From: a virus
IMG/VR virus record: IMGVR_UViG_3300028400_000009
Coordinates: 1-52,217 of that record
Direction: 5' to 3' (one strand)
DNA length: 52,217 nt
Part shown: one piece after another, positions 1-52,217 of the stretch
Numbering within the stretch: the stretch's first letter is position 1
Layout of the letters: each line of letters starts with the position of its first letter
The notes under the pieces: model-generated
Databases searched by the model: none
What the model was told of the DNA's origin: nothing
What the model saw: only the letters and a program-made list of their open reading frames with translations
Position numbers and translations under genes: made by a program

Positions 1-1
1 T

Positions 2-367
2 GCGTTTGCAACACCTACAAGCTACATCAAGACAAAAGAAATTCGTGTTATTCAAAAGCTAATGGAAGAAGCGAATATTGATAAAGAGCTATTCTTTGAA
101 CACTTCAACCTTGTTGATGTTTCACTAATAAAAACTGAAATGTACGACAAAATAGTAGCTTCTCTTGAAGCAAAGAAGGCACAAGCAAATTCAAAATATG
201 CTTATGAGATCGGTGGCTTAATTCAAAATTTAGCTTCTGCTGATAACGTGAGAATACTTGATGCGTACAATACAGAACTTACAGAAAAAATATTGCCAGA
301 CGATAAAGAAACATTAATTTATTCAGTATCGGTTTACGAAAAGAGAAAAGGAGAATTAAAAAAATGA
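2..367 (+). CDS. C-terminus of a probable single-strand annealing protein (ERF/RecT type), partial
   Basis: The frame is open from the first bases of the window, so the start lies outside. The visible part has the tail often seen in phage annealing proteins: a helix that starts around TKEIRVIQKLMEEANID, then FFEHFNLVDVSLIKTEMYDKIV and a K-rich end (a helical pair that closes many ERF and RecT proteins). The stop overlaps the start of the Gp157-type gene (ATGA), and SSB lies 1.8 kb downstream, as in many recombination modules. Such proteins pair complementary single strands during phage recombination. The catalytic core is not visible, so ERF versus RecT cannot be decided. Confidence 0.5.
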   Translation, partial: AFATPTSYIKTKEIRVIQKLMEEANIDKELFFEHFNLVDVSLIKTEMYDKIVASLEAKKAQANSKYAYEIGGLIQNLASADNVRILDAYNTELTEKILPDDKETLIYSVSVYEKRKGELKK

Positions 368-864
368 AATTACATGAGATAGCAATACAGCATAAAGAAC
401 TCGAATCATTGGCTGAAAAAGGAGAGTTCACACTAGATGAACTAAAAGATACTTTTGAAATGATTGAAGGTGATTTCAAAGATAAAGCGGTGTCACTTGT
501 TGCGGTAAAGGAAAACATGCAAACAAGCATAGATGCGCTAAGTAATGAAATAAAACGCTTACAAGGAATCAAAAATGTTATAGAAAATAAGCAAGATACA
601 ATGATTGATTACTTGCGTTACAACATGAAAGAGTCTGGTATAACTAAGATTGAACATCTTGAAAAGCCTTTCTTTACAATAACACTACGGAAAGCACCAA
701 AGATCGTTAGTGTTGATGATTTAGATGCAGTTCCAACAAAATACAAGAAAGCGAAAACAACAATAAGTCCTGATAAACAAGCCATTGCCAAAGCGTTAAA
801 GAGCGGCGAAGAAGTACAAGGATGTTCACTTGTTGATGGAAAGCAAAGCGTAATTATTAAATAA
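364..864 (+). CDS. Siphovirus Gp157-type protein
   Basis: 166 residues, the usual length. The first 100 residues are a long predicted coiled coil (roughly residues 8-90, with KLHEIAIQHKELESLAEKG and MIDYLRYNMKESG), followed by a beta-rich end with FFTITLRKAPKIVSVDD and VPTKYKK, the hallmark of the Gp157 family (PF05565). The family is linked to phage resistance in streptococci, and its genes usually sit beside annealing proteins and SSB, as here. The biochemical role is not established. The start overlaps the preceding stop by 4 bases, which implies translational coupling. Confidence 0.82.
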   Translation: MKLHEIAIQHKELESLAEKGEFTLDELKDTFEMIEGDFKDKAVSLVAVKENMQTSIDALSNEIKRLQGIKNVIENKQDTMIDYLRYNMKESGITKIEHLEKPFFTITLRKAPKIVSVDDLDAVPTKYKKAKTTISPDKQAIAKALKSGEEVQGCSLVDGKQSVIIK

Positions 865-958
865 AATCGTTTACGTTATATACGTTAGAGCTAATTACAA
901 CAAATCTATATTAATCAGTAAGTTATGCTATAACTGAGTTAGCTATACCTATACTTAA

Positions 959-1024
959 TTGTATATATAGGGGTACGGAGTTGTATACAGAGGGTTACGT
1001 TTTTGTATATATAGCAAAATTTCC
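959..1024. repeat. Three 22-bp direct repeats in the 865-1079 intergenic gap
   Basis: The 215-base gap holds no gene. Copies begin at 959, 981 and 1003, exactly 22 bp apart (two helical turns), each starting TTGTATA; the first two continue to GGGGTACG and GGGTTACG, and the third diverges after TATATAG. They lie 56 bases before the NinB-like gene. Exact helical phasing suggests cooperative binding by a regulator. This is an inference. Confidence 0.5.
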
Positions 1025-1079
1025 GTTAATTATTTTATGCAGTTTAGTAGGATTATAGCTAACAGAAAAGGGTTGGACT

Positions 1080-1577
1080 ATGAAAGCAAAAACATTCAAA
1101 CTGGTAAACAATGAACATGGAAGAAGGCAGGAGTCTATAAAGCTCTATGCTCTTTTAAAGTCATTGCCACTTGATAAAGTGTTCTCTGTGAGAGTTAGCA
1201 ACTATACAAGCTCAAAGCAAGATAATCAGCGCGGTTTAAACTGGATGTGGAATTTAGAGGTTGCTAAAAGTGGCATAGGTGGGGCTAATCACGATACGGC
1301 AGAGGGAGTTCATCTTGATGCTAAGTGGAGATTCGCAAGACCTATATTGTTGCGCGATAGCAAATGGTTTAGAGACTTATATGAGGGATTTGAAGCTAAT
1401 CATGTAGAAGATAGAGCAACCGCTTTAAAATGGTTTTGTGAGAATATTATCCACACTGAAAAAATGACAGTATCACAAAATGCTGAGTTCCTAACAGATT
1501 TTCAAAGGTATTGGATTGGCAAAGGTGTTAATTTAACAGAGCCGAAGAAAAAGGAGCTAGATTATGAGCAAGTTTAA
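1080..1577 (+). CDS. NinB-like recombination protein (probable)
   Basis: 165 residues. The order of features matches NinB/Orf proteins of lambdoid phages: a basic beta-rich start, a S..QDNQR..NWMW block near residues 45-60 (family pattern RS.xQNR.xW), a central E-x-H region followed by R-rich segments, and a C-terminal ...NAEFLTDFQRYWIGKGV helix. NinB/Orf binds SSB and single-stranded DNA and helps load recombinases. Position among annealing and SSB genes agrees. Similarity is at motif level only. The last bases overlap the next start. Confidence 0.5.
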   Translation: MKAKTFKLVNNEHGRRQESIKLYALLKSLPLDKVFSVRVSNYTSSKQDNQRGLNWMWNLEVAKSGIGGANHDTAEGVHLDAKWRFARPILLRDSKWFRDLYEGFEANHVEDRATALKWFCENIIHTEKMTVSQNAEFLTDFQRYWIGKGVNLTEPKKKELDYEQV

Positions 1578-1869
1578 ACAATATGTTCTTGATGAGATAG
1601 AGCAAGGAATAATTAATAGGCATAGGGAAGCGTTGGAAAAGAAAGCGTTAGCAGAAAGAATAGCTAGTTTTGTCCCGTCACTGTATAAAAAATGGATGAA
1701 TGTGAATTATGTTGATGACTTTGATTTTTCATTCTCTGCTTTTTACGAAAATCTATACCGCTTTGAAATACCTGATGATTTAAAAGATTATACTAAATTG
1801 CTTTACACTATAATTGATACACATAGAGTGACAACCACTAAGATAGTTAATGAGAATATACTAAGGTAG
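1564..1869 (+). CDS. Hypothetical helical protein
   Basis: 101 residues, not recognised. The first 35 residues are a charged amphipathic helix (DEIEQGIINRHREALEKK), and the rest is rich in Asp, Phe and Tyr. The start overlaps the NinB-like stop by 14 bases, so it belongs to the same operon. No Cys pair, membrane segment or nucleotide-binding motif is visible. Confidence 0.7.
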   Translation: MSKFKQYVLDEIEQGIINRHREALEKKALAERIASFVPSLYKKWMNVNYVDDFDFSFSAFYENLYRFEIPDDLKDYTKLLYTIIDTHRVTTTKIVNENILR

Positions 1870-1876
1870 CAAAATA

Positions 1877-2113
1877 ATGGGGACAGAAGAAATAAAAGAA
1901 CTACCAGTCAAACTAATCTATTGCGCTGGTCACAGTCCAGCAATGGATTTAGATTGCAGAAGGCGCGGTGACTGTATGAAGCACAAAAACTTTATGCAGC
2001 ATCACGCAAAATATGGCAGTCTTAAAGGTGAGTTCACGCATTCAATAATGCACGAAAGCATGGGTGCAAAATGTGGGTTTTATGAAGAAGTTGAAAACGA
2101 AGATAATTTATAA
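1877..2113 (+). CDS. Hypothetical Cys/His-rich small protein
   Basis: 78 residues. Four Cys and many His (YCAGH, DLDCRRRGDCMKH, HHAKYG, HESMGAKCG) suggest a metal-binding fold, perhaps a zinc-binding adaptor. No family is recognised. It sits between the NinB-like gene and ssb with spacings of 7 and 13 bases, so it is probably co-transcribed with the recombination genes. Confidence 0.65.
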   Translation: MGTEEIKELPVKLIYCAGHSPAMDLDCRRRGDCMKHKNFMQHHAKYGSLKGEFTHSIMHESMGAKCGFYEEVENEDNL

Positions 2114-2126
2114 ACAAGGATAAAAT

Positions 2127-2564
2127 ATGGCAAACTTAAATAGATTTACGGGAATTGGGACTTTAGGCAGAGACCCAGAAGTTAGATATATGCCTAGCGG
2201 TAGCGCAGTAACAAGCTTTAGCATTGCAATTAACGAGAAATGGAAAGATAAACAGTCAGGGGAGCAAAAAGAATCTACTGAATGGGTGAATGTGACAGCA
2301 TTTAACCGCCTTGCAGAAATATGCAGAGACTACTTGAAAAAAGGCAGTCAGGTTTATATCGAGGGCAAATTGAAAACTGACAAATATCAGAAAGATGGTG
2401 TAGATGTTTACAGCACCAAGGTTATCATTCATACCATGCAAATGATAGGCGGAAAACAGGAATCAAACGGTAACGCGCCACAACAGAATAGCCAAAATCA
2501 AAGACAGCAAAGTTCACCACCCCAGAACTTTGATAACTTCGAGGATAACCAAATTCCATTTTGA
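2127..2564 (+). CDS. ssb: Single-stranded DNA-binding protein
   Basis: 145 residues. The OB-fold signature is clear: NRFTGIGTLGRDPEVRYM, VTSFSIAINEKWKD, TEWVNVTAFNRLAEICRDYL, KGSQVYIEGKLKTDKY. A Gln/Asn/Ser-rich linker (about residues 115-135) follows, and the acidic tip ends in NQIPF, the form used by bacterial SSBs to bind repair and replication partners. It coats single-stranded DNA in phage replication and recombination. Confidence 0.96.
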   Translation: MANLNRFTGIGTLGRDPEVRYMPSGSAVTSFSIAINEKWKDKQSGEQKESTEWVNVTAFNRLAEICRDYLKKGSQVYIEGKLKTDKYQKDGVDVYSTKVIIHTMQMIGGKQESNGNAPQQNSQNQRQQSSPPQNFDNFEDNQIPF

Positions 2565-2566
2565 TG

Positions 2567-2776
2567 TTAATCCAAAGCCCAAACAGAAAAGACAATAATC
2601 TCGCTATCTGATAGCTTGATACAGCCTTTTCTATCCATTAGTAAGTAAGTCTTACCAACTAGCCGCTTGACTCGTTCAGGCGGCTCAACACTATTCCCAT
2701 CTAACGACTTTTTAAACCCAACTGTACGCCCGAAAGGGTAGAACGCTTTGCCTTTTTGAATCTCAGTAAATGGCAA
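2567..2776 (-). CDS. Possible convergent small gene, or remnant
   Basis: The minus frame reads naturally (GKAFYPFGRTVGFKKSLDG, ERVKRLVGKTYLLMDRKG) and stops 2 bases from the ssb stop. The only start is TTG at 2776, without a visible ribosome-binding site. The frame stays open far upstream and sounds gene-like to about 2818 (PSVSTINRYRGNLP). It may be the back half of a gene whose front was lost where it meets the rightward reading frame that begins at 2804. Function unknown. Confidence 0.3.
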   Translation of the reverse strand: MPFTEIQKGKAFYPFGRTVGFKKSLDGNSVEPPERVKRLVGKTYLLMDRKGCIKLSDSEIIVFSVWALD

Positions 2777-2902
2777 GTTGCCACGATAACGATTAATTGT
2801 TGAGACAGATGGGATAACTTTAAGAAAGTTATTACTTGTTTTTACAATAAACTTGAAGATGAAGGCATCGCAGAGCTTAAAGAAAAACTTAGAGGAAACG
2901 AT

Positions 2903-2986
2903 ATGAAAATCATTAATAAAATTATTGCTGAATGGGATGACAGAATGAAAAAAGCAACGGATGATATTAGGGAGGCTGTGGCATGA
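2903..2986 (+). CDS. 27-residue ORF, possibly a truncated gene
   Basis: ATG follows a good ribosome-binding site (AGAGGA, 7 bases upstream) and the stop overlaps the next start (ATGA). The product is a charged helix (EWDDRMKKATDDI). The same frame is open back to 2804 and reads as an acidic helix, so this may be the end of a longer gene that lost its start beside the convergent remnant. Confidence 0.35.
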   Translation: MKIINKIIAEWDDRMKKATDDIREAVA

Positions 2987-3189
2987 GCGGTCTTTACAAT
3001 CAACGAAAAGTTAAAGAGCAACATTATGTCTCTGATGAAGTTTTGGTAAATCTTGAAATTGACGTGCTAGACGGCGAATGGCTTGATACTAGAGTAACAA
3101 TGGATGATGTTGAATTTTGGGTGGGTGGAAGTCAACGCGAAAAGTTTTGCAAGGAACTTGGAGCGTTAATAGATAAATACCGTATTTGA
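2983..3189 (+). CDS. Hypothetical protein
   Basis: 68 residues, not recognised. Beta-rich, acidic (VSDEVLVNLEIDVLDGEW, VTMDDVEFWVGG), with a C-terminal helix REKFCKELGALIDKY. ATGA overlap with the preceding 27-residue frame. It is followed by an untypical GC-rich stretch. Confidence 0.6.
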   Translation: MSGLYNQRKVKEQHYVSDEVLVNLEIDVLDGEWLDTRVTMDDVEFWVGGSQREKFCKELGALIDKYRI

Positions 3190-3300
3190 TGCCACGCTAT
3201 CTGCCGCTAGGCAACATAACCTGAAAGCACAGCGGGGCGCTTTTCAGCCTCCGCCGGTGCTGGTTGTTAGCCATGCATAAAAAAGTGTAATTATTTTTAA
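3190..3300. other. GC-rich non-coding patch
   Basis: Bases 3190-3285 are clearly richer in G+C than the AT-rich surroundings (GCGGGGCGCTTTTCAGC, CTCCGCCGGTGCTGG) and contain no reading frame with a start signal. The base composition suggests transferred DNA or a structured element. I could not assign it to a known integron or tRNA-type element. Confidence 0.4.
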
Positions 3301-3315
3301 TTAAGTTACAAATAA

Positions 3316-3357
3316 AAAGGAAAAACCTTTGACATAAAGGAAAAACCTTTATATGAT
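3316..3357 (+). promoter_or_regulatory. Consensus sigma70 promoter with two identical operators
   Basis: The -35 box TTGACA (3329-3334), a 17-base spacer and the -10 box TATGAT (3352-3357) precede the gene at 3411. The 15-base inverted repeat AAAGGAAAAACCTTT occurs twice, at 3316-3330 (overlapping the -35) and 3336-3350 (filling the spacer), exactly 20 bp apart. That layout is typical for tight repression. The binding protein is unknown. Confidence 0.75.
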
Positions 3358-3410
3358 GTTTACATCAGCTAAGGAAATAAGTCCAAAGCACCAACTATAA
3401 AGGAATTAAA

Positions 3411-3677
3411 ATGTACACATTAAATAAATTATCAGTTAGCACATACGACTCGGTAACAGGCGAAAAGACAATCGAAAAATCAAAAAAATGTAAAACATGG
3501 CAAGAGTTGAAAGAAACTGCCTTTTCTGGTGATTGGTTCTATGGCGGTGGTTTTAATGTAGAAAAAAATGGAGAGGTTATTGGCGATAATAACACGTTTA
3601 ATTTCTGCGAGAATAATGATCAACCAGCTAAAATAACACTGGCTGAGTTTAAAGAAGCAGCAGAGATTTTAGCATAA
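3411..3677 (+). CDS. Hypothetical protein under the double-operator promoter
   Basis: 88 residues, not recognised. Beta-rich first half (YTLNKLSVSTYDSVTGEKT), a Gly-rich turn GDWFYGGGFNV, and a C-terminal helix ITLAEFKEAAEIL. Strong ribosome-binding site AAAGGA before ATG. It is the first gene of a short operon with the next two genes; its stop overlaps the following start. Confidence 0.75.
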   Translation: MYTLNKLSVSTYDSVTGEKTIEKSKKCKTWQELKETAFSGDWFYGGGFNVEKNGEVIGDNNTFNFCENNDQPAKITLAEFKEAAEILA

Positions 3678-4162
3678 TGAAATTCTTAGAGGAATGGGAT
3701 AAGTCTCTGACATACCGTCAGAGACGTGGTTTTTTCAGAAAACCATATTTTGAGTGTGTAACTCACATGATGGCTTGTGGCATATCCGTCCCTAAATCAG
3801 AATATGGAGTTATTGCCAGAGTTGCCATAGCGGAGTCAGGGATAACTGGAAAAGAGAGAGCGGGGAGCATCATTGATTTGTGGTCTCAAACTATACCCAA
3901 AAATCAAAAAAAACTATTTACAAATTGTTCTAAAAAAATTAGAAAACCAGCTCACATAAATGAGAATAGAATGATTAAATTTCTCAGGTCTAATAACACT
4001 GATGTGTTATTAGAAAATATCAGGGTCGGGTTGAAATTAATAGAAATGAACACAGGCGTTATCCCAACAGTATCATCTATTTACCATTTATTTAAAAAAA
4101 TAGAGGCTGGCAAACAACAGGAAATAGCTGAACGATTCTATACAGATTGGAGCGAATGCTAA
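3677..4162 (+). CDS. Hypothetical protein with faint Cse2/CasB-like features
   Basis: 161 residues, mainly helical. The second half reads INENRMIKFLRSNNTDVL, then IRVGLKLIE, and ends in IAERFYTDW. This resembles the order of conserved segments in type I-E CRISPR Cse2 (INERR.F..LRA, a central helix pair, then a terminal aromatic-rich helix), and the length is typical of Cse2 (about 160-180). The match is weak and made by eye; the protein may be unrelated. No Cas operon is present, so if the similarity holds, a role against host Cascade would be more likely than a CRISPR role. Stop and next start overlap (TAATG). Confidence 0.7.
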   Translation: MKFLEEWDKSLTYRQRRGFFRKPYFECVTHMMACGISVPKSEYGVIARVAIAESGITGKERAGSIIDLWSQTIPKNQKKLFTNCSKKIRKPAHINENRMIKFLRSNNTDVLLENIRVGLKLIEMNTGVIPTVSSIYHLFKKIEAGKQQEIAERFYTDWSEC

Positions 4163-4356
4163 TGAGTAAGAATGTAATGAGCATTGATGAATTTATAGAA
4201 CATTTGAAAATAGATAGGAAAAAATTCTATGGGTTATGGGGTCTAAAAGTAGAAAATCACTCGACATGGAAAGGTTATATTGTTGTTGGTAATGACGATA
4301 TTGGCTGGTCTATTTATTCTAAGCGGAGAGATGTGCCACAACTGACCGATATTTAA
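4162..4356 (+). CDS. Hypothetical small protein
   Basis: 64 residues from the ATG at 4162, chosen because GGAG lies 9 bases upstream and the start overlaps the previous stop. Upstream in-frame TTG (4147) and ATG (4156) are poorer. The sequence SIDEFIEHLKIDRKKFYGLW looks like a helix-turn-helix start, followed by a beta hairpin (YIVVGNDDIGWSIYSK). Function unknown. Confidence 0.65.
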   Translation: MSKNVMSIDEFIEHLKIDRKKFYGLWGLKVENHSTWKGYIVVGNDDIGWSIYSKRRDVPQLTDI

Positions 4357-4372
4357 AATAATTGTAAAAAAA

Positions 4373-4415
4373 GTAATCCTTTTTAGTTGACAAGTAATCT
4401 GCAATAGGTTACTAT
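4373..4415 (+). promoter_or_regulatory. Near-consensus promoter with phased GTAATC sites
   Basis: TTGACA (4387-4392), 17-base spacer, TACTAT (4410-4415). GTAATC occurs at 4373 and 4394, 21 bp apart, and GGTTAC at 4407-4412 forms an imperfect palindrome with the second copy across the spacer. The architecture copies the promoter at 3316-3357 with different operator sequence, which suggests a different repressor. Drives the gene at 4460. Confidence 0.65.
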
Positions 4416-4459
4416 ATATCCAGAAGTTAAGAAATCAATCAAACAACTGGAGATGCAAA

Positions 4460-4804
4460 ATGTTACCTTTAGATAAAATTAAAACCGGAGCAAACCTTAA
4501 TGTTGATATTCAAGGTGTGGCTTCTAATGATGTATATAATGACCCACGCCAGATAATATACACTGATTACACCTCTTATATGAAAGGATTTGAGCAGGAC
4601 GCTAAACAAAAACAAGAGGAAGATGAGTTGTATTACAACTCGCCAGTAACCGATAAGGAACAAAAAATAATGGAAGCAGTTGGCGAAGAGCACAGATATT
4701 ACAGGTGGTCAAACGACCGTGGTCATTCAATAGTCGTTAGATGCGAATTGAATGAGGGAATGTTCTCATGGAGTAAAATGCAAGAAATACATAACCCACA
4801 ATGA
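4460..4804 (+). CDS. Hypothetical protein
   Basis: 114 residues, not recognised. Acidic, Tyr-rich (IIYTDYTSYMKGFEQDAKQ, QEEDELYYNS), with a beta-rich end (HSIVVRCELNEGMFSW). Own promoter and a clear ribosome-binding site (CTGGAGA). Its stop overlaps the start of a 32-codon frame. Confidence 0.7.
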   Translation: MLPLDKIKTGANLNVDIQGVASNDVYNDPRQIIYTDYTSYMKGFEQDAKQKQEEDELYYNSPVTDKEQKIMEAVGEEHRYYRWSNDRGHSIVVRCELNEGMFSWSKMQEIHNPQ

Positions 4805-4899
4805 AACAAATGGGGATTTGTGGGTTTCCGCTGGAGGCGGCAAGGGAAAAAACTTTGCTTAAAGTGGCAGCGGTATATAAATCAAGTCCAGGCGAGTAA
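4801..4899 (+). CDS. Possible 32-residue ORF
   Basis: ATGA overlap with the preceding stop argues for translation. The peptide is short, basic and not recognised (FPLEAAREKTLLKVAAVYK). It could equally be chance or the remnant of a regulator. Confidence 0.3.
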   Translation: MKQMGICGFPLEAAREKTLLKVAAVYKSSPGE

Positions 4900-4991
4900 T
4901 GGTCAAACTAGCGCTATGTGTGGGTACGATGGCACTGACTACAAGATAGTTACCTATACGACCCATGCGACTTAATTCAGAGAACATTAAT

Positions 4992-5168
4992 ATGGATTTA
5001 AAATCATACATAGCAGAAAACTTCACCAGTCAGCAAGAATTTGCTGACTGGTTAGGGGTCACAAAGCAGCAGGTGTCAAAATGGCTACATACAATGAATG
5101 TGATCGTAGAGGACAATAAATTAAAGTCTAAACGAACACTACGGTCATTGCCCGATAGGTCTGGCTAA
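4992..5168 (+). CDS. Small helix-turn-helix DNA-binding protein (Cro/XRE-like)
   Basis: 58 residues from the ATG at 4992; an in-frame ATG at 4965 lacks a ribosome-binding site. SQQEFADWLGVTKQQVSKWL (residues 14-33) is a textbook helix-turn-helix with the QQ.S.W recognition helix. The C-terminus is short and basic. A phage regulator that may bind one of the nearby operators; target unknown. Confidence 0.75.
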   Translation: MDLKSYIAENFTSQQEFADWLGVTKQQVSKWLHTMNVIVEDNKLKSKRTLRSLPDRSG

Positions 5169-5197
5169 CACTTTATTAGGCGGAAACTGGCATATTG

Positions 5198-5229
5198 GAA
5201 TAGATAGAAACTGTCTATTCTGGAATTTT
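5198..5229 (+). terminator. Probable terminator after the HTH gene
   Basis: Stem GAATAGA (5198-5204) / TCTATTC (5214-5220), followed by GGAATTTTT. Stem is AT-rich, so efficiency may be modest; it could also be an operator. Confidence 0.45.
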
Positions 5230-5297
5230 TAGCGACATTTACCGTTATTGAGCGTAAAGCCCCCGTGTTTTAACCGTGGTGATATAAGCGAATAACA

Positions 5298-5462
5298 TTA
5301 TCTAACTGAAACCAACTCACCTTCATTTAAATCCTCAATATGGCTAATCATTCTTTCGACAAGCTCAAGCATAGAGCATTCATGCTTAACCGCTTCAATT
5401 TTAAGCTTCTTATAAACGTCTTCGCGTAGCTTTATTGATTTATATTTAATTTCTTGTTTCAT
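5298..5462 (-). CDS. Ribbon-helix-helix protein divergent from tnpB
   Basis: 54 residues from ATG at 5462 (AAAGGA upstream). IKYKSIKLREDVYKKLKIEA followed by SMLELVERMI is a typical RHH: a basic beta strand, then two helices. Such proteins repress their own promoters. Only 35 bases separate it from tnpB, whose promoter fills this gap, so it probably controls tnpB. An upstream in-frame start at 5528 would overlap tnpB and is rejected. Confidence 0.7.
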   Translation of the reverse strand: MKQEIKYKSIKLREDVYKKLKIEAVKHECSMLELVERMISHIEDLNEGELVSVR

Positions 5463-5497
5463 TTGATTTATATCCTTTAGCGTGTATAATATTCCAC

Positions 5498-6598
5498 ATG
5501 ACAGAAGATAACACAGTATTGAAAACATTGAAAGTCAGAGTTAAAGATAATCGCAAGAATATCCTTAACCGTATGGCGTTCGATATTAATCAAGTGTGGA
5601 ATAAAGCCAACGAGATAACATCAGAAGAATGCTATGAGCCTATTCCAGAAGTCGGTTATGTTTTCAATAACATTTCAGCCTTCGATATTCAAAAACGAAT
5701 AAAAGGTATCCGTAAAGAACGAGATATGATTATTGGTGCAGGCTCAGCACAAAAAATAATTGCTATCCATGCTAAAGCCAGAAAACAATTTGAAAAAGTA
5801 AAACTTAAATGGCGTACCAGTGGTGGTAGTCGAAAGTCATTAGGTTTTGTACCGTTTAAATCAGGTGCTATTAAGTGGGTGAACGGTCAAATTAGATTCT
5901 GTGGTTATTATTTTAAGGTATGGGATAGCTACGGATTGTCAAAATATGACTTTAGGTCTGGCTCATTCTCACAAGATGCGCGTGGTCGCTGGTATCTTTC
6001 TATTGTTGTTAAAGTTCAGCAGGAAAAATCAAAAGGTACAGGTCAAATAGGCATTGATTTAGGGCTTAAAACAACGGCTGTATGTTCAGATGGTACGACT
6101 TTAGAGCGCAAACAATATTATAGAAATATGGAAAGCAAACTGGCTATGGCGCAACGCGCCAATAAGAAAAAGCAAGTTAAGAATATACACGCAAAAATTA
6201 AGAATCGTAGAGCTGATACAAATCATAAATTCAGCACAAAATTAGTAAAAGAAAACTCATTGATTGTAGTTGGTAATGTATCTAGCTCTAAATTAGCTAA
6301 AACTAAAATGGCTAAATCTGTACTAGATGCTGGCTGGTATCAATTAAAAAGTATGCTTGATTATAAATCCAAAGGGATGCAAGTATGCTATGTGGAAGTC
6401 AATGAAGCGTACACTACCCAGGCTTGTTCGTGTTGCGGCTGTATTAGCAGCAATAGTCCGAAAGGTATGGATTCGCTTGGAATAAGAGAATGGACTTGTG
6501 CAGAGTGTGGCACAAAGCATGATAGAGATATTAATGCGGCTGAGAACATTCTCCGTCTGGGGCATCAGACGCTCGCGGGAGGAATCCCCCGCTTTTAA
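5498..6598 (+). CDS. tnpB: TnpB-type RNA-guided nuclease (IS605 OrfB)
   Basis: 366 residues. RuvC-I motif GIDLGLKTT carries Asp187; the zinc ribbon is CSCC (310-313) / CAEC (334-337); the RuvC-III motif HDRDINAAENI carries Asp344. The usual RuvC-II segment reads IVVGNVSSSK, with Gly where most TnpB proteins have the catalytic Glu; a Glu is present in VNEAYTTQ (303), a position used by TnpB groups with a rearranged active site. So it may still cut. TnpB cleaves DNA guided by an RNA from the element's right end. A TATAAT at 5483-5488 (TTGATT 16 bases upstream) puts the transcript start almost at the ATG. Full length, no frameshift. Confidence 0.9.
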   Translation: MTEDNTVLKTLKVRVKDNRKNILNRMAFDINQVWNKANEITSEECYEPIPEVGYVFNNISAFDIQKRIKGIRKERDMIIGAGSAQKIIAIHAKARKQFEKVKLKWRTSGGSRKSLGFVPFKSGAIKWVNGQIRFCGYYFKVWDSYGLSKYDFRSGSFSQDARGRWYLSIVVKVQQEKSKGTGQIGIDLGLKTTAVCSDGTTLERKQYYRNMESKLAMAQRANKKKQVKNIHAKIKNRRADTNHKFSTKLVKENSLIVVGNVSSSKLAKTKMAKSVLDAGWYQLKSMLDYKSKGMQVCYVEVNEAYTTQACSCCGCISSNSPKGMDSLGIREWTCAECGTKHDRDINAAENILRLGHQTLAGGIPRF

Positions 6599-6617
6599 GC
6601 GTGGGGAGGATGTCAAG
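6480..6617 (+). ncRNA. Predicted omega (reRNA) guide RNA at the element's right end
   Basis: In IS200/IS605 elements the guide RNA overlaps the 3' part of tnpB and ends at the transposon right end, with the guide taken from flanking DNA. The final hairpin (CCCCCGCTT / AAGCG.GGGG, 6587-6606) and terminal TCAAG are present. The 5' limit is an estimate. The guide would then be the first bases after about 6617, inside the lipoprotein gene. Inference from family knowledge. Confidence 0.5.
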
Positions 6618-7080
6618 ATTTAAAAGCAACAACCAAATTAAGCGCGGTATTTATATATCGCGCTATATTTTTATCCTTATTTTCTGCTTTGCTTATTCCA
6701 TCCTCAATAGATTCTGAGATAATTTTAAGCTTACTGTGGATTAATGCTATCTTTGCTCTATCAACTGGATTTATCTTTGACTTGTATTTCTGGAATAACG
6801 GCGGCATAACTTGCAAATAACTTGCTTTTGCTATTTTGTAATTAATTACAGAATCAGTTAAATTGCTATTCCTGACTTTTTTAATCTCGCTGTAAGATTG
6901 AGTTACAAGCAATTTTTCAGAATCATCAAGCAGGTTATTGTATTTCCCATATAACGCTTCGACTTCGGCTTGTTGCTTTTCCAGTGACTTATAACTAGCC
7001 ACCGTATTCACGGCTTTTAGTGCTTCATCAGATGAGCAGGCGGTCAATAGTAGAGTGATGCTTAGTATTAAATATTTCAT
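6613..7080 (-). CDS. Lipoprotein, possibly outer-membrane spanin-like
   Basis: 155 residues. Signal peptide MKYLILSITLLLTACSS with lipobox LTAC (Cys15). The mature part is helical with Lys and Glu (QQAEVEALYGKYNNLLD) and resembles no enzyme. Its place after DUF1353 and near the endolysin suggests a cell-envelope or lysis role. The stop codon lies in the terminal bases of the IS, so the original C-terminus may have been longer. Starts with an overlap of the preceding stop. Confidence 0.7.
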   Translation of the reverse strand: MKYLILSITLLLTACSSDEALKAVNTVASYKSLEKQQAEVEALYGKYNNLLDDSEKLLVTQSYSEIKKVRNSNLTDSVINYKIAKASYLQVMPPLFQKYKSKINPVDRAKIALIHSKLKIISESIEDGISKAENKDKNIARYINTALNLVVAFKS

Positions 7081-7538
7081 TTTAATTCCTTTTTTTCAAC
7101 TTCACAAACATGATTAATCATTCTCTGATAGGCATCAGGGTATTTTTGCAAACCTTTTTTCTGATTATTTCGCCACGCTACACCACCAGCGATTCTTAGT
7201 CCCAAATAAAAAGTTCTGCTTACTGATAAGCCTGCTGTTTCTTTAAGCCCATTTTCGTAAATCGCATCAGCATAAAAGCGTGGGACAAATTGAGTTCTAT
7301 AAAAATAATCATGCAGGATAGAAAACAATATAATGTTCTCATTTTTCCTATCAACTAAGAACGTCATAATCCAAGGCAAACTAGCCCCGTCTGACCTAAA
7401 TCCTTTAGGAATTATGTACCAGTTACCATGCAACTTAATAAAAATATCATCAGTTGTAATAATATCTGGTGATTTTTTACCAAACTCTATTCTTATTTTT
7501 TCAGCGACTTCTTGCGCTGTTGGTATGATGTTCTTCAA
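7077..7538 (-). CDS. DUF1353 family protein
   Basis: 153 residues. WYIIPKGFRSDGASLPWI, then SILHDYFYRT, YADAIYENGLK and the end FYLGLRIAGGVAW are the conserved blocks of DUF1353 (PF07087), in order. The family is frequent in phage lysis and tail regions; conserved Asp/His (SDGAS, LHD) suggest a hydrolase-like site, but activity is unproven. Overlaps both neighbours by 4 bases, so it is translationally coupled. Confidence 0.88.
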   Translation of the reverse strand: MKNIIPTAQEVAEKIRIEFGKKSPDIITTDDIFIKLHGNWYIIPKGFRSDGASLPWIMTFLVDRKNENIILFSILHDYFYRTQFVPRFYADAIYENGLKETAGLSVSRTFYLGLRIAGGVAWRNNQKKGLQKYPDAYQRMINHVCEVEKKELK

Positions 7539-7933
7539 CTCTTAACCCCCAATTTCGTTTTATATACATTTGTTAATTTATCAACGCCATAGATGCCCCA
7601 AAGAGGGTCATAAACTAGATCATTTTTAACGACTACATAATGCGGCGTAAAGAAATACTGAATCATTAATATTGTTATATCATCTGCTTTATAACGTGAT
7701 TCAATACCCCTGCTATCAAGATAATTCTTTAAGTCACCAAAACTCCAATAAGTTGTTTTTGTGTTAAATGATCTTGCCTCAGCAGTATTTTTGCACTGCT
7801 TACCTACAAGATTAATAACCATACACCCAACCGCGGGAGCGCATTCCGTTGTGTTCAATCCTTGAAATCTATAATAACTATTACTGCATCCTGCAATTAA
7901 AAATAGTATTAAAGTCCAAGTAAATTTTTGCAT
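7535..7933 (-). CDS. Lipoprotein with C39-like cysteine peptidase fold (probable)
   Basis: About 132 residues from the Met at 7933; a start at 7951 would place charged residues before the signal. Lipobox LIAGC. The mature protein has NTTECAPAVGCMVINL, where Cys precedes a helix, and HYVVVKNDLVYDPLWG, where His and Asp follow: the Cys-His-Asp order of C39/papain-like peptidases. It could cut a surface or peptidoglycan-linked peptide, or work in superinfection exclusion. Adjacent to the endolysin. Catalysis is inferred. Confidence 0.6.
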   Translation of the reverse strand: MQKFTWTLILFLIAGCSNSYYRFQGLNTTECAPAVGCMVINLVGKQCKNTAEARSFNTKTTYWSFGDLKNYLDSRGIESRYKADDITILMIQYFFTPHYVVVKNDLVYDPLWGIYGVDKLTNVYKTKLGVKS

Positions 7934-8898
7934 TTTTGCATGTGTCCCCACCGTTTTTTATAGCTATGTGTATGCGAATTAATTTTCTGCGTAGCATAAT
8001 TACATGCTTCTTCTGTTAACCCTATGTCAACCGCTCTGTAGACCTCGTTATCAACCCAATAATAAATAGCAGTCAATATACTGTGAGGTGCTTTCGCTAA
8101 TACATCAGCTCCTATTCTTAGAATTAAATCCCCATTTGTTTTTTCGTACAAATCAGGAAAGTTATTCAATAGCCAATCGTGGTATTTTTTCTGATTGTTT
8201 GTGCCTGTTAGCTGTATTCCACCACCACCACGAGTACGCCACCCGTCACCTGTTTCTGGTGCGCCGTTACCCATACGATTAGCATAGGCATTGTTAGCAA
8301 TAGCCATTTGATTCGCTGGATGCCCCTTGCATCTACCATCGCGCCACGGATTAGCAAAGCCATGCCTACCATACGCGCTAAATAGCTGAGGCAATACTTT
8401 GCACCGATAGTTAAGGTTTTCTTCTGTTATAAAGCCGGGTCCTGTTTCTTCTCTTATCTGAGAAACAAATAATATCCATTCTTCTGGTTTTGACAGATGA
8501 AACTCTTTTAAATATGGCTCAATATGTTTCAATGTTTCTTTGAATTGAGCTTGAGCTTTTTTTCTGCCGCCGTAGTTCCACATTGGCAACAATAAACGCG
8601 CCTTATCTCTATCAAATTCTTCTTGAGAGAATACTCTTTCGGGAGTAACAGCTTCCTCTACCCACGTTCCCGCATCTTTTGTGCGGTTGGCTATTAATTT
8701 AGCCCATGTTCCGACACCTACTATGCCATCTTGCGGTAATCCGTTTCGTGCCTGGAAGTGTTTAACCGCTGCCTCAGTACCTTTACCAAAAATACCGTCA
8801 ACGACATCCATTTTCAGCATCTTTTGCAACGCTCGGACTGTTAATCCATCGCGGTTAAACTTGCTCCTACTACCCATTCCTATTTGCAGATCAATCAT
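7909..8898 (-). CDS. Endolysin: peptidoglycan-binding domain plus GH19-type lysozyme
   Basis: 329 residues from ATG at 8898, chosen because it overlaps the preceding stop (ATGA). Residues about 15-65 are a PG_binding_1 repeat (TVRALQKMLKMDVVDGIFG, FQARNGLPQDGIVG). The catalytic domain shows SQIREETGPGF with Glu and ENLNYRC, ANNAYANRMGNGAPETGDGW, then GGGGIQLTGTNNQKKY, the GH19/chitinase-like lysozyme pattern of phage endolysins. It cleaves the glycan chain of murein at lysis. No signal peptide, so it needs a holin. Confidence 0.92.
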   Translation of the reverse strand: MIDLQIGMGSRSKFNRDGLTVRALQKMLKMDVVDGIFGKGTEAAVKHFQARNGLPQDGIVGVGTWAKLIANRTKDAGTWVEEAVTPERVFSQEEFDRDKARLLLPMWNYGGRKKAQAQFKETLKHIEPYLKEFHLSKPEEWILFVSQIREETGPGFITEENLNYRCKVLPQLFSAYGRHGFANPWRDGRCKGHPANQMAIANNAYANRMGNGAPETGDGWRTRGGGGIQLTGTNNQKKYHDWLLNNFPDLYEKTNGDLILRIGADVLAKAPHSILTAIYYWVDNEVYRAVDIGLTEEACNYATQKINSHTHSYKKRWGHMQKCKNLLGL

Positions 8899-9584
8899 AT
8901 TTTTACACCAGTTTGCACATAATAAGCCGCTTTGCATAACGACAAATGCGACTTAACATTTTTATAGTTTATCTTCTTAGCTAGTTTATACCAGAGATCA
9001 AGATCAAAATTATCGACGTACACCGCATCGCGCCATTTTGCACCACGCTGATCTTCTATTCTCTGGCATGTTTTAATTTCTTCGTATTGATGGTTTTTAA
9101 ATGATGTAATGTAAAAACCACTCTTTTCGCCTCCGCCAATACGCATATTATCAAGAAATACCCTGGCTGGCTTTGTGCCTCTACGGTTATTTACGTCCAT
9201 GATAGTACCGCTCAACAAACCACATATACTTACATCATGCTCTGATTTTGTAGTGATTCTTACGTTAGATATTTCTAAATTACGATAAGCACCATCACTA
9301 GAGAATATGCCCTGCATGGAACCATCAGAATATAGTGAGCAATTTGTTATTTTTACATTTTCTGAAATTTCGCCAAAATAACGCAAGTATGACTTTGTAG
9401 GTATTAACTGAATGAAATCACTATGAGGTTCAGCACGGCATATTTCATCTACGCAATGAACATCATGCAAGGTAATATTTGAGCCTATTGCTTTTACAGC
9501 ATCGTTTGATTCGCCTGGTGGTACATCATTAATATATTTACAGGTGAGTGTATCACCTGCTTCTAGAATATGTTTTTCGCCCAT
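8895..9584 (-). CDS. Beta-helix-like virion or enzyme protein
   Basis: 229 residues. Repeating short strands (NITLHDVHCVDEICRAEPHS, NVKITNCSLYSDGSMQGIF, RNLEISNVRITTK) suggest a right-handed parallel beta helix as in tailspikes and polysaccharide lyases. A C-terminal part KLAKKINYKNVKSHLSLC may be a separate domain. There is no obvious particle-binding head domain. It could degrade host surface sugar before or during lysis. Assignment rests on repeat rhythm only. Confidence 0.6.
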   Translation of the reverse strand: MGEKHILEAGDTLTCKYINDVPPGESNDAVKAIGSNITLHDVHCVDEICRAEPHSDFIQLIPTKSYLRYFGEISENVKITNCSLYSDGSMQGIFSSDGAYRNLEISNVRITTKSEHDVSICGLLSGTIMDVNNRRGTKPARVFLDNMRIGGGEKSGFYITSFKNHQYEEIKTCQRIEDQRGAKWRDAVYVDNFDLDLWYKLAKKINYKNVKSHLSLCKAAYYVQTGVKI

Positions 9585-9604
9585 AGTGGTGATTATACCA
9601 CAGT

Positions 9605-9622
9605 ATATCCATTTTGGGGTAT
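9605..9622 (-). promoter_or_regulatory. 18-bp palindromic operator before the 9584 gene
   Basis: ATATCCATTTTGGGGTAT, one of eight related sites (see findings). On the minus strand it runs into GGATATACTGTGG, where TATACT can serve as a -10 box for the gene starting at 9584. The bases 9623-9760 hold no gene. Confidence 0.55.
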
Positions 9623-9760
9623 ATGAGTGAATGTCAAATGTTATTTTTATTATTTATTAGTTGTTGCTATTGTTAATATCTGCGCTTTTGGATGCGCTTT
9701 AATAGTTTTTCCCCTGCAATGCTATGATTTGACGCATAGTATACCTTTTTTTGAATTGCA

Positions 9761-9925
9761 TTAATGTAACTCCGTGAACGTAAAATCATCGTCGTGTGGC
9801 ACTCCTTCATCGTGAATATAAATAAGAGATTGATCTTCTCCACTCTCGTATTCCTTAATGTTTGAAGGTGTTATCTCTCTCTGACAGAAAGGGCAATATT
9901 GATTATATTTATTTTCCTGCGGCAT
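9761..9925 (-). CDS. 54-residue protein with a CxxC motif
   Basis: Starts at an ATG with GAGGA upstream. YCPFCQREITP (residues 10-20) is half a zinc ribbon; the rest is acidic (HDEGVPHDDDFTF). A second metal pair may come from the His-Asp cluster. Small phage proteins of this design are common; function unknown. Confidence 0.7.
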   Translation of the reverse strand: MPQENKYNQYCPFCQREITPSNIKEYESGEDQSLIYIHDEGVPHDDDFTFTELH

Positions 9926-9936
9926 TATATTTTCCT

Positions 9937-10059
9937 CTAAATTAATATAAACGTCTGCCTAACTTGGTAATTAACTGCGTTGTACAGGTTCTTCGCTCTA
10001 AATGTTAATTTATCTAAAGCAGGTGTTCCCGTTAAATTGTGGCGTTCTACTCTTTGCAT
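9937..10059 (-). pseudogene. Fragment of a tnpB N-terminus
   Basis: 40 codons read MQRVERHNLT and then LDKLTFRAKNLYNAVNYQVR, the start of IS605-type TnpB (family pattern: sknLYN..nY..Rq). A stop follows directly and no RuvC or zinc motif is found. It resembles a TnpB of another subgroup than the one at 5498, since that protein starts differently. Either a transposon relic or a retained short peptide; a weak start signal favours a relic. Confidence 0.5.
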
Positions 10060-10083
10060 AACTTTTTAGCTAACCTTCTTCTG

Positions 10084-10650
10084 CTATACATCTTCATATT
10101 TGTTCATTAATTTATCATAACAAGCCATGATTACTTTCGCATCCCATAGAGCATTATGTTTTTCATCTTCGTTTGCTTCTAACCCTGCAAATTCTTCTCT
10201 ATTAATATCAGGGTCTACGCCTTTGATCTTCATCAGCGTTGCAATATCGAAAGGAATGTAGTTTATATTTTCTGGTAGCGAAGGATAGCCGTTTGAATAA
10301 TCTGCTATCAGCTTATTAAATAGCATCCAATCATAAGCAAGGACGTCTGACCAAATGTCGATCTTATCAAGCCTTAATAACCACTTTCTCAAAATATTTG
10401 AAACATACTTTTGATCTGCTTTAACTATTGTATGCTTCCCTTCGCCATAGTGGCGCAAATAACCATCCAACTTATCAGAGAACTTTAGCTTATTAATAAC
10501 ATTATTTTCAATCCAGTCATCAACCTGCATCAAATTATAATCGCTTAGTTCAGCATAAAACGAGTCACCTTCATCTGATACAATACCAATACTGATAAGC
10601 GTTGTGTCTTGGTGAAGCCCTGTAAATTCTGTATCGAAATATAAATTCAT
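10084..10650 (-). CDS. DEDD-type 3'-5' exonuclease
   Basis: 188 residues. ExoI motif MNLYFDTEFTGL (Asp6, Glu8), ExoII region WSDVLAYDWMLF (Asp), and ExoIII HNALWDAKVI (His, Asp), as in the Rv2179c-like/RNase T-related DEDDh group (PF16473). Length fits. It probably trims RNA or DNA 3' ends during infection. Overlaps the upstream gene by 4 bases. Confidence 0.85.
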   Translation of the reverse strand: MNLYFDTEFTGLHQDTTLISIGIVSDEGDSFYAELSDYNLMQVDDWIENNVINKLKFSDKLDGYLRHYGEGKHTIVKADQKYVSNILRKWLLRLDKIDIWSDVLAYDWMLFNKLIADYSNGYPSLPENINYIPFDIATLMKIKGVDPDINREEFAGLEANEDEKHNALWDAKVIMACYDKLMNKYEDV

Positions 10651-10898
10651 AATCTTATCCTCCTTAACTTCCGCGCTGTTTTTAACATTCTTATTGCTTT
10701 ATCAAGTAATATATCCAGTTCTGTTGCTTCAAAGCATTCAGGATTATTTATTGATTTATTTGCATGGGTATTCTCATTATCACGCCACCATTTTTCAAAA
10801 ACATCATCGTATCCATTTTTGCATGATCTAGGTGTATCTTCTTTAAAAGTATTTATAACGCTATTATTGAAATACTTACATCTAATACATCCGCTCAT
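10647..10898 (-). CDS. Hypothetical Cys-containing protein
   Basis: 83 residues from the ATG at 10898, chosen for AAGGAGAT upstream. SGCIRCKYFNN gives a CxxC, with further Cys at RSCKNG and NPECFEA: a possible four-Cys zinc site (small phage zinc-binding type). C-terminal basic helix AIRMLKTARKLRRIRL could contact nucleic acid. Function unknown. Confidence 0.7.
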   Translation of the reverse strand: MSGCIRCKYFNNSVINTFKEDTPRSCKNGYDDVFEKWWRDNENTHANKSINNPECFEATELDILLDKAIRMLKTARKLRRIRL

Positions 10899-10964
10899 AA
10901 CTATCTCCTTTTTACTCAATAATACGCAAACCACAGAGATTTGGTATATCTCTTAATAGGTAGA

Positions 10965-11129
10965 TTAGCGTTTACTTTCTTTCCATGCTTCCCATGCAAG
11001 CTGTACTTGATAATCAGAATATTGACCTGCCCACTTGTGCTTTTCACTATTAATGGTAACATCCTTTTCATAGGGTGGTGCGGTAATCCAGTTCTCAAAC
11101 GCCTTTCTTTCTTCTGTTTCGGTTTTCAT
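10965..11129 (-). CDS. 54-residue hypothetical protein
   Basis: Starts by a 4-base overlap with the preceding gene (ATGA). Reads KTETEERKAFENWI, then YSDYQVQLAWEAWKES, a pattern common in short phage proteins (AFE.W...Y..Q.AWEAW). A competing frame at 10916-11098 has no start signal and an odd composition. Function unknown. Confidence 0.75.
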   Translation of the reverse strand: MKTETEERKAFENWITAPPYEKDVTINSEKHKWAGQYSDYQVQLAWEAWKESKR

Positions 11130-11398
11130 TTGCTAGTTCTTGCTTTATCAAGATATGGCTTCCTACATTCCTTATAAGCTTCTATGAACTCGGAGCTTTT
11201 TGGAATATCCTCGCCTTTGCAATATTTGGCGATATAAAAACTATCAAAGTCAAGCCCTACAATCATACAGGCTTGATATGCTGATTCTACAATATCTCTA
11301 TTCTTGTGGTACTTTTGAGCTACGGCATTTATTTTCATGTATGGTATTTCTGCCAGCTCAACACCATCTAATATTTTTATACTTCTTGCATCGTACAT
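11126..11398 (-). CDS. Hypothetical protein
   Basis: 90 residues, not recognised. Helical, with AVAQKYHKNRDIVESAYQA in a helix-turn-helix-like arrangement and a central acidic stretch LDFDSFYIAKY. First gene of the leftward group that ends with the lipoprotein at 6613. Start preceded by AGGAAAA. Confidence 0.65.
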   Translation of the reverse strand: MYDARSIKILDGVELAEIPYMKINAVAQKYHKNRDIVESAYQACMIVGLDFDSFYIAKYCKGEDIPKSSEFIEAYKECRKPYLDKARTSK

Positions 11399-11477
11399 TT
11401 TATTTTCCTGTTTATTTTAGACATTACTTCTCTGGTTTATCCCTTGAACTACTAGCAATAGATTGTTTCTAATTTCC

Positions 11478-11573
11478 TTATGCCTAATACTCTTGCCCTT
11501 AGAGCATAATCCCTGCCAGACTTAGCCCTCTGGCATTTAACTGTTACGGCTTACGTGGGTTTTCACAGTTAAA
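11478..11573. other. Three consecutive perfect hairpins
   Basis: Stem 1 TTATGC (11478-11483) / GCATAA (11504-11509); stem 2 TGCCAGA (11514-11520) / TCTGGCA (11529-11535); stem 3 TTTAACTGT (11536-11544) / ACAGTTAAA (11565-11573). They are nearly back to back, which points to a structured RNA. A T5 run follows at 11583. No reading frame with a start lies here. The 11399-11830 gap otherwise holds nothing I can name. Confidence 0.5.
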
Positions 11574-11836
11574 CTATTCGGACTTTTTAAAAATTTCAAG
11601 GTCTAGGTTGCACCACTGCATTGCCTAGTAGTTTGTTTGTTTCACTATTTAAAACTTTAATAATCAGAAGCTTGTATGAATTAACTGTAAGCAAAAATGA
11701 ATTAAAATGTTTTATTAATCTGTTAGCCGTGATGCCAATTAACGCGCAGATAAGTACGCCATCGAGTAGTTAGCTCATTGATGGATTAGTTTTAGCGAAT
11801 TGAATTTGCCTGAATCGGCTGTTTTTAGATTGATTA

Positions 11837-11865
11837 TTGCGTTTAGGGATAAACTGAATTATAAT
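11837..11865 (+). promoter_or_regulatory. Promoter of small RNA 1
   Basis: TTGCGT (11837-11842), 17 bases, TATAAT (11860-11865). The same layout (TTGCTT-17-TATAAT) stands at 49629-49657 before a related RNA. Expected transcript start near 11872. Confidence 0.65.
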
Positions 11866-11871
11866 CTCTCT

Positions 11872-11980
11872 AACTTGTGCTGTCGCTAAACTTACACAAG
11901 ATTTATTTGATAAGTATAGTCTCTATCTCCTATAACGTCAAATAGCATTAAAGCCCGTCATTAACCTGATGGGCTTTTTT
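11872..11980 (+). ncRNA. Putative phage small RNA 1
   Basis: About 109 bases between a promoter and a strong terminator, with no reading frame. Hairpin a: CTTGTG (11874-11879) / CACAAG (11895-11900). Hairpin b: TTTGA and TATAG (11906-11919) paired with CTATA and TCAAA (11930-11942). Hairpin c is the terminator. Small RNA 2 at 49664 shares promoter spacing, the leader TCTAACTTGTG, hairpin a with CACAAGATTT, and the same three-hairpin order with different bases in hairpin b. Target unknown. Confidence 0.65.
11950..11980 (+). terminator. Intrinsic terminator of small RNA 1
   Basis: Eleven-pair stem AAAGCCCGTCA / TGATGGGCTTT (one G-T pair) with loop TTAACC and a T6 run ending at 11980. Confidence 0.85.
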
Positions 11981-11999
11981 GTGGGCGAGATAAACTGAT

Positions 12000-12017
12000 A
12001 TACCTCTAAGTGGGTAT
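12000..12017. promoter_or_regulatory. 18-bp operator site
   Basis: ATACCTCTAAGTGGGTAT, a member of the recurring palindrome family. No gene occupies 12018-12190; weak hairpins only. Confidence 0.45.
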
Positions 12018-12190
12018 TCCACTAATTAGGCAATTAGCCTACACTAGCTAGTAATATGAAGATTGGTCAATAGATGTTAAAAATGAAAGCGGGACTAAAA
12101 GTATTTTGTTGATCTCAACAAAATGCTTGAACGAAGCCACGATTTTACAGAATGGCACGTAGTTAGCTGGTCGTTTTTTGGAGCGTGTTG

Positions 12191-12406
12191 TTAGGCTTGG
12201 ACTTGCACGTTCTCGGCTAATAACTCATTAAAAAATAGCGTGGTTATTGTTGCTGTTTTTGCATTTTTGAATTGATTTACTTTTTGCCTGCCATTTTTTA
12301 TGCCGTATTTATTTTCTAGGAATAATGCAAGCTGGTTGTAGTTTTCTGTTTTTGTCTGAGTAAGCATAAAATCTAGTATTTCTTCGTTTGAAATTATTTT
12401 GCTCAT
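12191..12406 (-). CDS. Small protein, possibly helix-turn-helix regulator
   Basis: 71 residues. NYNQLALFLENKYGIKNGRQ could be the start of a helix-turn-helix, followed by VNQFKNAKTATITTLFFNEL. Divergent from the gene at 12486 with a consensus promoter between them; that position suits a local regulator. No firm family. Confidence 0.6.
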   Translation of the reverse strand: MSKIISNEEILDFMLTQTKTENYNQLALFLENKYGIKNGRQKVNQFKNAKTATITTLFFNELLAENVQVQA

Positions 12407-12421
12407 TTTGTAAATATCCTA

Positions 12422-12450
12422 TTGACATTAAATATTATTGTATATATAAT
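12422..12450 (+). promoter_or_regulatory. Perfect sigma70 consensus promoter
   Basis: TTGACA (12422-12427), exactly 17 bases, TATAAT (12445-12450). It drives the gene at 12486. Such a strong phage promoter is normally repressed; the divergent gene product is a candidate repressor. Confidence 0.85.
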
Positions 12451-12485
12451 ATATACATATTCAACGAACAGCAAGGACTTTTAAA

Positions 12486-12695
12486 ATGAAAAACCTTAAT
12501 ATTGTAAAAAAAGCTTTAGTTAAACTACCAAAAGATCAACAATTTGATGGCATTATTGCTGTGCAGATGGTTGAGTTTAGCTTTAATTATTTTGGCAATA
12601 AAGTAACAGAGATGTTAGATACAAAGATAATGGAAGATGGAAGGCAAATAGTAATTGATGGAAATGGCTTTATACCAGCGGGTTATGAAATATAA
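12486..12695 (+). CDS. Hypothetical protein from the strong promoter
   Basis: 69 residues, not recognised. VEFSFNYFGNKVTEMLDTK and a beta-rich end (GRQIVIDGNGFIPAGYEI). Ribosome-binding site is AAGGA nine bases before ATG. Its stop overlaps the following gene. High expression with an early promoter suggests an early host-takeover or counter-defence role, by inference only. Confidence 0.7.
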   Translation: MKNLNIVKKALVKLPKDQQFDGIIAVQMVEFSFNYFGNKVTEMLDTKIMEDGRQIVIDGNGFIPAGYEI

Positions 12696-13110
12696 AGATT
12701 GGCAACTATTCAATGAGTTACCTGATGGGTGGCTCATTGATAAAACAGCAGGCTCTCCTCTTGCTGGTCATGCTTTTATCACGAACGGAAAGAGCGTGAT
12801 AAATGGTCAGGAAAGAGGGTTGCTTAAAATAAAAAGAAATAGCGATAGCAACCACTTTAAACCGTTGCCTGTTGTAAAAAAACAGGAAGAGGCTGATCCT
12901 GAACAGGTTGTTATTGACGATAACTATGTAAGAACAGTTAATGAGCTTGCTAGACAAAAGTTTAAGCAGAAGATACTTAATGATATTTTAGTTGATTTGA
13001 TGATCTGCGAAATTGAAGGTTGGTGTAAGCTTGAATACATCAATGAGATAAAACAATTAATTGATGGAATTGCAAGGGCTAAAAAGAAAAATAATATCTT
13101 TAGAAGTTAA
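12685..13110 (+). CDS. Conserved-looking phage protein of unknown function
   Basis: 141 residues from ATG at 12685, inside the end of the previous gene; an in-frame start at 12655 has no support. The first part (LPDGWLIDKTAGSPLAGHAF) followed by ITNGKSVINGQ is a block seen in many phage hypothetical proteins. The second half is helical and basic. No catalytic motif seen. Confidence 0.7.
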   Translation: MKYKDWQLFNELPDGWLIDKTAGSPLAGHAFITNGKSVINGQERGLLKIKRNSDSNHFKPLPVVKKQEEADPEQVVIDDNYVRTVNELARQKFKQKILNDILVDLMICEIEGWCKLEYINEIKQLIDGIARAKKKNNIFRS

Positions 13111-13244
13111 AGATACAACAAAAGCTAAAGGTGTATGCTTAATTGATAATCTTTTGTTTGCTCATGCAGAAGCAACTGCGATGTTATCTTGAGTTATATA
13201 TATGACCATCCACCAGCAAGTAAGCACTTTAGGAGATTAAAACG

Positions 13245-13276
13245 CCCGCATAACAAATGAATATCTATTATGCGGG
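13245..13276 (-). terminator. Hairpin between convergent genes
   Basis: CCCGCATAA (13245-13253) / TTATGCGGG (13268-13276), nine perfect pairs, followed on the minus strand by CGTTTTAA. Probably ends the leftward lipoprotein transcript, though the T run is short. Confidence 0.6.
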
Positions 13277-13283
13277 ATAGAAC

Positions 13284-13718
13284 CTAAAAATTAATAGCAG
13301 TGCAATAAGGGAGCGAGTAATCAGTTCCCATTAACAGGCTATAAGCATAATCCTTCGGTTTGCCGTTCTTAAAGTAAACCTTGTAGGCTTTAGTACCAGT
13401 ATAAGCACCGTAGCTATTCTTGCCATTGATTCCAGCTATCACGCTCCATACGCGATACTTCCCTTTACCATCACGACATATTTCTTTCTTTGGTGCTAAG
13501 AAGTTAGTTATCTTCATGCTCGCGGGGTCTTTCATCGTAGGACGCACGTACTTATTCAGGTAAGCTGTAGCCTGTGCGTTAATGTTTTTAGGCTTAATTT
13601 TGCTGTAATCAGTGATAACAGGTGCTTTCTTTGCCACTGCTTTTGGTTTTACAGATGTTGCAGCACATGAGGTTAAGAGTGCTGATATTGCTATTAGTGT
13701 GATAATTTTAGTGTTCAT
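13284..13718 (-). CDS. Lipoprotein with NSYG-type domain
   Basis: 144 residues from ATG at 13718 (AAGGA eight bases upstream). Signal peptide with lipobox LLTSC. The mature part has MKDPASMKITNFLAPKK and GINGKNSYGAYTGTKAYKVY, the ...KDP.S....(C/V)..(V/I)N.KNS.G.Y.G pattern found in small envelope proteins of bacteria and phages. Envelope-located accessory protein, perhaps exclusion of other phages. Co-transcribed with the RHH gene upstream. Confidence 0.7.
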   Translation of the reverse strand: MNTKIITLIAISALLTSCAATSVKPKAVAKKAPVITDYSKIKPKNINAQATAYLNKYVRPTMKDPASMKITNFLAPKKEICRDGKGKYRVWSVIAGINGKNSYGAYTGTKAYKVYFKNGKPKDYAYSLLMGTDYSLPYCTAINF

Positions 13719-13932
13719 TGTTTTCATCCTTGTTTTGAAGTTCATTGTTGATCATGTTTGCGACTTTATCGCCTATCTTTGTGCCTATACCTCCTGTTTT
13801 CTTGTTAATCAGTTCACGCTTCATTAAGTCTTTTATGTACTCAGCCAGTGAAACACCTTTTTTATTAGCTTCCGCTAATGCCTCATCTTTTAGCCACTGT
13901 GGTAGTACCATGTTAAATCTTGCTTGTGCCAT
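13708..13932 (-). CDS. Ribbon-helix-helix regulator
   Basis: 74 residues. MAQARFNMVLPQWLKDEALA then GVSLAEYIKDLMKREL is a clear RHH (Arc/CopG-type) DNA-binding domain, followed by a short Gly/Asn tail. It precedes and overlaps the lipoprotein gene by 11 bases, so it probably autoregulates this two-gene unit. Palindrome-like AATACGCATTATT lies just upstream at 13952-13964. Confidence 0.75.
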   Translation of the reverse strand: MAQARFNMVLPQWLKDEALAEANKKGVSLAEYIKDLMKRELINKKTGGIGTKIGDKVANMINNELQNKDENNEH

Positions 13933-13972
13933 TTGCTCACCTTTTTTATGTAATACGCATTATTGTACTTGA

Positions 13973-14000
13973 TTAAGTAATTTTTGTTAAGTATTATAAT
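13973..14000 (+). promoter_or_regulatory. Promoter region with TTAAGTA repeats
   Basis: TATAAT at 13995-14000, 27 bases before the gene at 14028. TTAAGTA occurs at 13973 and 13987 in direct orientation. No good -35 box, so an activator may be needed. Confidence 0.5.
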
Positions 14001-14027
14001 TACACACTAACAAAGTAAGGAAACGAA

Positions 14028-14597
14028 ATGAAACAACTTAAATTCAGATTAGAAGGTCTTGGAAGTCTTCTAATGCACTCCGATAGATTCGCTAATCCAC
14101 TAGATGAAGATGCGATTGAACACAAAAAGCTAACATCAAAAAGAAATAAAACAGTTGAAAATCTGCATGAAATAGCCAAATCAGAATGGCTAGGTTCTCT
14201 TTATTACAACGATGATCTAGGAATCCATATACCCACAGCAAACCTGCGTAAAAACCTCATAGAAGGCGCAAGAAAGTTCAAGCTCGGAAAGCACGTAGAA
14301 GGTGGTGTTTTCTTTAATAGTCAGGGCTTCCCATTAGAATACGAAGGAAGCAAGAAGCCTGAAACACTGTATAGAAATAAGGAATTTGTTGATTGTCGAT
14401 CGGTGGTTGTTGGTCGCGCTAAACTCATGCGTTACAGACCAATATTTAAACATTGGGCGTTATCTGGCACATTAGAATACGAAGAAACGGTTATTGACGA
14501 GGAGCAAATAAAGCAGTCATTTGAAAAAGCTGGTCAGGTAGTTGGTCTTGGTGATTATCGTCCTTTGTTTGGGCGGTATTCTGTTAGTTTTGATTAA
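14028..14597 (+). CDS. Phage protein with RAMP/Cas7-like features
   Basis: 189 residues. An opening strand LKFRLEGLGSLLMHSDRF, a basic helical insert (KKLTSKRNKTVENLHEIA), then IHIPTANLRKNLIEGARKF, a strand pair with GGVFF, RAKLMRYRPIF, and a glycine-rich end VVGLGDYRPLFGRYSV. A first beta strand of this kind plus a C-terminal G-rich loop is the general plan of RAMP/Cas7 RNA-binding proteins. Related phage proteins share the segments HSDRF, K-R-KT, IP..NL and GLGD.RP.FGR as far as I recall. RNA binding is an inference. The RNA-like tandem modules start 36 bases after its stop, likely on the same transcript. Confidence 0.75.
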   Translation: MKQLKFRLEGLGSLLMHSDRFANPLDEDAIEHKKLTSKRNKTVENLHEIAKSEWLGSLYYNDDLGIHIPTANLRKNLIEGARKFKLGKHVEGGVFFNSQGFPLEYEGSKKPETLYRNKEFVDCRSVVVGRAKLMRYRPIFKHWALSGTLEYEETVIDEEQIKQSFEKAGQVVGLGDYRPLFGRYSVSFD

Positions 14598-14632
14598 GTT
14601 TTAATTTTGGTTAAGTTTTAAATTATTGTCAA

Positions 14633-14697
14633 GGCGGGGCGGGGCGCGGCTAGGCGCGGCTAGGCGGGGCGAGGCGAGGCGGGGCGAGGCGGGGCAA
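14633..14697 (+). repeat. Pentanucleotide GGCNN array, copy 1 (13 units)
   Basis: Thirteen consecutive 5-base units, each GGC plus GG, GC, TA, GA or AA, without interruption, in an AT-rich region. Period 5 shifts the reading frame each unit, so the pattern is not protein-driven. Leftward frame 14601-14864 is open only because of this composition. The G-rich strand is the one transcribed with the gene at 14028. Confidence 0.92.
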
Positions 14698-14699
14698 GG

Positions 14700-14756
14700 A
14701 GTAGATAAGAATCTACTGGATTGGTCATTTTCAAAGTGATCTTTCCTGTCGGTTTT
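14700..14756 (+). ncRNA. Hairpin pair of module 1
   Basis: Hairpin 1: AGTAGAT (14700-14706), loop AAGA, ATCTACT (14711-14717). Five-base linker. Hairpin 2: GGTCATTT (14723-14730) / AAGTGATC region (14734-14741), eight pairs including two G-T. Then TTTCCTGTCGGTTTT. All elements recur at the same spacing 136 bases downstream. Confidence 0.75.
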
Positions 14757-14763
14757 GATTAAT

Positions 14764-14833
14764 GGCATGGTAGTGTCGGGTGAGGTCTGGCGCGGCTCGG
14801 TGTGGCTAGGTCGGGCGAGGCATGGCGAGGCAA
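14764..14833 (+). repeat. Pentanucleotide array, copy 2 (14 units)
   Basis: Fourteen consecutive 5-base units in phase, mostly GGC or GGT plus two bases; the third unit is TGTCG. It is more diverged than copy 1 (T in place of C) and also ends GGCAAGG. The end lies exactly 136 bases after the end of copy 1. Confidence 0.88.
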
Positions 14834-14835
14834 GG

Positions 14836-14893
14836 GATAGACAAGAGTCTATCAGATCGCACATTCTAAACAGTGTGCTTTCTTATAGGTTTT
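14836..14893 (+). ncRNA. Hairpin pair of module 2
   Basis: Hairpin 1: GATAGAC (14836-14842), same loop AAGA, GTCTATC (14847-14853). Compared with module 1, three stem positions differ and all three are compensated on the other arm. Five-base linker, then hairpin 2 GCACATT (14859-14865) / AGTGTGC (14872-14878), then TTTCTTATAGGTTTTTTT, which may terminate part of the transcripts. Confidence 0.75.
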
Positions 14894-14913
14894 TTTACAA
14901 TGGAGATAAATAA

Positions 14914-15402
14914 ATGATTGAAGTACAAGCATACCCACAATATAAATACGCCGCTGAATGTATCGCCGATGATTTTACCTATGGCGACCTAATCAGCAAA
15001 GAGTATTTAGAAAACAAGCTAGGATTTAAGAAGCCCAAAACAATAGCTGAGTACCAGGCGCAACAATTAAAGAAGTTGGCAGATACCGTCAAGTTAAAAG
15101 AGTTCATACTTGAGACATATATGTATTACCTAATCCCTGAAAATGGTGGATACAGAATTGTTAAACCAAGAGAACAAACAAAAATAGTCGTTGATCGCCT
15201 AAAAAAATCCCTCGATAAAACAATGAGAGATTCAGCAAAAGGGCTGAAAAATGTCAATCATTCAAAATTAACTAATGATGAAATAAACGAAAACACAAGG
15301 GCGATGAATGTCTTGGGTGCAATGAAGCTTTTTGCAAAAAAAGGTAAGAAAAAGTTTAGGTTTTTAACTAAAGGCTCTAAGAGCTCTAAAGGCTCTTTCT
15401 AG
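14914..15402 (+). CDS. Phage protein with winged-helix-like start, unknown function
   Basis: 162 residues. DDFTYGDLISKEYLENKLGF and an ENGGYRIVKPREQT wing-like segment (around residue 75-90) look like a winged helix, then a basic helical tail (LKKSLDKTMRDSAKGLKN) and a Ser/Lys-rich end. Proteins with GYRI(V)-P-EQT blocks occur in other phages. DNA or RNA binding is plausible. It follows the array modules with GGAG before ATG. Confidence 0.7.
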   Translation: MIEVQAYPQYKYAAECIADDFTYGDLISKEYLENKLGFKKPKTIAEYQAQQLKKLADTVKLKEFILETYMYYLIPENGGYRIVKPREQTKIVVDRLKKSLDKTMRDSAKGLKNVNHSKLTNDEINENTRAMNVLGAMKLFAKKGKKKFRFLTKGSKSSKGSF

Positions 15403-15856
15403 CTAGAAATTTATTTGATTCAACGACTACCCTTTTTACGCAACTACAATTTTCAGGATGTATCGTTATGCTTGATCTGATGAAGCATAACGAATCAATA
15501 GATGGGAGTTGAATATGAAGCTCCCATTTATCACCAGTAGTTAAATAATCGGACTCATATTTATACGTTGGGAATACCGAAGCGCCTACAGCATAAAAGC
15601 TTTTCCCTTCATCATAAGAACATCGCAGCTCGTCAGTGTATGTAACTTTTACAGGCTCTTTGTATTTTGAATATGATACAACAGGAATCACAGGATTGCC
15701 CGCTATTTGAGGTGATTCGACCTTTATGCTCGTATACTCAACCCATCTGCTAATAGGTGAATAAAAGTCATACAGTACACCAAAAAATCTAGGGGCGTAT
15801 GCTATAAGAGAACTTAATAGTATTACTGTTCCATATAATTTAATCCGATTCTTCAT
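15386..15856 (-). CDS. Membrane-anchored protein in the lysis block
   Basis: 156 residues from ATG at 15856. One N-terminal membrane segment (YGTVILLSSLIAYAPRFFGV), then a soluble, probably periplasmic part with Cys pairs (LRCSYDEG, CFIRSS, NCSCVKR). Overlaps the upstream holin-like gene by 17 bases and is convergent with 14914. Function unknown; possibly a lysis accessory. Confidence 0.65.
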   Translation of the reverse strand: MKNRIKLYGTVILLSSLIAYAPRFFGVLYDFYSPISRWVEYTSIKVESPQIAGNPVIPVVSYSKYKEPVKVTYTDELRCSYDEGKSFYAVGASVFPTYKYESDYLTTGDKWELHIQLPSIDSLCFIRSSITIHPENCSCVKRVVVESNKFLARKSL

Positions 15857-16199
15857 CGTCGATTTCAAGTCCTTTTTTCAGCTTGTCGGATATTGCTTTA
15901 GGTGCAAATTTAATCACCATCGCTACCAGTTCCATTGATAGCAGTGATGATAATCCGACTCCAATTATCATTAACGGGGATGTTAATGTTATATGGAATG
16001 TTATCCCAAGAAATGTTTTCCCATCAAGCAGGGCAATACCATTGCCTATGAGTACGCTCATAAATAGCGTGCTAAATAATATTGTAAAAAACGCCTTCGC
16101 GCCTTTTCCCGTACCCATTAGATATTGAAGAATCATACCCATAATTAAAACAAAAATTATTTGTATTTCTCCGATGTGATGCTTAATGGTTTGAAACAT
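15840..16199 (-). CDS. Holin-like membrane protein
   Basis: 119 residues from ATG at 16199 (AGGAG upstream). Three to four hydrophobic segments (IQIIFVLIMGMILQYLMG, AFFTILFSTLFMSVLIG, LMIIGVGLSSLLSM) and a charged C-terminal tail (KLKKGLEIDDEESD), the general build of phage holins. The endolysin is encoded 7 kb away on the same strand. No specific holin family claimed. Confidence 0.6.
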   Translation of the reverse strand: MFQTIKHHIGEIQIIFVLIMGMILQYLMGTGKGAKAFFTILFSTLFMSVLIGNGIALLDGKTFLGITFHITLTSPLMIIGVGLSSLLSMELVAMVIKFAPKAISDKLKKGLEIDDEESD

Positions 16200-16238
16200 A
16201 TCGACTCCTAAATTATTGTTATTATTATACATTAGTGG

Positions 16239-16574
16239 CTACTTATACCAATCATTAATATTCTCAGACATCCACTTCTCCAATGCAGTGTTTGGCGCGT
16301 TTACACAGTCAGGCGGCAAAGGTATTTGTGAATGGGTAGGGCTTGTCATGCCAATATAATGCCTATATCTGGCTTCATCACAAAATGTATTCCGCTTGCC
16401 CTTTTTCTTAAACTTTTTTTGCTTGTTTATTTGTGCGAGAATTTCTGACTGCTCTTTTTGTACTGTCTGAAGTTCACTCAATGCAGTGTTTTGTACCGAC
16501 ATTGCATAACTCATTGCAGCAAGAGCTATAACCACTAGAATTGTTATAGCTCTCGTTAGATTCATTTCACTCAT
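16239..16574 (-). CDS. Membrane protein, possible inner spanin
   Basis: 111 residues. Membrane helix (TILVVIALAAMSYAM), then a coiled coil (SELQTVQKEQSEILAQINKQ) and a Lys/Pro-rich part. Inner spanins have this order (anchor, coiled coil, Pro-rich region). Start overlaps the fibre stop (ATGA). The classical partner would be a small outer lipoprotein. Confidence 0.55.
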   Translation of the reverse strand: MSEMNLTRAITILVVIALAAMSYAMSVQNTALSELQTVQKEQSEILAQINKQKKFKKKGKRNTFCDEARYRHYIGMTSPTHSQIPLPPDCVNAPNTALEKWMSENINDWYK

Positions 16575-19072
16575 TTTGTATACTCAAAAGTTGCGATTAA
16601 GTTAGTTGCGCCACCGCCTGACCAAAAATTTTTAAGGTAGGCGTGTCCTCCACTTGTCCAATAATACGCCCTGTCTGTTGCTGTGTCGTCTTTGTATAAA
16701 GCAGGTATTTGTGTTCCATTCGCTGCTTTTATCATAACATCCGATCTTATCACCTCAGAAAAACCTATATTAATATCAAGTAGAGTTCCATTATTTGGTA
16801 TGGCATTAGTAAATGATCTTCGATAAATCGGCTTACCGTCTACCCATGTATTACCTGTCTTTTTCTCTAATAAAGAATACGTTATGTGATCTGATGAAAC
16901 GGTTGTTTCAGCATAACAAAATATTTTTTCAATGATAATATTTCTATTATGTTCTGCTGCCACTATTGTGTTGCTTGTTTTTGATACTGTTCCAGTTATG
17001 TATCCTGTGCCATATGTGTCAAATAAGAAATCATTAGTGCTGCTCAACAAGTACAACTCGTGCAATGCCCATCGCCTGGTTGGATTATCTACGTCTCTGA
17101 TTAAAAATTTAATTGAGGAGCAAGTAGAAATATCAAATTCATTCTTGCCAAGCGTATAAGTAGCGTTGCCTCCACCTATGTCCCAATTAAGGATTTTTTC
17201 AGCTACTTTATTAACAACACCTAAAACGGTTTTTTCACCACCTGCGTATTTCTGATCAAATAGCCAACTTTGCGCCGTTGTCGATTGATTCATTATCAAA
17301 TAGATTCCAGCGGGAATCGTTGCTGGGTCTTGCGTTGATATACCGTCAATATTCCTAAGTTCAATCGTTGCTGTAGAACCAAGCGCCGCTTTAACATCTG
17401 CTAGACTCAAATCGGTTAATATGCGCGTTTCCAAGCTGTTATGCGCAACACCAACATTAATTGGGGTTGAAATAAAGCTTCTAACAGTATTGCCGTCATC
17501 AAGCGTTGAATCAAGTGTTGCTTGCAATGTTGGATAATTAACTGTAATTGATTTTTCTTTTGCGCCACTTGATGCAGTAACAACATAAGTTGAACCGCTA
17601 GTTGCGTCTGGGTCTTCAAAATTTTGCCAGATATATGAATAATCGCTTGCAGGTATTGTTATATTGCCATTTTCGTCAGGTGTTGCGAGCGTACCGTTTA
17701 TAAATGTTTTCTTGTTGAAAGAATTATTCGGTTTAATCTTGTAGCCTGACTTTTGACCGTCGAACGGATACATGAATACGCGCTGCTCTTTTTTTAACCC
17801 AATCTGACTAATATCTAATGTCATTGTGCTGTTATAAAGCAGCGTATGACTATTATTTGTGTTTAGCGGCTTCCAGTTTGCGCCATTGTCTGTTGTCGGG
17901 TCTGTACCGGCAGGCACTTGATCTACTTGTGCTACATAGACAACACCATCAGAACCGATGACGTATTTAGAGCTAAGATTACCTACTGTTACAGATAAAT
18001 CGCCATAGGCTGCGTAGTTTTGATCCCAAAATGGCAGAGATGTTTGTCTTATTAGAGTCAACACTTCTTTATTTATTTGCTCTGATGTATGACCTTTAAC
18101 TGTCGCATCAGTGCCTGAAACTATATCACCAATTCCTGCCTTTGTGCTTTGATGCCAATCATAAAGAGCTTTACCACCCTTGATAGTACCACTTGTGACA
18201 TCTGCTTTGTTTTGAAGCTGTGCGTCTGTAATATCCGTCGCAGATGCGCCAAGCTCCTCTTGTGATAGATACTTTACCCATGCACCTGAAATCATTTGAT
18301 ATTTAGCCCAACCAGCCGTTACAGAGGTATCTCCACTCGCATCAATAACGTGGATAATTGAACCTGCTGTAGCTGTCGCTGGCAAATCGGCAAATGTTGC
18401 TACACTCGTCTGATCTGGTAGTGCATCTAATTGTGCTTTTAGTTTTTCCGCGTCCACCCACTTGTTAGCTGTACCAGCTGTTATTTGTGCTTGTGTTGCT
18501 TTGTCGGCAATAGCAACTTTTTTATCAAGCTCTTTTTTCAATGTATCTGGCTGAACATACTTGTTTGCAACTTTTGTTCCAGCCGTCACCTCTGCTTGAG
18601 TGTTGGCTGATGCTGTAACAGGTGCATCTTTATATTCAATGTCGTTACCTGTTGCATCTACAGTGGCAATCTGTCCTTTTGTTTTCCCAATCGGTTTTGA
18701 TACTTTTGTTTTTAACGCAGCATCAATGACTTTGTTTTGAAGTGAGTTTGTGCTTGTAGCATTTAAAGCTGTGTCTACAGTTGCAGCGGAAGGTAAAATT
18801 AGTTTTAGCTTCTGCCCTGTTAATGATAATGCTGAATTGCTTGTAGCATCTAAAGTGACGGGGTCGTGAAATTTCGCTTTTTCAGCAGATGTCACATGAA
18901 TATCCGTATCTGCTTTGTGGGTATCTATTTCTGTTTTTGCGGCTACTGCTGTAGCTCTTGCTGTTGTGTCGGTTGTTCCACCGCCACCATTAGCTCCTCC
19001 TGAACCATAGGTTCTAGCTTGTGCTGTACTTGCCATAGATAAAAATGCTAATAAAAATATTATTTTTCCCAT
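16571..19072 (-). CDS. Tail fibre-like protein with a signal peptide
   Basis: 833 residues. MGKIIFLLAFLSMASTAQAR is a good Sec signal with an A-x-A cleavage site, followed by a Gly-rich linker and repeats with THKADTDIHVTSAEKAKF, a phrase typical of tail fibres, then many short TSAT/ADKAT repeats and a beta-rich C-terminal domain (TYTLGKNEFDISTCSS). A signal peptide on a virion fibre is unusual. It may be displayed by the infected cell, or the signal may be a decayed start. The next gene upstream carries one too. Confidence 0.75.
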   Translation of the reverse strand: MGKIIFLLAFLSMASTAQARTYGSGGANGGGGTTDTTARATAVAAKTEIDTHKADTDIHVTSAEKAKFHDPVTLDATSNSALSLTGQKLKLILPSAATVDTALNATSTNSLQNKVIDAALKTKVSKPIGKTKGQIATVDATGNDIEYKDAPVTASANTQAEVTAGTKVANKYVQPDTLKKELDKKVAIADKATQAQITAGTANKWVDAEKLKAQLDALPDQTSVATFADLPATATAGSIIHVIDASGDTSVTAGWAKYQMISGAWVKYLSQEELGASATDITDAQLQNKADVTSGTIKGGKALYDWHQSTKAGIGDIVSGTDATVKGHTSEQINKEVLTLIRQTSLPFWDQNYAAYGDLSVTVGNLSSKYVIGSDGVVYVAQVDQVPAGTDPTTDNGANWKPLNTNNSHTLLYNSTMTLDISQIGLKKEQRVFMYPFDGQKSGYKIKPNNSFNKKTFINGTLATPDENGNITIPASDYSYIWQNFEDPDATSGSTYVVTASSGAKEKSITVNYPTLQATLDSTLDDGNTVRSFISTPINVGVAHNSLETRILTDLSLADVKAALGSTATIELRNIDGISTQDPATIPAGIYLIMNQSTTAQSWLFDQKYAGGEKTVLGVVNKVAEKILNWDIGGGNATYTLGKNEFDISTCSSIKFLIRDVDNPTRRWALHELYLLSSTNDFLFDTYGTGYITGTVSKTSNTIVAAEHNRNIIIEKIFCYAETTVSSDHITYSLLEKKTGNTWVDGKPIYRRSFTNAIPNNGTLLDINIGFSEVIRSDVMIKAANGTQIPALYKDDTATDRAYYWTSGGHAYLKNFWSGGGATNLIATFEYTK

Positions 19073-19380
19073 TAGAATCTCGCGTCAGTAGATTTATTGA
19101 TAATAAGTTTAACTTCGCCTGAAGTTGAGCAAGCCCAGATATTATTATGACCAGAATTAGTAAAATATGGAGTTTTATCAATGAACCCATAAAAGCAAGC
19201 CGAAGACGGTGTATTAGTTGATTGTGCGAAGCGGAAGCCCTTGCTTGATCTGGCTCTGAACATGCCAGACTCCACCGTATCAAGGACTTTAACCCAACTA
19301 TTATCAGAGGGTAATGTTATTTCGCTTGCTTGTGCTGAGCTAACAACCAGCATCAAAAGCAATATTTGTATAAATCTCAT
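19072..19380 (-). CDS. Small exported protein upstream of the fibre
   Basis: 102 residues from ATG at 19380. Signal peptide RFIQILLLMLVVSSAQASE, then a beta-rich domain (WVKVLDTVESGMFRARS, CFYGFIDKTPYF, Cys pair). The end overlaps the fibre start. Possibly a partner of the fibre in the periplasm or at the cell surface. Function unknown. Confidence 0.65.
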   Translation of the reverse strand: MRFIQILLLMLVVSSAQASEITLPSDNSWVKVLDTVESGMFRARSSKGFRFAQSTNTPSSACFYGFIDKTPYFTNSGHNNIWACSTSGEVKLIINKSTDARF

Positions 19381-19455
19381 GGATATACTCACAGAATATC
19401 AAATGATACTATGATACAATTAAACGCTTTAAAAATACGATTTGTCGGACAGTAA

Positions 19456-19605
19456 ATGTCGTTCAGGATAACATTCAGAGCTAATGATTGGCTTCAAAAA
19501 AGAATAGAGGAAGAGTGCCGCTTTCGTGGTATGACTATTTCAGAATTCATACGCTACTGTGTGAGAGAAGAGATTAAAAAGCGGGAAATAGAAAAGAATG
19601 ATTAA
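19456..19605 (+). CDS. 49-residue ribbon-helix-helix protein
   Basis: SFRITFRANDWLQKRIEEEC then GMTISEFIRYCVREEIKKR is an RHH. Its stop codon coincides with the first base of the 18-bp-operator region at 19607-19624, so it ends a short leftmost unit of this plus-strand island. Direct repeats TGATAC at 19405-19425 precede it. Confidence 0.65.
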   Translation: MSFRITFRANDWLQKRIEEECRFRGMTISEFIRYCVREEIKKREIEKND

Positions 19606-19606
19606 T

Positions 19607-19624
19607 ATACCCACTTTGGGATAT
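19607..19624. promoter_or_regulatory. 18-bp palindromic operator
   Basis: ATACCCACTTTGGGATAT. On the minus strand GGGTATATTAATC could supply a -10; on the plus strand it lies 56 bases before the gene at 19680. Confidence 0.55.
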
Positions 19625-19679
19625 TTAACTATCTGTGTTTTTCGGGCAATATGTTTGTATTGATTAAGGAGATAGAAAG

Positions 19680-19847
19680 ATGGCTTTAAAAATATTAGGT
19701 GTGTTTTTAGTAATGATTCCAATATCTGTGTTAATGGCTTGGTTTTTAGATACTCATGGCATTCATGGTATTAAATACTGGTTACTGCTAACACTTGGAG
19801 ACTCATTTATCTCTACTGGCTTGTTTTTTATCGGTGGCAATAAATGA
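19680..19847 (+). CDS. 55-residue membrane protein
   Basis: AAGGAGAT before ATG and ATGA overlap with the next gene. Two hydrophobic segments (ILGVFLVMIPISVLMAWFL and YWLLLTLGDSFISTGLFFI) separated by DTHGIHGIK. Small inner-membrane protein; function unknown. Confidence 0.7.
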   Translation: MALKILGVFLVMIPISVLMAWFLDTHGIHGIKYWLLLTLGDSFISTGLFFIGGNK

Positions 19848-20143
19848 AACAGCAAAACATGCGCGGCAAAACCTACGAGTTCGACTACAATAGCAAGCAC
19901 TACCTTTGCCTAGCCGATGCCATGAGAAAGAATAAAGCCTCTGCTGCAACAATAAAAAAGGGCTGGAAGAACGTCAAAGTAGTGCCACTCACCAAGCATC
20001 GTAAAATCACTATTGCACCGCCTCAAGAGCCAAAGCGAGTCGATGTGAAGGTTGATAAGCTTACTCTTTCAGATCGCAAAAAGATTGACAATATTCTTGC
20101 TGAAAAACGAGATAGAGACGAATTAAAAGAGGTATGGGAGTGA
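19844..20143 (+). CDS. Hypothetical basic protein
   Basis: 99 residues. YEFDYNSKHYLCLADAMRKN and ASAATIKKGWKNVKVV read like a small HTH of the NUMOD type that accompanies endonucleases; the rest is basic and helical. The end overlaps the next gene by 10 bases. Nucleic-acid binding is likely but unproven. Confidence 0.65.
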   Translation: MKQQNMRGKTYEFDYNSKHYLCLADAMRKNKASAATIKKGWKNVKVVPLTKHRKITIAPPQEPKRVDVKVDKLTLSDRKKIDNILAEKRDRDELKEVWE

Positions 20144-20340
20144 TTAAAGAACGAATAATTAAACTCTCAAAATCCAAAACAGTTCAAGAAATATCCGTTC
20201 TTTTTGGGTTAAACGTATTCATTATTGATAATGTTATCAATGGCGATAAATACACGGCTGAAACTGTAGAGAAAGCAGCAAGAGATAGAGTTATTGATGA
20301 AGCAGTAAAAAGAGCGAAGCCTCTTAAACTTTGGTTATAA
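20134..20340 (+). CDS. Small HTH-like protein
   Basis: 68 residues. SKSKTVQEISVLFGLNVFII is consistent with a helix-turn-helix, followed by helices AETVEKAARDRVIDEAVK. Overlaps the previous gene. Converges on the gene ending at 20335 with a 6-base overlap. Confidence 0.6.
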   Translation: MGVIKERIIKLSKSKTVQEISVLFGLNVFIIDNVINGDKYTAETVEKAARDRVIDEAVKRAKPLKLWL

Positions 20341-20553
20341 TTTCTTAGTAATCCTATCTATCGCATCCGTTAATATCTCATTCTGCTTTTTCACTTTCTG
20401 GCATTCTCTAAATGATGCTTCCCTTCTTTTTTTATGATATTCAACATCGTTAATCATTTTATTAGCGACTGAATTGGCTGATTCTCCCAATTCCTCAGCC
20501 TTTTTCCTGATTAACACCTCATTTTCTTTTGACGCTCTAATCATTAGTGCCAT
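20335..20553 (-). CDS. Ribbon-helix-helix protein with coiled-coil tail
   Basis: 72 residues from ATG at 20553 (AAAGGG upstream); longer starts have no support. ALMIRASKENEVLIRKKAEE with SANSVANKMINDV is an RHH, followed by a basic helix (RREASFRECQKVKKQNEIL). Palindrome GTATAC-N5-GTATAC sits 29 bases upstream, a natural autorepression site. Confidence 0.65.
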   Translation of the reverse strand: MALMIRASKENEVLIRKKAEELGESANSVANKMINDVEYHKKRREASFRECQKVKKQNEILTDAIDRITKKL

Positions 20554-20581
20554 TTTTTGTTTATCCCTTTGATAAAATAGT

Positions 20582-20598
20582 GTATACTTTTTGTATAC
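20582..20598 (-). promoter_or_regulatory. GTATAC-TTTTT-GTATAC operator
   Basis: Perfect inverted repeat of GTATAC at 20582-20587 and 20593-20598 between two divergent genes (20553 leftward, 20655 rightward). On the minus strand it contains AGTATACACTATTT, so it overlaps a possible -10. It differs from the 18-bp operator family. Confidence 0.6.
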
Positions 20599-20654
20599 AT
20601 TAGTAATTATATCCATGTTAGCGTGATTATACAATATACGCAGGTTTAATAAAT

Positions 20655-20849
20655 ATGACCAAGAAATACATCTACAGCCAAGACGCAACAGAACGCCAGG
20701 TGTTGCGCCTTACAGACAAGGAAGTTATTGAGTTTATAGAGAGGCACAATAAACAAGGTAACAAAGTAAATAATATGTATACAAATGATGGGCGCGTCGC
20801 CTTCGAGATATACAGACCAACAGACGTTGTTGAATTGGGATGCCTTTAA
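20655..20849 (+). CDS. Hypothetical protein
   Basis: 64 residues, not recognised. Mixed fold with QVLRLTDKEVIEFIERHNKQ and GRVAFEIYRPTDVVEL. Divergent from the RHH gene at 20553; probably controlled by the GTATAC palindrome. Confidence 0.6.
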   Translation: MTKKYIYSQDATERQVLRLTDKEVIEFIERHNKQGNKVNNMYTNDGRVAFEIYRPTDVVELGCL

Positions 20850-20855
20850 AACAAA

Positions 20856-21122
20856 ATGAACGATACAGTAAAAAAAACAATACCAGTTCTATTTATCGCT
20901 TATGTATTGAGTGAGAATATTGTTATTTATAGCAAGTTAAGTGCTGGGCTGTTTTCTTTATTAATGACTTCAACTGAAGTTATATCAGCAGTATTTATTA
21001 TTTACTGTATATCTTTTTTTTTAATAATTTCAAGCAAAATGGAAAAGATGTCTTTGATTCTTTTGTTTGTCGCTTGTTTGATGTTTTTCGATAGGATAAT
21101 AATAGCAATAGCTTTTTTATAG
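20856..21122 (+). CDS. Membrane protein
   Basis: 88 residues with three hydrophobic segments (IPVLFIAYVLSENIVIY, VISAVFIIYCISFFLIISS, LILLFVACLMFFDRIIIAI). Six bases after the preceding stop. Function unknown; could be a holin-like or exclusion protein. Confidence 0.6.
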   Translation: MNDTVKKTIPVLFIAYVLSENIVIYSKLSAGLFSLLMTSTEVISAVFIIYCISFFLIISSKMEKMSLILLFVACLMFFDRIIIAIAFL

Positions 21123-21133
21123 GGTTTTTAAAA

Positions 21134-22237
21134 ATGAATAATAATATTATTGGTATAGAACCATTCCATAAGACTGCAAAGTATTTAGCTTTTGCGGCTT
21201 TTGCTGTAAGTGTTACATTTACGATTATCTTCAACACAAGTCAGGCAAGTGGATACCTTGATATGATCTTACTAGCTGCAACAGGCGTTATTCAGGATTC
21301 AAGTGAGGTATTGCTTGCGGTGATCGCTTTTTTCTTCTGGACTCACAAGAGTAAGACTAAGATATTCAAGGTAATTGCTGTTATCTGCATGATTATTTCT
21401 CTATCCCTTGTAGCATGGAGCATTACTGCAACATGGGGCGGTAATAATGCGATGATAGAAAAGCAGGCAAATGAAGCTGATCTTGAAAAAAGTAAATTAG
21501 ACCTACTCACTACCGCTATTGCTAATTCTGATAATGTAGCTAATGCCGCTATCTCTAATGCAGAAGCAATGAGGAACAAGGCTAAAAGCTACTCTAAAAA
21601 ATACAATCAACGTGCTAAAAAAATGATTGAAGAGTCTCAGAAACTTGTAGACAAGGCAAGTAAGAGTGCAAGAACAACAATGGAACTTTTTGACCGAATG
21701 AAAGGAATAGATCAAAATAAGATAGCATCCGTCAATTCTGCTAAGGCGGCTTTTAATAAAATATCCGCTGTTACAGGCGCAAGCACTGAAACTGTATCAA
21801 CAACCTTTCTTCTATCAAGAGCAACTCAACTTGAGTTAATTGGAATTGTTTTTGCTATTGTAGCAATGCTTACTTCAACACCTAATGCAATCCGCGTTCA
21901 AACAGGTAGCACTAAAAAGCCAAAGGCAAAAGAAGGAAAAAAGGAAAGCAAGCCAGAAGAAAAACCAAAAGAGCAGAATAAAAGTGGCATTCTTATGAAC
22001 GGCATTGAGTATACGCCAGAAATGATAAGAGCAATCGTTAAGCGGTATGTAATAGCAAAGAGCGTACCAAATGGTGAAAAATGCACTTGCCCAGTTTGCG
22101 AGAAAGTTTTCATAAAAAAAAGGAATGCAGTTCATTGCTCGAACAAGGGCAAGGGTAATTGCGCTGACACAAGGAAAAATCTAATGAGTAAACAAAAGAG
22201 GGAATATAATGAGAAAATTCGTAAGCAAAAACCATAA
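21134..22237 (+). CDS. Membrane protein with coiled coil and C-terminal zinc finger
   Basis: 367 residues. Membrane helices at about 15-38, 45-67 and 78-100, then a long Lys/Ser-rich coiled coil (120-215), a fourth membrane helix (LELIGIVFAIVAMLT, about 232-248), a Lys/Glu/Pro linker and a cytoplasmic zinc finger CTCPVCEKVF...HCSNKGKGNC near the end. A membrane-tethered nucleic-acid or protein adaptor. No family recognised. The size, 3+1 topology and finger make it unusual for a phage accessory gene. Confidence 0.65.
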   Translation: MNNNIIGIEPFHKTAKYLAFAAFAVSVTFTIIFNTSQASGYLDMILLAATGVIQDSSEVLLAVIAFFFWTHKSKTKIFKVIAVICMIISLSLVAWSITATWGGNNAMIEKQANEADLEKSKLDLLTTAIANSDNVANAAISNAEAMRNKAKSYSKKYNQRAKKMIEESQKLVDKASKSARTTMELFDRMKGIDQNKIASVNSAKAAFNKISAVTGASTETVSTTFLLSRATQLELIGIVFAIVAMLTSTPNAIRVQTGSTKKPKAKEGKKESKPEEKPKEQNKSGILMNGIEYTPEMIRAIVKRYVIAKSVPNGEKCTCPVCEKVFIKKRNAVHCSNKGKGNCADTRKNLMSKQKREYNEKIRKQKP

Positions 22238-22322
22238 AATTATTATGGTAGCAATAATTGGTGTTGCTCTGTATGCACTATACAGCGACCCATATTTTTG
22301 GCAAACAATAAGGAGTTTATAA
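22209..22322 (+). CDS. 37-residue membrane peptide
   Basis: Starts inside the end of the preceding gene and its stop overlaps the next start (TAATG). One membrane helix (IIMVAIIGVALYALY) with a basic front. A coupled small membrane protein; function unknown. Confidence 0.6.
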   Translation: MRKFVSKNHKIIMVAIIGVALYALYSDPYFWQTIRSL

Positions 22323-22582
22323 TGGATAGATTAGTATCATGTAGCAACGTAATGAGCTATTCGCAAATAGTAGTAGTTTCTTTCTTTGCGATAATAGCAG
22401 TATTTATTGCGCTTAACTGGTTTGCAAAGATTGTCGCAGAAAAGAAAGCGAATATAATCGAATCAAAAATACAGAAATCTGTGGATGCAACACTAGAGGC
22501 AATGGCGAATGACAAAGTTAAGGAAGTAGGCGCAAGCCCTCAAGTCATAGTTGCATACGCAAAAACATTATTGGGAGTCTAA
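22322..22582 (+). CDS. Small membrane protein
   Basis: 86 residues from ATG at 22322; AAGGAG eight bases upstream decides against the TTG at 22298. One membrane helix (IVVVSFFAIIAVFIALNWF) then a Lys-rich helix and a short tail (SPQVIVAYAKTLLGV). Function unknown. Confidence 0.6.
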   Translation: MDRLVSCSNVMSYSQIVVVSFFAIIAVFIALNWFAKIVAEKKANIIESKIQKSVDATLEAMANDKVKEVGASPQVIVAYAKTLLGV

Positions 22583-22583
22583 A

Positions 22584-22727
22584 ATGAGTAGATATGACGA
22601 AAGAAAAAGCGAAATACTTGGAGAGCTAAGACAGAATGATAGCAATTCTCTATCATTTTTAATTAAAGCTGTACTATTTCTATCTGTAGTTTGGGCTGCC
22701 ATTTCTGTATTTATTGGCGCAAAATGA
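22584..22727 (+). CDS. 47-residue membrane peptide
   Basis: Charged front (RYDERKSEILGELRQND), then membrane helix FLIKAVLFLSVVWAAISVF. Stop overlaps the HNH start (ATGA). Third tiny membrane gene in a row; perhaps parts of one membrane complex with the protein at 21134. Confidence 0.6.
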   Translation: MSRYDERKSEILGELRQNDSNSLSFLIKAVLFLSVVWAAISVFIGAK

Positions 22728-23107
22728 GCAGAAAGCCATTAACATCAAAAGTCGAGAAAGCTGTCCTGAAAAGAGATAGACATAGATGCGCGAATCCTAC
22801 ATGCCTATTTCATTTTATAAAACCATCTGGAAAGGCTATCCACCACATCAATGATGAATCAACACATCATAAAAAGTGGTGGGTAGATCAGCCTCAAAAC
22901 TTGGTTACTTTATGCTCTACTCGCAGGGTTTTATTCTTCTTCAAGGTAAAAGGCTGTCACCAAAAGTACCACGCTTGGATAGGCGGCACTCAAAAGAAAA
23001 CAAATTTAAGAACGCTTCAAGGCTTTTACGCTCTTTTCTCGGCAAAAAGATTCTTTACTATATGTGTTATTATTATTTTTGCAACACTGTCAATCAAGTT
23101 CTTTTAA
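22724..23107 (+). CDS. HNH endonuclease
   Basis: 127 residues from the overlapping ATG at 22724. RDRHRCANPTC, then KAIHHINDESTHH and NLVTLC match the HNH fold (CxxxxC, IHHI, then Asn-Leu and Cys). A C-terminal hydrophobic segment (FTICVIIIFATLSIKFF) is unusual and could anchor it in the membrane. Could act as homing nuclease, anti-phage nuclease or in packaging; terminase lies far away, so homing or warfare is likelier. Confidence 0.75.
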   Translation: MSRKPLTSKVEKAVLKRDRHRCANPTCLFHFIKPSGKAIHHINDESTHHKKWWVDQPQNLVTLCSTRRVLFFFKVKGCHQKYHAWIGGTQKKTNLRTLQGFYALFSAKRFFTICVIIIFATLSIKFF

Positions 23108-23398
23108 GTCTTTACCGTTAGTATTAGCATAAAATATACTGTAAACAATATTGAAAATATCTTGGTGCGTAAGCACCTCTCCTGTTTCTTCCGCTGTCTC
23201 AGGGCTTAATATTTTGATCTTTTCGGTTGGACTAAACGGTATTTTAAGGCTTTCTAAGTTTATTTCCCTTCCATCTGATAGTTCATTGTATGCAGATATA
23301 ACTAATTGTGGTGGTTCGCCACGCAGAAAAGTTAATGCTCTCATTTTTGTTTTCTTTTCAAGTGTAACAGTAATCTTTTCTTTATTTATGCTTTTCAT
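23090..23398 (-). CDS. Hypothetical tail-region protein
   Basis: 102 residues from ATG at 23398 (AGGAG upstream). Not recognised; beta-rich (EKITVTLEKKTKMRAL, PPQLVISAYNEL) with a helical end. Last gene of the tail cluster and overlapping the convergent HNH gene by 18 bases. Confidence 0.6.
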   Translation of the reverse strand: MKSINKEKITVTLEKKTKMRALTFLRGEPPQLVISAYNELSDGREINLESLKIPFSPTEKIKILSPETAEETGEVLTHQDIFNIVYSIFYANTNGKDLKELD

Positions 23399-23411
23399 TT
23401 TCTTTATTCTC

Positions 23412-24206
23412 CTATATAGCAACTTTTAAATCGCCGCCTGTGTGATAAATTGATTTATTTGGTATAAGTCCAGCGTTAATTGCATCTGCATTTGAAGCGT
23501 ATTCAGGGATACCAGTGCCATTGCCAACTGATAATATAATATTGCCAGACAAATCAGATGGTAATCCAGTTACATTTGCGCCGATAATTGTATTATTACT
23601 CCCCGTTACTATGCCTCTCCCTGTGTTACATCCGTATATAGTGTTCGCATCACCAGTTGTGATGTCGTATCCAGCCGCATAACCATTCGCTGTCCAGTTA
23701 CTGCCCGTTGTGTTCAAGTATCCAGCGTACATGCCATTCGCTGTCCAGTTACTGCCCGTTGTGTTCAAGTATCCAGCTCTATTACCATTCGCTGTCCAGT
23801 TATTGCCCGTTGTGTTCGAGTATCCAGCCGCATAACCATTCGCTATCCAGTTATTGCCCGTTGTGTTCGAGTATCCAGCGTACATGCCATTCGCTGTCCA
23901 GTTACTGCCCGTTGTGTTCGAGTATCCAGCGTACATGCCATTCGCTGTCCAGTTACTGCCCGTTGTGTTCGAGAATGCAGATTCTTTGCCGACTCGTGTA
24001 TTACTACTTTTTGCTTCTATTTGTGGGTCAACGTATGCCGCAACGCTACCAGCATTAGTTACCGCAGCAGCTTGGTTTAAGAATTTCATTACATTAACAC
24101 TAGCATTAATGATGTTAAGCCACTTCTGATACCACGTTTTATCTTCGCATGTTATTTTATTTGTCTGTAACGCTGTTTCTAAGTCATCAATTGGATTTGT
24201 TGCCAT
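23412..24206 (-). CDS. Fibre-like protein with 17-residue repeats
   Basis: 264 residues. Helical head (ALQTNKITCEDKTWYQKWLN), then about six copies of a 17-residue repeat (core NTTGSNWTANGMYAGYS), then single repeats with GSNNTIIGANVTG and a short end. Repeats of AGY-NTTG-N--NG type form beta-rolls in tail fibres and trimeric adhesins. Probably a receptor-binding or decoration fibre. Repeat number may vary between relatives. Confidence 0.75.
   Translation of the reverse strand: MATNPIDDLETALQTNKITCEDKTWYQKWLNIINASVNVMKFLNQAAAVTNAGSVAAYVDPQIEAKSSNTRVGKESAFSNTTGSNWTANGMYAGYSNTTGSNWTANGMYAGYSNTTGNNWIANGYAAGYSNTTGNNWTANGNRAGYLNTTGSNWTANGMYAGYLNTTGSNWTANGYAAGYDITTGDANTIYGCNTGRGIVTGSNNTIIGANVTGLPSDLSGNIILSVGNGTGIPEYASNADAINAGLIPNKSIYHTGGDLKVAI
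23670..23975. repeat. 51-bp tandem repeat (about six copies)
   Basis: Nearly identical 51-base units on the plus strand (unit contains GCCATTCGCTGTCCAGTTAC) encode the 17-residue protein repeats. The bases agree more than the protein would need, so copies arose recently or are kept alike by recombination. Confidence 0.9.
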
Positions 24207-24209
24207 TTT

Positions 24210-25004
24210 TTATACTTCCATAAATTTAAACGGTGTTTCGTATACCGAATATTGATTATTTGTAAATGTCATCTCATCAGGTTTACACAAAAAGTTGTGC
24301 TGATCTGAGAGTAGATTCTCAACTGATTTGCCCCATAAAAACCAAGGGCGTTCGCCAAACTCAGCAAGTAATTTAATTAAGGTCATAACATCGCCTTGTG
24401 ACATATTTGTTTTTGATACCGAATATTCACGCGCTTTTAATGATCTTTTTGATTTTAGTATTCCACCTGACGCAGAGTACACAGTGCCACCACTATGTTG
24501 AACTTTAAATGTATTGCCCAGCGTGTCATTCCCATCGAAATAAACGCGGTTACCAATCAGGATGTGTCTTAAATCAAATGGCTCTGTTGTATTTATTTTC
24601 AGCCTGACTTTTGAAAAAGTCGGCTTATTCTCAAGATGCAAAAATAGATTGTTGTTTTCTACTGACACTGTATCACAAGGCGCGTCTGTTCCTATTTTAA
24701 ACTCACAAAATGGAATCGGAAATTTTATTGGCACATCGTGAGTTTCTACTAATTGCGCCCCGTCATATATCTCTGCTGTAATTGTACCCGATCTTATTGT
24801 TGAGCCAGCTATAATTATATCTGATAAACAAGCTACGGCAATATCGATGTCAATGTTTGTCGATCCAGAAAACCTGCAAACCTCTGATCTATTTGCATTT
24901 TTGAGATTCTCTAACCCCAAGTCAGCAGATACAGGCGCAACGGTAGACGTTATGGTCGCGTCTTGTACCCGATTATCAGCAAGTAATGAAAATCCGCAGC
25001 TCAT
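24210..25004 (-). CDS. Tail tip/baseplate protein
   Basis: 264 residues. Beta-rich with FRFSG-like repeats and short Cys spacing (AVACLSDIIIAGSTI, CEFKIGTDAPCDT) and a C-terminal helix. It sits between the fibre and the hub-like gene, with TAATG overlap to the latter, which suggests a distal tail protein. No firm family. Confidence 0.65.
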   Translation of the reverse strand: MSCGFSLLADNRVQDATITSTVAPVSADLGLENLKNANRSEVCRFSGSTNIDIDIAVACLSDIIIAGSTIRSGTITAEIYDGAQLVETHDVPIKFPIPFCEFKIGTDAPCDTVSVENNNLFLHLENKPTFSKVRLKINTTEPFDLRHILIGNRVYFDGNDTLGNTFKVQHSGGTVYSASGGILKSKRSLKAREYSVSKTNMSQGDVMTLIKLLAEFGERPWFLWGKSVENLLSDQHNFLCKPDEMTFTNNQYSVYETPFKFMEV

Positions 25005-26362
25005 TAAAACACTTCGATATTATGAATGGATGTGTCTGTACGGCTTTTTATTGATGACACAATAAAATTACCTGATAAATCACTACGATTAACTGACACG
25101 GGCATACCTGGGATAATCATGTGACCAAGATCGTCAATTCCAAATTCATACGTTACTCTTTTAGTTGCTCTACGCAGCGCTATCATATCAGCGAGTGCTT
25201 GAGCATCTGCCTGATTTTGCAAAACAGTATTTATTTCTAATACGTCTCCAACTGCTCCAGTTACTTTTTCAACCGTTTTTTTCCCGCTTGTAAACTCTGC
25301 TCTCTGCTCTGCTGTGAGTGATATTGCTAAATTACTATCTGATAATACGTCTACATTACCGCCATAATTCACAATTACTTTTGATACAGGCTTCAAAACA
25401 TTTGAAACACTAATATCTGCTGTCGAATTGTCATCGTTTATTCTAAGAATATTAACTACGGGAGTAGCATCAATAAACATCCACCCGCCTTCTGGTTTCC
25501 GCACTAAGAACACGCCAACTGATCTTGCTATTTTATCCAATATTTCACTTGCTGTTTCTGTTCCCCTGACTGCAAATCCAATTACTGCATCTTTTTTCCA
25601 TTGTGCTAAGCTGGATACATCAACACCATTGAGCGAATATTCAGTATTAATCTGATTAACAACATCTTCTAATTTTTTCGTATTGCTATCAACATCAACT
25701 AATTGCGCCCCTGCTGGGTTATGCCCTGCATTATATTTGTAATTTCCTTGAGTGCGTGTTACATGCCCAGTTACATCAAGACCGATGTCATAAACAGTGA
25801 TATTTCCATTGAAGTTTCCATCATGGAATCTATAATCGAGTGTAAATGCATCAACGAGCTGTGGCTTAACGTGTGTCAATCTGCCGTACACCTTCATCTT
25901 TCGTTCACCCTCAGATACGTCTTGCAATAATTCTATTTTTGCTTCTCGACCTTCTGTTAGTCTGAACGAATAAACGCCAGCATTGTAACTAACAGAATCA
26001 ATGGTCAAATTAGCTATTTGTTTAAAGAAAGAGAAGTCCCAACGATCATCACCAAAATAGATTTTACAAGGCTGATTATCAAATGAGTATCCGCGCCAAT
26101 CCCGCACATCACACACAGCTTTAAACTCTGAAACTGAAATAGGCTTTTCTATTCTTCTTGTAAATTCTGGCAACCCGTCATGTAATAGCCATGCAGGGAA
26201 AGGCGCGTTAATATCATTGGCGATATAGCCTCTGTCACTCATACGAACGATGCCACCAGTGTGATAAGCTTCTATCAATAGAATGCGATGACTTACATTG
26301 CTTGTATTTCTATACCAATCATTGAACGCTTGTTCTGAAACGGCAAACGATGTAAACGGCAT
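25004..26362 (-). CDS. Tail tip/hub-like protein
   Basis: 452 residues. Starts MPFTSFAVSEQAFNDWY and has a beta-rich body with RDWRGYSFDNQPCKIYFG and a late domain with SEILDKIARSVGVFLVRK, as in phage tail-tip proteins that carry a hub fold. Directly downstream of the tape measure in transcription order, where the tip genes lie in lambda-like phages. Overlaps both neighbours. Confidence 0.7.
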   Translation of the reverse strand: MPFTSFAVSEQAFNDWYRNTSNVSHRILLIEAYHTGGIVRMSDRGYIANDINAPFPAWLLHDGLPEFTRRIEKPISVSEFKAVCDVRDWRGYSFDNQPCKIYFGDDRWDFSFFKQIANLTIDSVSYNAGVYSFRLTEGREAKIELLQDVSEGERKMKVYGRLTHVKPQLVDAFTLDYRFHDGNFNGNITVYDIGLDVTGHVTRTQGNYKYNAGHNPAGAQLVDVDSNTKKLEDVVNQINTEYSLNGVDVSSLAQWKKDAVIGFAVRGTETASEILDKIARSVGVFLVRKPEGGWMFIDATPVVNILRINDDNSTADISVSNVLKPVSKVIVNYGGNVDVLSDSNLAISLTAEQRAEFTSGKKTVEKVTGAVGDVLEINTVLQNQADAQALADMIALRRATKRVTYEFGIDDLGHMIIPGMPVSVNRSDLSGNFIVSSIKSRTDTSIHNIEVF

Positions 26363-29300
26363 TATGCTAACTCCAATCTTTTATTGTCTGGCTTGTTAGC
26401 TGTATCTTTTACTGCCCGCGTGTTTTTCTCTTGAGCATCTTTTAAATCATTACGCTGTTGAGCCTCAAATCTTGCAATTTCACTCCTATTTTCTTTCAGC
26501 TCATTAAGCTCTTGTTTTATTTGTTGATTTTCACTTTTAATTTCCTCCAGTTTTTTCAAGCTGGCTTCTAAAAGTTTATTTGTTTTTTCTTGCTCTTTGT
26601 TTTTACCAATAAATGCAACAGGCTTGCTTTCGCGCTCATGGTTTTTATCCATAAAATACTGTGTGATGACTTTATTTGATGCCGCTGGCAATATCCTTTC
26701 CGCTTGATGCGCTCTGACATCAATAAAGTCCGCGCCTTTTGCAAAGCTTGGAATCGCAGAACCTGAGCCTGATTTGTGCCAGTTTTTATTCTGCTCTTTT
26801 ATGTTGTCGCGTATTTTCCCATCGTACCAGCTAATATCATCTAACCGTATTTGCAATAGAGTCAATACATCAGTATTTGATTGCATTTCTATGCCAAGCA
26901 ATTTAAACCACATCGCCAGATTATTACCATCAATCGGTGACGTATTTGTTTTAATCCCACCCAAATTCGGTTCTAATTTAGTTCTAATGTTCTCTGGTAG
27001 AGAATTGATTACGCCAGTATTTGTTTTAATACCGACAAGATTGGTTAAACGCGGGTCTAATTGCGAACGAATATCAACAGGTAGCGAATTTATATAATCC
27101 CGCATTGTTTGTGTTGCAGCAGTCAATGTTGTGTTGTCAGTCGCGTTTCTAATCGCGGTTAGATTTGCGTTCAAATGATCTCTAATATCAGCGGGCAGTG
27201 CTGAATCAATCGTAATTTGCTGCGCTAGTTTTTGAATAATATTTGCATAGTTTGTTTCATGCGTGTTTTTAAGAGTAGCAAGATGGGGTGTAATAGTTGC
27301 ATTACTTGCTTCTTTCGCAAGTGCTAATTCATCCATTTTAGCCTGTATTTTCGCAGCTAAATCAGCTCTTTGAGCCTCCAAATCTTCTGTGCGTGCTGTT
27401 TCTCTCGCTAATTCAAGTTGTTCGCGTAGTACAGCAAGCTGATCTTCTGCTGCTTGTAAGTTAGCCCTTGCAGTATTTAAAATGTCATCGGATGGCTGAG
27501 GCTGATTCTCAATTGATGCAAGTAAATCTTCAAAACTGCCGCGTGTTAAATTCAATATCTGATCATACTGGTCACTTGAACCGTATGCACTACGCGCTAA
27601 TTGCAAATACTTTTGCATTGCGCTTTGAGTTGCGCCTACATCCCCGCTTGCGAGTGCTGCCTGATACTGCCTCTGGGCTTCCGCGAGCTGCTCTTGCGGT
27701 GTTAAATTAGTGAGATTATTGTCAAGCTTTAATGATTCAAGATATTCACGCCCAGCTTGCGCGGCTTGTTGTTGAGCTTCCCAGTAGCGCATTGCTTCAT
27801 TGTATGCGTTTTGAGCTGCTGTCACGCTGTCACGCGCTTGTTGCACAACTATCTGCTGTGCGTCAATCTGTGCTTGAATAGCATCCTCAGCGGATGTGCC
27901 ACCTCCTGCAATTCTGCGATCTAACTCAGCGAGCTGTGCTTGTAAATCAGCAAGTTCTCTTGTTAAATCAGCAACCTTTTTCAATGCTCTTTGATGTTCT
28001 TCATAGATGCGCTGTTGCTCTCTTGCGAGCTTCTCAGCTTGTCGTGCTTGCTCCCGTGCCGCTTCCTCTGCAGCTCTAATACGCGCCTCTTTTAACCGAT
28101 TTTCTTCTTCAATAACGATTCTCACTGAATCATTAAGTGAGATTAAACGCTCACGCTCTGCGCCTGTTGCGCCGTTTACTAGCGCAATATAAGAGTTTTT
28201 GAGATTATCGACAGACAAACCAAGCGATGCTACAACCGCCCGTGCTTCTTCTAATGAGTGATTAGTGCCCAGGAAGTAACTTTCATAATTCTGCGTAGCT
28301 TCTGCCAGTTTTCGTGCCGCATCTTCTTGAGCATCAGCGATAATATCAATCGCTTGAGCATATTGGATCGCGTTATTATAAGCATCAGAGCCAGGGTCAA
28401 GAGATTCAATTAGAGTTCTGAATTTTTCACGGATATTATCCATTCCACCGAGATCAAGATTAGAATTAGCAAGTGTTGCTTGTGCGTCAGCGAGCTTTTG
28501 AGCTGCTTGCTCTGCTGAGCTATAAAATTCTTGATTGAATAATGAGATAGCACTGCTTAAATCAGTTACAGAACCCGCAGTTTCCTCTAATTTTGGGTAT
28601 AAAGTATCAACGGCTTGAGCTACATCAAGCAAAGCGGCATATTGTTTAACACCTGCCTCAGTTGTTAAATCAATGCTATCAATAATCGTTCTGAAAGTAT
28701 CACGGCTTGTAATATCTAGCCCACTGAATTGTTCGTTATACGCAGCTATCGCGTTTGAAGCGTTCTCCCGCGTTTTTATGTCTCGTTCTGCTTGCGTGAA
28801 AAAGTTCTGGTAAACAAACTCAGCTTTAGAGCCAAATTCATTCAACCCACCTGCCAATTCTATTAGTTGATTAGAAAGCTCTAGCCCTTTCAGCGATGCT
28901 GTAGATGAGCTAATACCCATGTTATCAGCCATTGTTGTAACAGCCGCGAAATTACCAGCACTTCTGATTAGTGCCTGACTAACGCTCTCGCCTTCTTGTT
29001 TAAGCTTTTCGCCCCACTTATAGACAATCACTAGTCGGGCATCCTGCGCCTGCCTTTCTGCTTCCGCAAGCGCATCTTCGGGGAACTGTTCAACCCAGGC
29101 ACTCAAGAAATCGTTATTTTTAAACTCAGTAAGAATAGTTTGAGCTGATTTGCCTATTTCCGCGCCCATTTCATCAAAAATCGGTAAAACAGTCTCTTTA
29201 ATATCAACAATATCGCTCAATGCTTGTAGTTGATGCTCATAGTCACCCGTACTTTTTATTACATTCTGAATAGCAGGTGATAACTGCTCAAGTTGTATCC

Positions 29301-32300
29301 TCAAACGCTCAAGCAAAAATGATTTTATGTCTTTGCTGTTATTACCATATTTAAGCCCTTGGTTGGATAGACGTGTTTTTGCGCCCTCTATTTGTTCTGA
29401 TGTCATTAATTTTGCAATTTTGCCATCGGCAATTTCAGCAACACGCATCATTTTCTCAGTTGCATCTTTTGCAGCATCAGAGAGTTTATAGAATCGTTTT
29501 GAAGCTCTATCTAAACCGAATCGCCCAAATACGCTTTTGCCTTCGTAGTTCCTGCCGTCATTCCAATTCTCAGCCGTTTGTCCTTTCTCGAACGACTGAT
29601 TAAACCTGATTTTTGGATTGTGACTGAATAGATTGCCGATTAACCCACCGACAACAGAGCCGATAGTGCTACCGATTCCAGGCATGAAAGAACCAAGTGC
29701 CGCACCAATTCCAGCCCCCATTTGCCCAGCCGGATTCGCGCCTAATGCGCTCGCCAGACCAGAACCTATTTGATAGGAATTTATTGCGCCGCCGATACCT
29801 TTGCCAGTGCCTTTGAATAATCCACCCACTGAATCTCTAACGGTCTTGATTAAATCACCAAAACCGCCGCCTTTGCTAAATACGGATTGAATTGATTTTT
29901 GTATATCACCAGCCGCTTTATTTATTTTGAGATTAACATCAAGCGTCAATGGTTTTAACAGCGCATCACGCAGATTATTCCATTTTAATTCACCTGTATT
30001 GAATACATCAGCTATAGCATTTTTAACCGTATCCCATGCGGCAATCTCTTGATCTGTGTACCTAAGTTGCTGTTCTTTTTGCTGAATTATTTTAGCTTGT
30101 TCTGCACCGTACTGTTTTGACAACTCAAGCAATCGTGCCGCTTCATCGCCTTGCTCTAATCTAACTGTTTGGATTTGTAAATTATCGTTAATCTCTGCTA
30201 TCTTCTTTAAACCGGCTATACGCTTGTCATCAGCTATTTTTGCTTCTGCCTGTTTTTTTGTGTAATGATCTAGCTGTAAATTTACACTAGCGATTGAGTC
30301 ACTATTGAGCTTATTCAGTCCAGTTAGAGCCGTTATTTGCTTTGTGCGCTTTGTAGCTTCATCATAAATTGACTTTGCAATTCTCACCGCCTCACGCTTT
30401 GTTTCTACGGCTTTTTTACGCAGAAACTCACGCTTTGACTCTAATAGTGTCAATCCTTTGATTATTGGGAAACCGCGCTTTTCTTCTGCTATTTCATCAG
30501 CAATGGTTTTTAACGCTTTTTTACGAGTTTCAATAAGCTCTTTTTGTGCTTTTGATGTTATCTTGTAAGACTTGGATGAATCCATCAGAGTTGATGATAG
30601 CTTTTTATTTAAGCTGCTTAATGCGAATACTGGGGCTTTTTGGTTGGCGTTAATGCCAACCGCAATGCCTTCAGGTATCCATTTTGCAAGATCAGCCATA
30701 AGCCTTGATGGGGATTTTATGCCAAAGAAACCTTTAACAGATGAAAACACGCTCTTTGACATGCTTTTTGCAGCTTGCTTCGCTCTCGCTGCACCCGCCG
30801 AAATACCTTTGCCAATACCTTCTGATATATTCCTGCCAAGGCTTTTCGCTTTATTGATAATTCCAGAAAAGTCAGGCATCTCAATTTTAGGGATTAATAC
30901 TTTCAGCGAGAGATTGTCCCACCATGCTTTAAACTTCTTTGCCAGTTCCCATGCAAGTTTTAACGGCTTTGGAATCAACGTCAAAACCTTTTCTGATAAT
31001 TTCAGGGTATTCCACCACGCAAACGCATCTTTAGCCAGATTCCAGCCTATTTGCAAAGGCGCAGTTACCAAACCAAGCACTTTTTCAGCAAGTGTAGAGC
31101 TATTCCACCAACTCATGAACTGTCTAGCTTTTTCCTCAGCGTACTCAACACCAGCAGGGCTAACACTAACCGCCCATTCTCTTAATGATGATTGATTCCA
31201 CCAACCAGCGAACTCGGTAGCCACCATTTTCGCGCCGAGAATAGCAGTATCATTGATGCTAATTATTTTCTCTGCAAACGTGGTGTTATTCCACCAGCTA
31301 ACTAATTTATCCCAATTCTTATAGATCAGAGTAGCACCAACAGCAATAGCCGCGATTATTGCCCCAATGGGATTGGCGATAATTACAGCTGTTAATGCTG
31401 AAAAAGCGGTAGTGACAATCGGAATTGCAGAACCTAAGCCAAGCAGAGTAGGTCCTAACGCCGCCAATCCACCTGCAAGAATAGCAATGTATTTAGTAAG
31501 CTCAGGATTAACCCGCATCCATTCACCAAACGATTGAATAATAGGCTTAACGCTATCAAGCAAATCTTTGAGCGTATCAAGCATATTGACATCAACCAGG
31601 TTCTTTAATGATTCCCTTACCTGTCCTAGTTTGCTGTCAAATGTTGCTTGCTGTCGGGTGAGTTCTTGTTGCCATTTTGTAGCAACTAACGCCTTATCAC
31701 CTGTTTTTTCTAGTAATTCTCCGTATTTATCAAGATTACCAAGTAGGGCAGCTATACCAGCAGAATTTTCACGTCCGAATATTTGAGTCAAGCTTCCAAC
31801 TGTATCACCTGATTTATCAACAGCTTTTTTAAATTCTTCAAGTGCCGCTGGAGCATCTTCCCTGAATTTCTTGATTAAAGCATCAGGAGCAAGCCCTAAA
31901 TCTTCTATTGCTTGTGTGGCTTTTGGAGTTAGATTCTTCAGGCTTGAAAATTGAGTAAGTAATGCGCGAATAGACGTGGATGCGATTTCAGGTGCTTTGC
32001 CCGTGTCAATCAAAGTTGCCGCTAATGCTGCTACCTGTATTTCAGATAAGCCAGCTTCTTTTGCTAGTCCCGCTACTCTTGAAGTAGTATTAAATATCTC
32101 AGCGCCTGTAGACTTTGAAGAATCAGCTAACACATTAACCTGTTGAGTAAGCTCTTTCAGTGCTTCCATATTATTTCTAATACCGAAACCTGCGCCAATA
32201 CCAAGCAATGTCTGCGCTAGTTCACCCGCTTGCATATCAAGAGCTACCGCGCCCTCAGTACCCAACCGCATAAAGTCAGACCAGTTTTTGAACTCGACAC

Positions 32301-32802
32301 CAGCTTTGCCCGCTTCTGCTGTTAATTCAGCTAATGATTCACGGGTTTTCCCTGATTTTTCAGCCAGGTCTTTTATATCAGTTAGAACGGCTTTATAAGC
32401 ATTTTCACCAACGCCATCAGGTAATTGTTTGGCAATATCAACAGTGGCATTTTCCCATTGTCGCGCAACTAAGGTGACAGCAGTTCCAGAGGCTAAAATA
32501 GGGGTAGTGAATTTTGCTGTGAGACTAGCACCGATACCGCGTAGCTTATCACCAACGCCATTAAGAGTGCCTTTTAAAGATGTGAAAGTCTGAGATAGTT
32601 TTTTTGTCTTTGTATCAAGACGGTCAACATCGCCGCCCATCGAGCTTAATCCACCCGAAGCGGTTTTGCTAGTTGAGCCGATTCTACTTAATTTCTTCTC
32701 TGTAGAATCGGCTGTTTCACCCAGCTTTTTAAGTTTTCTATCAGCAGCATCAAGCCCTGCTGATTCAACTTTATAACCAATCGTCGCAAGATCAAGTCCC
32801 AT
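26362..32802 (-). CDS. Tape measure protein (TP901 type)
   Basis: 2146 residues. An N-terminal helical coil (KKLGETADSTEKKL, LDTKTKKLSQTFTSLKG), a TP901-type core (EKSGKTRESLAELTAEAGKA, IFNTTSRVAGLAKEAGLSEI), a hydrophobic middle (YIAILAGGLAALGPTLLGL, IIAIAVGATLIYKNW), about five Trp-rich units with WWNxxxLxEKV, then Ala/Gln/Glu coiled coils and a charged end. It sets tail length (about 0.15 nm per residue gives roughly 320 nm, a long tail) and may help DNA pass the inner membrane. Starts 1-2 bases from the chaperone stop. Confidence 0.93.
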   Translation of the reverse strand: MGLDLATIGYKVESAGLDAADRKLKKLGETADSTEKKLSRIGSTSKTASGGLSSMGGDVDRLDTKTKKLSQTFTSLKGTLNGVGDKLRGIGASLTAKFTTPILASGTAVTLVARQWENATVDIAKQLPDGVGENAYKAVLTDIKDLAEKSGKTRESLAELTAEAGKAGVEFKNWSDFMRLGTEGAVALDMQAGELAQTLLGIGAGFGIRNNMEALKELTQQVNVLADSSKSTGAEIFNTTSRVAGLAKEAGLSEIQVAALAATLIDTGKAPEIASTSIRALLTQFSSLKNLTPKATQAIEDLGLAPDALIKKFREDAPAALEEFKKAVDKSGDTVGSLTQIFGRENSAGIAALLGNLDKYGELLEKTGDKALVATKWQQELTRQQATFDSKLGQVRESLKNLVDVNMLDTLKDLLDSVKPIIQSFGEWMRVNPELTKYIAILAGGLAALGPTLLGLGSAIPIVTTAFSALTAVIIANPIGAIIAAIAVGATLIYKNWDKLVSWWNNTTFAEKIISINDTAILGAKMVATEFAGWWNQSSLREWAVSVSPAGVEYAEEKARQFMSWWNSSTLAEKVLGLVTAPLQIGWNLAKDAFAWWNTLKLSEKVLTLIPKPLKLAWELAKKFKAWWDNLSLKVLIPKIEMPDFSGIINKAKSLGRNISEGIGKGISAGAARAKQAAKSMSKSVFSSVKGFFGIKSPSRLMADLAKWIPEGIAVGINANQKAPVFALSSLNKKLSSTLMDSSKSYKITSKAQKELIETRKKALKTIADEIAEEKRGFPIIKGLTLLESKREFLRKKAVETKREAVRIAKSIYDEATKRTKQITALTGLNKLNSDSIASVNLQLDHYTKKQAEAKIADDKRIAGLKKIAEINDNLQIQTVRLEQGDEAARLLELSKQYGAEQAKIIQQKEQQLRYTDQEIAAWDTVKNAIADVFNTGELKWNNLRDALLKPLTLDVNLKINKAAGDIQKSIQSVFSKGGGFGDLIKTVRDSVGGLFKGTGKGIGGAINSYQIGSGLASALGANPAGQMGAGIGAALGSFMPGIGSTIGSVVGGLIGNLFSHNPKIRFNQSFEKGQTAENWNDGRNYEGKSVFGRFGLDRASKRFYKLSDAAKDATEKMMRVAEIADGKIAKLMTSEQIEGAKTRLSNQGLKYGNNSKDIKSFLLERLRIQLEQLSPAIQNVIKSTGDYEHQLQALSDIVDIKETVLPIFDEMGAEIGKSAQTILTEFKNNDFLSAWVEQFPEDALAEAERQAQDARLVIVYKWGEKLKQEGESVSQALIRSAGNFAAVTTMADNMGISSSTASLKGLELSNQLIELAGGLNEFGSKAEFVYQNFFTQAERDIKTRENASNAIAAYNEQFSGLDITSRDTFRTIIDSIDLTTEAGVKQYAALLDVAQAVDTLYPKLEETAGSVTDLSSAISLFNQEFYSSAEQAAQKLADAQATLANSNLDLGGMDNIREKFRTLIESLDPGSDAYNNAIQYAQAIDIIADAQEDAARKLAEATQNYESYFLGTNHSLEEARAVVASLGLSVDNLKNSYIALVNGATGAERERLISLNDSVRIVIEEENRLKEARIRAAEEAAREQARQAEKLAREQQRIYEEHQRALKKVADLTRELADLQAQLAELDRRIAGGGTSAEDAIQAQIDAQQIVVQQARDSVTAAQNAYNEAMRYWEAQQQAAQAGREYLESLKLDNNLTNLTPQEQLAEAQRQYQAALASGDVGATQSAMQKYLQLARSAYGSSDQYDQILNLTRGSFEDLLASIENQPQPSDDILNTARANLQAAEDQLAVLREQLELARETARTEDLEAQRADLAAKIQAKMDELALAKEASNATITPHLATLKNTHETNYANIIQKLAQQITIDSALPADIRDHLNANLTAIRNATDNTTLTAATQTMRDYINSLPVDIRSQLDPRLTNLVGIKTNTGVINSLPENIRTKLEPNLGGIKTNTSPIDGNNLAMWFKLLGIEMQSNTDVLTLLQIRLDDISWYDGKIRDNIKEQNKNWHKSGSGSAIPSFAKGADFIDVRAHQAERILPAASNKVITQYFMDKNHERESKPVAFIGKNKEQEKTNKLLEASLKKLEEIKSENQQIKQELNELKENRSEIARFEAQQRNDLKDAQEKNTRAVKDTANKPDNKRLELA

Positions 32803-33568
32803 TATCTTTCTACCGCAAATGACATGAATTGATCTTCAACCGATTGAACGACTTTATCATCATGCAATGGGTCTGGCTTATCGCCACCAAAACGATTTAT
32901 ATCACTTAAATACTGCTCTGATAGCTCTTTTAACAATGTAACTTCCTCTCTATCAAAATTAGCACCCGTGATATTTATATAGCTTTCAATATCAGGGTAA
33001 GTGAACGGTTTATCGTATGACGTCATTCCCATCGCAATTAATTGATTAATCAACCATTGGGAATACTGCCATATTTCAGGCAGGTCATTTTTTAGCTTTC
33101 TTGCTCCGTTGTATGCGTAGTGCTTAATCCACTCTCTGCACTGTTCGCGGGTTTCGTAAAATTTACACCGCCCCAGTTTTTATCGTCGTCTAGCCAATCG
33201 CGCCACTGTTTATAATATGGCGCGTATGCTGGATTCTTGAAGAAATTATACAATTCTGATTCATTAGCATGTAAATCATCCAGTCCTTCAACTTTAGTGA
33301 CCATCTTTGAGTAGAGTCTTAATTGACGCTCTTCTGCAAGCTTGGTTTCTTCACGATCAATATTGATTATTTGATTACCAGAATCCTTTTCAATTTCGAT
33401 CTTTTGCATCTTTTTTGCTTTGAATTTATCAAGTTTGTCTGCACAATCTTTCCATTCTTGAGAATAGGGCACATAACCAGTAAAGCTAAACCCTAGCTTT
33501 TCATTAGTTGCAGGGTCTCTAAATTCATAAGTTGTCAACTTTGGTACTGCTAAATTGTTTAATTTCAT
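32802..33568 (-). CDS. Tail assembly chaperone GT, made by a -1 frameshift
   Basis: The short chaperone (33092-33568) can switch to the -1 frame at A_AAT_TTT (33164-33158). The -1 frame is open from the slip site to 32802 and reads as real protein from the first codons: NFYETREQCREWIKHYAYNG, then LPEIWQYSQWLINQ and FTYPDIESYINITG, joined to the frame ending FAVER. In lambda the equivalent G and GT lie just before the tape measure, as here. The frame 32802-33053 has no good independent start. The fusion chaperones the tape measure. Frameshift use is inferred. Confidence 0.75.
33092..33568 (-). CDS. Tail assembly chaperone G
   Basis: 158 residues from ATG at 33568 (AAAGGA upstream; the longer start at 33601 has none). 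Beta start (PKLTTYEFRDPATNEKLGF) and charged helices (KDCADKLDKFKAKKMQKIE), ending SGLSTTHTTEQES when no frameshift occurs. Position between tail tube and tape measure is diagnostic. Confidence 0.75.
   Translation of the reverse strand: MKLNNLAVPKLTTYEFRDPATNEKLGFSFTGYVPYSQEWKDCADKLDKFKAKKMQKIEIEKDSGNQIINIDREETKLAEERQLRLYSKMVTKVEGLDDLHANESELYNFFKNPAYAPYYKQWRDWLDDDKNWGGVNFTKPANSAESGLSTTHTTEQES
33158..33164 (-). other. Slippery heptamer A_AAT_TTT
   Basis: The heptamer is in the exact phase of the zero frame (codons GTA AAT TTT), so tRNAs can re-pair on AAA and TTT. About 15 bases after it a weak stem AGTGC/GCACT (33131-33145 region) may slow the ribosome. Protein-like sequence changes frame exactly here. 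Confidence 0.75.
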
Positions 33569-33660
33569 TATTTTGTCCTTTGTAAAATTTAATGGGCGCA
33601 CCTTAAAAAAAGTACACCACTTCCTCTTTAACTAGAGGCGACAGCCAAGGACGCTATGGA

Positions 33661-34134
33661 TTAAGCGGCTTTCTTAACGTAATCGTCCATTTGCGGCCAT
33701 ATTTCAACAGAACGCTTATCTTTATCATCAGCTGAACCGCCGTCTGAGATAGTAAATTTTGCCACTTCGCCCTGACCGAATACTTGGTTGCCATTAGGGA
33801 AGGTTAAACGATACGATACGATGCCACCGTTAGGTTTTTCAGCATTTTCAAGGATAGTCTGAGCTGCATTACCCCAATCACTTTCCATTGTGAATGTAAT
33901 CGCGTCCCACTTAGAAGAGCCTTTGCTATCTGAATTAGTCGCTTTACAAACTAAATTACTTGATACAGCGTTATAGGTTCTGCCTATAGTTGGGGAGTTT
34001 TCTAGGGTACAGTCATCTTCTGTCCATGTCAGGGCTTCATATTCTGCCAAGGTAGCACCAGACAAACCGCTTGCTGGTTGTGATGCCGTGAATGCTATTT
34101 TAGTCCCTGCTAAGGTTTGTGTTCCAGTTGCCAT
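33661..34134 (-). CDS. Major tail tube protein
   Basis: 157 residues. MATGTQTLAGTKIAFTASQP, then TWTEDDCTLENSPTIGRTYN and a beta-rich body with TFTMESDWGNAAQTILE and YRLTFPNGNQVFGQGEVA, typical of siphovirus tail tube proteins. Gene order (connector, tube, chaperone, tape measure) agrees. Hairpin CCTCT/AGAGG plus a T-run at 33601-33635 follows and may reduce downstream expression. Confidence 0.88.
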   Translation of the reverse strand: MATGTQTLAGTKIAFTASQPASGLSGATLAEYEALTWTEDDCTLENSPTIGRTYNAVSSNLVCKATNSDSKGSSKWDAITFTMESDWGNAAQTILENAEKPNGGIVSYRLTFPNGNQVFGQGEVAKFTISDGGSADDKDKRSVEIWPQMDDYVKKAA

Positions 34135-34149
34135 AATTCTTGACTCCGT

Positions 34150-34317
34150 TTATTTAATTTTCCAGCCATCGGCAACATAGCCTTCGACTTCGACTTCAAA
34201 AGGTGAGACTTCTACTGTCTTCCCTTTAATTTTTTTGATGAGCGTTATCCTGGAGGCGTCTTCTTTTACTTCAACGCCTTTGGGTTTAGTTTCGCCTTCT
34301 GCTTTTTCTTTCGTCAT
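34150..34317 (-). CDS. Hypothetical small protein
   Basis: 55 residues from ATG at 34317. Lys/Glu-rich with VEVKEDASRITLIKKIKGK and VEVEGYVADGWKIK. No family. Lies between terminator-type connector and tail tube genes, so perhaps a virion part. Confidence 0.6.
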   Translation of the reverse strand: MTKEKAEGETKPKGVEVKEDASRITLIKKIKGKTVEVSPFEVEVEGYVADGWKIK

Positions 34318-34319
34318 AA

Positions 34320-34703
34320 TTAACAATCCTTTACTTTGTAGCTGATTGATACAGGCGTGTACCACCATGTATCTCTATTATCAACGTAACGCTGGATATG
34401 AGGTCTTTTTACAATCTCAATTCCACCGAATTTCAGAAACTTAGGGAACAAATCAGCTACTTTCTGAGCTTCTACTTGCCCCCAATATTCACCTTTCGTT
34501 CCTTTGTAATTAATCAATACAGTAATCAAACCATATAGTTCATCACCACCAGTTAATTTTCCTACAGGTGTATTAGGCGCGACAAAATAGGTTATATATT
34601 CATCTGCTGAAAACTTGTAATCCCGTGGATGCTTAACAGGCAATAATCCAACAGAATTAATAAACCTATCACCAACAGCCGCAAGTATTTCATGCTGATA
34701 CAA
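34320..34703 (-). CDS. Tail terminator-like protein (DUF4128 type)
   Basis: 127 residues. IEIVKRPHIQRYVDNRDTW and YWGQVEAQKVADLFPK fit tail-end terminators that close the tail tube in lambda-like phages. Overlaps the gene upstream by 14 bases. Confidence 0.6.
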   Translation of the reverse strand: MYQHEILAAVGDRFINSVGLLPVKHPRDYKFSADEYITYFVAPNTPVGKLTGGDELYGLITVLINYKGTKGEYWGQVEAQKVADLFPKFLKFGGIEIVKRPHIQRYVDNRDTWWYTPVSISYKVKDC

Positions 34704-35091
34704 CTCTCACCGCCTCGTTTACTGTGTTCTGCCAGGCATTTACAGCCAATCCAAACGGTCTATAACCTAATTTGTATTCAACAATTTTATTGTGATGAAC
34801 TGAATCAGTAACATAAGTATCATTGCCCAGTTTGATGCGCTTAGAGTTCTTTTTGGCTCTGAGTTTCGCATCTTCAAGTTTTTGTATTTCTACTGAGATA
34901 CTTACTTTTTCATCGCCATAAACTTTAAATGACTTATTAATACTGTTAGGACTCAAATTAATAGAATCCATAAATGCACCAGTCCAAACAGGGGAGGCGT
35001 CCGCTACAACCTCAACACTTAACGCAGGCGCAACCTGAGCCAATTTTCTCAATCTTGCACGGTGCTTTTTGATTATGTCTGAGTGCTTCAC
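34690..35091 (-). CDS. HK97 gp10-like tail completion protein
   Basis: 133 residues. KKHRARLRKLAQVAPALSVE, then ASPVWTGAFMDSINLS and NKIVEYKLGYRPFG(LA) have the order of the HK97 gp10 family (the PVDTG...S pattern and YA..iEyG..). Joins head and tail. Confidence 0.65.
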   Translation of the reverse strand: MKHSDIIKKHRARLRKLAQVAPALSVEVVADASPVWTGAFMDSINLSPNSINKSFKVYGDEKVSISVEIQKLEDAKLRAKKNSKRIKLGNDTYVTDSVHHNKIVEYKLGYRPFGLAVNAWQNTVNEAVRVVSA

Positions 35092-35438
35092 TTTCTCACC
35101 TGTATTTCATATAAAATGGTTGTTATTCCGTCGAAATTTAACGGCTTAACTTTTACTATCTTATAATCAGTGTCCATGTGCGTTACGTTTTCAAGTTCAA
35201 CTTCATTAGTAACCAGATAAAACAAATCATCTTTTTTTACGTCACTACTAAAGTTTTCATCAAAATCCAGCGTTAAAACGTGCGCTTTCCCAACTTCTGT
35301 AAACGCTTGAGAATCAAGATAAGGTTTAAGCGGGTCGCCAAGGTTGCCAAAGCTTGCTTGTCTCCCTGCTTCTTTTATATCTTCTACTGTTTCAAGCGCA
35401 TCTTGAATGTAACTCGCGCTTTCTGCGCTACTAGCCAT
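35088..35438 (-). CDS. Head-tail connector protein
   Basis: 116 residues, not assigned to a named family. Beta-rich end (TDYKIVKVKPLNFDGITTI). Overlaps both neighbours; stands where lambda-like phages place the stopper protein. Confidence 0.6.
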   Translation of the reverse strand: MASSAESASYIQDALETVEDIKEAGRQASFGNLGDPLKPYLDSQAFTEVGKAHVLTLDFDENFSSDVKKDDLFYLVTNEVELENVTHMDTDYKIVKVKPLNFDGITTILYEIQVRK

Positions 35439-35839
35439 TACCTAATGAGTTCTATAATTGAATTGTTACTGCCGCACAAATAATCTTTTAAAAGTTCATA
35501 AACAACGCCTAGTCGTTTGATCTTTGATATTGAATCAGAACCAGATAATGATTTATCTACATCCCATTCTTTAACAATAGCCCCGCGCCCTAATCCTTTT
35601 TTAGTGAGCATTTTTTCTTCTGCAACACCAAAAGGATTAAATCCGCCTCCCTCTGCACTCATTGAATAGGCAATATAATTATGCGCTTGTACTATGATTT
35701 CATCGGGAACTGGCTTGCACAGCTTTACAGTAGACAGAAAACTAAACGATCTTTTCAATAAAACGTCTTTGTTCTCTGCTACTGTATAACCAAAGTCAGT
35801 TAGAAATTGGTCAAACTGTGCAAGTGTGGAAGGAGTCAC
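35438..35839 (-). CDS. Head-tail adaptor, DnaT-like/gp6 fold (probable)
   Basis: 133 residues, helical (FDQFLTDFGYTVAENKDV, DEIIVQAHNYIAYSMSAEGG, IKRLGVVYELLKDYLCG), the layout of adaptor proteins often annotated as DnaT-like. Adjacent to capsid and stopper genes. Confidence 0.6.
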   Translation of the reverse strand: MTPSTLAQFDQFLTDFGYTVAENKDVLLKRSFSFLSTVKLCKPVPDEIIVQAHNYIAYSMSAEGGGFNPFGVAEEKMLTKKGLGRGAIVKEWDVDKSLSGSDSISKIKRLGVVYELLKDYLCGSNNSIIELIR

Positions 35840-36057
35840 TTTTTAGGCTTTGCTTTTTTAGTCTTATCAGCTATCACTTCAATGCCTGCATCTTCAAGAG
35901 CTTTCACAATATCAGGATAATCGCCATGAACTTCTGCAACTGTTATATCAGATGAAACGCCCTGGAAAGCATCCGCATTCTCGACGCGGCAACCAGCAAA
36001 TTTATTTCTAAATTCAGGTGTTATTTCTAAATCACTAGGGATATAAATAGCTTTCAT
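35836..36057 (-). CDS. Hypothetical protein
   Basis: 73 residues. Short mixed fold (RVENADAFQGVSSDITVAEV, IVKALEDAGIEVIADK) with a Lys-rich tail. Lies next to the capsid gene; possibly a capsid accessory or part of a completion complex. Confidence 0.6.
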   Translation of the reverse strand: MKAIYIPSDLEITPEFRNKFAGCRVENADAFQGVSSDITVAEVHGDYPDIVKALEDAGIEVIADKTKKAKPKK

Positions 36058-36060
36058 GGT

Positions 36061-36993
36061 TTACGCTCCAAATTCAGTCATAGTTCCAAGCAAATTAGTA
36101 TTACTGCCTGTAGTTGACCAGTTCGCTGGAGTAGTAAGCAATGCTCTTGTTACATTTCCACCTGTGCCAACATAAGGAGTATTTCTAAGCTTCAAGTTAA
36201 ACCCGCCATCAAGCGACCATGTTTGATAATGATTTTCTGTGTCGTCATGGTTATTGATAACGATACTTGGTGCGCTTGAATTAAGCTTGATTTCAATAGC
36301 GTTTTCAAACAAAGCAAGTAATCTTTGTTTAGTCCCATTCATAAGGTCAGGTAATGCAGACGACATGAAAGGGATATTCAAAGTTCCTGCACTCGCGCCA
36401 TAGACAACACCAGCCTCACCGTATCGGTTTTGCTCGATAGCTTCGCTTAGTACATCAAAACCAAGTCCTGTAGCGGCCAACCAACCTACAACATTAGGTG
36501 CTTGATCTTGCAGAGGTCTTAACGCCTCAACAAAGTCTTTCTTTGTGAATGCTGCTGTCTGAGCTATTTTATTTGTAGCTACTGCGCCGATTGCTGTTGC
36601 CGCTGCTGCAATAGATATACCTAGAATATGCTTCATTTCATTCTGTGCAACATTACGTCCCATTGCATTTGAATAAGCCATGTTATCAAATCCAGAACGC
36701 GATAGATCAGACTGTGGAATGATTTGACGCTTTGTGTTGTAGGATACTTTTACACCTACATTTTCAGCTAGTCCGAGGCGCTCTTCATTACGTGCTGCTG
36801 TGCCAGAAGGGTCGCGGTTTTGGAATGTAACATCACCAGTAAAGATAGTTTCTTTTTCAAAATCACCTTTTACGGCTTCCGATGTTACTTTAATTGCTCT
36901 AAATCCAGCTTGCGAGGTTATAGCAAGATTTTCTTGTACGCCCTCTAAATATCCAGATTCATATTCATCATTGTGTAAGACAAAATTTGCCAT
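36061..36993 (-). CDS. Major capsid protein
   Basis: 310 residues, an acidic beginning (NFVLHNDEYESGYLEGVQEN) and HK97-fold-like parts (SDLSRSGFDNMAYSNAMGRN, ASAGTLNIPFMSSALPDL). Order scaffold, capsid, connectors is usual. Family not named, but position is decisive. Confidence 0.85.
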   Translation of the reverse strand: MANFVLHNDEYESGYLEGVQENLAITSQAGFRAIKVTSEAVKGDFEKETIFTGDVTFQNRDPSGTAARNEERLGLAENVGVKVSYNTKRQIIPQSDLSRSGFDNMAYSNAMGRNVAQNEMKHILGISIAAAATAIGAVATNKIAQTAAFTKKDFVEALRPLQDQAPNVVGWLAATGLGFDVLSEAIEQNRYGEAGVVYGASAGTLNIPFMSSALPDLMNGTKQRLLALFENAIEIKLNSSAPSIVINNHDDTENHYQTWSLDGGFNLKLRNTPYVGTGGNVTRALLTTPANWSTTGSNTNLLGTMTEFGA

Positions 36994-36998
36994 TATAA

Positions 36999-37030
36999 TT
37001 TACCTATGTAATTTTTTAATTCTAGGTAAA
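36999..37030 (-). promoter_or_regulatory. Hairpin covering the capsid ribosome-binding site
   Basis: TTTACCTA and TAGGTAAA pair over 8 bases (36999-37006 / 37023-37030) with a 16-base loop. The AGG used by the capsid start (TAGGTAAATTATAATG) is in the stem. Opening it would control capsid output. A second stem CTGCTT/AAGCAG lies further upstream. Confidence 0.45.
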
Positions 37031-37067
37031 GTGCTTATTACCAAACTTTCGAACTGCTTAATTGCTT

Positions 37068-37910
37068 TTAAGCAGCTTCTTTTTGTGGAGAGAAAGGAAG
37101 CGCGTTATATGCCGCGTACCCAAACTCTTTCTTGTATTGTGCTTTTTGCTGTTCAGTCATTTTTGACTTGAACATGCCTTCTTTCTTAATGCCGCCGCCA
37201 TTTGTCCCCAATCCGTCAGCATCTTTGAAGATTGTTAAATTCTTTGATTCGTGTAGATATTTAACCCAATCAGTAAACGAGAAATTACCGTTTTCATCTG
37301 ACAGTATTTTCCCATCCTCAAAACTTCTAAATGTTGTGTTCCCCTCTCTATCGACCTCAATCGCTGGTTTTTCAATAACAGAACCATCAACATCTTTAAA
37401 ATAAACATTGTCACGCGCCATCACTAAAGCGGCTCTCAATACTTCTGGGTTCGCTTTTAATGTCAAGAAAGCACTTTTAACACCACCATCACGCTTTTCT
37501 CTAACTAGAGTTGACTGTGATGATTCAGCTAACTTTAACGCCTCTTCGCTTGCTTCATTTAATGCTTTCAACTGTGATTCAAGTTCTTCTATTTTGCTTG
37601 AGAACTCACTCGATACATCTTGCCTGATAGCTTTTTCTATTTCGTCACGGTTTACACCGTCTAAATTATCTTTTTTCAGTTGTTCGATTTTAGCTTCAAG
37701 CTCTTCTGCTTTTTTAGCTTTTTCAGCTAGTGTTTCAACTTGAGCCTTGTACTCATTGGCTTTATCAATAGCTTGTTGCTTCTCAGTTTTCAATGCAGAA
37801 TTTACATTTCTTACTGATTCATTCGCCTTCTCAAATTCTGTATTAACTAATTTTGTTACTGCTTTTTGTTGATCTTCGCTTAGACCGATTCCACTAAAAT
37901 CTAATTCCAT
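37068..37910 (-). CDS. Capsid scaffolding protein
   Basis: 280 residues. A long coiled coil (SSALKTEKQQAIDKANEY, VETLAEKAKKAEELEAKIEQ) to about residue 145, then a domain with VMARDNVYFKDVDGSVIEKP and a Gly-rich tail with TNGGGIKKEGM. Typical scaffold (DUF4355/GPO type) before the capsid gene. Confidence 0.8.
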   Translation of the reverse strand: MELDFSGIGLSEDQQKAVTKLVNTEFEKANESVRNVNSALKTEKQQAIDKANEYKAQVETLAEKAKKAEELEAKIEQLKKDNLDGVNRDEIEKAIRQDVSSEFSSKIEELESQLKALNEASEEALKLAESSQSTLVREKRDGGVKSAFLTLKANPEVLRAALVMARDNVYFKDVDGSVIEKPAIEVDREGNTTFRSFEDGKILSDENGNFSFTDWVKYLHESKNLTIFKDADGLGTNGGGIKKEGMFKSKMTEQQKAQYKKEFGYAAYNALPFSPQKEAA

Positions 37911-38047
37911 TTGGTTATCCTATGCTTTGGATTGATTAAAAAGTATGCTTACTTATTTTTAATAATATCAAATGGTAATGTATGTTAAAAGCGCAGTATT
38001 GCTGTATACTATTAGGGTAATATTATGATAATGGTATATTTTTATAT

Positions 38048-38215
38048 ATGTGCAAAAATAGCATCATACAAACAACTTTCTACCTGCCTAAATGGCTAAA
38101 AGAAAAGAGGAAGATATTTGCTGAAAGACTGGGATTATCTGAGAACGCTTTTACTCGGATGGCGGTTAGCGAAAAAATAGAAAGAATGAAGGAAAACAAT
38201 GAAGAGCATTTTTAG
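38048..38215 (+). CDS. 55-residue RHH protein inside the structural block
   Basis: IIQTTFYLPKWLKEKRKIFA followed by GLSENAFTRMAVSEKIERM is an RHH. It is on the plus strand between two minus-strand head genes, the position of a moron. Upstream, TATACTATTAGGGTAAT (38004-38020) is a diverged match to the operator family, and a promoter may start there. Ends 6 bases before the convergent gene end. Confidence 0.65.
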   Translation: MCKNSIIQTTFYLPKWLKEKRKIFAERLGLSENAFTRMAVSEKIERMKENNEEHF

Positions 38216-38220
38216 AACTG

Positions 38221-38898
38221 CTATTTTAAAAGCTTCTTTACACTAATCAACCGAGCATCAATCAACTGCTTAGTGGTGTTTAATTCAAGCTCTCCTGATT
38301 CATAAGCTTTTATTACTGATTTGCGCTTTAATATATCGCGCTTTTCTTTTTTGCTCATGCTATTAAATTGGGTGATTAAATCCCTTGTATCTGGTTTTGC
38401 TTCGCCTGTTTTTATTGGTATTATCCTTGACCTGCACCTGTGTTGATGATGATGAACGCCTTTATGAAAAGCCCCACTTGTTCTCGGAGGTTTCTCCACG
38501 CTTGGAATCTCGCTCCATTTTTTATGCCATTCTTCGCCAACGTAAACAGGACATACTTTTGAAGAGCGACCATCTAACACAACATAACTATAAAAATAAT
38601 CGACCTTTCTAGCAAACCTATTCTCCATCTCTTGCCTTGCGCCTAACATAATATTTCTAAACGTGGTCAATATTGGTGCTTTTCTCTTTTGAATAATATC
38701 TGAAAGTGTATGTTCAAAATCACCAGGGGATAGCTTGTTTTTCTTCGCAGTCTTAAATGCTTCAATCATTCTATTAAAAGTAGTTTGCTCAGATGATAAA
38801 ACACCACTAAACAATATTTCTTTTATTGTTTTGCCGCCAACTTTTAGTTTATCTAAAAACTGCTTTGCTTTATCGAATGAGAAAAAATCTTTTATCAT
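38221..38898 (-). CDS. Minor head protein (SPP1 gp7/Mu F type)
   Basis: 225 residues. FSYVVLDGR-like YSYVVLDGRSSKVCPVYVGE, then HHHQHRCRSRIIPI is the MuF core (GR...C..C and H..CRC). Placed behind the portal, as usual. It is injected or stays in the head. Confidence 0.8.
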   Translation of the reverse strand: MIKDFFSFDKAKQFLDKLKVGGKTIKEILFSGVLSSEQTTFNRMIEAFKTAKKNKLSPGDFEHTLSDIIQKRKAPILTTFRNIMLGARQEMENRFARKVDYFYSYVVLDGRSSKVCPVYVGEEWHKKWSEIPSVEKPPRTSGAFHKGVHHHQHRCRSRIIPIKTGEAKPDTRDLITQFNSMSKKEKRDILKRKSVIKAYESGELELNTTKQLIDARLISVKKLLK

Positions 38899-39128
38899 TT
38901 TATTAATTTGAACTGAACAATTAAATCTTTAACTAATCGCTTGATTAATCCTTCGCGCCTATTAATTAGAAGCTCTTTTCCTTTAGCTATTGCAAGCTCA
39001 GCACTCCCACCTTTCTGATAAATATCGCTTAACAGCTTTGCTAGTTTTTTATTTGTCTTTTTCTGGTATGGATATGACTTTAGCTTGACTGTTGTTGAAT
39101 CAAACTCCTGCTTTGCTCTTTCATCCAT
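38895..39128 (-). CDS. Hypothetical protein between portal and MuF
   Basis: 77 residues. Lys-rich, helical (SYPYQKKTNKKLAKLLSDIY, ELLINRREGLIKRLVK). Overlaps both neighbours by 1-4 bases. May be the front of a split MuF-like head protein, since the next gene lacks a long N-terminal helix; uncertain. Confidence 0.6.
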   Translation of the reverse strand: MDERAKQEFDSTTVKLKSYPYQKKTNKKLAKLLSDIYQKGGSAELAIAKGKELLINRREGLIKRLVKDLIVQFKLIK

Positions 39129-40510
39129 TATTGCTCCAATGCCAAAGCATCACTAATCGCTTTTTGCTTTTTCACACTATCAGAATTAACCAAATCAGCA
39201 TAAGTCTCATAATCATTATTTCCGTCCTTATCAACTTCAATATCAAGAGGTGCGTACTTGTCAACCGTCCTAATGTAATCAACATGGCGAATTAGTCCAG
39301 CCGCTACAGACTCCCTTAGTTCCTTTAAGAAATTATTATCTACAGGTCGCTCGATTAGTTTGACATTTATTTTGTATTCAACCTCTTCTTCGTTCTCGCC
39401 TATCATTTTAGCGCACGTTCTTAATGCGCTAGTAATAGCATGAGATACAATGTCAGTGACTTTATTTAGCTTTATTTGTTTTGATGATGTTTGTAGGTAA
39501 AGGTTTTCAGCAGACGCACGATTTGCGCCCTCTATGATAATCTCCATGCCTTGTTCTTTTGCTGACTGGAAATAATCAACCATTGCTTCCTTCACTACAT
39601 TCGCACCATCTGAACGCAGTTGTACTAATTCCGCATTTGAACCTTTATCAAGCACGACACCAGATAGATGACCGCCTTTTATAGCACTCACATCTGAATC
39701 TGTGTAGACAAACAACTTGCCACTTCCAAGAGTATCAACCATTGAAAAATAAATAGCTGATTGCCTAAAACCCTTTAATACTGTTTTTGCTGCCGCACCC
39801 AATGTGGCTTCTTCTTCAATATATGAAACTGGCAAGTAATCTAATTTTTCTTTGTTGTATAAAGTAGGGTGTAATTCATCCCCGTATGCTTCCCATTGTC
39901 CTGATTTTTCATTCTGCTTGTATCGTTGCCCGATAACATCGCCATCTGATATTTTTAGCTCAAGGCGAATATTTGTTTCTTTCTCGTCAATTAACGCTGT
40001 TTCACTTAATGCAAAATAATGATACTTACCTGCTGCCTCTTCATAATTTATTGTCTCTTGAGAATTGTATAGCGACAAAAAAGGCTTGCTGTCTTCTATA
40101 TCTGATACTATCGCGCTACGTCCTGATAACAATATATTATCTAGCAATTCTCTTGCGAAAATATCTAAGCTAGTGCCTTTCCTGTCTATATTCTCTTTCA
40201 GCCCCATCATTGAATCAGGGAGGCTGATTGTTGCATCTGATTTAAAAGCTATCCCCAACGCCTGATTTCTGCTGTCTTTGATTATATGTTCTGGCAAGTA
40301 AGACTGATATACTAATCGCTCAAATAACTCTTCATCCCATGTTCCATCATCTTTTTTGTATGTGTAAGGGATTAATAGGTAATCGTGAATTGAAGTATAG
40401 GACTTTAAACAAGCATTTTTAGTGTCATCCTCAGACATTAAATCGCGGATAAGCTTCTCGCGCTTCATCCACTTCTGATAATCTTTATGCTCTTTTTCGA
40501 TTTTTAACAT
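39128..40510 (-). CDS. Portal protein (DUF4055 type)
   Basis: 460 residues. ARELLDNILLSGRSAIVSDI, LGSGKLFVYTDSDVSAIKGG and EGANRASAENLYLQTSSKQI are segments of the DUF4055 portal proteins. Forms the vertex ring for DNA passage. Gene order terminase, portal, MuF supports it. Confidence 0.85.
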   Translation of the reverse strand: MLKIEKEHKDYQKWMKREKLIRDLMSEDDTKNACLKSYTSIHDYLLIPYTYKKDDGTWDEELFERLVYQSYLPEHIIKDSRNQALGIAFKSDATISLPDSMMGLKENIDRKGTSLDIFARELLDNILLSGRSAIVSDIEDSKPFLSLYNSQETINYEEAAGKYHYFALSETALIDEKETNIRLELKISDGDVIGQRYKQNEKSGQWEAYGDELHPTLYNKEKLDYLPVSYIEEEATLGAAAKTVLKGFRQSAIYFSMVDTLGSGKLFVYTDSDVSAIKGGHLSGVVLDKGSNAELVQLRSDGANVVKEAMVDYFQSAKEQGMEIIIEGANRASAENLYLQTSSKQIKLNKVTDIVSHAITSALRTCAKMIGENEEEVEYKINVKLIERPVDNNFLKELRESVAAGLIRHVDYIRTVDKYAPLDIEVDKDGNNDYETYADLVNSDSVKKQKAISDALALEQ

Positions 40511-41971
40511 TTAAAATCCTAATGCTTTTTGGTTTATATTTTGTGCTGGTTTCACTAAATCAGGCAACTCAAAATTAATAAAATCATTCATAGGGTCTAC
40601 TTGGTCATCGTGTTTATGTGAGTCATCTGGTTTAAACTTTGTCGCCTCAGTAATAATTCCATCACCAACCACACCAGTAGGAATATGAACCTCGCCTCTC
40701 ATTACATGAGGTGCAGCTTTTACAGCTCGCGCATACTTACCTTCTTTGCGCTGAATAGGATTAACCTTGAAGCTTTTCCCATCGCTATCAGATTCCAGCG
40801 CAAGCGATTGTATAAGCCCTACACCTGAATCTTTATCCTCAATATTAATAGGTATTATACACTTTCCAGTTAGTTTTTCACATTCCGCATAAAAATCAGT
40901 GAACTCACCCAATAAAAAAGGTATTTGAACCTTCTTACGCCACTGCTTTAAAAGATAGCCGTGATTATTAGTTGTTTTTGCCCATAACTGAAAAACAGAG
41001 TAGTCATTATACTTATTTGTTTTTGAAGCAGTATCACAATAAATAGATACGCTTTTTATATTTTCAGGGTATCCAGTATATCTTTTGAACCATTCACGTT
41101 CATAAACATCACCCTTAGCAGGTGTCGGCTCTTGTGAATACTGGATGCTATTCATTAATCCAAGTGCTTCACTATCGCTAAACTTGTAACCCCATAGCGA
41201 ACCTTCTGGTAAGTTATGATCTAAATATATGCCACCTTGCGTATACTCATAAGAATGATCAATATATGCAGGCAATACAAGATGATGCCATTCCTCGCCT
41301 GAGTTCTCTAAAAGCTCCCAAGTAAAATCCTCTTCATGGATTCGCTGCATTATAACGATTACAGGTACTTTAGAATGCGCTAATCTTGACTTAAAAGTAC
41401 CATGCCACCGCTGATTAATGAACTCGCGCCTAGTATCAGAATAAGCATCATCAGGCTTTAATGGGTCATCTATTACCAATGCTCCTGAAAACTTATAATC
41501 GCTATTAGTAAGCCCTGCACGGAATCCTGTTATAGCTCCCCCGCTAGGGCTCGCTAAAAATGAACCACCTGCGCCTGTTTGCCATAACCCCTTAGCCTTC
41601 GTGCCTTGTCGAAAATCAACATAAGGGTAAAGCATCTGATAATCTGGATGTGTTATTATTTGCTTTATCTTTGAACTATTGTCTTGTACTAGCTTATCTG
41701 AATAACTAGCATGGATGAAGCGTGACAACGGATTTATTGCAAATCCCCTCGCTACATAAGCCCATACAGCCCTTAGTGTTTTGCCATAACCTGGAGGGAT
41801 ATTAATTACAAGGCGATTTATCTCTCCTGTAAAAGTTCTATCAAGTGCTGAATTTATTATATTATCGAATGGAGTCTCTAAATATTCTGAACCATCTAAA
41901 ACTTGGGCGGAAAATCTGACAAAATACTTGTGCTGGCTGGCTAATTCTATTGATTCTCTGCTTAATGTCAC
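40511..41971 (-). CDS. Terminase large subunit
   Basis: 486 residues. Walker A IPPGYGKTL (near residue 57), the adenine-binding region before it, Walker B ALVIDDPLKP (near 165), the coupling motif around MQRIHEEDF, and a nuclease domain opening with SIYCDTASKTNKYNDYSV (Asp). It packages DNA into the procapsid. Followed within one base by the portal gene. Confidence 0.95.
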   Translation of the reverse strand: MTLSRESIELASQHKYFVRFSAQVLDGSEYLETPFDNIINSALDRTFTGEINRLVINIPPGYGKTLRAVWAYVARGFAINPLSRFIHASYSDKLVQDNSSKIKQIITHPDYQMLYPYVDFRQGTKAKGLWQTGAGGSFLASPSGGAITGFRAGLTNSDYKFSGALVIDDPLKPDDAYSDTRREFINQRWHGTFKSRLAHSKVPVIVIMQRIHEEDFTWELLENSGEEWHHLVLPAYIDHSYEYTQGGIYLDHNLPEGSLWGYKFSDSEALGLMNSIQYSQEPTPAKGDVYEREWFKRYTGYPENIKSVSIYCDTASKTNKYNDYSVFQLWAKTTNNHGYLLKQWRKKVQIPFLLGEFTDFYAECEKLTGKCIIPINIEDKDSGVGLIQSLALESDSDGKSFKVNPIQRKEGKYARAVKAAPHVMRGEVHIPTGVVGDGIITEATKFKPDDSHKHDDQVDPMNDFINFELPDLVKPAQNINQKALGF

Positions 41972-42030
41972 TTTTTTAAATGCCTATTAACTCAATAACT
42001 TAGTTACAAGTCCCCACGGGCGGGATAAAA

Positions 42031-42474
42031 CTATTTTTTTGATAAAATATCACCTACAATTTCATACTTGCCTTTATGCGTCATATCAACCTCTTTTTTC
42101 TTCGGTTTATCATACCCAATCATTGATGCTCGTCTTGATATAATATTTAGTGCTGATTGAACTGCCTGTAAGTCACCGGCTTGCGCGGCTTCTAGGACTG
42201 GCTGTAGCATAGTGTCCAACCTGCCCAAGTCCAATTTTAGTGCGAGCTTTGCGTTTTCCTTCGGGATATTCTTCATAGCCCGTTTAATCCAATGGGCTAT
42301 TTTCTGCTTATACATTTTTTCATCTGGATAGTCCTCACTCATAGCTTCGGCTATTTGATCGTAAGTATACCCAGCAATACGGTATTCTAAGGCTTCATTG
42401 CACTTTTTCTCCAGTGCTATATCCTTTGGTGTTGTTCTTATTTTTCTTCTATTATTTAGTTTCTTTTTTTTCAT
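42031..42474 (-). CDS. Terminase small subunit (probable)
   Basis: 147 residues from ATG at 42474; another ATG at 42492 adds PCFCV and lies in the hairpin at 42484-42502. Lys-rich start, then a helix-turn-helix (EYRIAGYTYDQIAEAMSEDY), a coiled coil and helix DTMLQPVLEAAQAGDLQAVQ, the pattern of TerS. Directly upstream of TerL. Confidence 0.75.
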   Translation of the reverse strand: MKKKKLNNRRKIRTTPKDIALEKKCNEALEYRIAGYTYDQIAEAMSEDYPDEKMYKQKIAHWIKRAMKNIPKENAKLALKLDLGRLDTMLQPVLEAAQAGDLQAVQSALNIISRRASMIGYDKPKKKEVDMTHKGKYEIVGDILSKK

Positions 42475-42479
42475 AACAC

Positions 42480-42502
42480 AAAAACAGGGCATTAAGCCCT
42501 GT
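42480..42502 (-). terminator. Terminator/attenuator before the small terminase gene
   Basis: ACAGGGC (42484-42490), loop ATTAA, GCCCTGT (42496-42502); on the minus strand TTTTTGTG follows. It lies between the 28-residue gene and the terminase start, so some early transcripts probably stop here. Confidence 0.65.
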
Positions 42503-42529
42503 GTTATTTTACCTTTGGTTGTTTTCTAG

Positions 42530-42616
42530 TTAGCTTCCAGATGTGCTGCCACCTCTAGCTCTCCGACCTATAGCTCTACGACCTGTGCCAAATACGGTTC
42601 TTGCTCTACCAAACAT
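42530..42616 (-). CDS. 28-residue Arg/Gly-rich peptide
   Basis: ATG with AAAGGAG upstream. Reads FGRARTVFGTGRRAIGRRAR followed by GGSTSGS; very basic, probably RNA or DNA binding. Sits before the terminase attenuator, so it might affect transcription there. Confidence 0.5.
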   Translation of the reverse strand: MFGRARTVFGTGRRAIGRRARGGSTSGS

Positions 42617-42629
42617 TTTAAATGCTCCT

Positions 42630-43070
42630 TTATGTTAATTCCAACAATTTTTTATCAATCCTTGATGATGTATTATATTTAATATCCACCTCTGGAATAT
42701 CAATGCCTAGCTTTTTAGCTACATACCAACCATCAAGGTATTTATCACCATGCTCAAACCATTCTACAGCTTTCAAAAATGCTTCTTTCTGCTCTCTTGA
42801 CTGAAAACAGACAGCAAACCAAAACTCTGAATCAGTTGCTAATCTGAATCGTTCTCGTTCTGCTTTGTCACGTTCTTTGAAGGCTTTTAGCACTGCTGAA
42901 TCACCAGCGGCACTATCGGTCTCTGCATTACCTGTTAGTTTAACACTATCCAACGGATTTTTCACTTTTTTCACTTTTTTAGCCTTTCTTTTTATTTTTC
43001 TGTTTCTATTGTTTAATTTAGCTTGAATTAAATCAGGTTTTTTTATCTTTCTCTTTACTGGTTTTTTCAT
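42630..43070 (-). CDS. Hypothetical basic protein
   Basis: 146 residues. Residues 1-40 are extremely Lys/Arg-rich (RKIKRKAKKVKKVKNP), residues 60-90 acidic/helical, and a globular end FAVCFQSREQKEAFLKAVEW with GDKYLDGWYVAKKLGI. Likely nucleic-acid binding. Overlaps the PAPS-reductase-like gene by 4 bases. Confidence 0.7.
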   Translation of the reverse strand: MKKPVKRKIKKPDLIQAKLNNRNRKIKRKAKKVKKVKNPLDSVKLTGNAETDSAAGDSAVLKAFKERDKAERERFRLATDSEFWFAVCFQSREQKEAFLKAVEWFEHGDKYLDGWYVAKKLGIDIPEVDIKYNTSSRIDKKLLELT

Positions 43071-43792
43071 GCTGTAAGTCCTCGTTTTTTAGCGGCTTCA
43101 TACCTGAATATTTCCATATCTGCGAGCGGAAACCATTCTAGTATTTTTTCGTAATCTTTTGGGAAGTTGATCTTAATGTTGTATAAAAATCGTAAATCTA
43201 TCCCGTCGAATGTCCTTGAGAAATATTTATAATCAACTGGTAATCGTATTTTTGCCTTTTTGATTTCAGTGATTAACCTTTCTTTGTTCCAGTCCCAAAC
43301 AGGGTGGTATTTATGAGCATTTGCAGTAATAGGACCGTATTTTTTAATTACTGTCCGTCTCATTGGTGAATCAGCAGCACGGACACCTGTTGCATACATG
43401 ATGTTATCAGGTAGGTCATAATCATCTATTAGAGCCTGTCTAATGTCCATATAGTTTATTTTAGGTAGCTTCATTGCCTCGATTATTTCACAGCGTTGAG
43501 GAGGCTGATAGACCATTTCATTGAGCATTTTATAAAAATTAGGTGCTGGTAATCTAATTATATGAGTGCCTAGAATTTTCTCATGATATTCTAGCTCTTT
43601 TTCCACAAATTCTAAGCCCGGCACTAAGTACAAATAGAATGGGGTAATTTCCTCAAAATGGTCTCGAATGCCCAGCCATGCACAAATTGAGTCCTTACCG
43701 AGCGAGTAAGAAATTAGAGTCTGTTTTGAGCCCTGTATCTCTTTTACTTTATTTATTAGCTCCAACCCCTTTGGCTGATCAATTCCTTTCAT
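43067..43792 (-). CDS. PAPS-reductase-like adenosine nucleotide alpha hydrolase
   Basis: 241 residues from ATG at 43792, which overlaps the previous stop; the longer start at 43816 is out of that coupling. PP-loop SYSLGKDSICAWLGI near residue 30, then YATGVRAADSPMRR and HPVWDWNKERLITEI, the layout of phage phosphoadenosine phosphosulfate reductase relatives. Such genes are often near packaging genes, and possible roles include sulfur transfer to DNA or RNA or nucleotide chemistry. No Fe-S motif is seen. Confidence 0.8.
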   Translation of the reverse strand: MKGIDQPKGLELINKVKEIQGSKQTLISYSLGKDSICAWLGIRDHFEEITPFYLYLVPGLEFVEKELEYHEKILGTHIIRLPAPNFYKMLNEMVYQPPQRCEIIEAMKLPKINYMDIRQALIDDYDLPDNIMYATGVRAADSPMRRTVIKKYGPITANAHKYHPVWDWNKERLITEIKKAKIRLPVDYKYFSRTFDGIDLRFLYNIKINFPKDYEKILEWFPLADMEIFRYEAAKKRGLTA

Positions 43793-43962
43793 GTTGAAAA
43801 CCTCTTTATCAGCCAATCATTAAGCATTGATTCAATTTCCTTTTTATCTTCTTTTGTTAGTTTGTGCTTTTTAGAGTAGTAAACCCCTCTAAGCTCTTTT
43901 AATCCACCAGCAAGCTTTCTATCCCTGTATGCTTGCTGTATCTCTGCGTTAGTTAGTGCCAT
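43789..43962 (-). CDS. 57-residue helical protein
   Basis: ATG at 43962, ATGA overlap with the PAPS-like gene. TNAEIQQAYRDRKLAGGLKE and KEIESMLNDWLIKR are helices of the kind found in short phage partners of PAPS-reductase-like genes. Function unknown. Confidence 0.65.
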   Translation of the reverse strand: MALTNAEIQQAYRDRKLAGGLKELRGVYYSKKHKLTKEDKKEIESMLNDWLIKRFST

Positions 43963-43964
43963 TT

Positions 43965-44243
43965 TTACATGCTCCTTGATTTATTTATTTTAATTAAATT
44001 ATCAATAAAAGCGGTTTTCCCTTCCCTTTTATCTTTGCTTGTGAGTTTATACATGCTTATATACAGCTCATATCTCGACATGGCATTTCCACTCGTCATG
44101 CTACGGTAATCTGAAATCCAGCCTTTTGATTTCATTAGTTTAATATAATCGTCAAGTTTTTTATTTACTCTGATTTCTGCTGTTTCTTTAAAATTACACC
44201 AGCCATCATTTGCCACAGTTAATCTTTTCCTTATATGTTGCAT
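43965..44243 (-). CDS. Hypothetical protein
   Basis: 92 residues. Basic helices (KLDDYIKLMKSKGWISDY, ELYISMYKLTSKDKREGKT). Two bases before the next gene's start. Function unknown. Confidence 0.6.
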   Translation of the reverse strand: MQHIRKRLTVANDGWCNFKETAEIRVNKKLDDYIKLMKSKGWISDYRSMTSGNAMSRYELYISMYKLTSKDKREGKTAFIDNLIKINKSRSM

Positions 44244-44252
44244 TACTATCTC

Positions 44253-44492
44253 CTATGCTTTTGTAAGTGTTATTGTGTTTTCATTGCCCATATTCCAGTC
44301 TGAAATATTTTCAGAATCAGAACCATCTGGCTGCCAATGTATAGAAGATACACCATTGTTTTCTAGCCATCCGTAAAGTTCTCCTGCTATTTCTTCACTC
44401 ATAACTAAAAGTATTTCATCTGTCTTTAACTCGTATGATGTAGCTCTTACATTTTTTGCTTCTTTTTCGTTTTTTGATATTAAAGTAGTCAT
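44253..44492 (-). CDS. Hypothetical acidic protein
   Basis: 79 residues. Acidic and Asn-rich (LLVMSEEIAGELYGWLENNG, HWQPDGSDSENISDW). First gene after promoter 44534-44561, so early and regulated. No family. Confidence 0.6.
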   Translation of the reverse strand: MTTLISKNEKEAKNVRATSYELKTDEILLVMSEEIAGELYGWLENNGVSSIHWQPDGSDSENISDWNMGNENTITLTKA

Positions 44493-44533
44493 TTCCCTTA
44501 CCTCTGTTTGGTTTATCTCTTAACTTGCAAACA

Positions 44534-44561
44534 AGTATACATTGGTTATGCGTAATTGCAA
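44534..44561 (-). promoter_or_regulatory. Promoter with TTACGCATAA in the spacer
   Basis: Minus strand TTGCAA (44561-44556), 16 bases, TATACT (44539-44534). The spacer contains TTACGCATAA (44555-44546). The same ten bases lie in the spacer of the next promoter upstream. Confidence 0.7.
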
Positions 44562-44579
44562 AGAGTTATTTTACTTTAT

Positions 44580-44816
44580 TTAGTATCCAGTAGATGCAAG
44601 CATCCCTTTGGCTAAATGTTTTAAGTAATGAAACACGTCACCATTTAGAAAATCAATCTTTACTAATGTTTTTCTTATTGTCTCGTGGTATTCAGGAATA
44701 CTAGATATAAAATCAACAAGCATTTCATAAGTTAAACCATAATGCCCTTCTATTTCTATCTCGGCATCAAGCGACTTCCCTTTCTCTTCGATTAGTTTTG
44801 TTAAATAAGCTTTCAT
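44580..44816 (-). CDS. Hypothetical protein
   Basis: 78 residues from ATG at 44816 (an in-frame start at 44861 is in the promoter). Helical (AYLTKLIEEKGKSLDAEIEI, LVDFISSIPEYHETIRKTL). Function unknown. Confidence 0.6.
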   Translation of the reverse strand: MKAYLTKLIEEKGKSLDAEIEIEGHYGLTYEMLVDFISSIPEYHETIRKTLVKIDFLNGDVFHYLKHLAKGMLASTGY

Positions 44817-44849
44817 TTTAGTTTCCTTGTTTGTCTGTGTATGGGGTGT

Positions 44850-44877
44850 ATTATATATCATTATGCGTAACTGTCAA
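44850..44877 (-). promoter_or_regulatory. Second promoter with TTACGCATAA
   Basis: Minus strand TTGACA (44877-44872), 16 bases, TATAAT (44855-44850). TTACGCATAA at 44870-44861 shares position with the other promoter to within one base. One regulator probably binds both. Confidence 0.7.
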
Positions 44878-44920
44878 GGATTATTTTAATTTAATTTTTA
44901 CCTATCCATTAACGAGTTCT

Positions 44921-45326
44921 TCAATCACCCCACTCTATGTCCTCAGCAACTTTATAGGCATTTGTAGCAATGATTACTTTTTGCAGATTACTGAATGAAC
45001 TCCATGCTTTTTGTAGCTCACTAGAAATAAAGTCTCTCCAATCATACAACTCTTTTTTATTATCCCAATCTGGATTTTCCCAATCTGACGGAGTGCGAGA
45101 AAATAGAATATTAAGCTTTTCTATTTCGTCTTCTAAGTAATCGGTATCAAACTCACTAAACAGAACCCTCCGTTCTGAATTAGATGCTTTATCCAGGAAT
45201 GAATAGCTTTTCCTTATAAGTCTGCTCTACTAATTTCTTAATACCATCAGGCGTTAGATTCGCGCCCTTAGTGAGCCAGTGCGGATTTTTATCCGTGCAC
45301 TTATACCATAGTTCAATTTTTGTCAT
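44921..45326 (-). pseudogene. Frameshifted gene of unknown function
   Basis: The first part (45189-45326, 45 codons; KIELWYKCTDKNPHWLTKGA, NLTPDGIKKLVEQTYKEK) ends in a stop. From about 45205 the +1 frame continues as clearly coding sequence with no own start (DKASNSERRVLFSEF, LNILFSRTPSDWENPDW, QKAWSSFSNLQKVIIATNAY) to 44921. One base gained or lost near AAGGAAAAGC would fuse them. So either an inactivated gene, a sequencing error, or a programmed +1 shift. Confidence 0.6.
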
Positions 45327-45398
45327 ATCTCTATCCTTATTTAACTACCTGAATTATAGCACATTATTGCGATTGACGTGATGCGATTAACATAAGAA

Positions 45399-45545
45399 TT
45401 AATACAAATCTAAAACTTTCTTTGAATACAATCTATCAAACTCTCTATGATTCATTTTTGATAGCACCCAACCACCAAACCTTTTCACATAGATCGCCTT
45501 ATTAGTGAATTTATACGTTTTACCTTTGTGTTGTAGCTTTTTCAT
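45399..45545 (-). CDS. 48-residue basic protein
   Basis: ATG with AGAGAAG upstream, overlapping the end of the next gene upstream. KLQHKGKTYKFTNKAIYVKR then FGGWVLSKMNHREFDRLYSK. Basic, beta then helix; function unknown. The 45327-45398 gap has a TATAAT (45358-45353) for the frameshifted gene and two AATCGCA repeats. Confidence 0.65.
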   Translation of the reverse strand: MKKLQHKGKTYKFTNKAIYVKRFGGWVLSKMNHREFDRLYSKKVLDLY

Positions 45546-45672
45546 CGCTTCTCTGTCCGATTAGCTTAATCATTTCTGATAGTGCAGCTTTTCGTTCTTT
45601 GTTACTAACATTAATATTGCATACTTTATCGCATAATACGTTTATGCGCCTTTCTCTTATTCGCTCGTTCAT
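45520..45672 (-). CDS. 50-residue helical protein
   Basis: Starts by ATGA overlap with the gene at 45669. NERIRERRINVLCDKVCN, then NKERKAALSEMIKLIGQR: two charged helices. Function unknown. Its stop lies within the start of the next gene. Confidence 0.65.
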   Translation of the reverse strand: MNERIRERRINVLCDKVCNINVSNKERKAALSEMIKLIGQRSDEKATTQR

Positions 45673-45869
45673 GTTCCCCATTCCTCTATTATTTTATTTG
45701 CCATCTCAAAGCTCCATTGGTATTCGCTACAAACATCAGGAATAATTGTGCAATTATTTGAGCAATATATACATCTAACATCTGTTGGGAAATGCTCGCG
45801 GTAACCACCAATCATTGGTACACCTTTCGTCATGTATTCTTGAAGTAATGCCATATATTCTGGTTTCAT
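45669..45869 (-). CDS. Hypothetical Cys-rich protein
   Basis: 66 residues. VRCIYCSNNCTIIPDVC (four Cys) suggests a zinc or Fe-S site; the rest is helical. ATGA overlap with both the DnaB gene and the 50-residue gene. Being in the helicase operon, it may act in replication. Confidence 0.65.
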   Translation of the reverse strand: MKPEYMALLQEYMTKGVPMIGGYREHFPTDVRCIYCSNNCTIIPDVCSEYQWSFEMANKIIEEWGT

Positions 45870-47239
45870 TGAAAACTCACTCTTTTGGGTTTTTTAGGCT
45901 CGTTAAACTCCATCAGTGAGTTTATATACTGATTTTTCGCGCCTTCCTCAATATCAACAAAATCCATTCTGTTTTTTCTGAAACAAACTATTTGCTTTGA
46001 TGTTTCACCATTCCTGAATTTATCAATTATTATTTCTGCAACGCCATGAGCGGCTTGAACATCTGGAAAATAAACCTCATGTCTGTATAAAAGGATTATC
46101 AAATCTGCATCATTCTCGAATTGACTAGCCCAACTTAGATTTGCCTTGGTTGGTCTTTTATCTTTTTGCTTGTCAACTTCTCGCTGTATTTGGCTTAGTC
46201 CTATAATTGGAATATTAAGCTCTTTTGCTAATGACTTGCACTCTGAAGATATGGTCATTGCCTCCTGGATTTTTTCCATAGTTCGCCCGCCTCTATTAAC
46301 CCGTAGGTTTTGAAGGTAATCAATCCAGACACCTCCGCTCATATCATTATTTTGCGCCCACGTTCTTATTTGATTCTTGATTACATCCCAATCATTAGTC
46401 CAGTCATTTATCAAGACTCGTTTTCTTTCTTCATTGCTTACTTGCTGCAACCCTTGAGCTATTCTTGCCCACTCGCTTTCTTCTGCTTTTCCGTTTCTAA
46501 TTTTTTTAAGATCAATTCCTGAATGGCTTGCTATGTGCCTCATGCCTAATTGCATATCTGGCATTTCAGTGGAAATAATACCCGTGAACCTTCCATCTTT
46601 TACTGTGTTCTGCATACATGATAAACAGAAAGCAGTTTTACCCATCGCTGATCTAGCACCAACAACAATAAAGTCAGTTTTCTGAAAGCCGCCCGTTTCA
46701 TTGTCTAAAACTGAAAGCCCTGTTTTTGCACCAGTTGGAGAATGAACATCCATGTATACGCCTAGCTGGTCTACGGCTTTCTTAACTCCTTCATTGAGGT
46801 TTGTACTCTTTCTTGATGCTGTGCTACTCGTTGCCTCCAATAAAGCCTGTATAGCCTCACTAGCACTATTTGGATTCCTTAATAAATCCTCTGCAATTTC
46901 CAAAACCTTAACTTGTACGCCATGTTTTTTAATATTTGTAACGGCGTTTTCAATAGTTCGTTTATCTGTTTTGAAAAGCCTGTAATCATTAGCAAATAGA
47001 TTGAGCCTTGTTTTCCAATCTATAGCCGAGCAAGGTATATTTTTCTGGTTCAACATATCTGCAATAGTAAGAATGTTTGCTGGTTGTCCAGATGTTTCTA
47101 ATTGCTCCGCTGAAAGCCATATTTGTTGGTTTTCTTCATTCTTAAAATCAACCGCGCTTAATCCTATCTGTGAAGCACTAGCCCTTGAGCTAAGAACTAA
47201 TGCAATCAGGTAATTTTCATAATCAGATGTGTTTTGCAT
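45866..47239 (-). CDS. dnaB: Replicative DNA helicase (DnaB type)
   Basis: 457 residues. N-terminal DnaB domain (YENYLIALVLSSRASASQIG), Walker A VGARSAMGKTAFC (near residue 205), Walker B GGVWIDYLQNLRV, then GLSQIQREVDKQKDKRPTKA and the ADLIILLYRHE strand. Unwinds DNA at the phage origin, loaded by the O-like product directly upstream (1-base overlap). Confidence 0.95.
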   Translation of the reverse strand: MQNTSDYENYLIALVLSSRASASQIGLSAVDFKNEENQQIWLSAEQLETSGQPANILTIADMLNQKNIPCSAIDWKTRLNLFANDYRLFKTDKRTIENAVTNIKKHGVQVKVLEIAEDLLRNPNSASEAIQALLEATSSTASRKSTNLNEGVKKAVDQLGVYMDVHSPTGAKTGLSVLDNETGGFQKTDFIVVGARSAMGKTAFCLSCMQNTVKDGRFTGIISTEMPDMQLGMRHIASHSGIDLKKIRNGKAEESEWARIAQGLQQVSNEERKRVLINDWTNDWDVIKNQIRTWAQNNDMSGGVWIDYLQNLRVNRGGRTMEKIQEAMTISSECKSLAKELNIPIIGLSQIQREVDKQKDKRPTKANLSWASQFENDADLIILLYRHEVYFPDVQAAHGVAEIIIDKFRNGETSKQIVCFRKNRMDFVDIEEGAKNQYINSLMEFNEPKKPKRVSFQ

Positions 47240-48066
47240 TACGCCACCTCTCTATGGTATTTGCCTTCATAAATTTTTGCGAAATTGTTAGGTCTTGATA
47301 GCCATTCAAGATCAGGCAAGAAAGGTGGTTTATCATCTGTACCCTCTGTTTTACCTGTCAGAAATCTTGATTCTGATATGTAAGTGAAATACTTTTCCCA
47401 ACTCTCCAATGATGGCAAATCTTCAATCCACCGTTGTTTTATGTATCCCTTCCTTGTTGCTGTTAGCTTTCTTAGCTCTGGATTGTTTGGCAAGATAGAG
47501 TGATATAAAGATATTATTCTTTTGAATGGAACTTGAGTTTTTTGTTTAGTTTTTGTTTTAACTTCAACATCTACATCACCATGTAGATTATCATTAGTAG
47601 TATTATTATATATAGTAGTATTATATGTCGGATTTATTTCCGAGTTATTTTCGGATTTATTTCCGAGTTTTGTCGGATTTATTTCCGAGTTCGGATTTAT
47701 TTCCGACATAGTAGCCTCACTTAATTCGGATTTATTTCCGACATAGTAGCTTTTCCCCTTTTCGGTTAGTTTCATACAGTCCTTTTTCCCTACTTTTATA
47801 TGCTTTATAACGCCTAATTTATCCAGCGCTTTTAGATGCCTGTATATTGTGTCTGGCTTTAACCCTAATATTGGAAGTTGTTCAGATATTTTTTGCCTTG
47901 CGACCCAGTAGTAAATATCGTTATCTACTATAATTGCCTCAGCCCATGTGTTTGCATGGGCTAATAAGTCAAAGATTATAGCTTGATTTATATTTGTTAT
48001 GCCTAGACGTAAGCATTCACGCTGACCAACGTATAAAGTAAATTTGAAGTTATTATGCTGTGACAT
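47239..48066 (-). CDS. O-like replication initiator
   Basis: 275 residues. A winged-helix start (NFKFTLYVGQRECLRLGITN, then QKISEQLPILGLKPDTIYRH), a repetitive middle (SEINP and GNKSE blocks), then a basic domain for helicase contact (TRKGYIKQRWIEDLPSLESW). In lambda, O binds iterons inside its own gene and recruits the helicase. The same plan is visible here: the iterons produce the amino-acid repeats. Read from the structured leader at 48067-48231, AAAGGGGC before ATG. Confidence 0.85.
   Translation of the reverse strand: MSQHNNFKFTLYVGQRECLRLGITNINQAIIFDLLAHANTWAEAIIVDNDIYYWVARQKISEQLPILGLKPDTIYRHLKALDKLGVIKHIKVGKKDCMKLTEKGKSYYVGNKSELSEATMSEINPNSEINPTKLGNKSENNSEINPTYNTTIYNNTTNDNLHGDVDVEVKTKTKQKTQVPFKRIISLYHSILPNNPELRKLTATRKGYIKQRWIEDLPSLESWEKYFTYISESRFLTGKTEGTDDKPPFLPDLEWLSRPNNFAKIYEGKYHREVA
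47587..47741. other. Probable replication origin: five iterons and an AT-rich tract
   Basis: TCGGATTTATTTCCGA, a 16-bp imperfect palindrome, occurs at 47628, 47651, 47673, 47691 and 47726. Beside them 47587-47627 is almost pure A/T with TATTATTATATATAG, a natural unwinding element. Iterons next to an AT-rich element inside an initiator gene is the lambda-type origin. Confidence 0.85.
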
Positions 48067-48231
48067 TTATAAGCCCCTTTGTCGATTGTTGAAAAATCAG
48101 GGCATATCATTATTGTTGATTCAAAGCTCTTTGACTCTGGGTGGGTAGCGTTGCATAGAAAGCCAACAATAACAAACTATACAGACCACCCAGATCAAAG
48201 AACTCTAAGCCGACGCTACATCAGCCCTGTT
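48067..48231 (-). ncRNA. Highly structured 5' leader of the replication genes (riboswitch-like)
   Basis: About 165 bases from the predicted start to the O-like ATG. P1: CAGGGC (48229-48224) / GCCCTG (48103-48098) closes the domain. P2: CTTTGA-TCTGGGTGG (48200-48186) pairs with CCACCCAGA-G-TCAAAG (48144-48129), 15 pairs with a single bulge. GTAGCGT (48219-48213) pairs with ACGCTAC (48151-48145) in the P2 loop, making a pseudoknot. GCCC of P1 can also pair with GGGC in the ribosome-binding site AAAGGGGC, which would switch translation. No known class recognised. Base pairs read directly; switching is an inference. Confidence 0.65.
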
Positions 48232-48238
48232 ACTGCAT

Positions 48239-48267
48239 ATTATAATGCAATTTGCTAAATTTGTATA
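48239..48267 (-). promoter_or_regulatory. Promoter of the replication genes
   Basis: Minus strand TATACA (48267-48262), 17 bases, TATAAT (48244-48239). The -35 overlaps ATACCTCTAAAGAGATAG (48265-48282), a weak match to the 18-bp operator. Start near 48231. The 48268-48378 gap also holds the perfect 12-base palindrome GAGGTGCACCTC (48304-48315). Confidence 0.7.
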
Positions 48268-48378
48268 CCTCTAAAGAGATAGTTAAATATCATTCCCTTT
48301 CTGGAGGTGCACCTCATTAATTGTTTTTACCAGTTATGCTTCATTATTCCATCTCCTATTAATTTTAACCAACATCTA

Positions 48379-49059
48379 CTATTTTTTTATATACTTCTGC
48401 ATCCTAGCGTCAGCTTCATTGTTGATCCTTTCTTCGTCATACTCATAGCCAACCCAGTTATCAACTCCATTGGCTTCTAATTCAGACAGCTCAATATCAC
48501 TCTTCAATAGTCTTTTGAGTTCTGTGTATCCAATACTAACCTTTCCATCTGATTGAGATTTTAATAAACTCAATGCGTTTCTAGCTTTGCTAATTGATTC
48601 GTTTATTGAATCTAGCTCTTTCTTTGCATTAAGACATTTACGCTCCCATGCCTTTACTTCAGCATCAAAATCATTAATTTTTGCTTCGTGGGCTTTAATT
48701 TCACTTTCTAGTCCTATATTCTTCTCATTCAGTGTAGCGTTCAATGCCGATAATTTAGCTATGTGTTCTTGCAGTGGCTTAATCTGCAAGAACTCTACTG
48801 GTTCATCATGTAGTAAACGATTCTCCACCATGACTACAATAGATGCCTGTGAGTCGTTGATTATATCTATGACCTCCTGAGCTTCCACGCATGTGTGTCT
48901 TGTTGGTGTTCCTTGGTTTCCTACCATGCACTCAGTACACCACTGAGCACCCTCAAATTCATCAGCATATTTCGGTGTTAATTTAATCTCACTGAAATCA
49001 TCCGATACTTTTCTTATTATTACGCATGGGTTGTTCATGTAGTATTTTACGTTTTTCAT
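48379..49059 (-). CDS. Coiled-coil protein with a Cys cluster
   Basis: 226 residues. Start NPCVIIRKVSDDFSEIKL, Cys cluster WCTECMVGNQGTPTRHTC (about 41-58), an 80-residue coiled coil (ALNATLNEKNIGLESEIKAH, EVKAWERKCLNAKKELDS), helical end. No family; early gene with its own repressed promoter. Could be a recombination or defence-related factor. Confidence 0.7.
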   Translation of the reverse strand: MKNVKYYMNNPCVIIRKVSDDFSEIKLTPKYADEFEGAQWCTECMVGNQGTPTRHTCVEAQEVIDIINDSQASIVVMVENRLLHDEPVEFLQIKPLQEHIAKLSALNATLNEKNIGLESEIKAHEAKINDFDAEVKAWERKCLNAKKELDSINESISKARNALSLLKSQSDGKVSIGYTELKRLLKSDIELSELEANGVDNWVGYEYDEERINNEADARMQKYIKK

Positions 49060-49111
49060 AGTTCACCTCATTAATTTAACCCCACTATACCAGCCAACCA
49101 CGTTTTACTGT

Positions 49112-49129
49112 ATACCCATTAAGGGGTAG
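49112..49129 (-). promoter_or_regulatory. 18-bp operator and promoter before the 49059 gene
   Basis: ATACCCATTAAGGGGTAG; on the minus strand it reads into GGGTATACAGT, giving a TATACA -10 right after the operator. Ribosome-binding site GAGGTGA follows before ATG. Confidence 0.6.
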
Positions 49130-49628
49130 GGTGGTTGTTATTTGCTCTCCTGTTTGTTTAGACAATAGCAAGGCATTAGAGGGGTTTAAGTGGTTTCCCA
49201 AGAAAACTAATCCTCTGTTTCTGTTATTTAATATGCGTGTATCAATACCAACCAATATATCAGGCTTCGTTATTTGTGTGCAAAACTTTCATTATTGCAT
49301 CGGGAACTGTACATCTAACCGTTTATCAACCATGTTCTTTTTTGCTGGCTCTCTAAAGTTTGCATGAATTAACTTAAACTTTAGCAGTCAAAAAATTATA
49401 CGAATTTAGGTTGATGGTGTATTACCACTTTTAAGTACCTGTTTTGTTCCGCAGAATTGCATAGATTAGCGGACGCTCCCCCTCTAGTCATTGTCTATGC
49501 GCGACTGGAACGGGTTGGATATTGTCTGCACTTGATCTCGCTCAAGCCGTTTTATTAATAGTTTAAGTCACTACTCGACAGGCGTAGGCGGTATTGAATG
49601 CTTGATTTAAGCAGATTTAGAAGATTAT
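49130..49628. other. Gap without a confident gene
   Basis: About 500 bases. On the minus strand, frame pieces such as NFREPAKKNMVDKRLDVQFP and ILVGIDTRILNNRNRGLVF read like protein but are split by stops, so a decayed gene is possible. Structure: GCATAG (49479-49484) / CTATGC (49495-49500 region) and CTTGA/TCAAG at about 49530-49546, both weak. The plus frame at 49131-49367 has no start signal and an odd composition. Confidence 0.35.
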
Positions 49629-49657
49629 TTGCTTTTTGATTCAGCTTGAAATATAAT
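49629..49657 (+). promoter_or_regulatory. Promoter of small RNA 2
   Basis: TTGCTT (49629-49634), 17 bases, TATAAT (49652-49657). Copy of the small RNA 1 promoter layout. Confidence 0.65.
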
Positions 49658-49663
49658 CTTTCT

Positions 49664-49777
49664 AACTTGTGGTGACCGTCTAAAGCAACACAAGATTTTG
49701 ACTAGTATACCTAACCTGTTTTGTATTAGTCAATATTTGCATAATCAAAGCCCCTTATTCACGTTTGGGGCTTTTTT
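49664..49777 (+). ncRNA. Putative phage small RNA 2
   Basis: About 114 bases with no reading frame. Hairpin a CTTGTG (49666-49671) / CACAAG (49689-49694). Hairpin b TTGACTA (49698-49704) / TAGTCAA (49727-49733), extended by ATAC/GTAT. Terminator hairpin AAAGCCCC (49747-49754) / GGGGCTTT (49767-49774) with T6. Shares leader, stem a and order with small RNA 1; hairpin b differs in bases but both fold. It lies just before the Tad2-like gene. Confidence 0.65.
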
Positions 49778-49787
49778 GTGGATGTGG

Positions 49788-49793
49788 TATAAT
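49788..49793 (+). promoter_or_regulatory. -10 box for the Tad2-like gene
   Basis: TATAAT at 49788-49793; the -35 (TTGGGG, 17 bases upstream) is inside the preceding terminator. Promoter is weak or needs help. Confidence 0.5.
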
Positions 49794-49823
49794 GATAATT
49801 GATTATTAATAAGGAGTAACAAG

Positions 49824-50087
49824 ATGGATTTTGGAAAAGCGCTAGAAAATATAAAAGCAGGAATGAAGATGCAACGCGAAGGATGGAACGGGAAAGGCAT
49901 GTTTATCTTTCTTGTGCCAGGGTCAACTTTTAAAGTTAATCGCAAGCCGCTTCTTGGAATCTATCCAGAAGGCACTGAAATTAACTATCGCGGGCATATC
50001 GACATGAAAACGGCTGATGATATGGTTGTTCCGTGGCTTGCATCACAGACAGATATTCTTGCTGATGATTGGAAAGTGGTTGAATAA
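49824..50087 (+). CDS. Tad2-like protein (DUF2829), probable anti-Thoeris
   Basis: 87 residues, complete. DFGKALENIKAGMKMQREGW, NGKGMFIFLVPGSTF, IDMKTADDMVVPWLASQTDI and LADDW are the hallmarks of DUF2829 (PF11195). Members of this family include Tad2 of phage SPO1, which tightly binds the gcADPR signal made by Thoeris. Ribosome-binding site AAGGAG. Function inferred by family; ligand residues not checked. Confidence 0.88.
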   Translation: MDFGKALENIKAGMKMQREGWNGKGMFIFLVPGSTFKVNRKPLLGIYPEGTEINYRGHIDMKTADDMVVPWLASQTDILADDWKVVE

Positions 50088-50140
50088 CTGGTATATCGCG
50101 TCAGTGTGCCGTACAAGACTAATTGATTAAGCTATGCCAT

Positions 50141-50178
50141 AAAGCCCGAATTAAGAACCTCTTAGTTTGGGCTTTTTT
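50141..50178 (+). terminator. Terminator of the Tad2-like gene
   Basis: AAAGCCC (50141-50147) / GGGCTTT (50169-50175), interior pairing AAGA/TTAG, T6 run. Same loop-closing sequence as the two small RNA terminators. Confidence 0.8.
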
Positions 50179-50203
50179 GTTTCTGCAAATAACACGCAAA
50201 AGA

Positions 50204-50237
50204 AAACCCGCATAGACCGAGACAATCTAGCGGGTTT
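50204..50237 (-). terminator. Terminator of the leftward 50291 gene
   Basis: AAACCCGC (50204-50211) / GCGGGTTT (50230-50237). On the minus strand TTTTC follows. Confidence 0.6.
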
Positions 50238-50290
50238 AAATCAACCTAAAAAGGCGCAGTCATGAAAGTAACTGCAAGACCATTATAGCA

Positions 50291-50593
50291 CTATTTCTTG
50301 TAAACCGTAGTCCTTTCTTTATTTATACAAACACGTTTATCCTGCTTTTTATATCCTAGAAGAGACAAAGCCCTTGCTTGTGTTATGTTGTTCCCGTCGA
50401 ACTCACCTACTCTAAATAAGAATAAGCTATGAATTGTTTTATCATTGTATAACTCAGTGCTATTTTCTTTTAGAAACTCTAAGATTTGTTTCGCTACCTG
50501 CTTAACGATAGGCGACGGTTCTTTCTTTTTAGGATTTATTTTTTCGCCTCTTATCTGTGACTTAATTCTTTCAACTGTTTCTTGGATTGTCAT
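50291..50593 (-). CDS. Hypothetical protein
   Basis: 100 residues. Lys-rich helices (SQIRGEKINPKKKEPSPIVK, QVAKQILEFLKENSTELYND) and FLFRVGEFDGNNITQARAL, which may be a helix-turn-helix. Divergent from the 50685 gene across the operator at 50644. Confidence 0.65.
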   Translation of the reverse strand: MTIQETVERIKSQIRGEKINPKKKEPSPIVKQVAKQILEFLKENSTELYNDKTIHSLFLFRVGEFDGNNITQARALSLLGYKKQDKRVCINKERTTVYKK

Positions 50594-50643
50594 ATTTAAT
50601 CTCCTTTAAATATACGACTATACCAGCTCAAATCAATAACTAA

Positions 50644-50661
50644 ATACCCACTATTGGGTAT
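50644..50661. promoter_or_regulatory. 18-bp operator with -10 box
   Basis: ATACCCACTATTGGGTAT, a nearly perfect palindrome, continues as ACTGTG, so TATACT (50659-50664) can be a -10 for the gene at 50685. Located between two divergent genes. Confidence 0.65.
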
Positions 50662-50684
50662 ACTGTGCGCTTTTGGAGAAAGAT

Positions 50685-50891
50685 ATGAAATTTAAACTAA
50701 TCCTAGCATTTGAAAAAGAAAGTAGCACTACCACAAGAATAACACCCCAAGATGCAGCAAAATTGCTATCTCTGTGTGATGCAGAATTTCTTAGAAATAC
50801 AATGAAAGAACTTGAAATAGAGCTGATGCCTTTTGGCGAAAAAAGGCAGAAAGAGATTTATAGTATTTTAGGCAGTAAAAAATCCGATTGA
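50685..50891 (+). CDS. Hypothetical protein
   Basis: 68 residues from ATG at 50685 (GGAG upstream; the TTG at 50673 is rejected). KFKLILAFEKESSTTTRITP then helices AAKLLSLCDAEFLRNTMKEL. No family. Confidence 0.6.
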   Translation: MKFKLILAFEKESSTTTRITPQDAAKLLSLCDAEFLRNTMKELEIELMPFGEKRQKEIYSILGSKKSD

Positions 50892-51110
50892 GTTACTTAT
50901 GCTCAATCGGCTTAGTTTGCACATTGGGTAATGAGGTAGTGCTACCCCTAAGCTTTACGCTACTAATGCAAGACTTGTGAAAGCCTGTGCATCATTAGAA
51001 GCTTGACCGTAAGTTTCATTGCCATTTCAAGCAATATTAACTTTAGTTGCTGAGTAGCTGATGACTTCTACTCATGCGCTCATTATAACATCTATTAAAA
51101 CCAATTTCAC
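50892..51110. other. Structured gap without gene
   Basis: About 220 bases. Contains GGTAGTGCTACC, CTAATG...CATTAG and AAGCTT pairs (50950-51004), so an RNA may form. No reading frame with a start is supported. Confidence 0.35.
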
Positions 51111-51128
51111 ATACCCACTATGGGGTAT
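51111..51128. promoter_or_regulatory. 18-bp operator
   Basis: ATACCCACTATGGGGTAT, close to a perfect palindrome, 58 bases before the 51186 gene. The -10 could be TATTTT on the plus strand. Confidence 0.6.
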
Positions 51129-51185
51129 TTTAAAGATATTGTGGGCTGGTATTATTGGTGTATTGAAATTAAGATGTGGGAAATA

Positions 51186-51470
51186 ATGAGCATTTATGGG
51201 AGTTTAAAATATAGATTCGCAAGGGAAGCAGATGCGCTTTATGTGTACGGCAAAGGCGACAAGGACGGCGAGAAACCTCTGCTTTCATTTGAGTTATCAG
51301 ATGAAACACTGATAAGCCATAAATTTATGGCTCATTATGATATGTGGCGCATTAAAGGTGGGTATATAGTTAATATGGTGGATAACGAGTACACCATATA
51401 TTATGAAAACCCAGGAAATAGCCTAGAAGAAGACCTGGATAGATTAGACTTTTATCCAGAATTTACCTAG
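51186..51470 (+). CDS. Hypothetical protein
   Basis: 94 residues from ATG at 51186; an ATG at 51120 overlaps the operator. SIYGSLKYRFAREADALYVY, then FELSDETLISHKFMAHYDMW, beta-rich with an acidic end. Possibly a DUF2185-like fold but not certain. Confidence 0.6.
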   Translation: MSIYGSLKYRFAREADALYVYGKGDKDGEKPLLSFELSDETLISHKFMAHYDMWRIKGGYIVNMVDNEYTIYYENPGNSLEEDLDRLDFYPEFT

Positions 51471-51515
51471 ATTGAGCGTAAAGCCACCGACTTTAGGCGT
51501 GGGGAGTATGTCAAT
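51471..51515 (+). other. Orphan copy of an IS605-type right end
   Basis: Begins with ATTGAGCGTAAAGCC, identical to 5246-5260, and continues GGCGTGGGGAGTATGTCAAT, close to the right end of the tnpB element (GCGTGGGGAGGATGTCAAG). No tnpB gene is next to it. A deletion remnant or an isolated guide-RNA scaffold. Confidence 0.6.
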
Positions 51516-51671
51516 CGGTAGAAAACATCGGTAAATAGCTCAGTATGTCGGTTAACCGAGCAAAACAGAGTTAACCGAGCAAATTCTACCGAGCTACATG
51601 GTAATTTCTACCGACCAAATATACCCACAAAGGGGTATTTACCGATTATCAGAATCTCGGTAGTATCGGTT
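51515..51671. repeat. Ten TCGGTW half-sites in both orientations
   Basis: TCGGTA/T at 51515, 51528, 51548, 51657, 51666 and WACCGA at 51554, 51573, 51587, 51609, 51640. TCGGTTAACCGA (51548-51559) is a perfect 12-bp palindrome. The 18-bp operator ATACCCACAAAGGGGTAT is at 51621-51638. Dense sites suggest a multi-site protein assembly before the gene at 51698. Confidence 0.7.
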
Positions 51672-51697
51672 CTGAAATTAAACGAAAGGAGTTACAA

Positions 51698-52078
51698 ATG
51701 AATATTGATGATTTAACTATTGGGGAGGCTAGAGAAATCGCCTCTTTTTTTCAGCCAGTGGAATCTAATAAAGGGTTTAAAAATCCATTAATTGGTTCTT
51801 ATGTTCTTGTTAGAACGTATGCAAGCGGCGTCCACTTCGGAAAACTAATACAACATCAAAACCAAAACATTGTTCTTGATGAAGCAATAAGAATATGGAA
51901 ATGGAAAGCCAAAAAAGGTATTGCGCTTTCAGGAGTTGCAATGCACGGACTAGACATGGATTACGATAACAAATTAGATTCGATGACAAGTAACCATGTC
52001 ATTACTGACGCAATAGAAATTATTAAGTCTGATGTTTTGAAAAAGCAGTTAAATGAAATAGGAGAGTACAATGCTTAA
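51698..52078 (+). CDS. Hypothetical protein
   Basis: 126 residues. DDLTIGEAREIASFFQPVES, then NPLIGSYVLVRTYASGVHFG and IRIWKWKAKKGIALSGVAMH, a beta-rich domain common in phage hypotheticals (vrt..aGvh.G.l). Ribosome-binding site AAAGGAG. The end overlaps the next start (ATGC TTAA). Confidence 0.7.
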   Translation: MNIDDLTIGEAREIASFFQPVESNKGFKNPLIGSYVLVRTYASGVHFGKLIQHQNQNIVLDEAIRIWKWKAKKGIALSGVAMHGLDMDYDNKLDSMTSNHVITDAIEIIKSDVLKKQLNEIGEYNA

Positions 52079-52217
52079 CATACAAGTGTACTGGAAAACT
52101 GGCTCTGGCTCTGGCTCTGGCTATGGCTATGGCGATGGCTCTGGCTATGGCTATGGCGATGGCTCTGGCTCTGGCTATGGCTCTGGCTATGGCTCTGGCT
52201 ATGGCTATGGCTCTGGC
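52071..52217 (+). CDS. Gly-Ser/Tyr/Asp repeat protein, partial
   Basis: Start MLNIQVYWKTG followed by alternating Gly with Ser, Tyr or Asp (GSGYGYGDG type) to the window edge. The DNA is a six-base repeat of GGCTCT, GGCTAT and GGCGAT. Coupled to the gene before it (GGAG, then ATG inside the stop). Similar Gly-X proteins occur in other phages; the repeat probably varies in length by slippage. Function unknown. Confidence 0.75.
   Translation, partial: MLNIQVYWKTGSGSGSGYGYGDGSGYGYGDGSGSGYGSGYGSGYGYGSG

Follow-up and report, generated by a model that had tools for sequence, protein, structure and literature searches.

A duplicated cassette of predicted face-to-face promoters and a shared hairpin at the heads of two leftward gene blocks in an uncultured phage

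What do two similar units of promoter, hairpins and terminator do when they lie 38 kb apart in one viral genome? An earlier note had read them, on one strand, as paralogous small RNA genes with diverged loops, each with a target of its own or acting as a sponge for a host RNA. We analysed the whole virus record in which they occur (52,217 bases, here called the window; ~34–43% G+C), which encodes a terminase, a portal, a DnaB-type helicase, an O-like replication protein and an endolysin. The best TerL matches reach 57–64% identity in viral contigs and 44–46% in named genomes, and the best named phage is Pseudomonas phage KPP23 at 43% identity. Searches of viral contigs with the portal or TerL singly found no close phage relative.

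Several other genes and repeats of the window deserve mention. A full-length TnpB-type protein is encoded at 5498–6598, and no TnpA was noticed; its identity is 66% to copies found in genomes from one order and 67% to a copy on a Methylobacter plasmid, a resemblance that is weak evidence as a pointer to the host. By eye, an apparent TnpB N-terminal remnant lies on the minus strand at about 10060–9945, inside the exonuclease/lysis block. The leftward gene at 48379–49059 matches the T7 gp5.9 RecBCD inhibitor (PF25708) in its C-terminal part, and there are genes for a Mu Gam-like end protection protein (364–864) and a NinB/Orf-like mediator (1080–1577). Five repeats of the TCGGATTTATTTCCGA type within the O-like replication gene (47625–47744) are possible replication-origin iterons, and tandem 51-base repeats (23602–24009) lie in the leftward ORF 23412–24206, where the structural block ends.

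The two copies are true paralogues. They share 71% identity over 130 bases (E 3.9e-9), comparison of the intergenic tracts alone gave E 2e-10, and no third copy was found anywhere in the window. Promoter hexamers, leader, first stem, second stem and terminator all sit where the earlier note had placed them (Table 1). The genes to the left of both copies are leftward, and base skew turns there; the leftward block from copy 1 comprises exonuclease and lysis genes and that from copy 2 runs from replication to structural genes. Conservation is judged from a single pair of sequences because no relatives were found: the module is known from these two copies in one genome, and transcription of both its strands is a prediction.

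On the rightward strand, each copy opens with a site, P+, that has a perfect −10 and only three of six matches in the −35. Shuffles of the local sequence reached its score in 155 of 5,000 trials for copy 1 and 96 of 5,000 for copy 2; as promoter predictions these sites are weak. The predicted rightward RNA folds better than its dinucleotide shuffles (copy 1, z −4.5, 0/200 as good; copy 2, z −3.3, 3/200), and so does the middle stem alone (z −2.7, 5/200, and z −3.7, 1/200, respectively). The terminator points rightward, and a rightward start is therefore expected nearby. No reading frame is conserved between the copies; the note had seen none in either. Short ORFs of 22–66 aa do overlap both RNAs but occupy non-matching places in the two copies, and we rejected a hidden peptide. 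An Rfam scan of the window, one of the checks proposed with the note, returned no match above the gathering threshold. Below it, copy 1 scored 27.3 of 79 bits for RsaE and 26.5 of 50 bits for RF02278, and copy 2 at best 21.2 of 54 bits for PyrR. Short, terminated transcripts from both copies are plausible in view of the conserved −10 and start, hairpin arms and terminator; what the one-strand reading had missed is a promoter on the opposite strand.

This predicted promoter, P−, is strong and lies inside the middle stem of each copy. We scored all positions of the two strands of the window with a sigma-70 matrix built from E. coli frequencies, which may not be those of the host. Six sites in the window score at least as high as the weaker P−, whereas 200 shuffles of the whole window gave 1.9 such sites on average, and shuffling of the local stretch reached the P− score in 3 of 5,000 trials for copy 1 and 4 of 5,000 for copy 2. 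Because P− was found inside it, the middle stem doubles as a promoter body. As previously described, the stem pairs in each copy, though with bases that differ in part between the two; we found only one-sided changes and newly formed pairs in it, and no double-sided compensatory change. The presence of P− thus makes each copy a pair of predicted face-to-face promoters, and the rightward terminator falls 8–13 bp past the −35 element of P−. The leftward transcripts are predicted to begin with long leaders that contain no gene. A structured long RNA to the left of the copies was rejected (z −0.2 to −0.7 with the module excluded).

Table 1. Positions of the predicted elements of the two copies and of neighbouring features in the window.
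Feature	Copy	Position	Strand	Details
P+	1	11837..11865	+	TTGCGT-17-TATAAT; predicted start 11872; window rank 66
P+	2	49629..49657	+	TTGCTT-17-TATAAT; predicted start 49664; window rank 40
Predicted short RNA	1	11872..11980	+	109 nt, three hairpins
Predicted short RNA	2	49664..49777	+	114 nt, three hairpins
Intrinsic terminator	1	11950..11980	+	T6 on + strand only
Intrinsic terminator	2	49747..49777	+	T6 on + strand only
P−	1	11941–11913	−	TTGACG-17-TATACT; predicted start 11906; window rank 4
P−	2	49733–49704	−	TTGACT-18-TATACT; predicted start 49697; window rank 6
Predicted leftward leader	1	11399..11906	−	508 nt, without gene
Predicted leftward leader	2	49060..49697	−	638 nt, without gene
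IR1	1	11874..11900	both	CTTGTG-15-CACAAG, between predicted starts
IR1	2	49666..49694	both	CTTGTG-17-CACAAG, between predicted starts
IR2	1	11826..11872	−	TTAGA..GATTAT/ATAATC..TCTAA; overlaps P+; second hairpin of leftward transcript
IR2	2	49618..49664	−	overlaps P+; second hairpin of leftward transcript
ATACCCACTNTGGGGTAT-type sites		9605–9622, 12000–12017, 19607–19624, 49112–49129, 50644–50661, 51111–51128, 51621–51638		
Tad2-like anti-Thoeris gene (PF11195)		49824–50087	+	directly right of copy 2

To compare the copies, we cut their alignment into segments and counted identical bases in each. The tract from the P+ −10 to the start is identical at 13 of 14 positions, and the IR1 left arm (6/6) and right arm plus AT (8/8) match throughout, with 9/17 in the loop between them. 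P− retains its −10 (6/6) and most of its −35 (5/6) around a diverged spacer (5/18). Its hexamers match in 11 of 12 columns versus 13 of 41 elsewhere in that stretch (Fisher p 0.0005), a value that is suggestive because the segment borders were chosen after the promoter had been seen. The terminator arms agree at 7/8 and 14/15 positions and the terminator loop at 7/12, the P+ spacer at 10/20 and the 60 bases upstream at 28/61. Left arms of IR2 share 8 of 14 ungapped positions, yet both pair with their own right arms. The conserved blocks coincide with the predicted functional elements, and loops and spacers have diverged.

IR1 lies between the two predicted starts and would therefore form the 5′ hairpin of both opposing transcripts; CTTGTG/CACAAG palindromes of this kind occur twice in the window, in the two copies only. 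We consider a DNA operator at IR1 improbable, because the arms are 15 bases apart in one copy and 17 in the other, which speaks against a single dimer site. The predicted starts of P+ and P− are 34 bp apart in copy 1 and 33 bp in copy 2, and the −10 to −10 distance is kept (47 and 46 bp) despite two extra bases in the loop and three fewer in the right flank. As adjacent hairpins of the leftward RNA, IR1 and IR2 gave z −4.25 (0/200) for copy 1 and z −2.0 (6/200) for copy 2. The first ~35 nt of the rightward RNA are the exact complement of the first ~35 nt of the predicted leftward transcript. Predicted pairing gains were −40 and −45 kcal/mol for cognate RNAs and −15 and −15 kcal/mol for non-cognate RNAs, which is no proof of function because the strands are complementary by construction. 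Sequence elements, conservation pattern, geometry and folds are direct observations.

Our favoured reading, which we give an even chance of being right, is that P+ controls the leftward operons in cis, through interference, antisense pairing or both. P− would sit at the head of a gene block and start a leftward mRNA whose untranslated leader is long. The weaker P+ would fire rightward, cross P− fully and stop at the intrinsic terminator; through mutually exclusive polymerase occupancy or through collision, it would damp the leftward operon in cis or set its timing. Alternatively, or in addition, the short RNA may pair with the leftward mRNA through the hairpin loops, the divergence of which would prevent cross-reaction between the two copies; conserved arms and diverged loops fit such operon-specific pairing. 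We infer transcription of either strand, repression of P− by P+ and loop specificity, and we favour cis control because promoters so close could hardly both be occupied and because the rightward unit transcribes only the opposing promoter. Against cis control, the overlap is too distant to block translation directly, with 508 and 638 nt separating it from the first listed start codon downstream. Also counting against it are the poor −35 of P+, a 71-aa leftward ORF (12191–12406) to the right of copy 1 and, for the first leftward gene of copy 2, a possible nearer promoter at the operator-like repeat 49112–49129.

Each of the two devices invoked by cis control has precedents. P2-like phages have face-to-face promoters 40–60 bp apart (PMC7498355), and much work exists on how convergent phage promoters interfere with one another (PMC6593788). 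The module resembles the P2/186 switch, where transcriptional interference is known, in having predicted opposed promoters tens of bp apart with a shared element between them. It differs in its predicted starts, which are 33–34 bp apart rather than 40–60 bp (PMC7498355), and in being duplicated at two operons. Furthermore, both P2/186 promoters, lytic and lysogenic, drive protein genes, whereas the P+ RNA would end after 109–114 nt without a conserved ORF; and in place of direct-repeat Apl/Cox sites the module has, by inspection, one inverted repeat, CTTGTG/CACAAG, between the starts. Short cis-antisense RNAs are also known from phages, including P22 sar, lambda OOP and aQ (PMC12197685). Like the predicted rightward RNA, they are complementary to an operon transcript. 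In the module, however, the two predicted RNAs would overlap at their 5′ ends, within a leader that is long and untranslated, and the overlap covers neither a start codon nor coding sequence. RNA-IN and RNA-OUT of IS10 arise from opposed promoters and share a ~35-nt 5′ overlap; unlike IS10, the module has no transposase, and its overlap is far from the start codon. In a limited search of the open-access literature, we found no case of a duplicated cassette that combines face-to-face promoters with antisense RNA. What is unusual here is that one compact cassette joins both known devices, is duplicated at two operon heads and has a shared hairpin.

The two adjacent hairpins that follow straight after P− in both copies invite a different explanation, which we regard as less likely but still serious: the first ~80 nt of the leftward RNA (IR1 and IR2) may act as an antitermination leader that, like HK022 putL and putR, modifies RNA polymerase and allows read-through of terminators in both leftward operons. 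Antitermination by put needs no additional factor and works through the zinc-binding domain of the RNA polymerase β′ subunit. In HK022, two comparable two-stem RNAs of ~70 nt follow two early promoters, putL coming directly after PL (PMC9378689); our two paralogous elements of ~70–80 nt, just after predicted operon promoters, have the same layout. IR2 is retained in both copies, its left arm extending upstream of the P+ −35 box, and a leftward intrinsic terminator (42502–42484) lies within the copy 2 block. The copy 1 block, however, has no clear internal leftward terminator among those listed, and the copy 2 fold of IR1 and IR2 is marginal. Unlike put, the module also has a predicted promoter and a terminator that face the other way, and antitermination leaves the conserved rightward terminator and the middle stem unexplained. 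Nor do the put regions of HK022 show convincing sequence similarity: a very small blastn search, with both elements against the HK022 nun–cI and cro–cII gaps, gave matches no longer than 11 bases (E 0.015).

Trans-acting paralogous small RNAs, each with its own targets or sponging a host RNA, are in our estimate a poor prospect. Promoter, three hairpins and T6 terminator in both copies, diverged loops and the lack of a common ORF all suit that proposal, and the copy 1 middle loop, which is rich in C/U, pairs better with a single phage start region than most shuffles do (2 of 60 equalled it, uncorrected). But for the other three of the four loops, pairing with phage start regions did not exceed that of shuffled loops, no conserved single-stranded seed was found, and two of the six best promoters in the window would go unexplained. 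The claim of trans targets or a sponge is left unsupported here, and the 5′ end of the RNA instead complements a strong predicted leftward transcript.

It is very improbable that P− alone works, with the terminator insulating rightward genes and P+ a by-product of IR2 arms that hold a −10-like sequence: P− is indeed much stronger, and P+ has a poor −35 and sits within IR2, but the P+ −10 to start is among the best conserved blocks, and a rightward terminator without a nearby rightward start has no evident job.

Searches for relatives of the element left the two copies on their own. Pattern searches of viral contigs gave 13, 0 and 3 stretches, all 16 of which were judged to be chance matches, without the matching promoter and three-hairpin layout; one pattern run against genome contigs gave none. 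By blastn, 84 phage records showed short local matches, none covering 80% of the query, and plasmids showed no matches. The covariance search that had been proposed was made with two models, R3 (built from two sequences) and R2. Across the window, L019 and 80 TerL-relative loci, only the two copies fell below E 1; R3 also lists 11230–11352 of the window at E 1.8. In 25 of the 80 TerL relatives, searched as whole records, one weak match came up (E 0.08), and 369 genomes of one class yielded none with R3. Among 63 genomes of one order, R3 gave five matches (E 0.0007–0.046), which we judged from the alignments to be chance; they rest on A+T-rich stretches and the terminator, and IR1 pairs are broken or missing in most. 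The empty R3 results carry little weight because that model was built from two sequences. By eye, we saw no resemblance of the module to a CRISPR-repeat mimic or a TnpB guide RNA, and set both ideas aside.

The window contains further candidate regulatory features. The palindrome ATACCCACTNTGGGGTAT occurs with at most three mismatches at seven places, giving eight strand matches against 0.05 expected by chance; several sites adjoin gene or promoter starts, and one is just right of copy 1. It is probably the operator of a phage regulator, and a small HTH protein (4965–5168) is a candidate for its reader. One such palindrome abuts the −35 of a third short-RNA-like unit, unrelated to the two copies, on the minus strand at 51110–50880 (~190 nt). 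Here the promoter is GTGAAA-17-TATAAT with TG before the −10 (window rank 5), no gene is noted on the minus strand, and the terminator is CCGATTGAG/CTCAATCGG with ATTTTTT. The Tad2-like gene has its own promoter-like site just past the copy 2 terminator (−10 at 49788, window rank 20).

There is a slim chance that the cassette is a combined switch, in which the shared hairpin would open two opposing RNAs, its loop would serve as an operon-specific address, and the leftward RNA would at once be an antitermination leader that needs no protein and has no relation to HK022 put. On that reading the module would resemble plasmid incompatibility RNAs, in which arms are likewise fixed and loops diverged, and a single 110-bp cassette would govern a phage operon at initiation as well as at read-through. 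The locus also offers a caution: a reading of promoter, hairpin and terminator on one strand may mask a stronger promoter on the other. With stems and promoters fixed and loops changed, the copy pair is a natural experiment on interference versus antisense pairing. If cis control of the leftward operons is right, an uncultured phage would coordinate two distant gene blocks through copies of one cassette of opposed promoters and a shared hairpin.

Follow-up and report, generated by a model that had tools for sequence, protein, structure and literature searches.

A probable VIPR guide-RNA locus of a tailed phage with both vrRNAs placed between vipr and vap1

What is specified by two tandem pentamer arrays, each followed by a pair of hairpins, that stand behind a RAMP-like gene in a phage genome? 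The arrays are located in a 52,217-base virus record (IMG/VR IMGVR_UViG_3300028400_000009), the whole of which was analyzed and is termed the window, and which also includes phage terminase, portal, tape measure and endolysin genes. A sequence-only reading had concluded that no named system possesses this layout. That conclusion was not borne out, as the same parts constitute VIPR (Viral Interference Programmable Repeat), an RNA-guided system that was described only very recently, in a bioRxiv preprint of April 2026 (version 2, June 2026; PMC13142463). VIPR comprises the Vipr protein, a RAMP more primitive than those of CRISPR, and vrRNAs in which a structured 3′ tail follows 9–16 YNNGG repeats. 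The complex reads dsDNA via the NN dinucleotides with one target base skipped between them, and is directed mostly against competing phages, prophages and satellites. Accessory vap genes are located near to vipr, type II vap genes specify predicted DNA-binding proteins (PMC13142463), and VIPR has been proposed as an ancestor of CRISPR RAMPs. The region at 14028-15402 is assigned to VIPR because its Vipr homologue, its GGY/NN tracts with structured tails and its vap1 homologue match the published features. The best explanation as a whole, silencing mechanism included, is a VIPR guide-RNA locus of a tailed phage, with a probability of roughly 0.93. The locus is probably a type II representative of the SUSP1/Pseudomonas clade. 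Its features are collected in Table 1.

Table 1. Features of the probable VIPR locus and the evidence for each; positions are those of the window.
Feature	Position	Strand	Description	Basis
vipr	14028-14597	+	189-aa RAMP/Cas7-fold guide-RNA-binding protein; glycine-rich loop VVGLGDYRPLFGRY	phrog_4652; PDB 36pp; AF2; Foldseek
vrRNA1 repeat tract	14633-14697	+	13 perfect GGC-NN units	direct reading; two-strand scan; simulations
vrRNA1 tail part 1	14698-14717	+	GG + hairpin 1 (7 bp, loop AAGA)	
vrRNA1 tail part 2	14718-14746	+	outer stem GGA/TCC around 7-bp hairpin 2 (GGTCATT/AGTGATC)	covariation, 21 tails
vrRNA2 repeat tract	14764-14833	+	14 GGY-NN units; third unit TGTCG degenerate	direct reading; two-strand scan
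vrRNA2 tail part 1	14834-14853	+	GG + hairpin 1 (7 bp, loop AAGA); three compensatory changes relative to copy 1	
vrRNA2 tail part 2	14854-14883	+	outer stem AGA/TCT around 7-bp hairpin 2 (GCACATT/AGTGTGC); terminator-like	covariation, 21 tails
vap1 homologue	14914-15402	+	VIPR accessory protein, 162 aa	phrog_5926, E 5.7e-24; AF2 model

The vipr product belongs to phrog_4652 (E 3.9e-54), a family shared with Escherichia phage SUSP1. Its only significant sequence match in the PDB was 36pp, entitled "SUSP1 Vipr protein", which aligned over the full length of the protein (residues 1-187, E 1.9e-33); a profile built from 21 vipr homologues matched the same entry with E 1.8e-79. When the AlphaFold (AF2) model of Vipr (pLDDT 91.3) was compared with known structures using Foldseek, the best 50 PDB fold matches were without exception chains of CRISPR effector complexes of type III or VII, the majority from Csm. 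The assignment of the gene to the RAMP/Cas7-like family of RNA-binding proteins, made originally from strand and glycine-loop features, therefore was correct, and the protein is a single-RRM RAMP homologue with the glycine loop. The RAMP fold, the glycine-rich loop and the type III/VII structural matches are shared with the Csm3/Cas7 backbone of Class 1 CRISPR-Cas, whereas the VIPR guide is a pentamer tract that is read non-contiguously. Class 1 CRISPR-Cas was considered and rejected: no CRISPR repeat-spacer array is present at the locus, only an array with a 5-base period, and neither vap1 nor the tested neighboring genes match any cas family in Pfam or PADLOC. No model in Pfam, PADLOC or NCBIfam recognized either vipr or vap1. 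Divergent from vipr is a small gene on the minus strand (13708-13932) with a weak match (E 0.007) to Arc-like ribbon-helix-helix proteins, a possible regulator of the VIPR locus. Elsewhere in the window, 5498-6598 on the plus strand encodes a TnpB-family RNA-guided endonuclease of IS605 OrfB type that shares 67% identity with a copy from a Methylobacter plasmid, so that two unrelated kinds of RNA-guided protein are present. This gene also is the single clue to the host, and the inference is weak because the gene is mobile.

The vap1 homologue is 29% identical to the SUSP1 gene adjoining vipr, which was taken to be the vap1 gene of the published work judging from its position. A phrog_5926 gene is located beside vipr, following it, in SUSP1, LESphi2, Medea1, MakoManhole and LittleE. 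The AF2 model of the window protein (pLDDT 89) is helix-rich with a beta-hairpin, and its N-terminus follows a helix-strand-helix-helix-hairpin order that is winged-helix-like. Fold matches in the PDB included none that was significant, and several of the weak ones were winged-helix regulators; a DNA-binding fold thus is suggested for the protein by matches that are themselves non-significant.

The two repeat tracts were examined by direct reading and by simulation. The GGCNN motif described in the sequence-only reading holds for the 13 units of the first array, but the second array is more accurately GGY with one degenerate unit among its 14. Both lengths fall inside the published range of 9–16 units. 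The longest perfect GGY run extends for 13 units; by comparison, runs were at most three units in first-order Markov simulations of the window with the same dinucleotide make-up, and at most four units in base-shuffles of the array region. Scanning of both strands of the entire window disclosed no further such arrays. The dinucleotides of vrRNA1 (GG GG GC TA GC TA GG GA GA GG GA GG AA) are low in complexity, being almost exclusively GG, GA, GC and TA, mostly G/A and less varied than those of relatives, and this tract accordingly may be degenerate or may be aimed at repetitive sequence. The corresponding dinucleotides of vrRNA2 are AT AG CG GA CT GC TC GT TA CG GA AT GA AA. Among relatives, 82% of 1543 repeat units carry a pyrimidine at position 3, and positions 4 and 5 are near-random (entropies of 1.96 and 1.98 bits). 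The published GGY/NN pattern is thereby reproduced, which speaks against both a quadruplex and a simple repeat. A nucleotide-level search of the array region against phage DNA gave no match; nothing reached the gathering threshold in an Rfam search, and a permissive Rfam search returned only sub-threshold, unrelated matches such as the Bacillus trp leader (E 0.12). A TRAP-like element (trp RNA-binding attenuation), considered because of the 5-base period, was dropped when the preceding protein proved to be Vipr.

Other repetitive sequences are present in the window. A 51-base tandem repeat of about six copies (23667-23980) is located within a structural-protein-like reading frame at 23412-24206 whose product possibly is a repetitive tail or fibre protein. 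Iteron-like repeats of 22-23 bases (47583-47706) lie inside a replication-initiator-like gene (47239-48066) and in this respect resemble the lambda-type origin that is embedded in gene O. TCGGT and ACCGA motifs in both orientations cluster at 51480-51670, upstream of a DUF6948 gene (51698-52078), in what looks like an operator cluster. Finally, ~20 TGGCTA-like hexamers at 52100-52217, which would encode Gly-Ser/Tyr/Asp repeats, run off the end of the record.

The tails that follow the arrays begin exactly 136 bases apart, at 14698 and 14834, and the presence of two array-plus-double-hairpin modules at this interval was confirmed by direct reading and by the scan. The first hairpins are AGTAGAT-AAGA-ATCTACT (14700-14717) and GATAGAC-AAGA-GTCTATC (14836-14853). 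As recognized previously, these differ at three positions on each arm and every difference is a paired change. The second hairpin in each tail had been described as preceded by a 5-base linker and followed by a CTTTC tail; instead, the outer bases of these segments pair, forming an additional three-pair outer stem of the form XGA..TCX′ that the earlier reading overlooked. The 293-base region as a whole folds more stably than shuffled sequences (z = -3.9).

Selection for the fold, proposed initially from the two copies, was assessed across 21 tails from the window and related phages. In the outer stem and hairpin 2, 98.1% of cells form standard pairs. Both-side changes numbered 29 compared to a mean of 4.5 in shuffles, none of 500 of which reached 29, and sliding the partner by one to three columns reduced pairing to 39-63%. 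The 3′ tail structure thus is conserved, selection for the fold is upheld, and covariation extends beyond the two copies in the window. Counting was confined to hairpin 2 and the outer stem as the whole-tail MAFFT alignment misplaced the 7-bp hairpin 1 of the window. The tails were chosen by a pattern that specified hairpin 2 paired at ≥5 of 7 positions, a 5′ GAT and TTC in the tail, and two further tails that the pattern caught were removed by hand as their hairpin 2 lay out of register. The pattern favors the structure at the filtered positions (hairpin 2, GAT and TTC). The outermost pair is outside the filter and therefore offers the cleanest covariation evidence: this first pair of the outer stem is C-G in 17 tails, G-C in two, A-U in one and U-A in one, so that all four Watson-Crick versions are represented.

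The closest named counterpart with published characterization is the VIPR of SUSP1 (KT454805, PDB 36pp; PMC13142463), in which Vipr is 35% identical over its full length to the window protein and Vap1 is 29% identical, and which similarly possesses several vrRNAs in which a GGY/NN tract leads into a structured 3′ tail. The two systems differ in arrangement: vipr and vap1 abut in SUSP1 with one vrRNA upstream and the remainder downstream, whereas both vrRNAs are between the genes in the window. The tails differ also. A pseudoknot has been reported for the vrRNA tail of the SUSP1 clade (PMC13142463) and, as judged by inspection, the SUSP1 tail has a large hairpin loop that is complementary to a downstream stretch, whereas the loop of hairpin 1 in the window is only four bases (AAGA) and is followed by a second hairpin. 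In SUSP1 itself (5171-5240 of locus L045), the hairpin-1 loop AGTCTCA is complementary to a TGAGACT farther downstream, in keeping with the pseudoknot that was published. As the pseudoknot is reported for the SUSP1 clade only, it is not a defining attribute of all VIPR systems. Pseudomonas prophage VIPRs such as that of LESphi2 (OQ594955) and a set of IMG/VR loci (L002-L044) have a Vipr that is 43-49% identical and a vap1 homologue, and the IMG/VR loci share the same two-hairpin tail with an outer stem. However, arrays in these relatives are upstream of vipr and number up to 10 per locus, compared to two downstream of vipr in the window. Their tails often end CTTCGAGTG, whereas hairpin 1 of the window is longer (7 bp, loop AAGA).

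The gene order was compared among 70 distinct vipr loci that comprise the window, phages and IMG/VR records. A vap homologue was detectable in 68 and a GGY array beside vipr in 59, in agreement with the expectation that pentamer arrays adjoin homologues of the RAMP-like gene. Relatives carry their arrays outside the gene pair, either before vipr, after vap or on both sides. In the window alone, they are between the two genes in the order vipr-vrRNA-vrRNA-vap1. The intervening gap is estimated at 320 bases and contains both vrRNAs, compared to ≤75 bases in all of the other loci for which the estimate was usable (one locus, L072, was set aside as its estimate was implausible). Direct adjacency of vipr and vap, which is the usual VIPR layout although not stated as a defining one, hence is absent. 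The arrangement might represent a VIPR variant in which guides inside a vipr-vap1 operon couple guide release to Vap1 expression and vrRNA1 addresses repetitive G/A-rich coding sequence, a proposal that is speculative and on balance unlikely.

By analogy with the published SUSP1 work, the RNAs of the locus would be expressed and assembled into an RNP that applies the skip-1 code to silence targets. Two vrRNAs of ~100 bases would be made, each with its repeat tract covered by Vipr and with its double-hairpin tail serving as the 3′ handle. Binding of the RNP to dsDNA would involve pairing at the NN dinucleotides only, with a single target base left unread between one dinucleotide and the next, and genes of a competitor, whether phage, prophage or satellite, would thereby be repressed with the assistance of Vap1. 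Written as skip-1 codons, vrRNA2 reads ATN AGN CGN GAN CTN GCN TCN GTN TAN CGN GAN ATN GAN AAN, a series that would specify a peptide of ordinary appearance. The search for skip-1 targets covered the window, the collected loci, a viral collection with six patterns and a genome collection with one. Matches to either vrRNA in the window did not exceed those in shuffled sequence, as is expected of guides that are aimed at other genomes. The IMG/VR scans (six patterns, 8- to 10-unit stretches) produced only chance-level partial matches in unrelated sequences, and the GTDB scan (one pattern) produced a single match of 20/28 in an archaeal MAG (L071), which accords with an estimated chance expectation of ~0.5. 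The best skip-1 matches were 21/28 for vrRNA2 (L058) and 22/26 for vrRNA1 (L153), in unrelated proteins.

The chance-level results in IMG/VR and GTDB are compatible with a locus of VIPR origin that no longer guides, in which the arrays are relics, a sponge, or a cis-regulatory element that mediates autoregulation on vipr-vap1 mRNA. The location of the arrays inside a putative operon, the low complexity of vrRNA1 and the degenerate unit in vrRNA2 point in the same direction. These features and a gene order shared by no relative also weigh against the main reading. Yet each array retains 13 intact GGY units, the vipr and vap1 frames are intact, and the hairpins have been kept through compensatory change between the copies, which argues for ongoing selection; moreover, databases usually would miss the targets of an uncultivated phage. 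Loss of guide function accordingly is judged improbable. Of the three options offered at the outset, a guide-like RNA is the one that stood. A phage-made decoy or anti-CRISPR RNA bound by a solo Cas7-like protein would fit the RAMP fold of Vipr and an RNA that adjoins its gene, but the repeats are unlike CRISPR repeats in their 5-base period and near-random NN, the gene pair and GGY arrays recur in many phages and prophages, and the published function of a close homologue is DNA targeting (PMC13142463), so that this explanation is very improbable. Least credible of all is a role unrelated to guiding, in which the G-rich tracts form a quadruplex, in DNA or RNA, or some other structure, for which GG every five bases and GGGG where NN is GG in the first array might speak, as a quadruplex requires neither the conserved position-3 pyrimidine nor near-random NN and long G runs are few in the second array and in relatives.

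The VIPR guide-RNA locus described here is not new as a discovery, since both VIPR and the way in which it works have already appeared in the preprint and the PDB. What is plainly present, namely the family and fold of Vipr and, in a phage setting, the arrays with their covarying tail and a vap1 homologue, nevertheless recovers the VIPR signature independently from raw sequence in a phage that is only distantly related to the characterized ones, and supplies covariation evidence for the outer tail stem across the class of two-hairpin tails. The placement of both vrRNAs between vipr and vap1 is new, and this gene order, absent from the 69 other loci, bears on how vrRNAs are transcribed.

Follow-up and report, generated by a model that had tools for sequence, protein, structure and literature searches.

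What is the task of a long, structured leader lying directly in front of the replication genes of a phage? This question is raised by a 52,217-nucleotide stretch of viral DNA (IMG/VR record IMGVR_UViG_3300028400_000009, positions 1 to 52,217; hereafter the window), in which a leader of about 165 nt on the minus strand ends at the ATG (48066) of an O-like replication initiation gene that is followed by a DnaB-like helicase gene. A preliminary description took this leader for a riboswitch that might sense a metabolite, a phage protein or temperature and switch replication on. The leader is indeed structured, lies where that description put it, immediately upstream of O and DnaB, and has a promoter-like site of its own, an arrangement that makes a role in the control of replication plausible. 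But what kind of control would it be? We give about an even chance to the reading that the leader is autoregulatory and resembles the C4 RNA of phages P1 and P7 and the CI RNA of P4. The features discussed below are collected in Table 1.

Table 1. Leader elements and replication genes of the window
Feature	Position	Strand	Remarks
Promoter-like site TATACA-17-TATAAT	48267-48239	minus	10/12 consensus matches
5′ flank	48236-48213	minus	GCAGTAACAGG 48236-48226 and GTAGCGT 48219-48213; weakly complementary to hairpin interior
Transcript start, proposed	about 48232	minus	
P1	CAGGGC 48229-48224 / GCCCTG 48103-48098	minus	score reached by 93/1000 shuffles
7-base contact (pseudoknot)	GTAGCGT 48219-48213 / ACGCTAC 48151-48145	minus	p about 0.25
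Long hairpin	48208-48121	minus	arms 48208-48186 / 48144-48121; 23 pairs, one bulged base
Hairpin interior	48185-48145	minus	inner stem 48183-48177 / 48158-48152
Interior antisense segment T, TTGTTATTGTTGG	48175-48163	minus	13 pairs with 3′ flank, some G-U
Target T′, first copy, TCAACAATAATGA	48119-48107	minus	starts one base past hairpin
Predicted hairpin at ribosome-binding site	48103-48073	minus	GCCC 48103-48100 / GGGC 48076-48073
Second target copy, TCAACAAT	48092-48085	minus	8 pairs; 5 nt 5′ of ribosome-binding site; in loop of predicted hairpin
Ribosome-binding site AAGGGG	48079-48074	minus	covered by predicted hairpin
O-like replication initiation gene, 275 aa	48066-47239	minus	PHROG 345, E 8e-28
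Five palindromic iterons, CGGATTTATTTCCGA	47741-47629	minus	inside O
DnaB-like replicative helicase gene	47239-45866	minus	Pfam DnaB_C, E 2e-62

Nearly all of the excess structure of the leader is a single long hairpin. The fold of the whole leader is more stable than that of any of 200 dinucleotide shuffles (z = -4.36), and the score of the long stem (49.0) lies far above those of 300 mononucleotide shuffles (mean 19.4, maximum 36.0). This stem had been described as 15 pairs with one bulge; it is real and beyond chance, although longer than that. The 6-pair P1 and the 7-pair loop contact of the same description can likewise be found in the sequence, but both fall within what shuffled sequences give, and neither is seen in any relative. 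Thus, the impression of far more structure than chance is correct for the leader as a whole and for its long stem, whereas it does not extend to P1 or the pseudoknot individually. The complementarity of the 5′ flank to the hairpin interior is also within chance (p about 0.25). Sites as good as the promoter-like one number four, against 5.7 expected in shuffles; since they are no rarer in shuffles, it is its position that makes this site the putative promoter of the leader.

What, then, is the interior of the hairpin for? Within it lies a segment, T, complementary to the sequence just 3′ of the hairpin, a match overlooked in the preliminary description. By contiguous-helix score the match is better than expected (p = 0.006, 500 loop shuffles), whereas its duplex energy is equalled in 163 of 1000 shuffles (p 0.16), a poor rank that is due to the A+T richness of the duplex. 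Because T′ begins one base past a 23-pair stem, steric hindrance should keep T from pairing with T′ in the same molecule as long as the stem is intact. Their pairing would belong either to an alternative fold or to an encounter of two molecules, and the steric block makes it most likely that it is meant for another molecule. It would not act simply by covering the ribosome-binding site: T′ ends 27 nt and the second copy 5 nt upstream of AAGGGG, and when both are blocked in the calculation, the unpaired probability of the site goes from 0.23 to 0.32 rather than down. Simple occlusion is thus not supported by the accessibility calculation.

Pairing between molecules is the described mode of action of two known phage RNAs, P4 CI and P1 c4. 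According to a paper on IsrK, P4 CI RNA is processed from a leader and pairs with sequences upstream and downstream of itself, which terminates transcription of the replication genes (PMC4825925), and C4 RNA is processed by RNase P and has two loops, a′ and b′, the latter directed at the ribosome-binding site of its target (PMC5320573, PMC12197685). The same two sources tie the heteroimmunity of P1 and P7 to C4, and a further one lists C4 for Proteobacteria and phages (PMC2864571). Like P4, the window has a long hairpin ahead of its replication genes, with an interior segment whose match to the 3′ flank exceeds chance by helix score though not by energy. Its closing stem is of the C4 type, with 23 pairs around 41 nt compared with 17 pairs around about 44 nt. 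However, it has a single inner hairpin of 7 pairs with a 7-nt linker instead of two inner hairpins with an unpaired linker, its target lies one base past the stem rather than about 48 nt away as in P4, the genes downstream are O and DnaB instead of the P4 alpha primase, and neither the C4 model nor isrK matches it. With P1 and P7 c4 it has in common that the hairpin RNA precedes its target gene, although the regulated gene would be O and the main target lies 27 nt upstream of the ribosome-binding site. Because of the model mismatch, the single inner hairpin and a target away from the ribosome-binding site, the window leader is better read as working like C4 and CI than filed as a member of C4.

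Relatives of the leader were sought in several ways. No similar DNA was found in phage, E. coli genome or plasmid collections. Rfam yielded no usable riboswitch in the window or in relatives at gathering or relaxed thresholds: the window has no match at the gathering threshold, and with E up to 5 the interval 47900-48400 gave two eukaryotic matches of chance level. C4 itself (RF01695) is matched neither in the window, at gathering threshold or with E up to 5 in 47900-48400, nor in the O-family relatives. The O protein served for three alignment scans, of which two together found 14 loci in genomes and 26 in viral sequences and the third 43 viral ones, many of them already in the earlier set; when the leader was aligned locally with the 300 bases that precede O at 43 loci (some contigs duplicated), no score rose above shuffles. 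A search of viral contigs with 8-residue patterns for relatives of DnaB and the terminase found none. In the open PMC literature, with subscription papers outside the scope, we found no description of a leader of this kind before an O gene.

Is the layout, rather than the sequence, shared? Among 34 O-family loci, a long stem lies in a leader directly before O in L006, L030, L052 and L078, while most of the other O genes begin at, or overlap, the end of the upstream gene, and the leader is therefore not obligatory to the O gene. The leaders of L006 and L030 have no local similarity to that of the window above shuffles. That hairpins in front of related genes are unrelated in sequence is unlike an aptamer and like an antisense RNA of the immunity type. 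The fold is more stable than shuffles in L006 (z = -6.57), which has two inner hairpins, and in L030 (z = -2.13). By energy, the match of interior to 3′ flank is equalled in 34 of 1000 shuffles for L006, 10 of 1000 for L030 and 231 of 1000 for the O leader of L052. In the helix-score test, L078 lacks a 3′ target on the strand of O (p 0.95). Several relatives were picked for high scores, which flatters their p-values. For L006 and L052, the stem chosen differed between the helix-score and energy tests, and the version with the long 5′ arm outside was used for the layout. At a further locus (L061), two elements, at 629-707 and 1015-1089, stand upstream of a gene overlapping O. In L092, a 17-pair hairpin bears a loop, TCCTCCAAG, antisense to the ribosome-binding site of an antirepressor gene with pRha and ANT domains, and O comes next; this locus and L052 mirror the antirepressor arrangement of P1 and P7 c4.

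The antirepressor leader of L052 has a homologue in L115, which is a different phage from the same sample and carries the element ahead of another O-like gene. All 13 pairs of T with T′ persist from one to the other despite three double and two single changes, and the spacing is 60 nt in both. This comparison, a single pair of sequences, is the clearest evidence in our material and suggests selection for loop-target pairing. When close relatives of the L030 and L052 O leaders were sought for covariation, only the same contigs and L115 were recovered. A search through the common 18-base flank of the L052/L115 leader gave nine viral stretches, of which only the known two contain the element, and none of 398 genomes of the order Campylobacterales contains a homologue. 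Relatives of the O gene are themselves rare in that order (4 of 298 genomes).

As the layout can be defined without reference to sequence, both strands of 12 contigs (420,582 bases) were scanned for a stem, an interior and a matching target within 60 nt. The strict scan gave 19 matches, compared with 0, 3, 3, 4, 2, 1, 4, 5, 0 and 6 (mean 2.8) in ten locally shuffled sets. Three of the 19 are apparent iteron arrays of O genes, of which G005 has two and G010 one, and another two read a place a second time (window, plus strand; G001, minus strand). The same scan found 14 matches in the control phages lambda, TP901-1, Mu, pOW20-A and 587AP2 (212,283 bases); outside long reading frames, the controls have 3 places in 34,679 bases and the 12 contigs 11 in 74,920, an unconvincing difference. 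The scan thus separates real genomes from shuffles and does not single out the O-family phages; since the controls yield about as many matches, the genome-wide count was not accepted as proof of a class. That the scan can find genuine RNAs of this type is evident from two cases. On the minus strand of P4, used as positive control, it picks up at 8502-8425 a 17-pair stem with interior segments that match the 3′ flank at 8384-8369; this element is Rfam C4 antisense RNA (74.9 bits) and represents the CI RNA, in agreement with the published account of that RNA. In the Mannheimia phage 587AP2 (L132), the scan recovered, without prior knowledge of it, an element at 30693-30766, one of the three control places outside long reading frames, that Rfam independently identifies as C4 (30688-30771, 53.8 bits); it precedes an antirepressor and is absent from the feature list of the record.

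Several elements are found together in one contig of 36,875 bases (G308). With the strict scan, the layout is seen there upstream of O, of an antirepressor-like gene (pRha/ORF6C) and of two further genes. The first of these is a homing-endonuclease gene that has a NUMOD3 motif, and the hairpin loop preceding it, TCCCCCGATC, faces GATCGGGGGA at +2; the second, in which an AP2 domain scores below threshold, resembles an HNH homing endonuclease (loop CCTCCACG). A fifth element, at 30065-30131, appears only in a laxer scan. Three hairpins of this contig (L097:8864-8923, L098:5069-5126 and L098:10065-10131) have loops exactly complementary to a ribosome-binding site 2-6 nt downstream, and such hairpins precede homing-endonuclease-like genes and genes of unknown kind.

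How might such a leader work in the window? The processing of its RNA, action in trans, termination and biological role are what we infer from the hairpin, the promoter-like site, the gene order, the complementarity, the recurrence of the layout in relatives and the comparison with P4 and 587AP2. A transcript starting at about 48232 would first form the long hairpin, with T held in its interior. Hairpin RNA that has accumulated, either processed or still within leader transcripts, would bind the 3′ flank of new transcripts and lower the expression of O and DnaB. Transcription would end prematurely in the untranslated leader, as in P4; this is likelier than a covering of the ribosome-binding site, because blocking of both targets leaves that site at least as accessible as before. 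The outcome may be self-limited replication or immunity against related phages. As the 28 window proteins profiled include no recognised integrase or repressor, lysogeny, and hence a role in immunity, is putative only.

The main rival keeps the whole event within one molecule. GCCC at 48103-48100 can pair, as the preliminary description had noted, either with P1 or with GGGC at the ribosome-binding site, and it might thus close the site of O or be captured by P1 in a ligand-free switch shifted by a phage or host protein, by the speed of transcription or by temperature. Leaders of translational riboswitches and thermosensors are structured and able to cover a ribosome-binding site, and the window leader resembles them in this respect: in its nested minimum-energy fold (-61.3 kcal/mol) GCCC is paired with the site, which is predicted to be mostly paired (mean unpaired probability 0.23), and forcing P1 costs only 4.2 kcal/mol (-57.1 kcal/mol). 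However, P1 and the 7-pair contact are within chance and were seen in no relative, and the complementarity of T to T′ and its recurrence would be left unexplained; we consider this switch possible but rather unlikely. A switch with a metabolite as its ligand seems to us highly improbable. A long structured 5′ leader, a possible pseudoknot and an expression platform would suit it, but nothing supports a ligand, and the riboswitch first proposed has in its disfavour the lack of an Rfam match, of similar DNA and of any aptamer-like core conserved in O-gene relatives, which carry unrelated hairpins or none.

The other two explanations turn away from the minus-strand RNA. If an antisense RNA were transcribed through the hairpin from the plus strand, as in plasmid copy-number control, a promoter-like site at 48089-48116 (9/12) directed into the hairpin could serve it; such sites are equally common in shuffles, however, no terminator-like site was found on that strand, and the match of T with T′ on the same strand would have no explanation, which makes this very unlikely. 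Somewhat less so, although still improbable, is a feature of the DNA itself, such as inverted repeats bound by a protein, a remnant of a mobile element or part of an origin, as near-palindromic DNA within a noncoding gap might suggest. Against it, changes in the loop are compensated by changes in the target in the L052/L115 pair, and the record contains no further copy of the leader beyond matches of about 13 bases. Moreover, the iterons of the lambda-like type lie inside O, as they are annotated in lambda, and probably mark the replication origin of the window, so the leader need not be one. Relatives such as L002 and L020 likewise have iteron arrays, of the TCGGATCTAAATCCGA type, within O.

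Several other features of the window were observed. Just upstream of the leader, 48379-49059 encodes a protein with a C-terminal stretch like the T7 gp5.9 RecBCD inhibitor, fused to a longer part. A further strict match of stem, interior and target lies on the plus strand at 49339-49395, in a noncoding stretch of about 700 bases with no reading frame downstream. Dense TCGGTAGA / TCTACCGA / TCGGTTAACCGA repeats at 51500-51680, upstream of a gene at 51698, look like a multi-site protein-binding region or a second origin region. At 5498-6598 is a TnpB/OrfB-type protein (Pfam Cas12f1-like_TNB, OrfB_IS605), next to which no TnpA was noticed, and the very end of the record (52119-52212) consists of short tandem repeats (GCTATGGCTA...) that read ARAIAI in one frame.

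Does the window leader belong to something larger? A wider reading, which we regard as unlikely, is that self-targeting hairpin leaders form a fast-evolving class in the phages of this O-gene group; the window would have one, on the replication operon, and G308 four or five. In each, the loop would be antisense to the control region downstream of it, and the gene would differ from leader to leader (replication initiator, antirepressor, homing endonucleases); with layout kept and sequence free, each leader would then define an immunity specificity of its own. What has been described of C4/CI RNA immunity comes from P1, P7 and P4 and, through a covariance model, from further phages of Proteobacteria. 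Should leaders of the same logic but without common sequence stand before lambda-type O genes, antirepressor genes and homing-endonuclease genes, models of families would capture no more than a part of the RNA-based immunity of phages, and a search by layout, for a stem, its interior and a target after the stem, would be a route to the remaining cases. It would also provide a testable link between the leader of an uncultivated phage and superinfection immunity.

What the first reader, a model, noticed from the sequence alone, without database searches (positions are those of the whole stretch)
49824..50087. Tad2-like (DUF2829) anti-Thoeris candidate
The DUF2829 blocks are clear and the family includes Tad2, which sequesters the Thoeris signal gcADPR. 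It has its own small unit with promoter and terminator. It points to Thoeris-like or related cyclic-nucleotide defences in the host range.
Basis: established knowledge. Interest (0 to 1): 0.7.

Follow-up and report, generated by a model that had tools for sequence, protein, structure and literature searches.

The report
Phage Tad2-family anti-Thoeris sponge protein
This phage carries an 87-residue gene of the known Tad2 family, proteins that soak up the alarm molecules bacteria make when infected; the gene is intact and belongs to a common but structurally unstudied branch of that family, so it is a solid but fairly ordinary find.

Summary
The ORF at 49824-50087(+) is real: 87 aa, with the Pfam Tad2-like domain (PF11195) over its full length (E 2.4e-26). 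Its AlphaFold2 model (pLDDT 96.7) matches solved Tad2 structures at Z 11-13; the first unrelated chain scores 5.7. Relatives differ from it mostly at third codon positions, so the gene is under protein-level constraint. All residues invariant across the family are present, and the segments reported to form the gcADPR pocket are conserved. The gene stands alone between two strong terminator hairpins, with a good ribosome-binding site and a plausible extended -10.

New here: in a sample of 76 distinct phage Tad2 domains not chosen by their insertion, the insertion after beta-2 falls into discrete classes. The window belongs to one (FLVPGSxFxVNRxPLLGIYPEGTxINYxxHIDM; 20 of 76) that has no solved member. 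It keeps Q75, as gcADPR-binding SPO1 and HgmTad2 do; His-ADPR-binding ModTad2 and most of its class do not. It lacks HgmTad2's long insertion, reported to bind cyclic dinucleotides. Best inference: a gcADPR-type Thoeris sponge; ligand binding is untested and His-ADPR or another signal is not excluded. One Limnohabitans genome carries both a prophage with this class and type I Thoeris. New member of a known kind.

The parts
49824..50087 (+). Tad2-family (PF11195, formerly DUF2829) sponge gene, 87 aa
   Evidence: Pfam E 2.4e-26; AF2 pLDDT 96.7; VIA-align Z 13.2 to 9EIB, 13.0 to 8SMG (SPO1 Tad2)
49878..49904 (+). Codons 19-27 (EGWNGKGMF): loop beta1-beta2 block, one wall of the reported gcADPR pocket
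   Evidence: pocket described in PMC12043709; R18, W21, G23 invariant in 58 sequences, N22 nearly so
49917..49997 (+). Codons 32-58 (PGSTFKVNRKPLLGIYPEGTEINYRGH): class-defining insertion after beta2
   Evidence: shared by 20 of 76 distinct domains sampled without using the insertion; no solved structure has it
50001..50072 (+). Codons 60-83 (DMKTADDMVVPWLASQTDILADDW): beta3-beta4 loop, beta4, alpha3; the other wall of the reported pocket, with W71, S74, Q75, D77, D82, W83
   Evidence: Q75 is in 21/21 of this class, as in SPO1 and HgmTad2, and is V in ModTad2
49747..49777 (+). Upstream terminator-like hairpin AAAGCCCC..GGGGCTTTTTT isolating the gene
   Evidence: z -3.79, in a 43-nt fold; sequence
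49785..49793 (+). Extended -10-like element TGGTATAAT (plausible promoter; chance-level motif)
49811..49816 (+). Shine-Dalgarno AAGGAG, 7 nt before the ATG
50141..50180 (+). Downstream intrinsic terminator (16-pair stem, T run)
   Evidence: -20.4 kcal/mol, z -6.15

Best explanation
The gene encodes a phage sponge protein of the Tad2 family. Shown: family, fold, conserved residues, intact coding frame. Inferred: on infection it is made from its own small transcript and assembles into the Tad2 tetramer. Two composite pockets, lined by the GWNGKGMF loop of one protomer and the WLASQTDILADDW segment of another, then bind and hold a TIR-made ADP-ribose signal, most probably gcADPR (3'cADPR or 2'cADPR) of type I Thoeris. 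ThsA is therefore not activated and the cell does not abort the infection. The protein does not degrade the signal. Without the long insertion used by HgmTad2 it probably does not bind cyclic dinucleotides.
For: Pfam PF11195 E 2.4e-26, full length. Sequence matches to 8V3E, 9EIB, 8KBI, 8SMF and 8WJD. Model pLDDT 96.7, Foldseek E 2.9e-10, Z 11.4-13.2 to ten Tad2 entries against 5.7 for the next chain. R18, W21, G23, D77, D82, W83 are invariant in 58 sequences and present here. Pocket elements as described in PMC12043709: identity of loop block 18-27 is 8/10 to SPO1, 9/10 to HgmTad2, 10/10 to ModTad2; of segment 72-83, 8/12, 10/12 and 7/12. Q75 is in 21/21 of this class and in SPO1 and HgmTad2 (gcADPR binders), but in only 4/16 of the ModTad2-like class (Fisher p 1.5e-6). 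A Limnohabitans genome holds a prophage with a same-class Tad2 (L066, 73% identical) and a ThsB+ThsA(SIR2-STALD) pair of type I Thoeris, where STALD occurs in only 3 of 399 genomes of that order. Third-position-biased divergence shows protein-level selection.
Against: No binding data. No member with this insertion is solved, so the geometry of the pocket rim is unknown; insertion identity to SPO1 Tad2 is only 3/27. The closest solved relative by sequence and fold binds His-ADPR, not gcADPR. Six of seven same-class bacterial carriers have no detectable STALD-type ThsA. Tetramer formation was not tested. The individual ligand contacts in the primary Tad2 papers could not be read (not held).
Confidence: 0.68

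Rival explanations
1. A Tad2 sponge whose main target is His-ADPR of type II Thoeris, like ModTad2.
For: ModTad2 (8V3E/9EIB) is the best sequence match (E 7e-23) and top fold match (9EIB is the complex with His-ADPR); its N-terminal pocket loop is 10/10 identical and its insertion nearly equal in length. MoTad2 is reported to inhibit type II Thoeris (PMC13299392).
Against: The ModTad2-like class carries a different insertion and mostly lacks Q75 and P70 (V/I/G at 75, T at 70), both kept in the window's class. Segment 72-83 is closer to HgmTad2 (10/12) than to ModTad2 (7/12).
Confidence: 0.15
2. The class-specific insertion gives this branch another or additional ligand (for example a cyclic dinucleotide, a cyclic trinucleotide or another ADPR derivative), so it is a Tad2-type sponge but not mainly anti-Thoeris type I or II.
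For: The insertion is unusually conserved inside the class and absent from all others. In HgmTad2 an insertion in the same place makes a second, cyclic-dinucleotide site (PMC12043709).
Against: The insertion is short and lacks the KSLP motif of the HgmTad2 class. SPO1 Tad2, also short, does not bind 3'3'-cGAMP (PMC11722364). The conservation could serve folding or tetramer packing.
Confidence: 0.12
3. An AcrIIA7-type inhibitor of Cas9.
For: The relative solved as 8KBI/9KZR is deposited as 'Inhibitor of Type II CRISPR-Cas system'/AcrIIA7.
Against: The same protein (HgmTad2) is solved with 1',2'-cADPR and cGG in its pockets, and the residues conserved here map to those pocket elements.
Confidence: 0.03
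4. A degenerate or chance ORF without function.
For: None found.
Against: Profile, fold, invariant residues, third-position-biased substitutions and flanking expression signals.
Confidence: 0.01

Closest known systems
ModTad2 (Myroides odoratus prophage, PDB 8V3E/9EIB, His-ADPR bound)
   Same: Same fold (Z 13.2), identical GWNGKGMF loop block, nearly the same length
   Different: Different insertion sequence (7/27 identical); V instead of Q at 75, T instead of P at 70; belongs to another insertion class
HgmTad2 / AcrIIA7 (PDB 8KBI-8KBM)
   Same: Same fold (Z 12-12.6); C-terminal pocket segment WLASQTD-LA-DW 10/12 identical
   Different: HgmTad2 has a much longer KSLP-type insertion reported to bind cyclic dinucleotides; the window lacks it
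SPO1 Tad2 (Gp34.65, PDB 8SME/8SMF/8SMG, gcADPR bound)
   Same: Same fold (Z 13.0), SQTD and invariant W/R/D residues, similar length
   Different: About 40-47% identity over aligned positions; insertion almost unrelated (3/27)
phrog_872 / phrog_1048 phage families
   Same: Best PHROGs matches (E 1e-28 to 1e-30), unnamed there
   Different: Both profiles are longer (172 and 211 positions) with an extra N-terminal part; the window gene is the bare Tad2 domain

Membership tests
Tad2-like family (PF11195, formerly DUF2829) | Score above the Pfam gathering threshold over the whole domain | tested here: met
   92.5 bits against 25; residues 1-86, profile 1-73/73
Tad2-like family (PF11195, formerly DUF2829) | Tad2 fold | tested here: met
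   AF2 pLDDT 96.7; Foldseek E 2.9e-10; VIA-align Z up to 13.2, next family 5.7
Tad2-like family (PF11195, formerly DUF2829) | Family-invariant residues R18, W21, G23, D77, D82, W83 | tested here: met
   58-sequence alignment and independent sample of 76
Tad2 anti-Thoeris sponge (SPO1 type) | gcADPR pocket elements (loop b1-b2, loop b3-b4, b4, loop b4-a3, a3) conserved | tested here: met
   Segment-level test only: 8/10 (18-27), 5/12 (60-71) and 8/12 (72-83) identity to SPO1; W21, N22, W71, S74, Q75, D77 kept. Individual contact residues from the primary paper could not be checked
Tad2 anti-Thoeris sponge (SPO1 type) | Homotetramer | not testable with these tools
   Only monomer prediction available
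Tad2 anti-Thoeris sponge (SPO1 type) | Binds gcADPR and rescues phage from Thoeris | not testable with these tools
   Needs biochemistry and phage challenge
ModTad2-type His-ADPR sponge | ModTad2-like insertion and 70/75 residues (T70, V/I/G75) | tested here: not met
   P70 and Q75 with a VNRxPL insertion; class comparison. These features are my class markers, not published ligand contacts
HgmTad2-type double sponge (gcADPR + cyclic dinucleotide) | Long KSLP-type insertion between b2 and b5 | tested here: not met
   GWNG-to-DW core is 64 aa in the window against about 80 in HgmTad2; no KSLP motif
AcrIIA7 anti-CRISPR | Inhibits type II-A Cas9 | not testable with these tools
   Name shared only through the HgmTad2 deposition

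The most novel reading that the evidence does not exclude
The VNRxPLLGIYPEGT insertion marks a separate specificity class of Tad2 sponges, common in environmental phages, that recognises an immune signal other than (or in addition to) gcADPR, His-ADPR and the known cyclic dinucleotides; finding its ligand would reveal which TIR or nucleotide defence those phages face.
Probability: 0.15. Interest if true: 0.55.

Novelty: new member of a known kind. Interest (0 to 1): 0.27.

Why it matters
It adds an intact Tad2 to an orphan phage and, more usefully, shows that phage Tad2 domains fall into discrete insertion classes whose pocket residues differ with the class. About a quarter of a sample not chosen by insertion is in the window's class, which has no structure in the PDB. 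One small protein from this class would be a cheap test of whether the insertion sets the ligand, and would help predict from sequence which nucleotide defence a phage is armed against.

Tried and rejected
Close relatives of the phage: none in the phage records by megablast; terminase at most 43% identical to any phage and without relatives in IMG/VR, so synteny in near relatives could not be used. Conserved partner gene: none recurs next to same-class Tad2 genes; the most frequent neighbour is an upstream P22-type portal gene in 7 loci, so the gene behaves as mobile single-gene cargo. Co-occurrence with Thoeris: 1 of 7 same-class carriers with STALD-ThsA against 3/399 background; too few lysogens for a firm test, and the zeros are not proof of absence. 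Weak ThsB_TIR hits in Erythrobacter G002 and in G492 lie in long frames (379-837 aa) and were not taken as Thoeris. First estimate of insertion conservation was biased because the search patterns came from the window sequence, so it was replaced by a scan with the motif GWNGKGMF outside the insertion. Anti-CRISPR reading considered and set aside. Primary Tad2 papers (Yirmiya 2024, Li 2024, Sabonis 2025, Hadary 2025 preprint) are not held, so published contact residues could not be mapped one by one, and whether the window's class has been assayed in them is unknown.

Full report
What is there. The window is a 52,217-base IMG/VR virus record of an orphan tailed phage: portal and terminase genes, a DnaB helicase and an O-like replication protein, no tRNA or Rfam RNA, terminase at most 43% identical to any known phage. 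At 49824-50087(+) there is an intact 87-aa ORF.

Family. The protein matches Pfam PF11195 'Tad2-like' at E 2.4e-26 over its whole length, the unnamed PHROGs families 1048 and 872, and every solved Tad2 in the PDB. PADLOC and NCBIfam have no model for it, so those blanks mean nothing. An AlphaFold2 model built on 58 window and locus sequences has mean pLDDT 96.7; Foldseek and VIA-align put ten Tad2 entries on top (Z 11.4-13.2), with the first unrelated chain at Z 5.7. R18, W21, G23, D77, D82 and W83 are invariant in the alignment and present here.

Real gene, own unit. Against relatives 77-78% identical in protein, changes fall mostly on third codon positions (17/10/56 against L002). The gene is bracketed by two terminator hairpins (49747-49777, z -3.8; 50141-50175, z -6.2), and AAGGAG stands 7 nt before the ATG. 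The extended -10 at 49785-49793 is well placed, but the motif is at chance frequency in the window.

Ligand. From the literature held: SPO1 Tad2 binds gcADPR and does not bind 3'3'-cGAMP (PMC11722364). The gcADPR pocket is built from loop b1-b2, loop b3-b4, strand b4, loop b4-a3 and helix a3 of different protomers, while cyclic dinucleotides sit at an insertion between b2 and b5 (PMC12043709). MoTad2 binds His-ADPR and blocks type II Thoeris (PMC13299392; PDB 9EIB title). So the family call does not by itself give the ligand.

To see where the window stands, I first aligned same-branch relatives. That sample was biased because its search patterns came from the window, so I drew a second sample using only the loop motif GWNGKGMF. 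It gave 76 distinct Tad2 domains. They fall into discrete insertion classes: A, FLVPGSxFxVNRxPLLGIYPEGTxINYxxHIDM (20 of 76, plus the window); B, ModTad2-like VPAxSYPAQTGAAK (15 plus ModTad2); C, HgmTad2-like KSLP (9 plus HgmTad2); and others. In a FastTree tree the window groups with class A sequences, the group of 20 tips that holds it and nearly all of the class with modest support, 0.69. Q75 is present in 21/21 of class A, and in SPO1 and HgmTad2, but in only 4/16 of class B, where P70 mostly becomes T (p 1.5e-6, not corrected for shared ancestry). That 70 and 75 contact the ligand is inferred from the pocket description, not checked on coordinates. On this evidence gcADPR is favoured over His-ADPR, and a cyclic-dinucleotide site like that of HgmTad2 is unlikely. 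No class A member is among the solved structures.

Hosts. Same-class genes were found in seven bacterial genomes (the class of the seventh, G635, is judged from 72% identity over the full length). In one, a Limnohabitans MAG, the gene lies in a prophage joined to chromosomal genes (L066), fused behind another N-terminal domain. The same assembly encodes adjacent ThsB (PF08937) and ThsA (SIR2 + STALD) genes of type I Thoeris. STALD was found in 3 of 399 genomes of that order. This fits the anti-Thoeris reading, but it is one case in seven, and a MAG could be mis-binned.

Mechanism, shown and inferred. Shown: family, fold, residues, constraint, expression layout. Inferred: tetramer, signal binding, gcADPR as main ligand, protection from Thoeris. 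Verdict: a new member of a known kind; the class-specific insertion is the only point with some novelty, and whether this class has been assayed in papers I could not read is unknown.

Noticed in passing
window 9605, 12000(-), 19607, 49112, 50644, 51111, 51621: Near-palindromic operator-like motif ATACCCACTATKGGGTAT at seven places (9 strand matches, 0.06 expected), four of them at the right end near small-gene starts; looks like a phage repressor or activator site set.
   Followed up: partly
window 48379-49059(-): 226-aa protein with a T7 Gp5.9-like (RecBCD inhibitor) domain at its C-terminal end (residues 174-213, Pfam E 3.4e-9) behind a longer, probably partly coiled-coil N-terminal part; a second likely counter-defence gene next to the Tad2 gene.
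   Followed up: partly
window 49060-49740: About 680 bases without a convincing ORF, followed by the terminator-like hairpin at 49747-49777; could hold an untranslated transcript. No Rfam match.
   Followed up: no
window 5498-6598(+): TnpB/IS605 OrfB-type (Cas12f1-like TNB) gene in the phage, 67% identical to one on a Methylobacter plasmid; a weak hint of a gammaproteobacterial host.
   Followed up: partly
L066, L089 (Limnohabitans MAG, genome G004): A prophage with a same-class Tad2 domain fused behind another N-terminal domain, in an assembly that also encodes a type I Thoeris ThsB/ThsA pair.
   Followed up: yes
seven same-class loci, e.g. L017 2024-4159: A P22-type portal gene lies upstream of the same-class Tad2 gene in seven phages (portal identity checked in L017); a major head protein gene follows in L002. 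An odd place for a counter-defence gene.
   Followed up: partly
L101-L179: Phage Tad2 domains vary in length from 49 to 95 residues (GWNG to DW) because of their insertions, in a few recurrent sequence classes, with pocket-region residues 70, 73, 75 and 76 changing with the class.
   Followed up: partly
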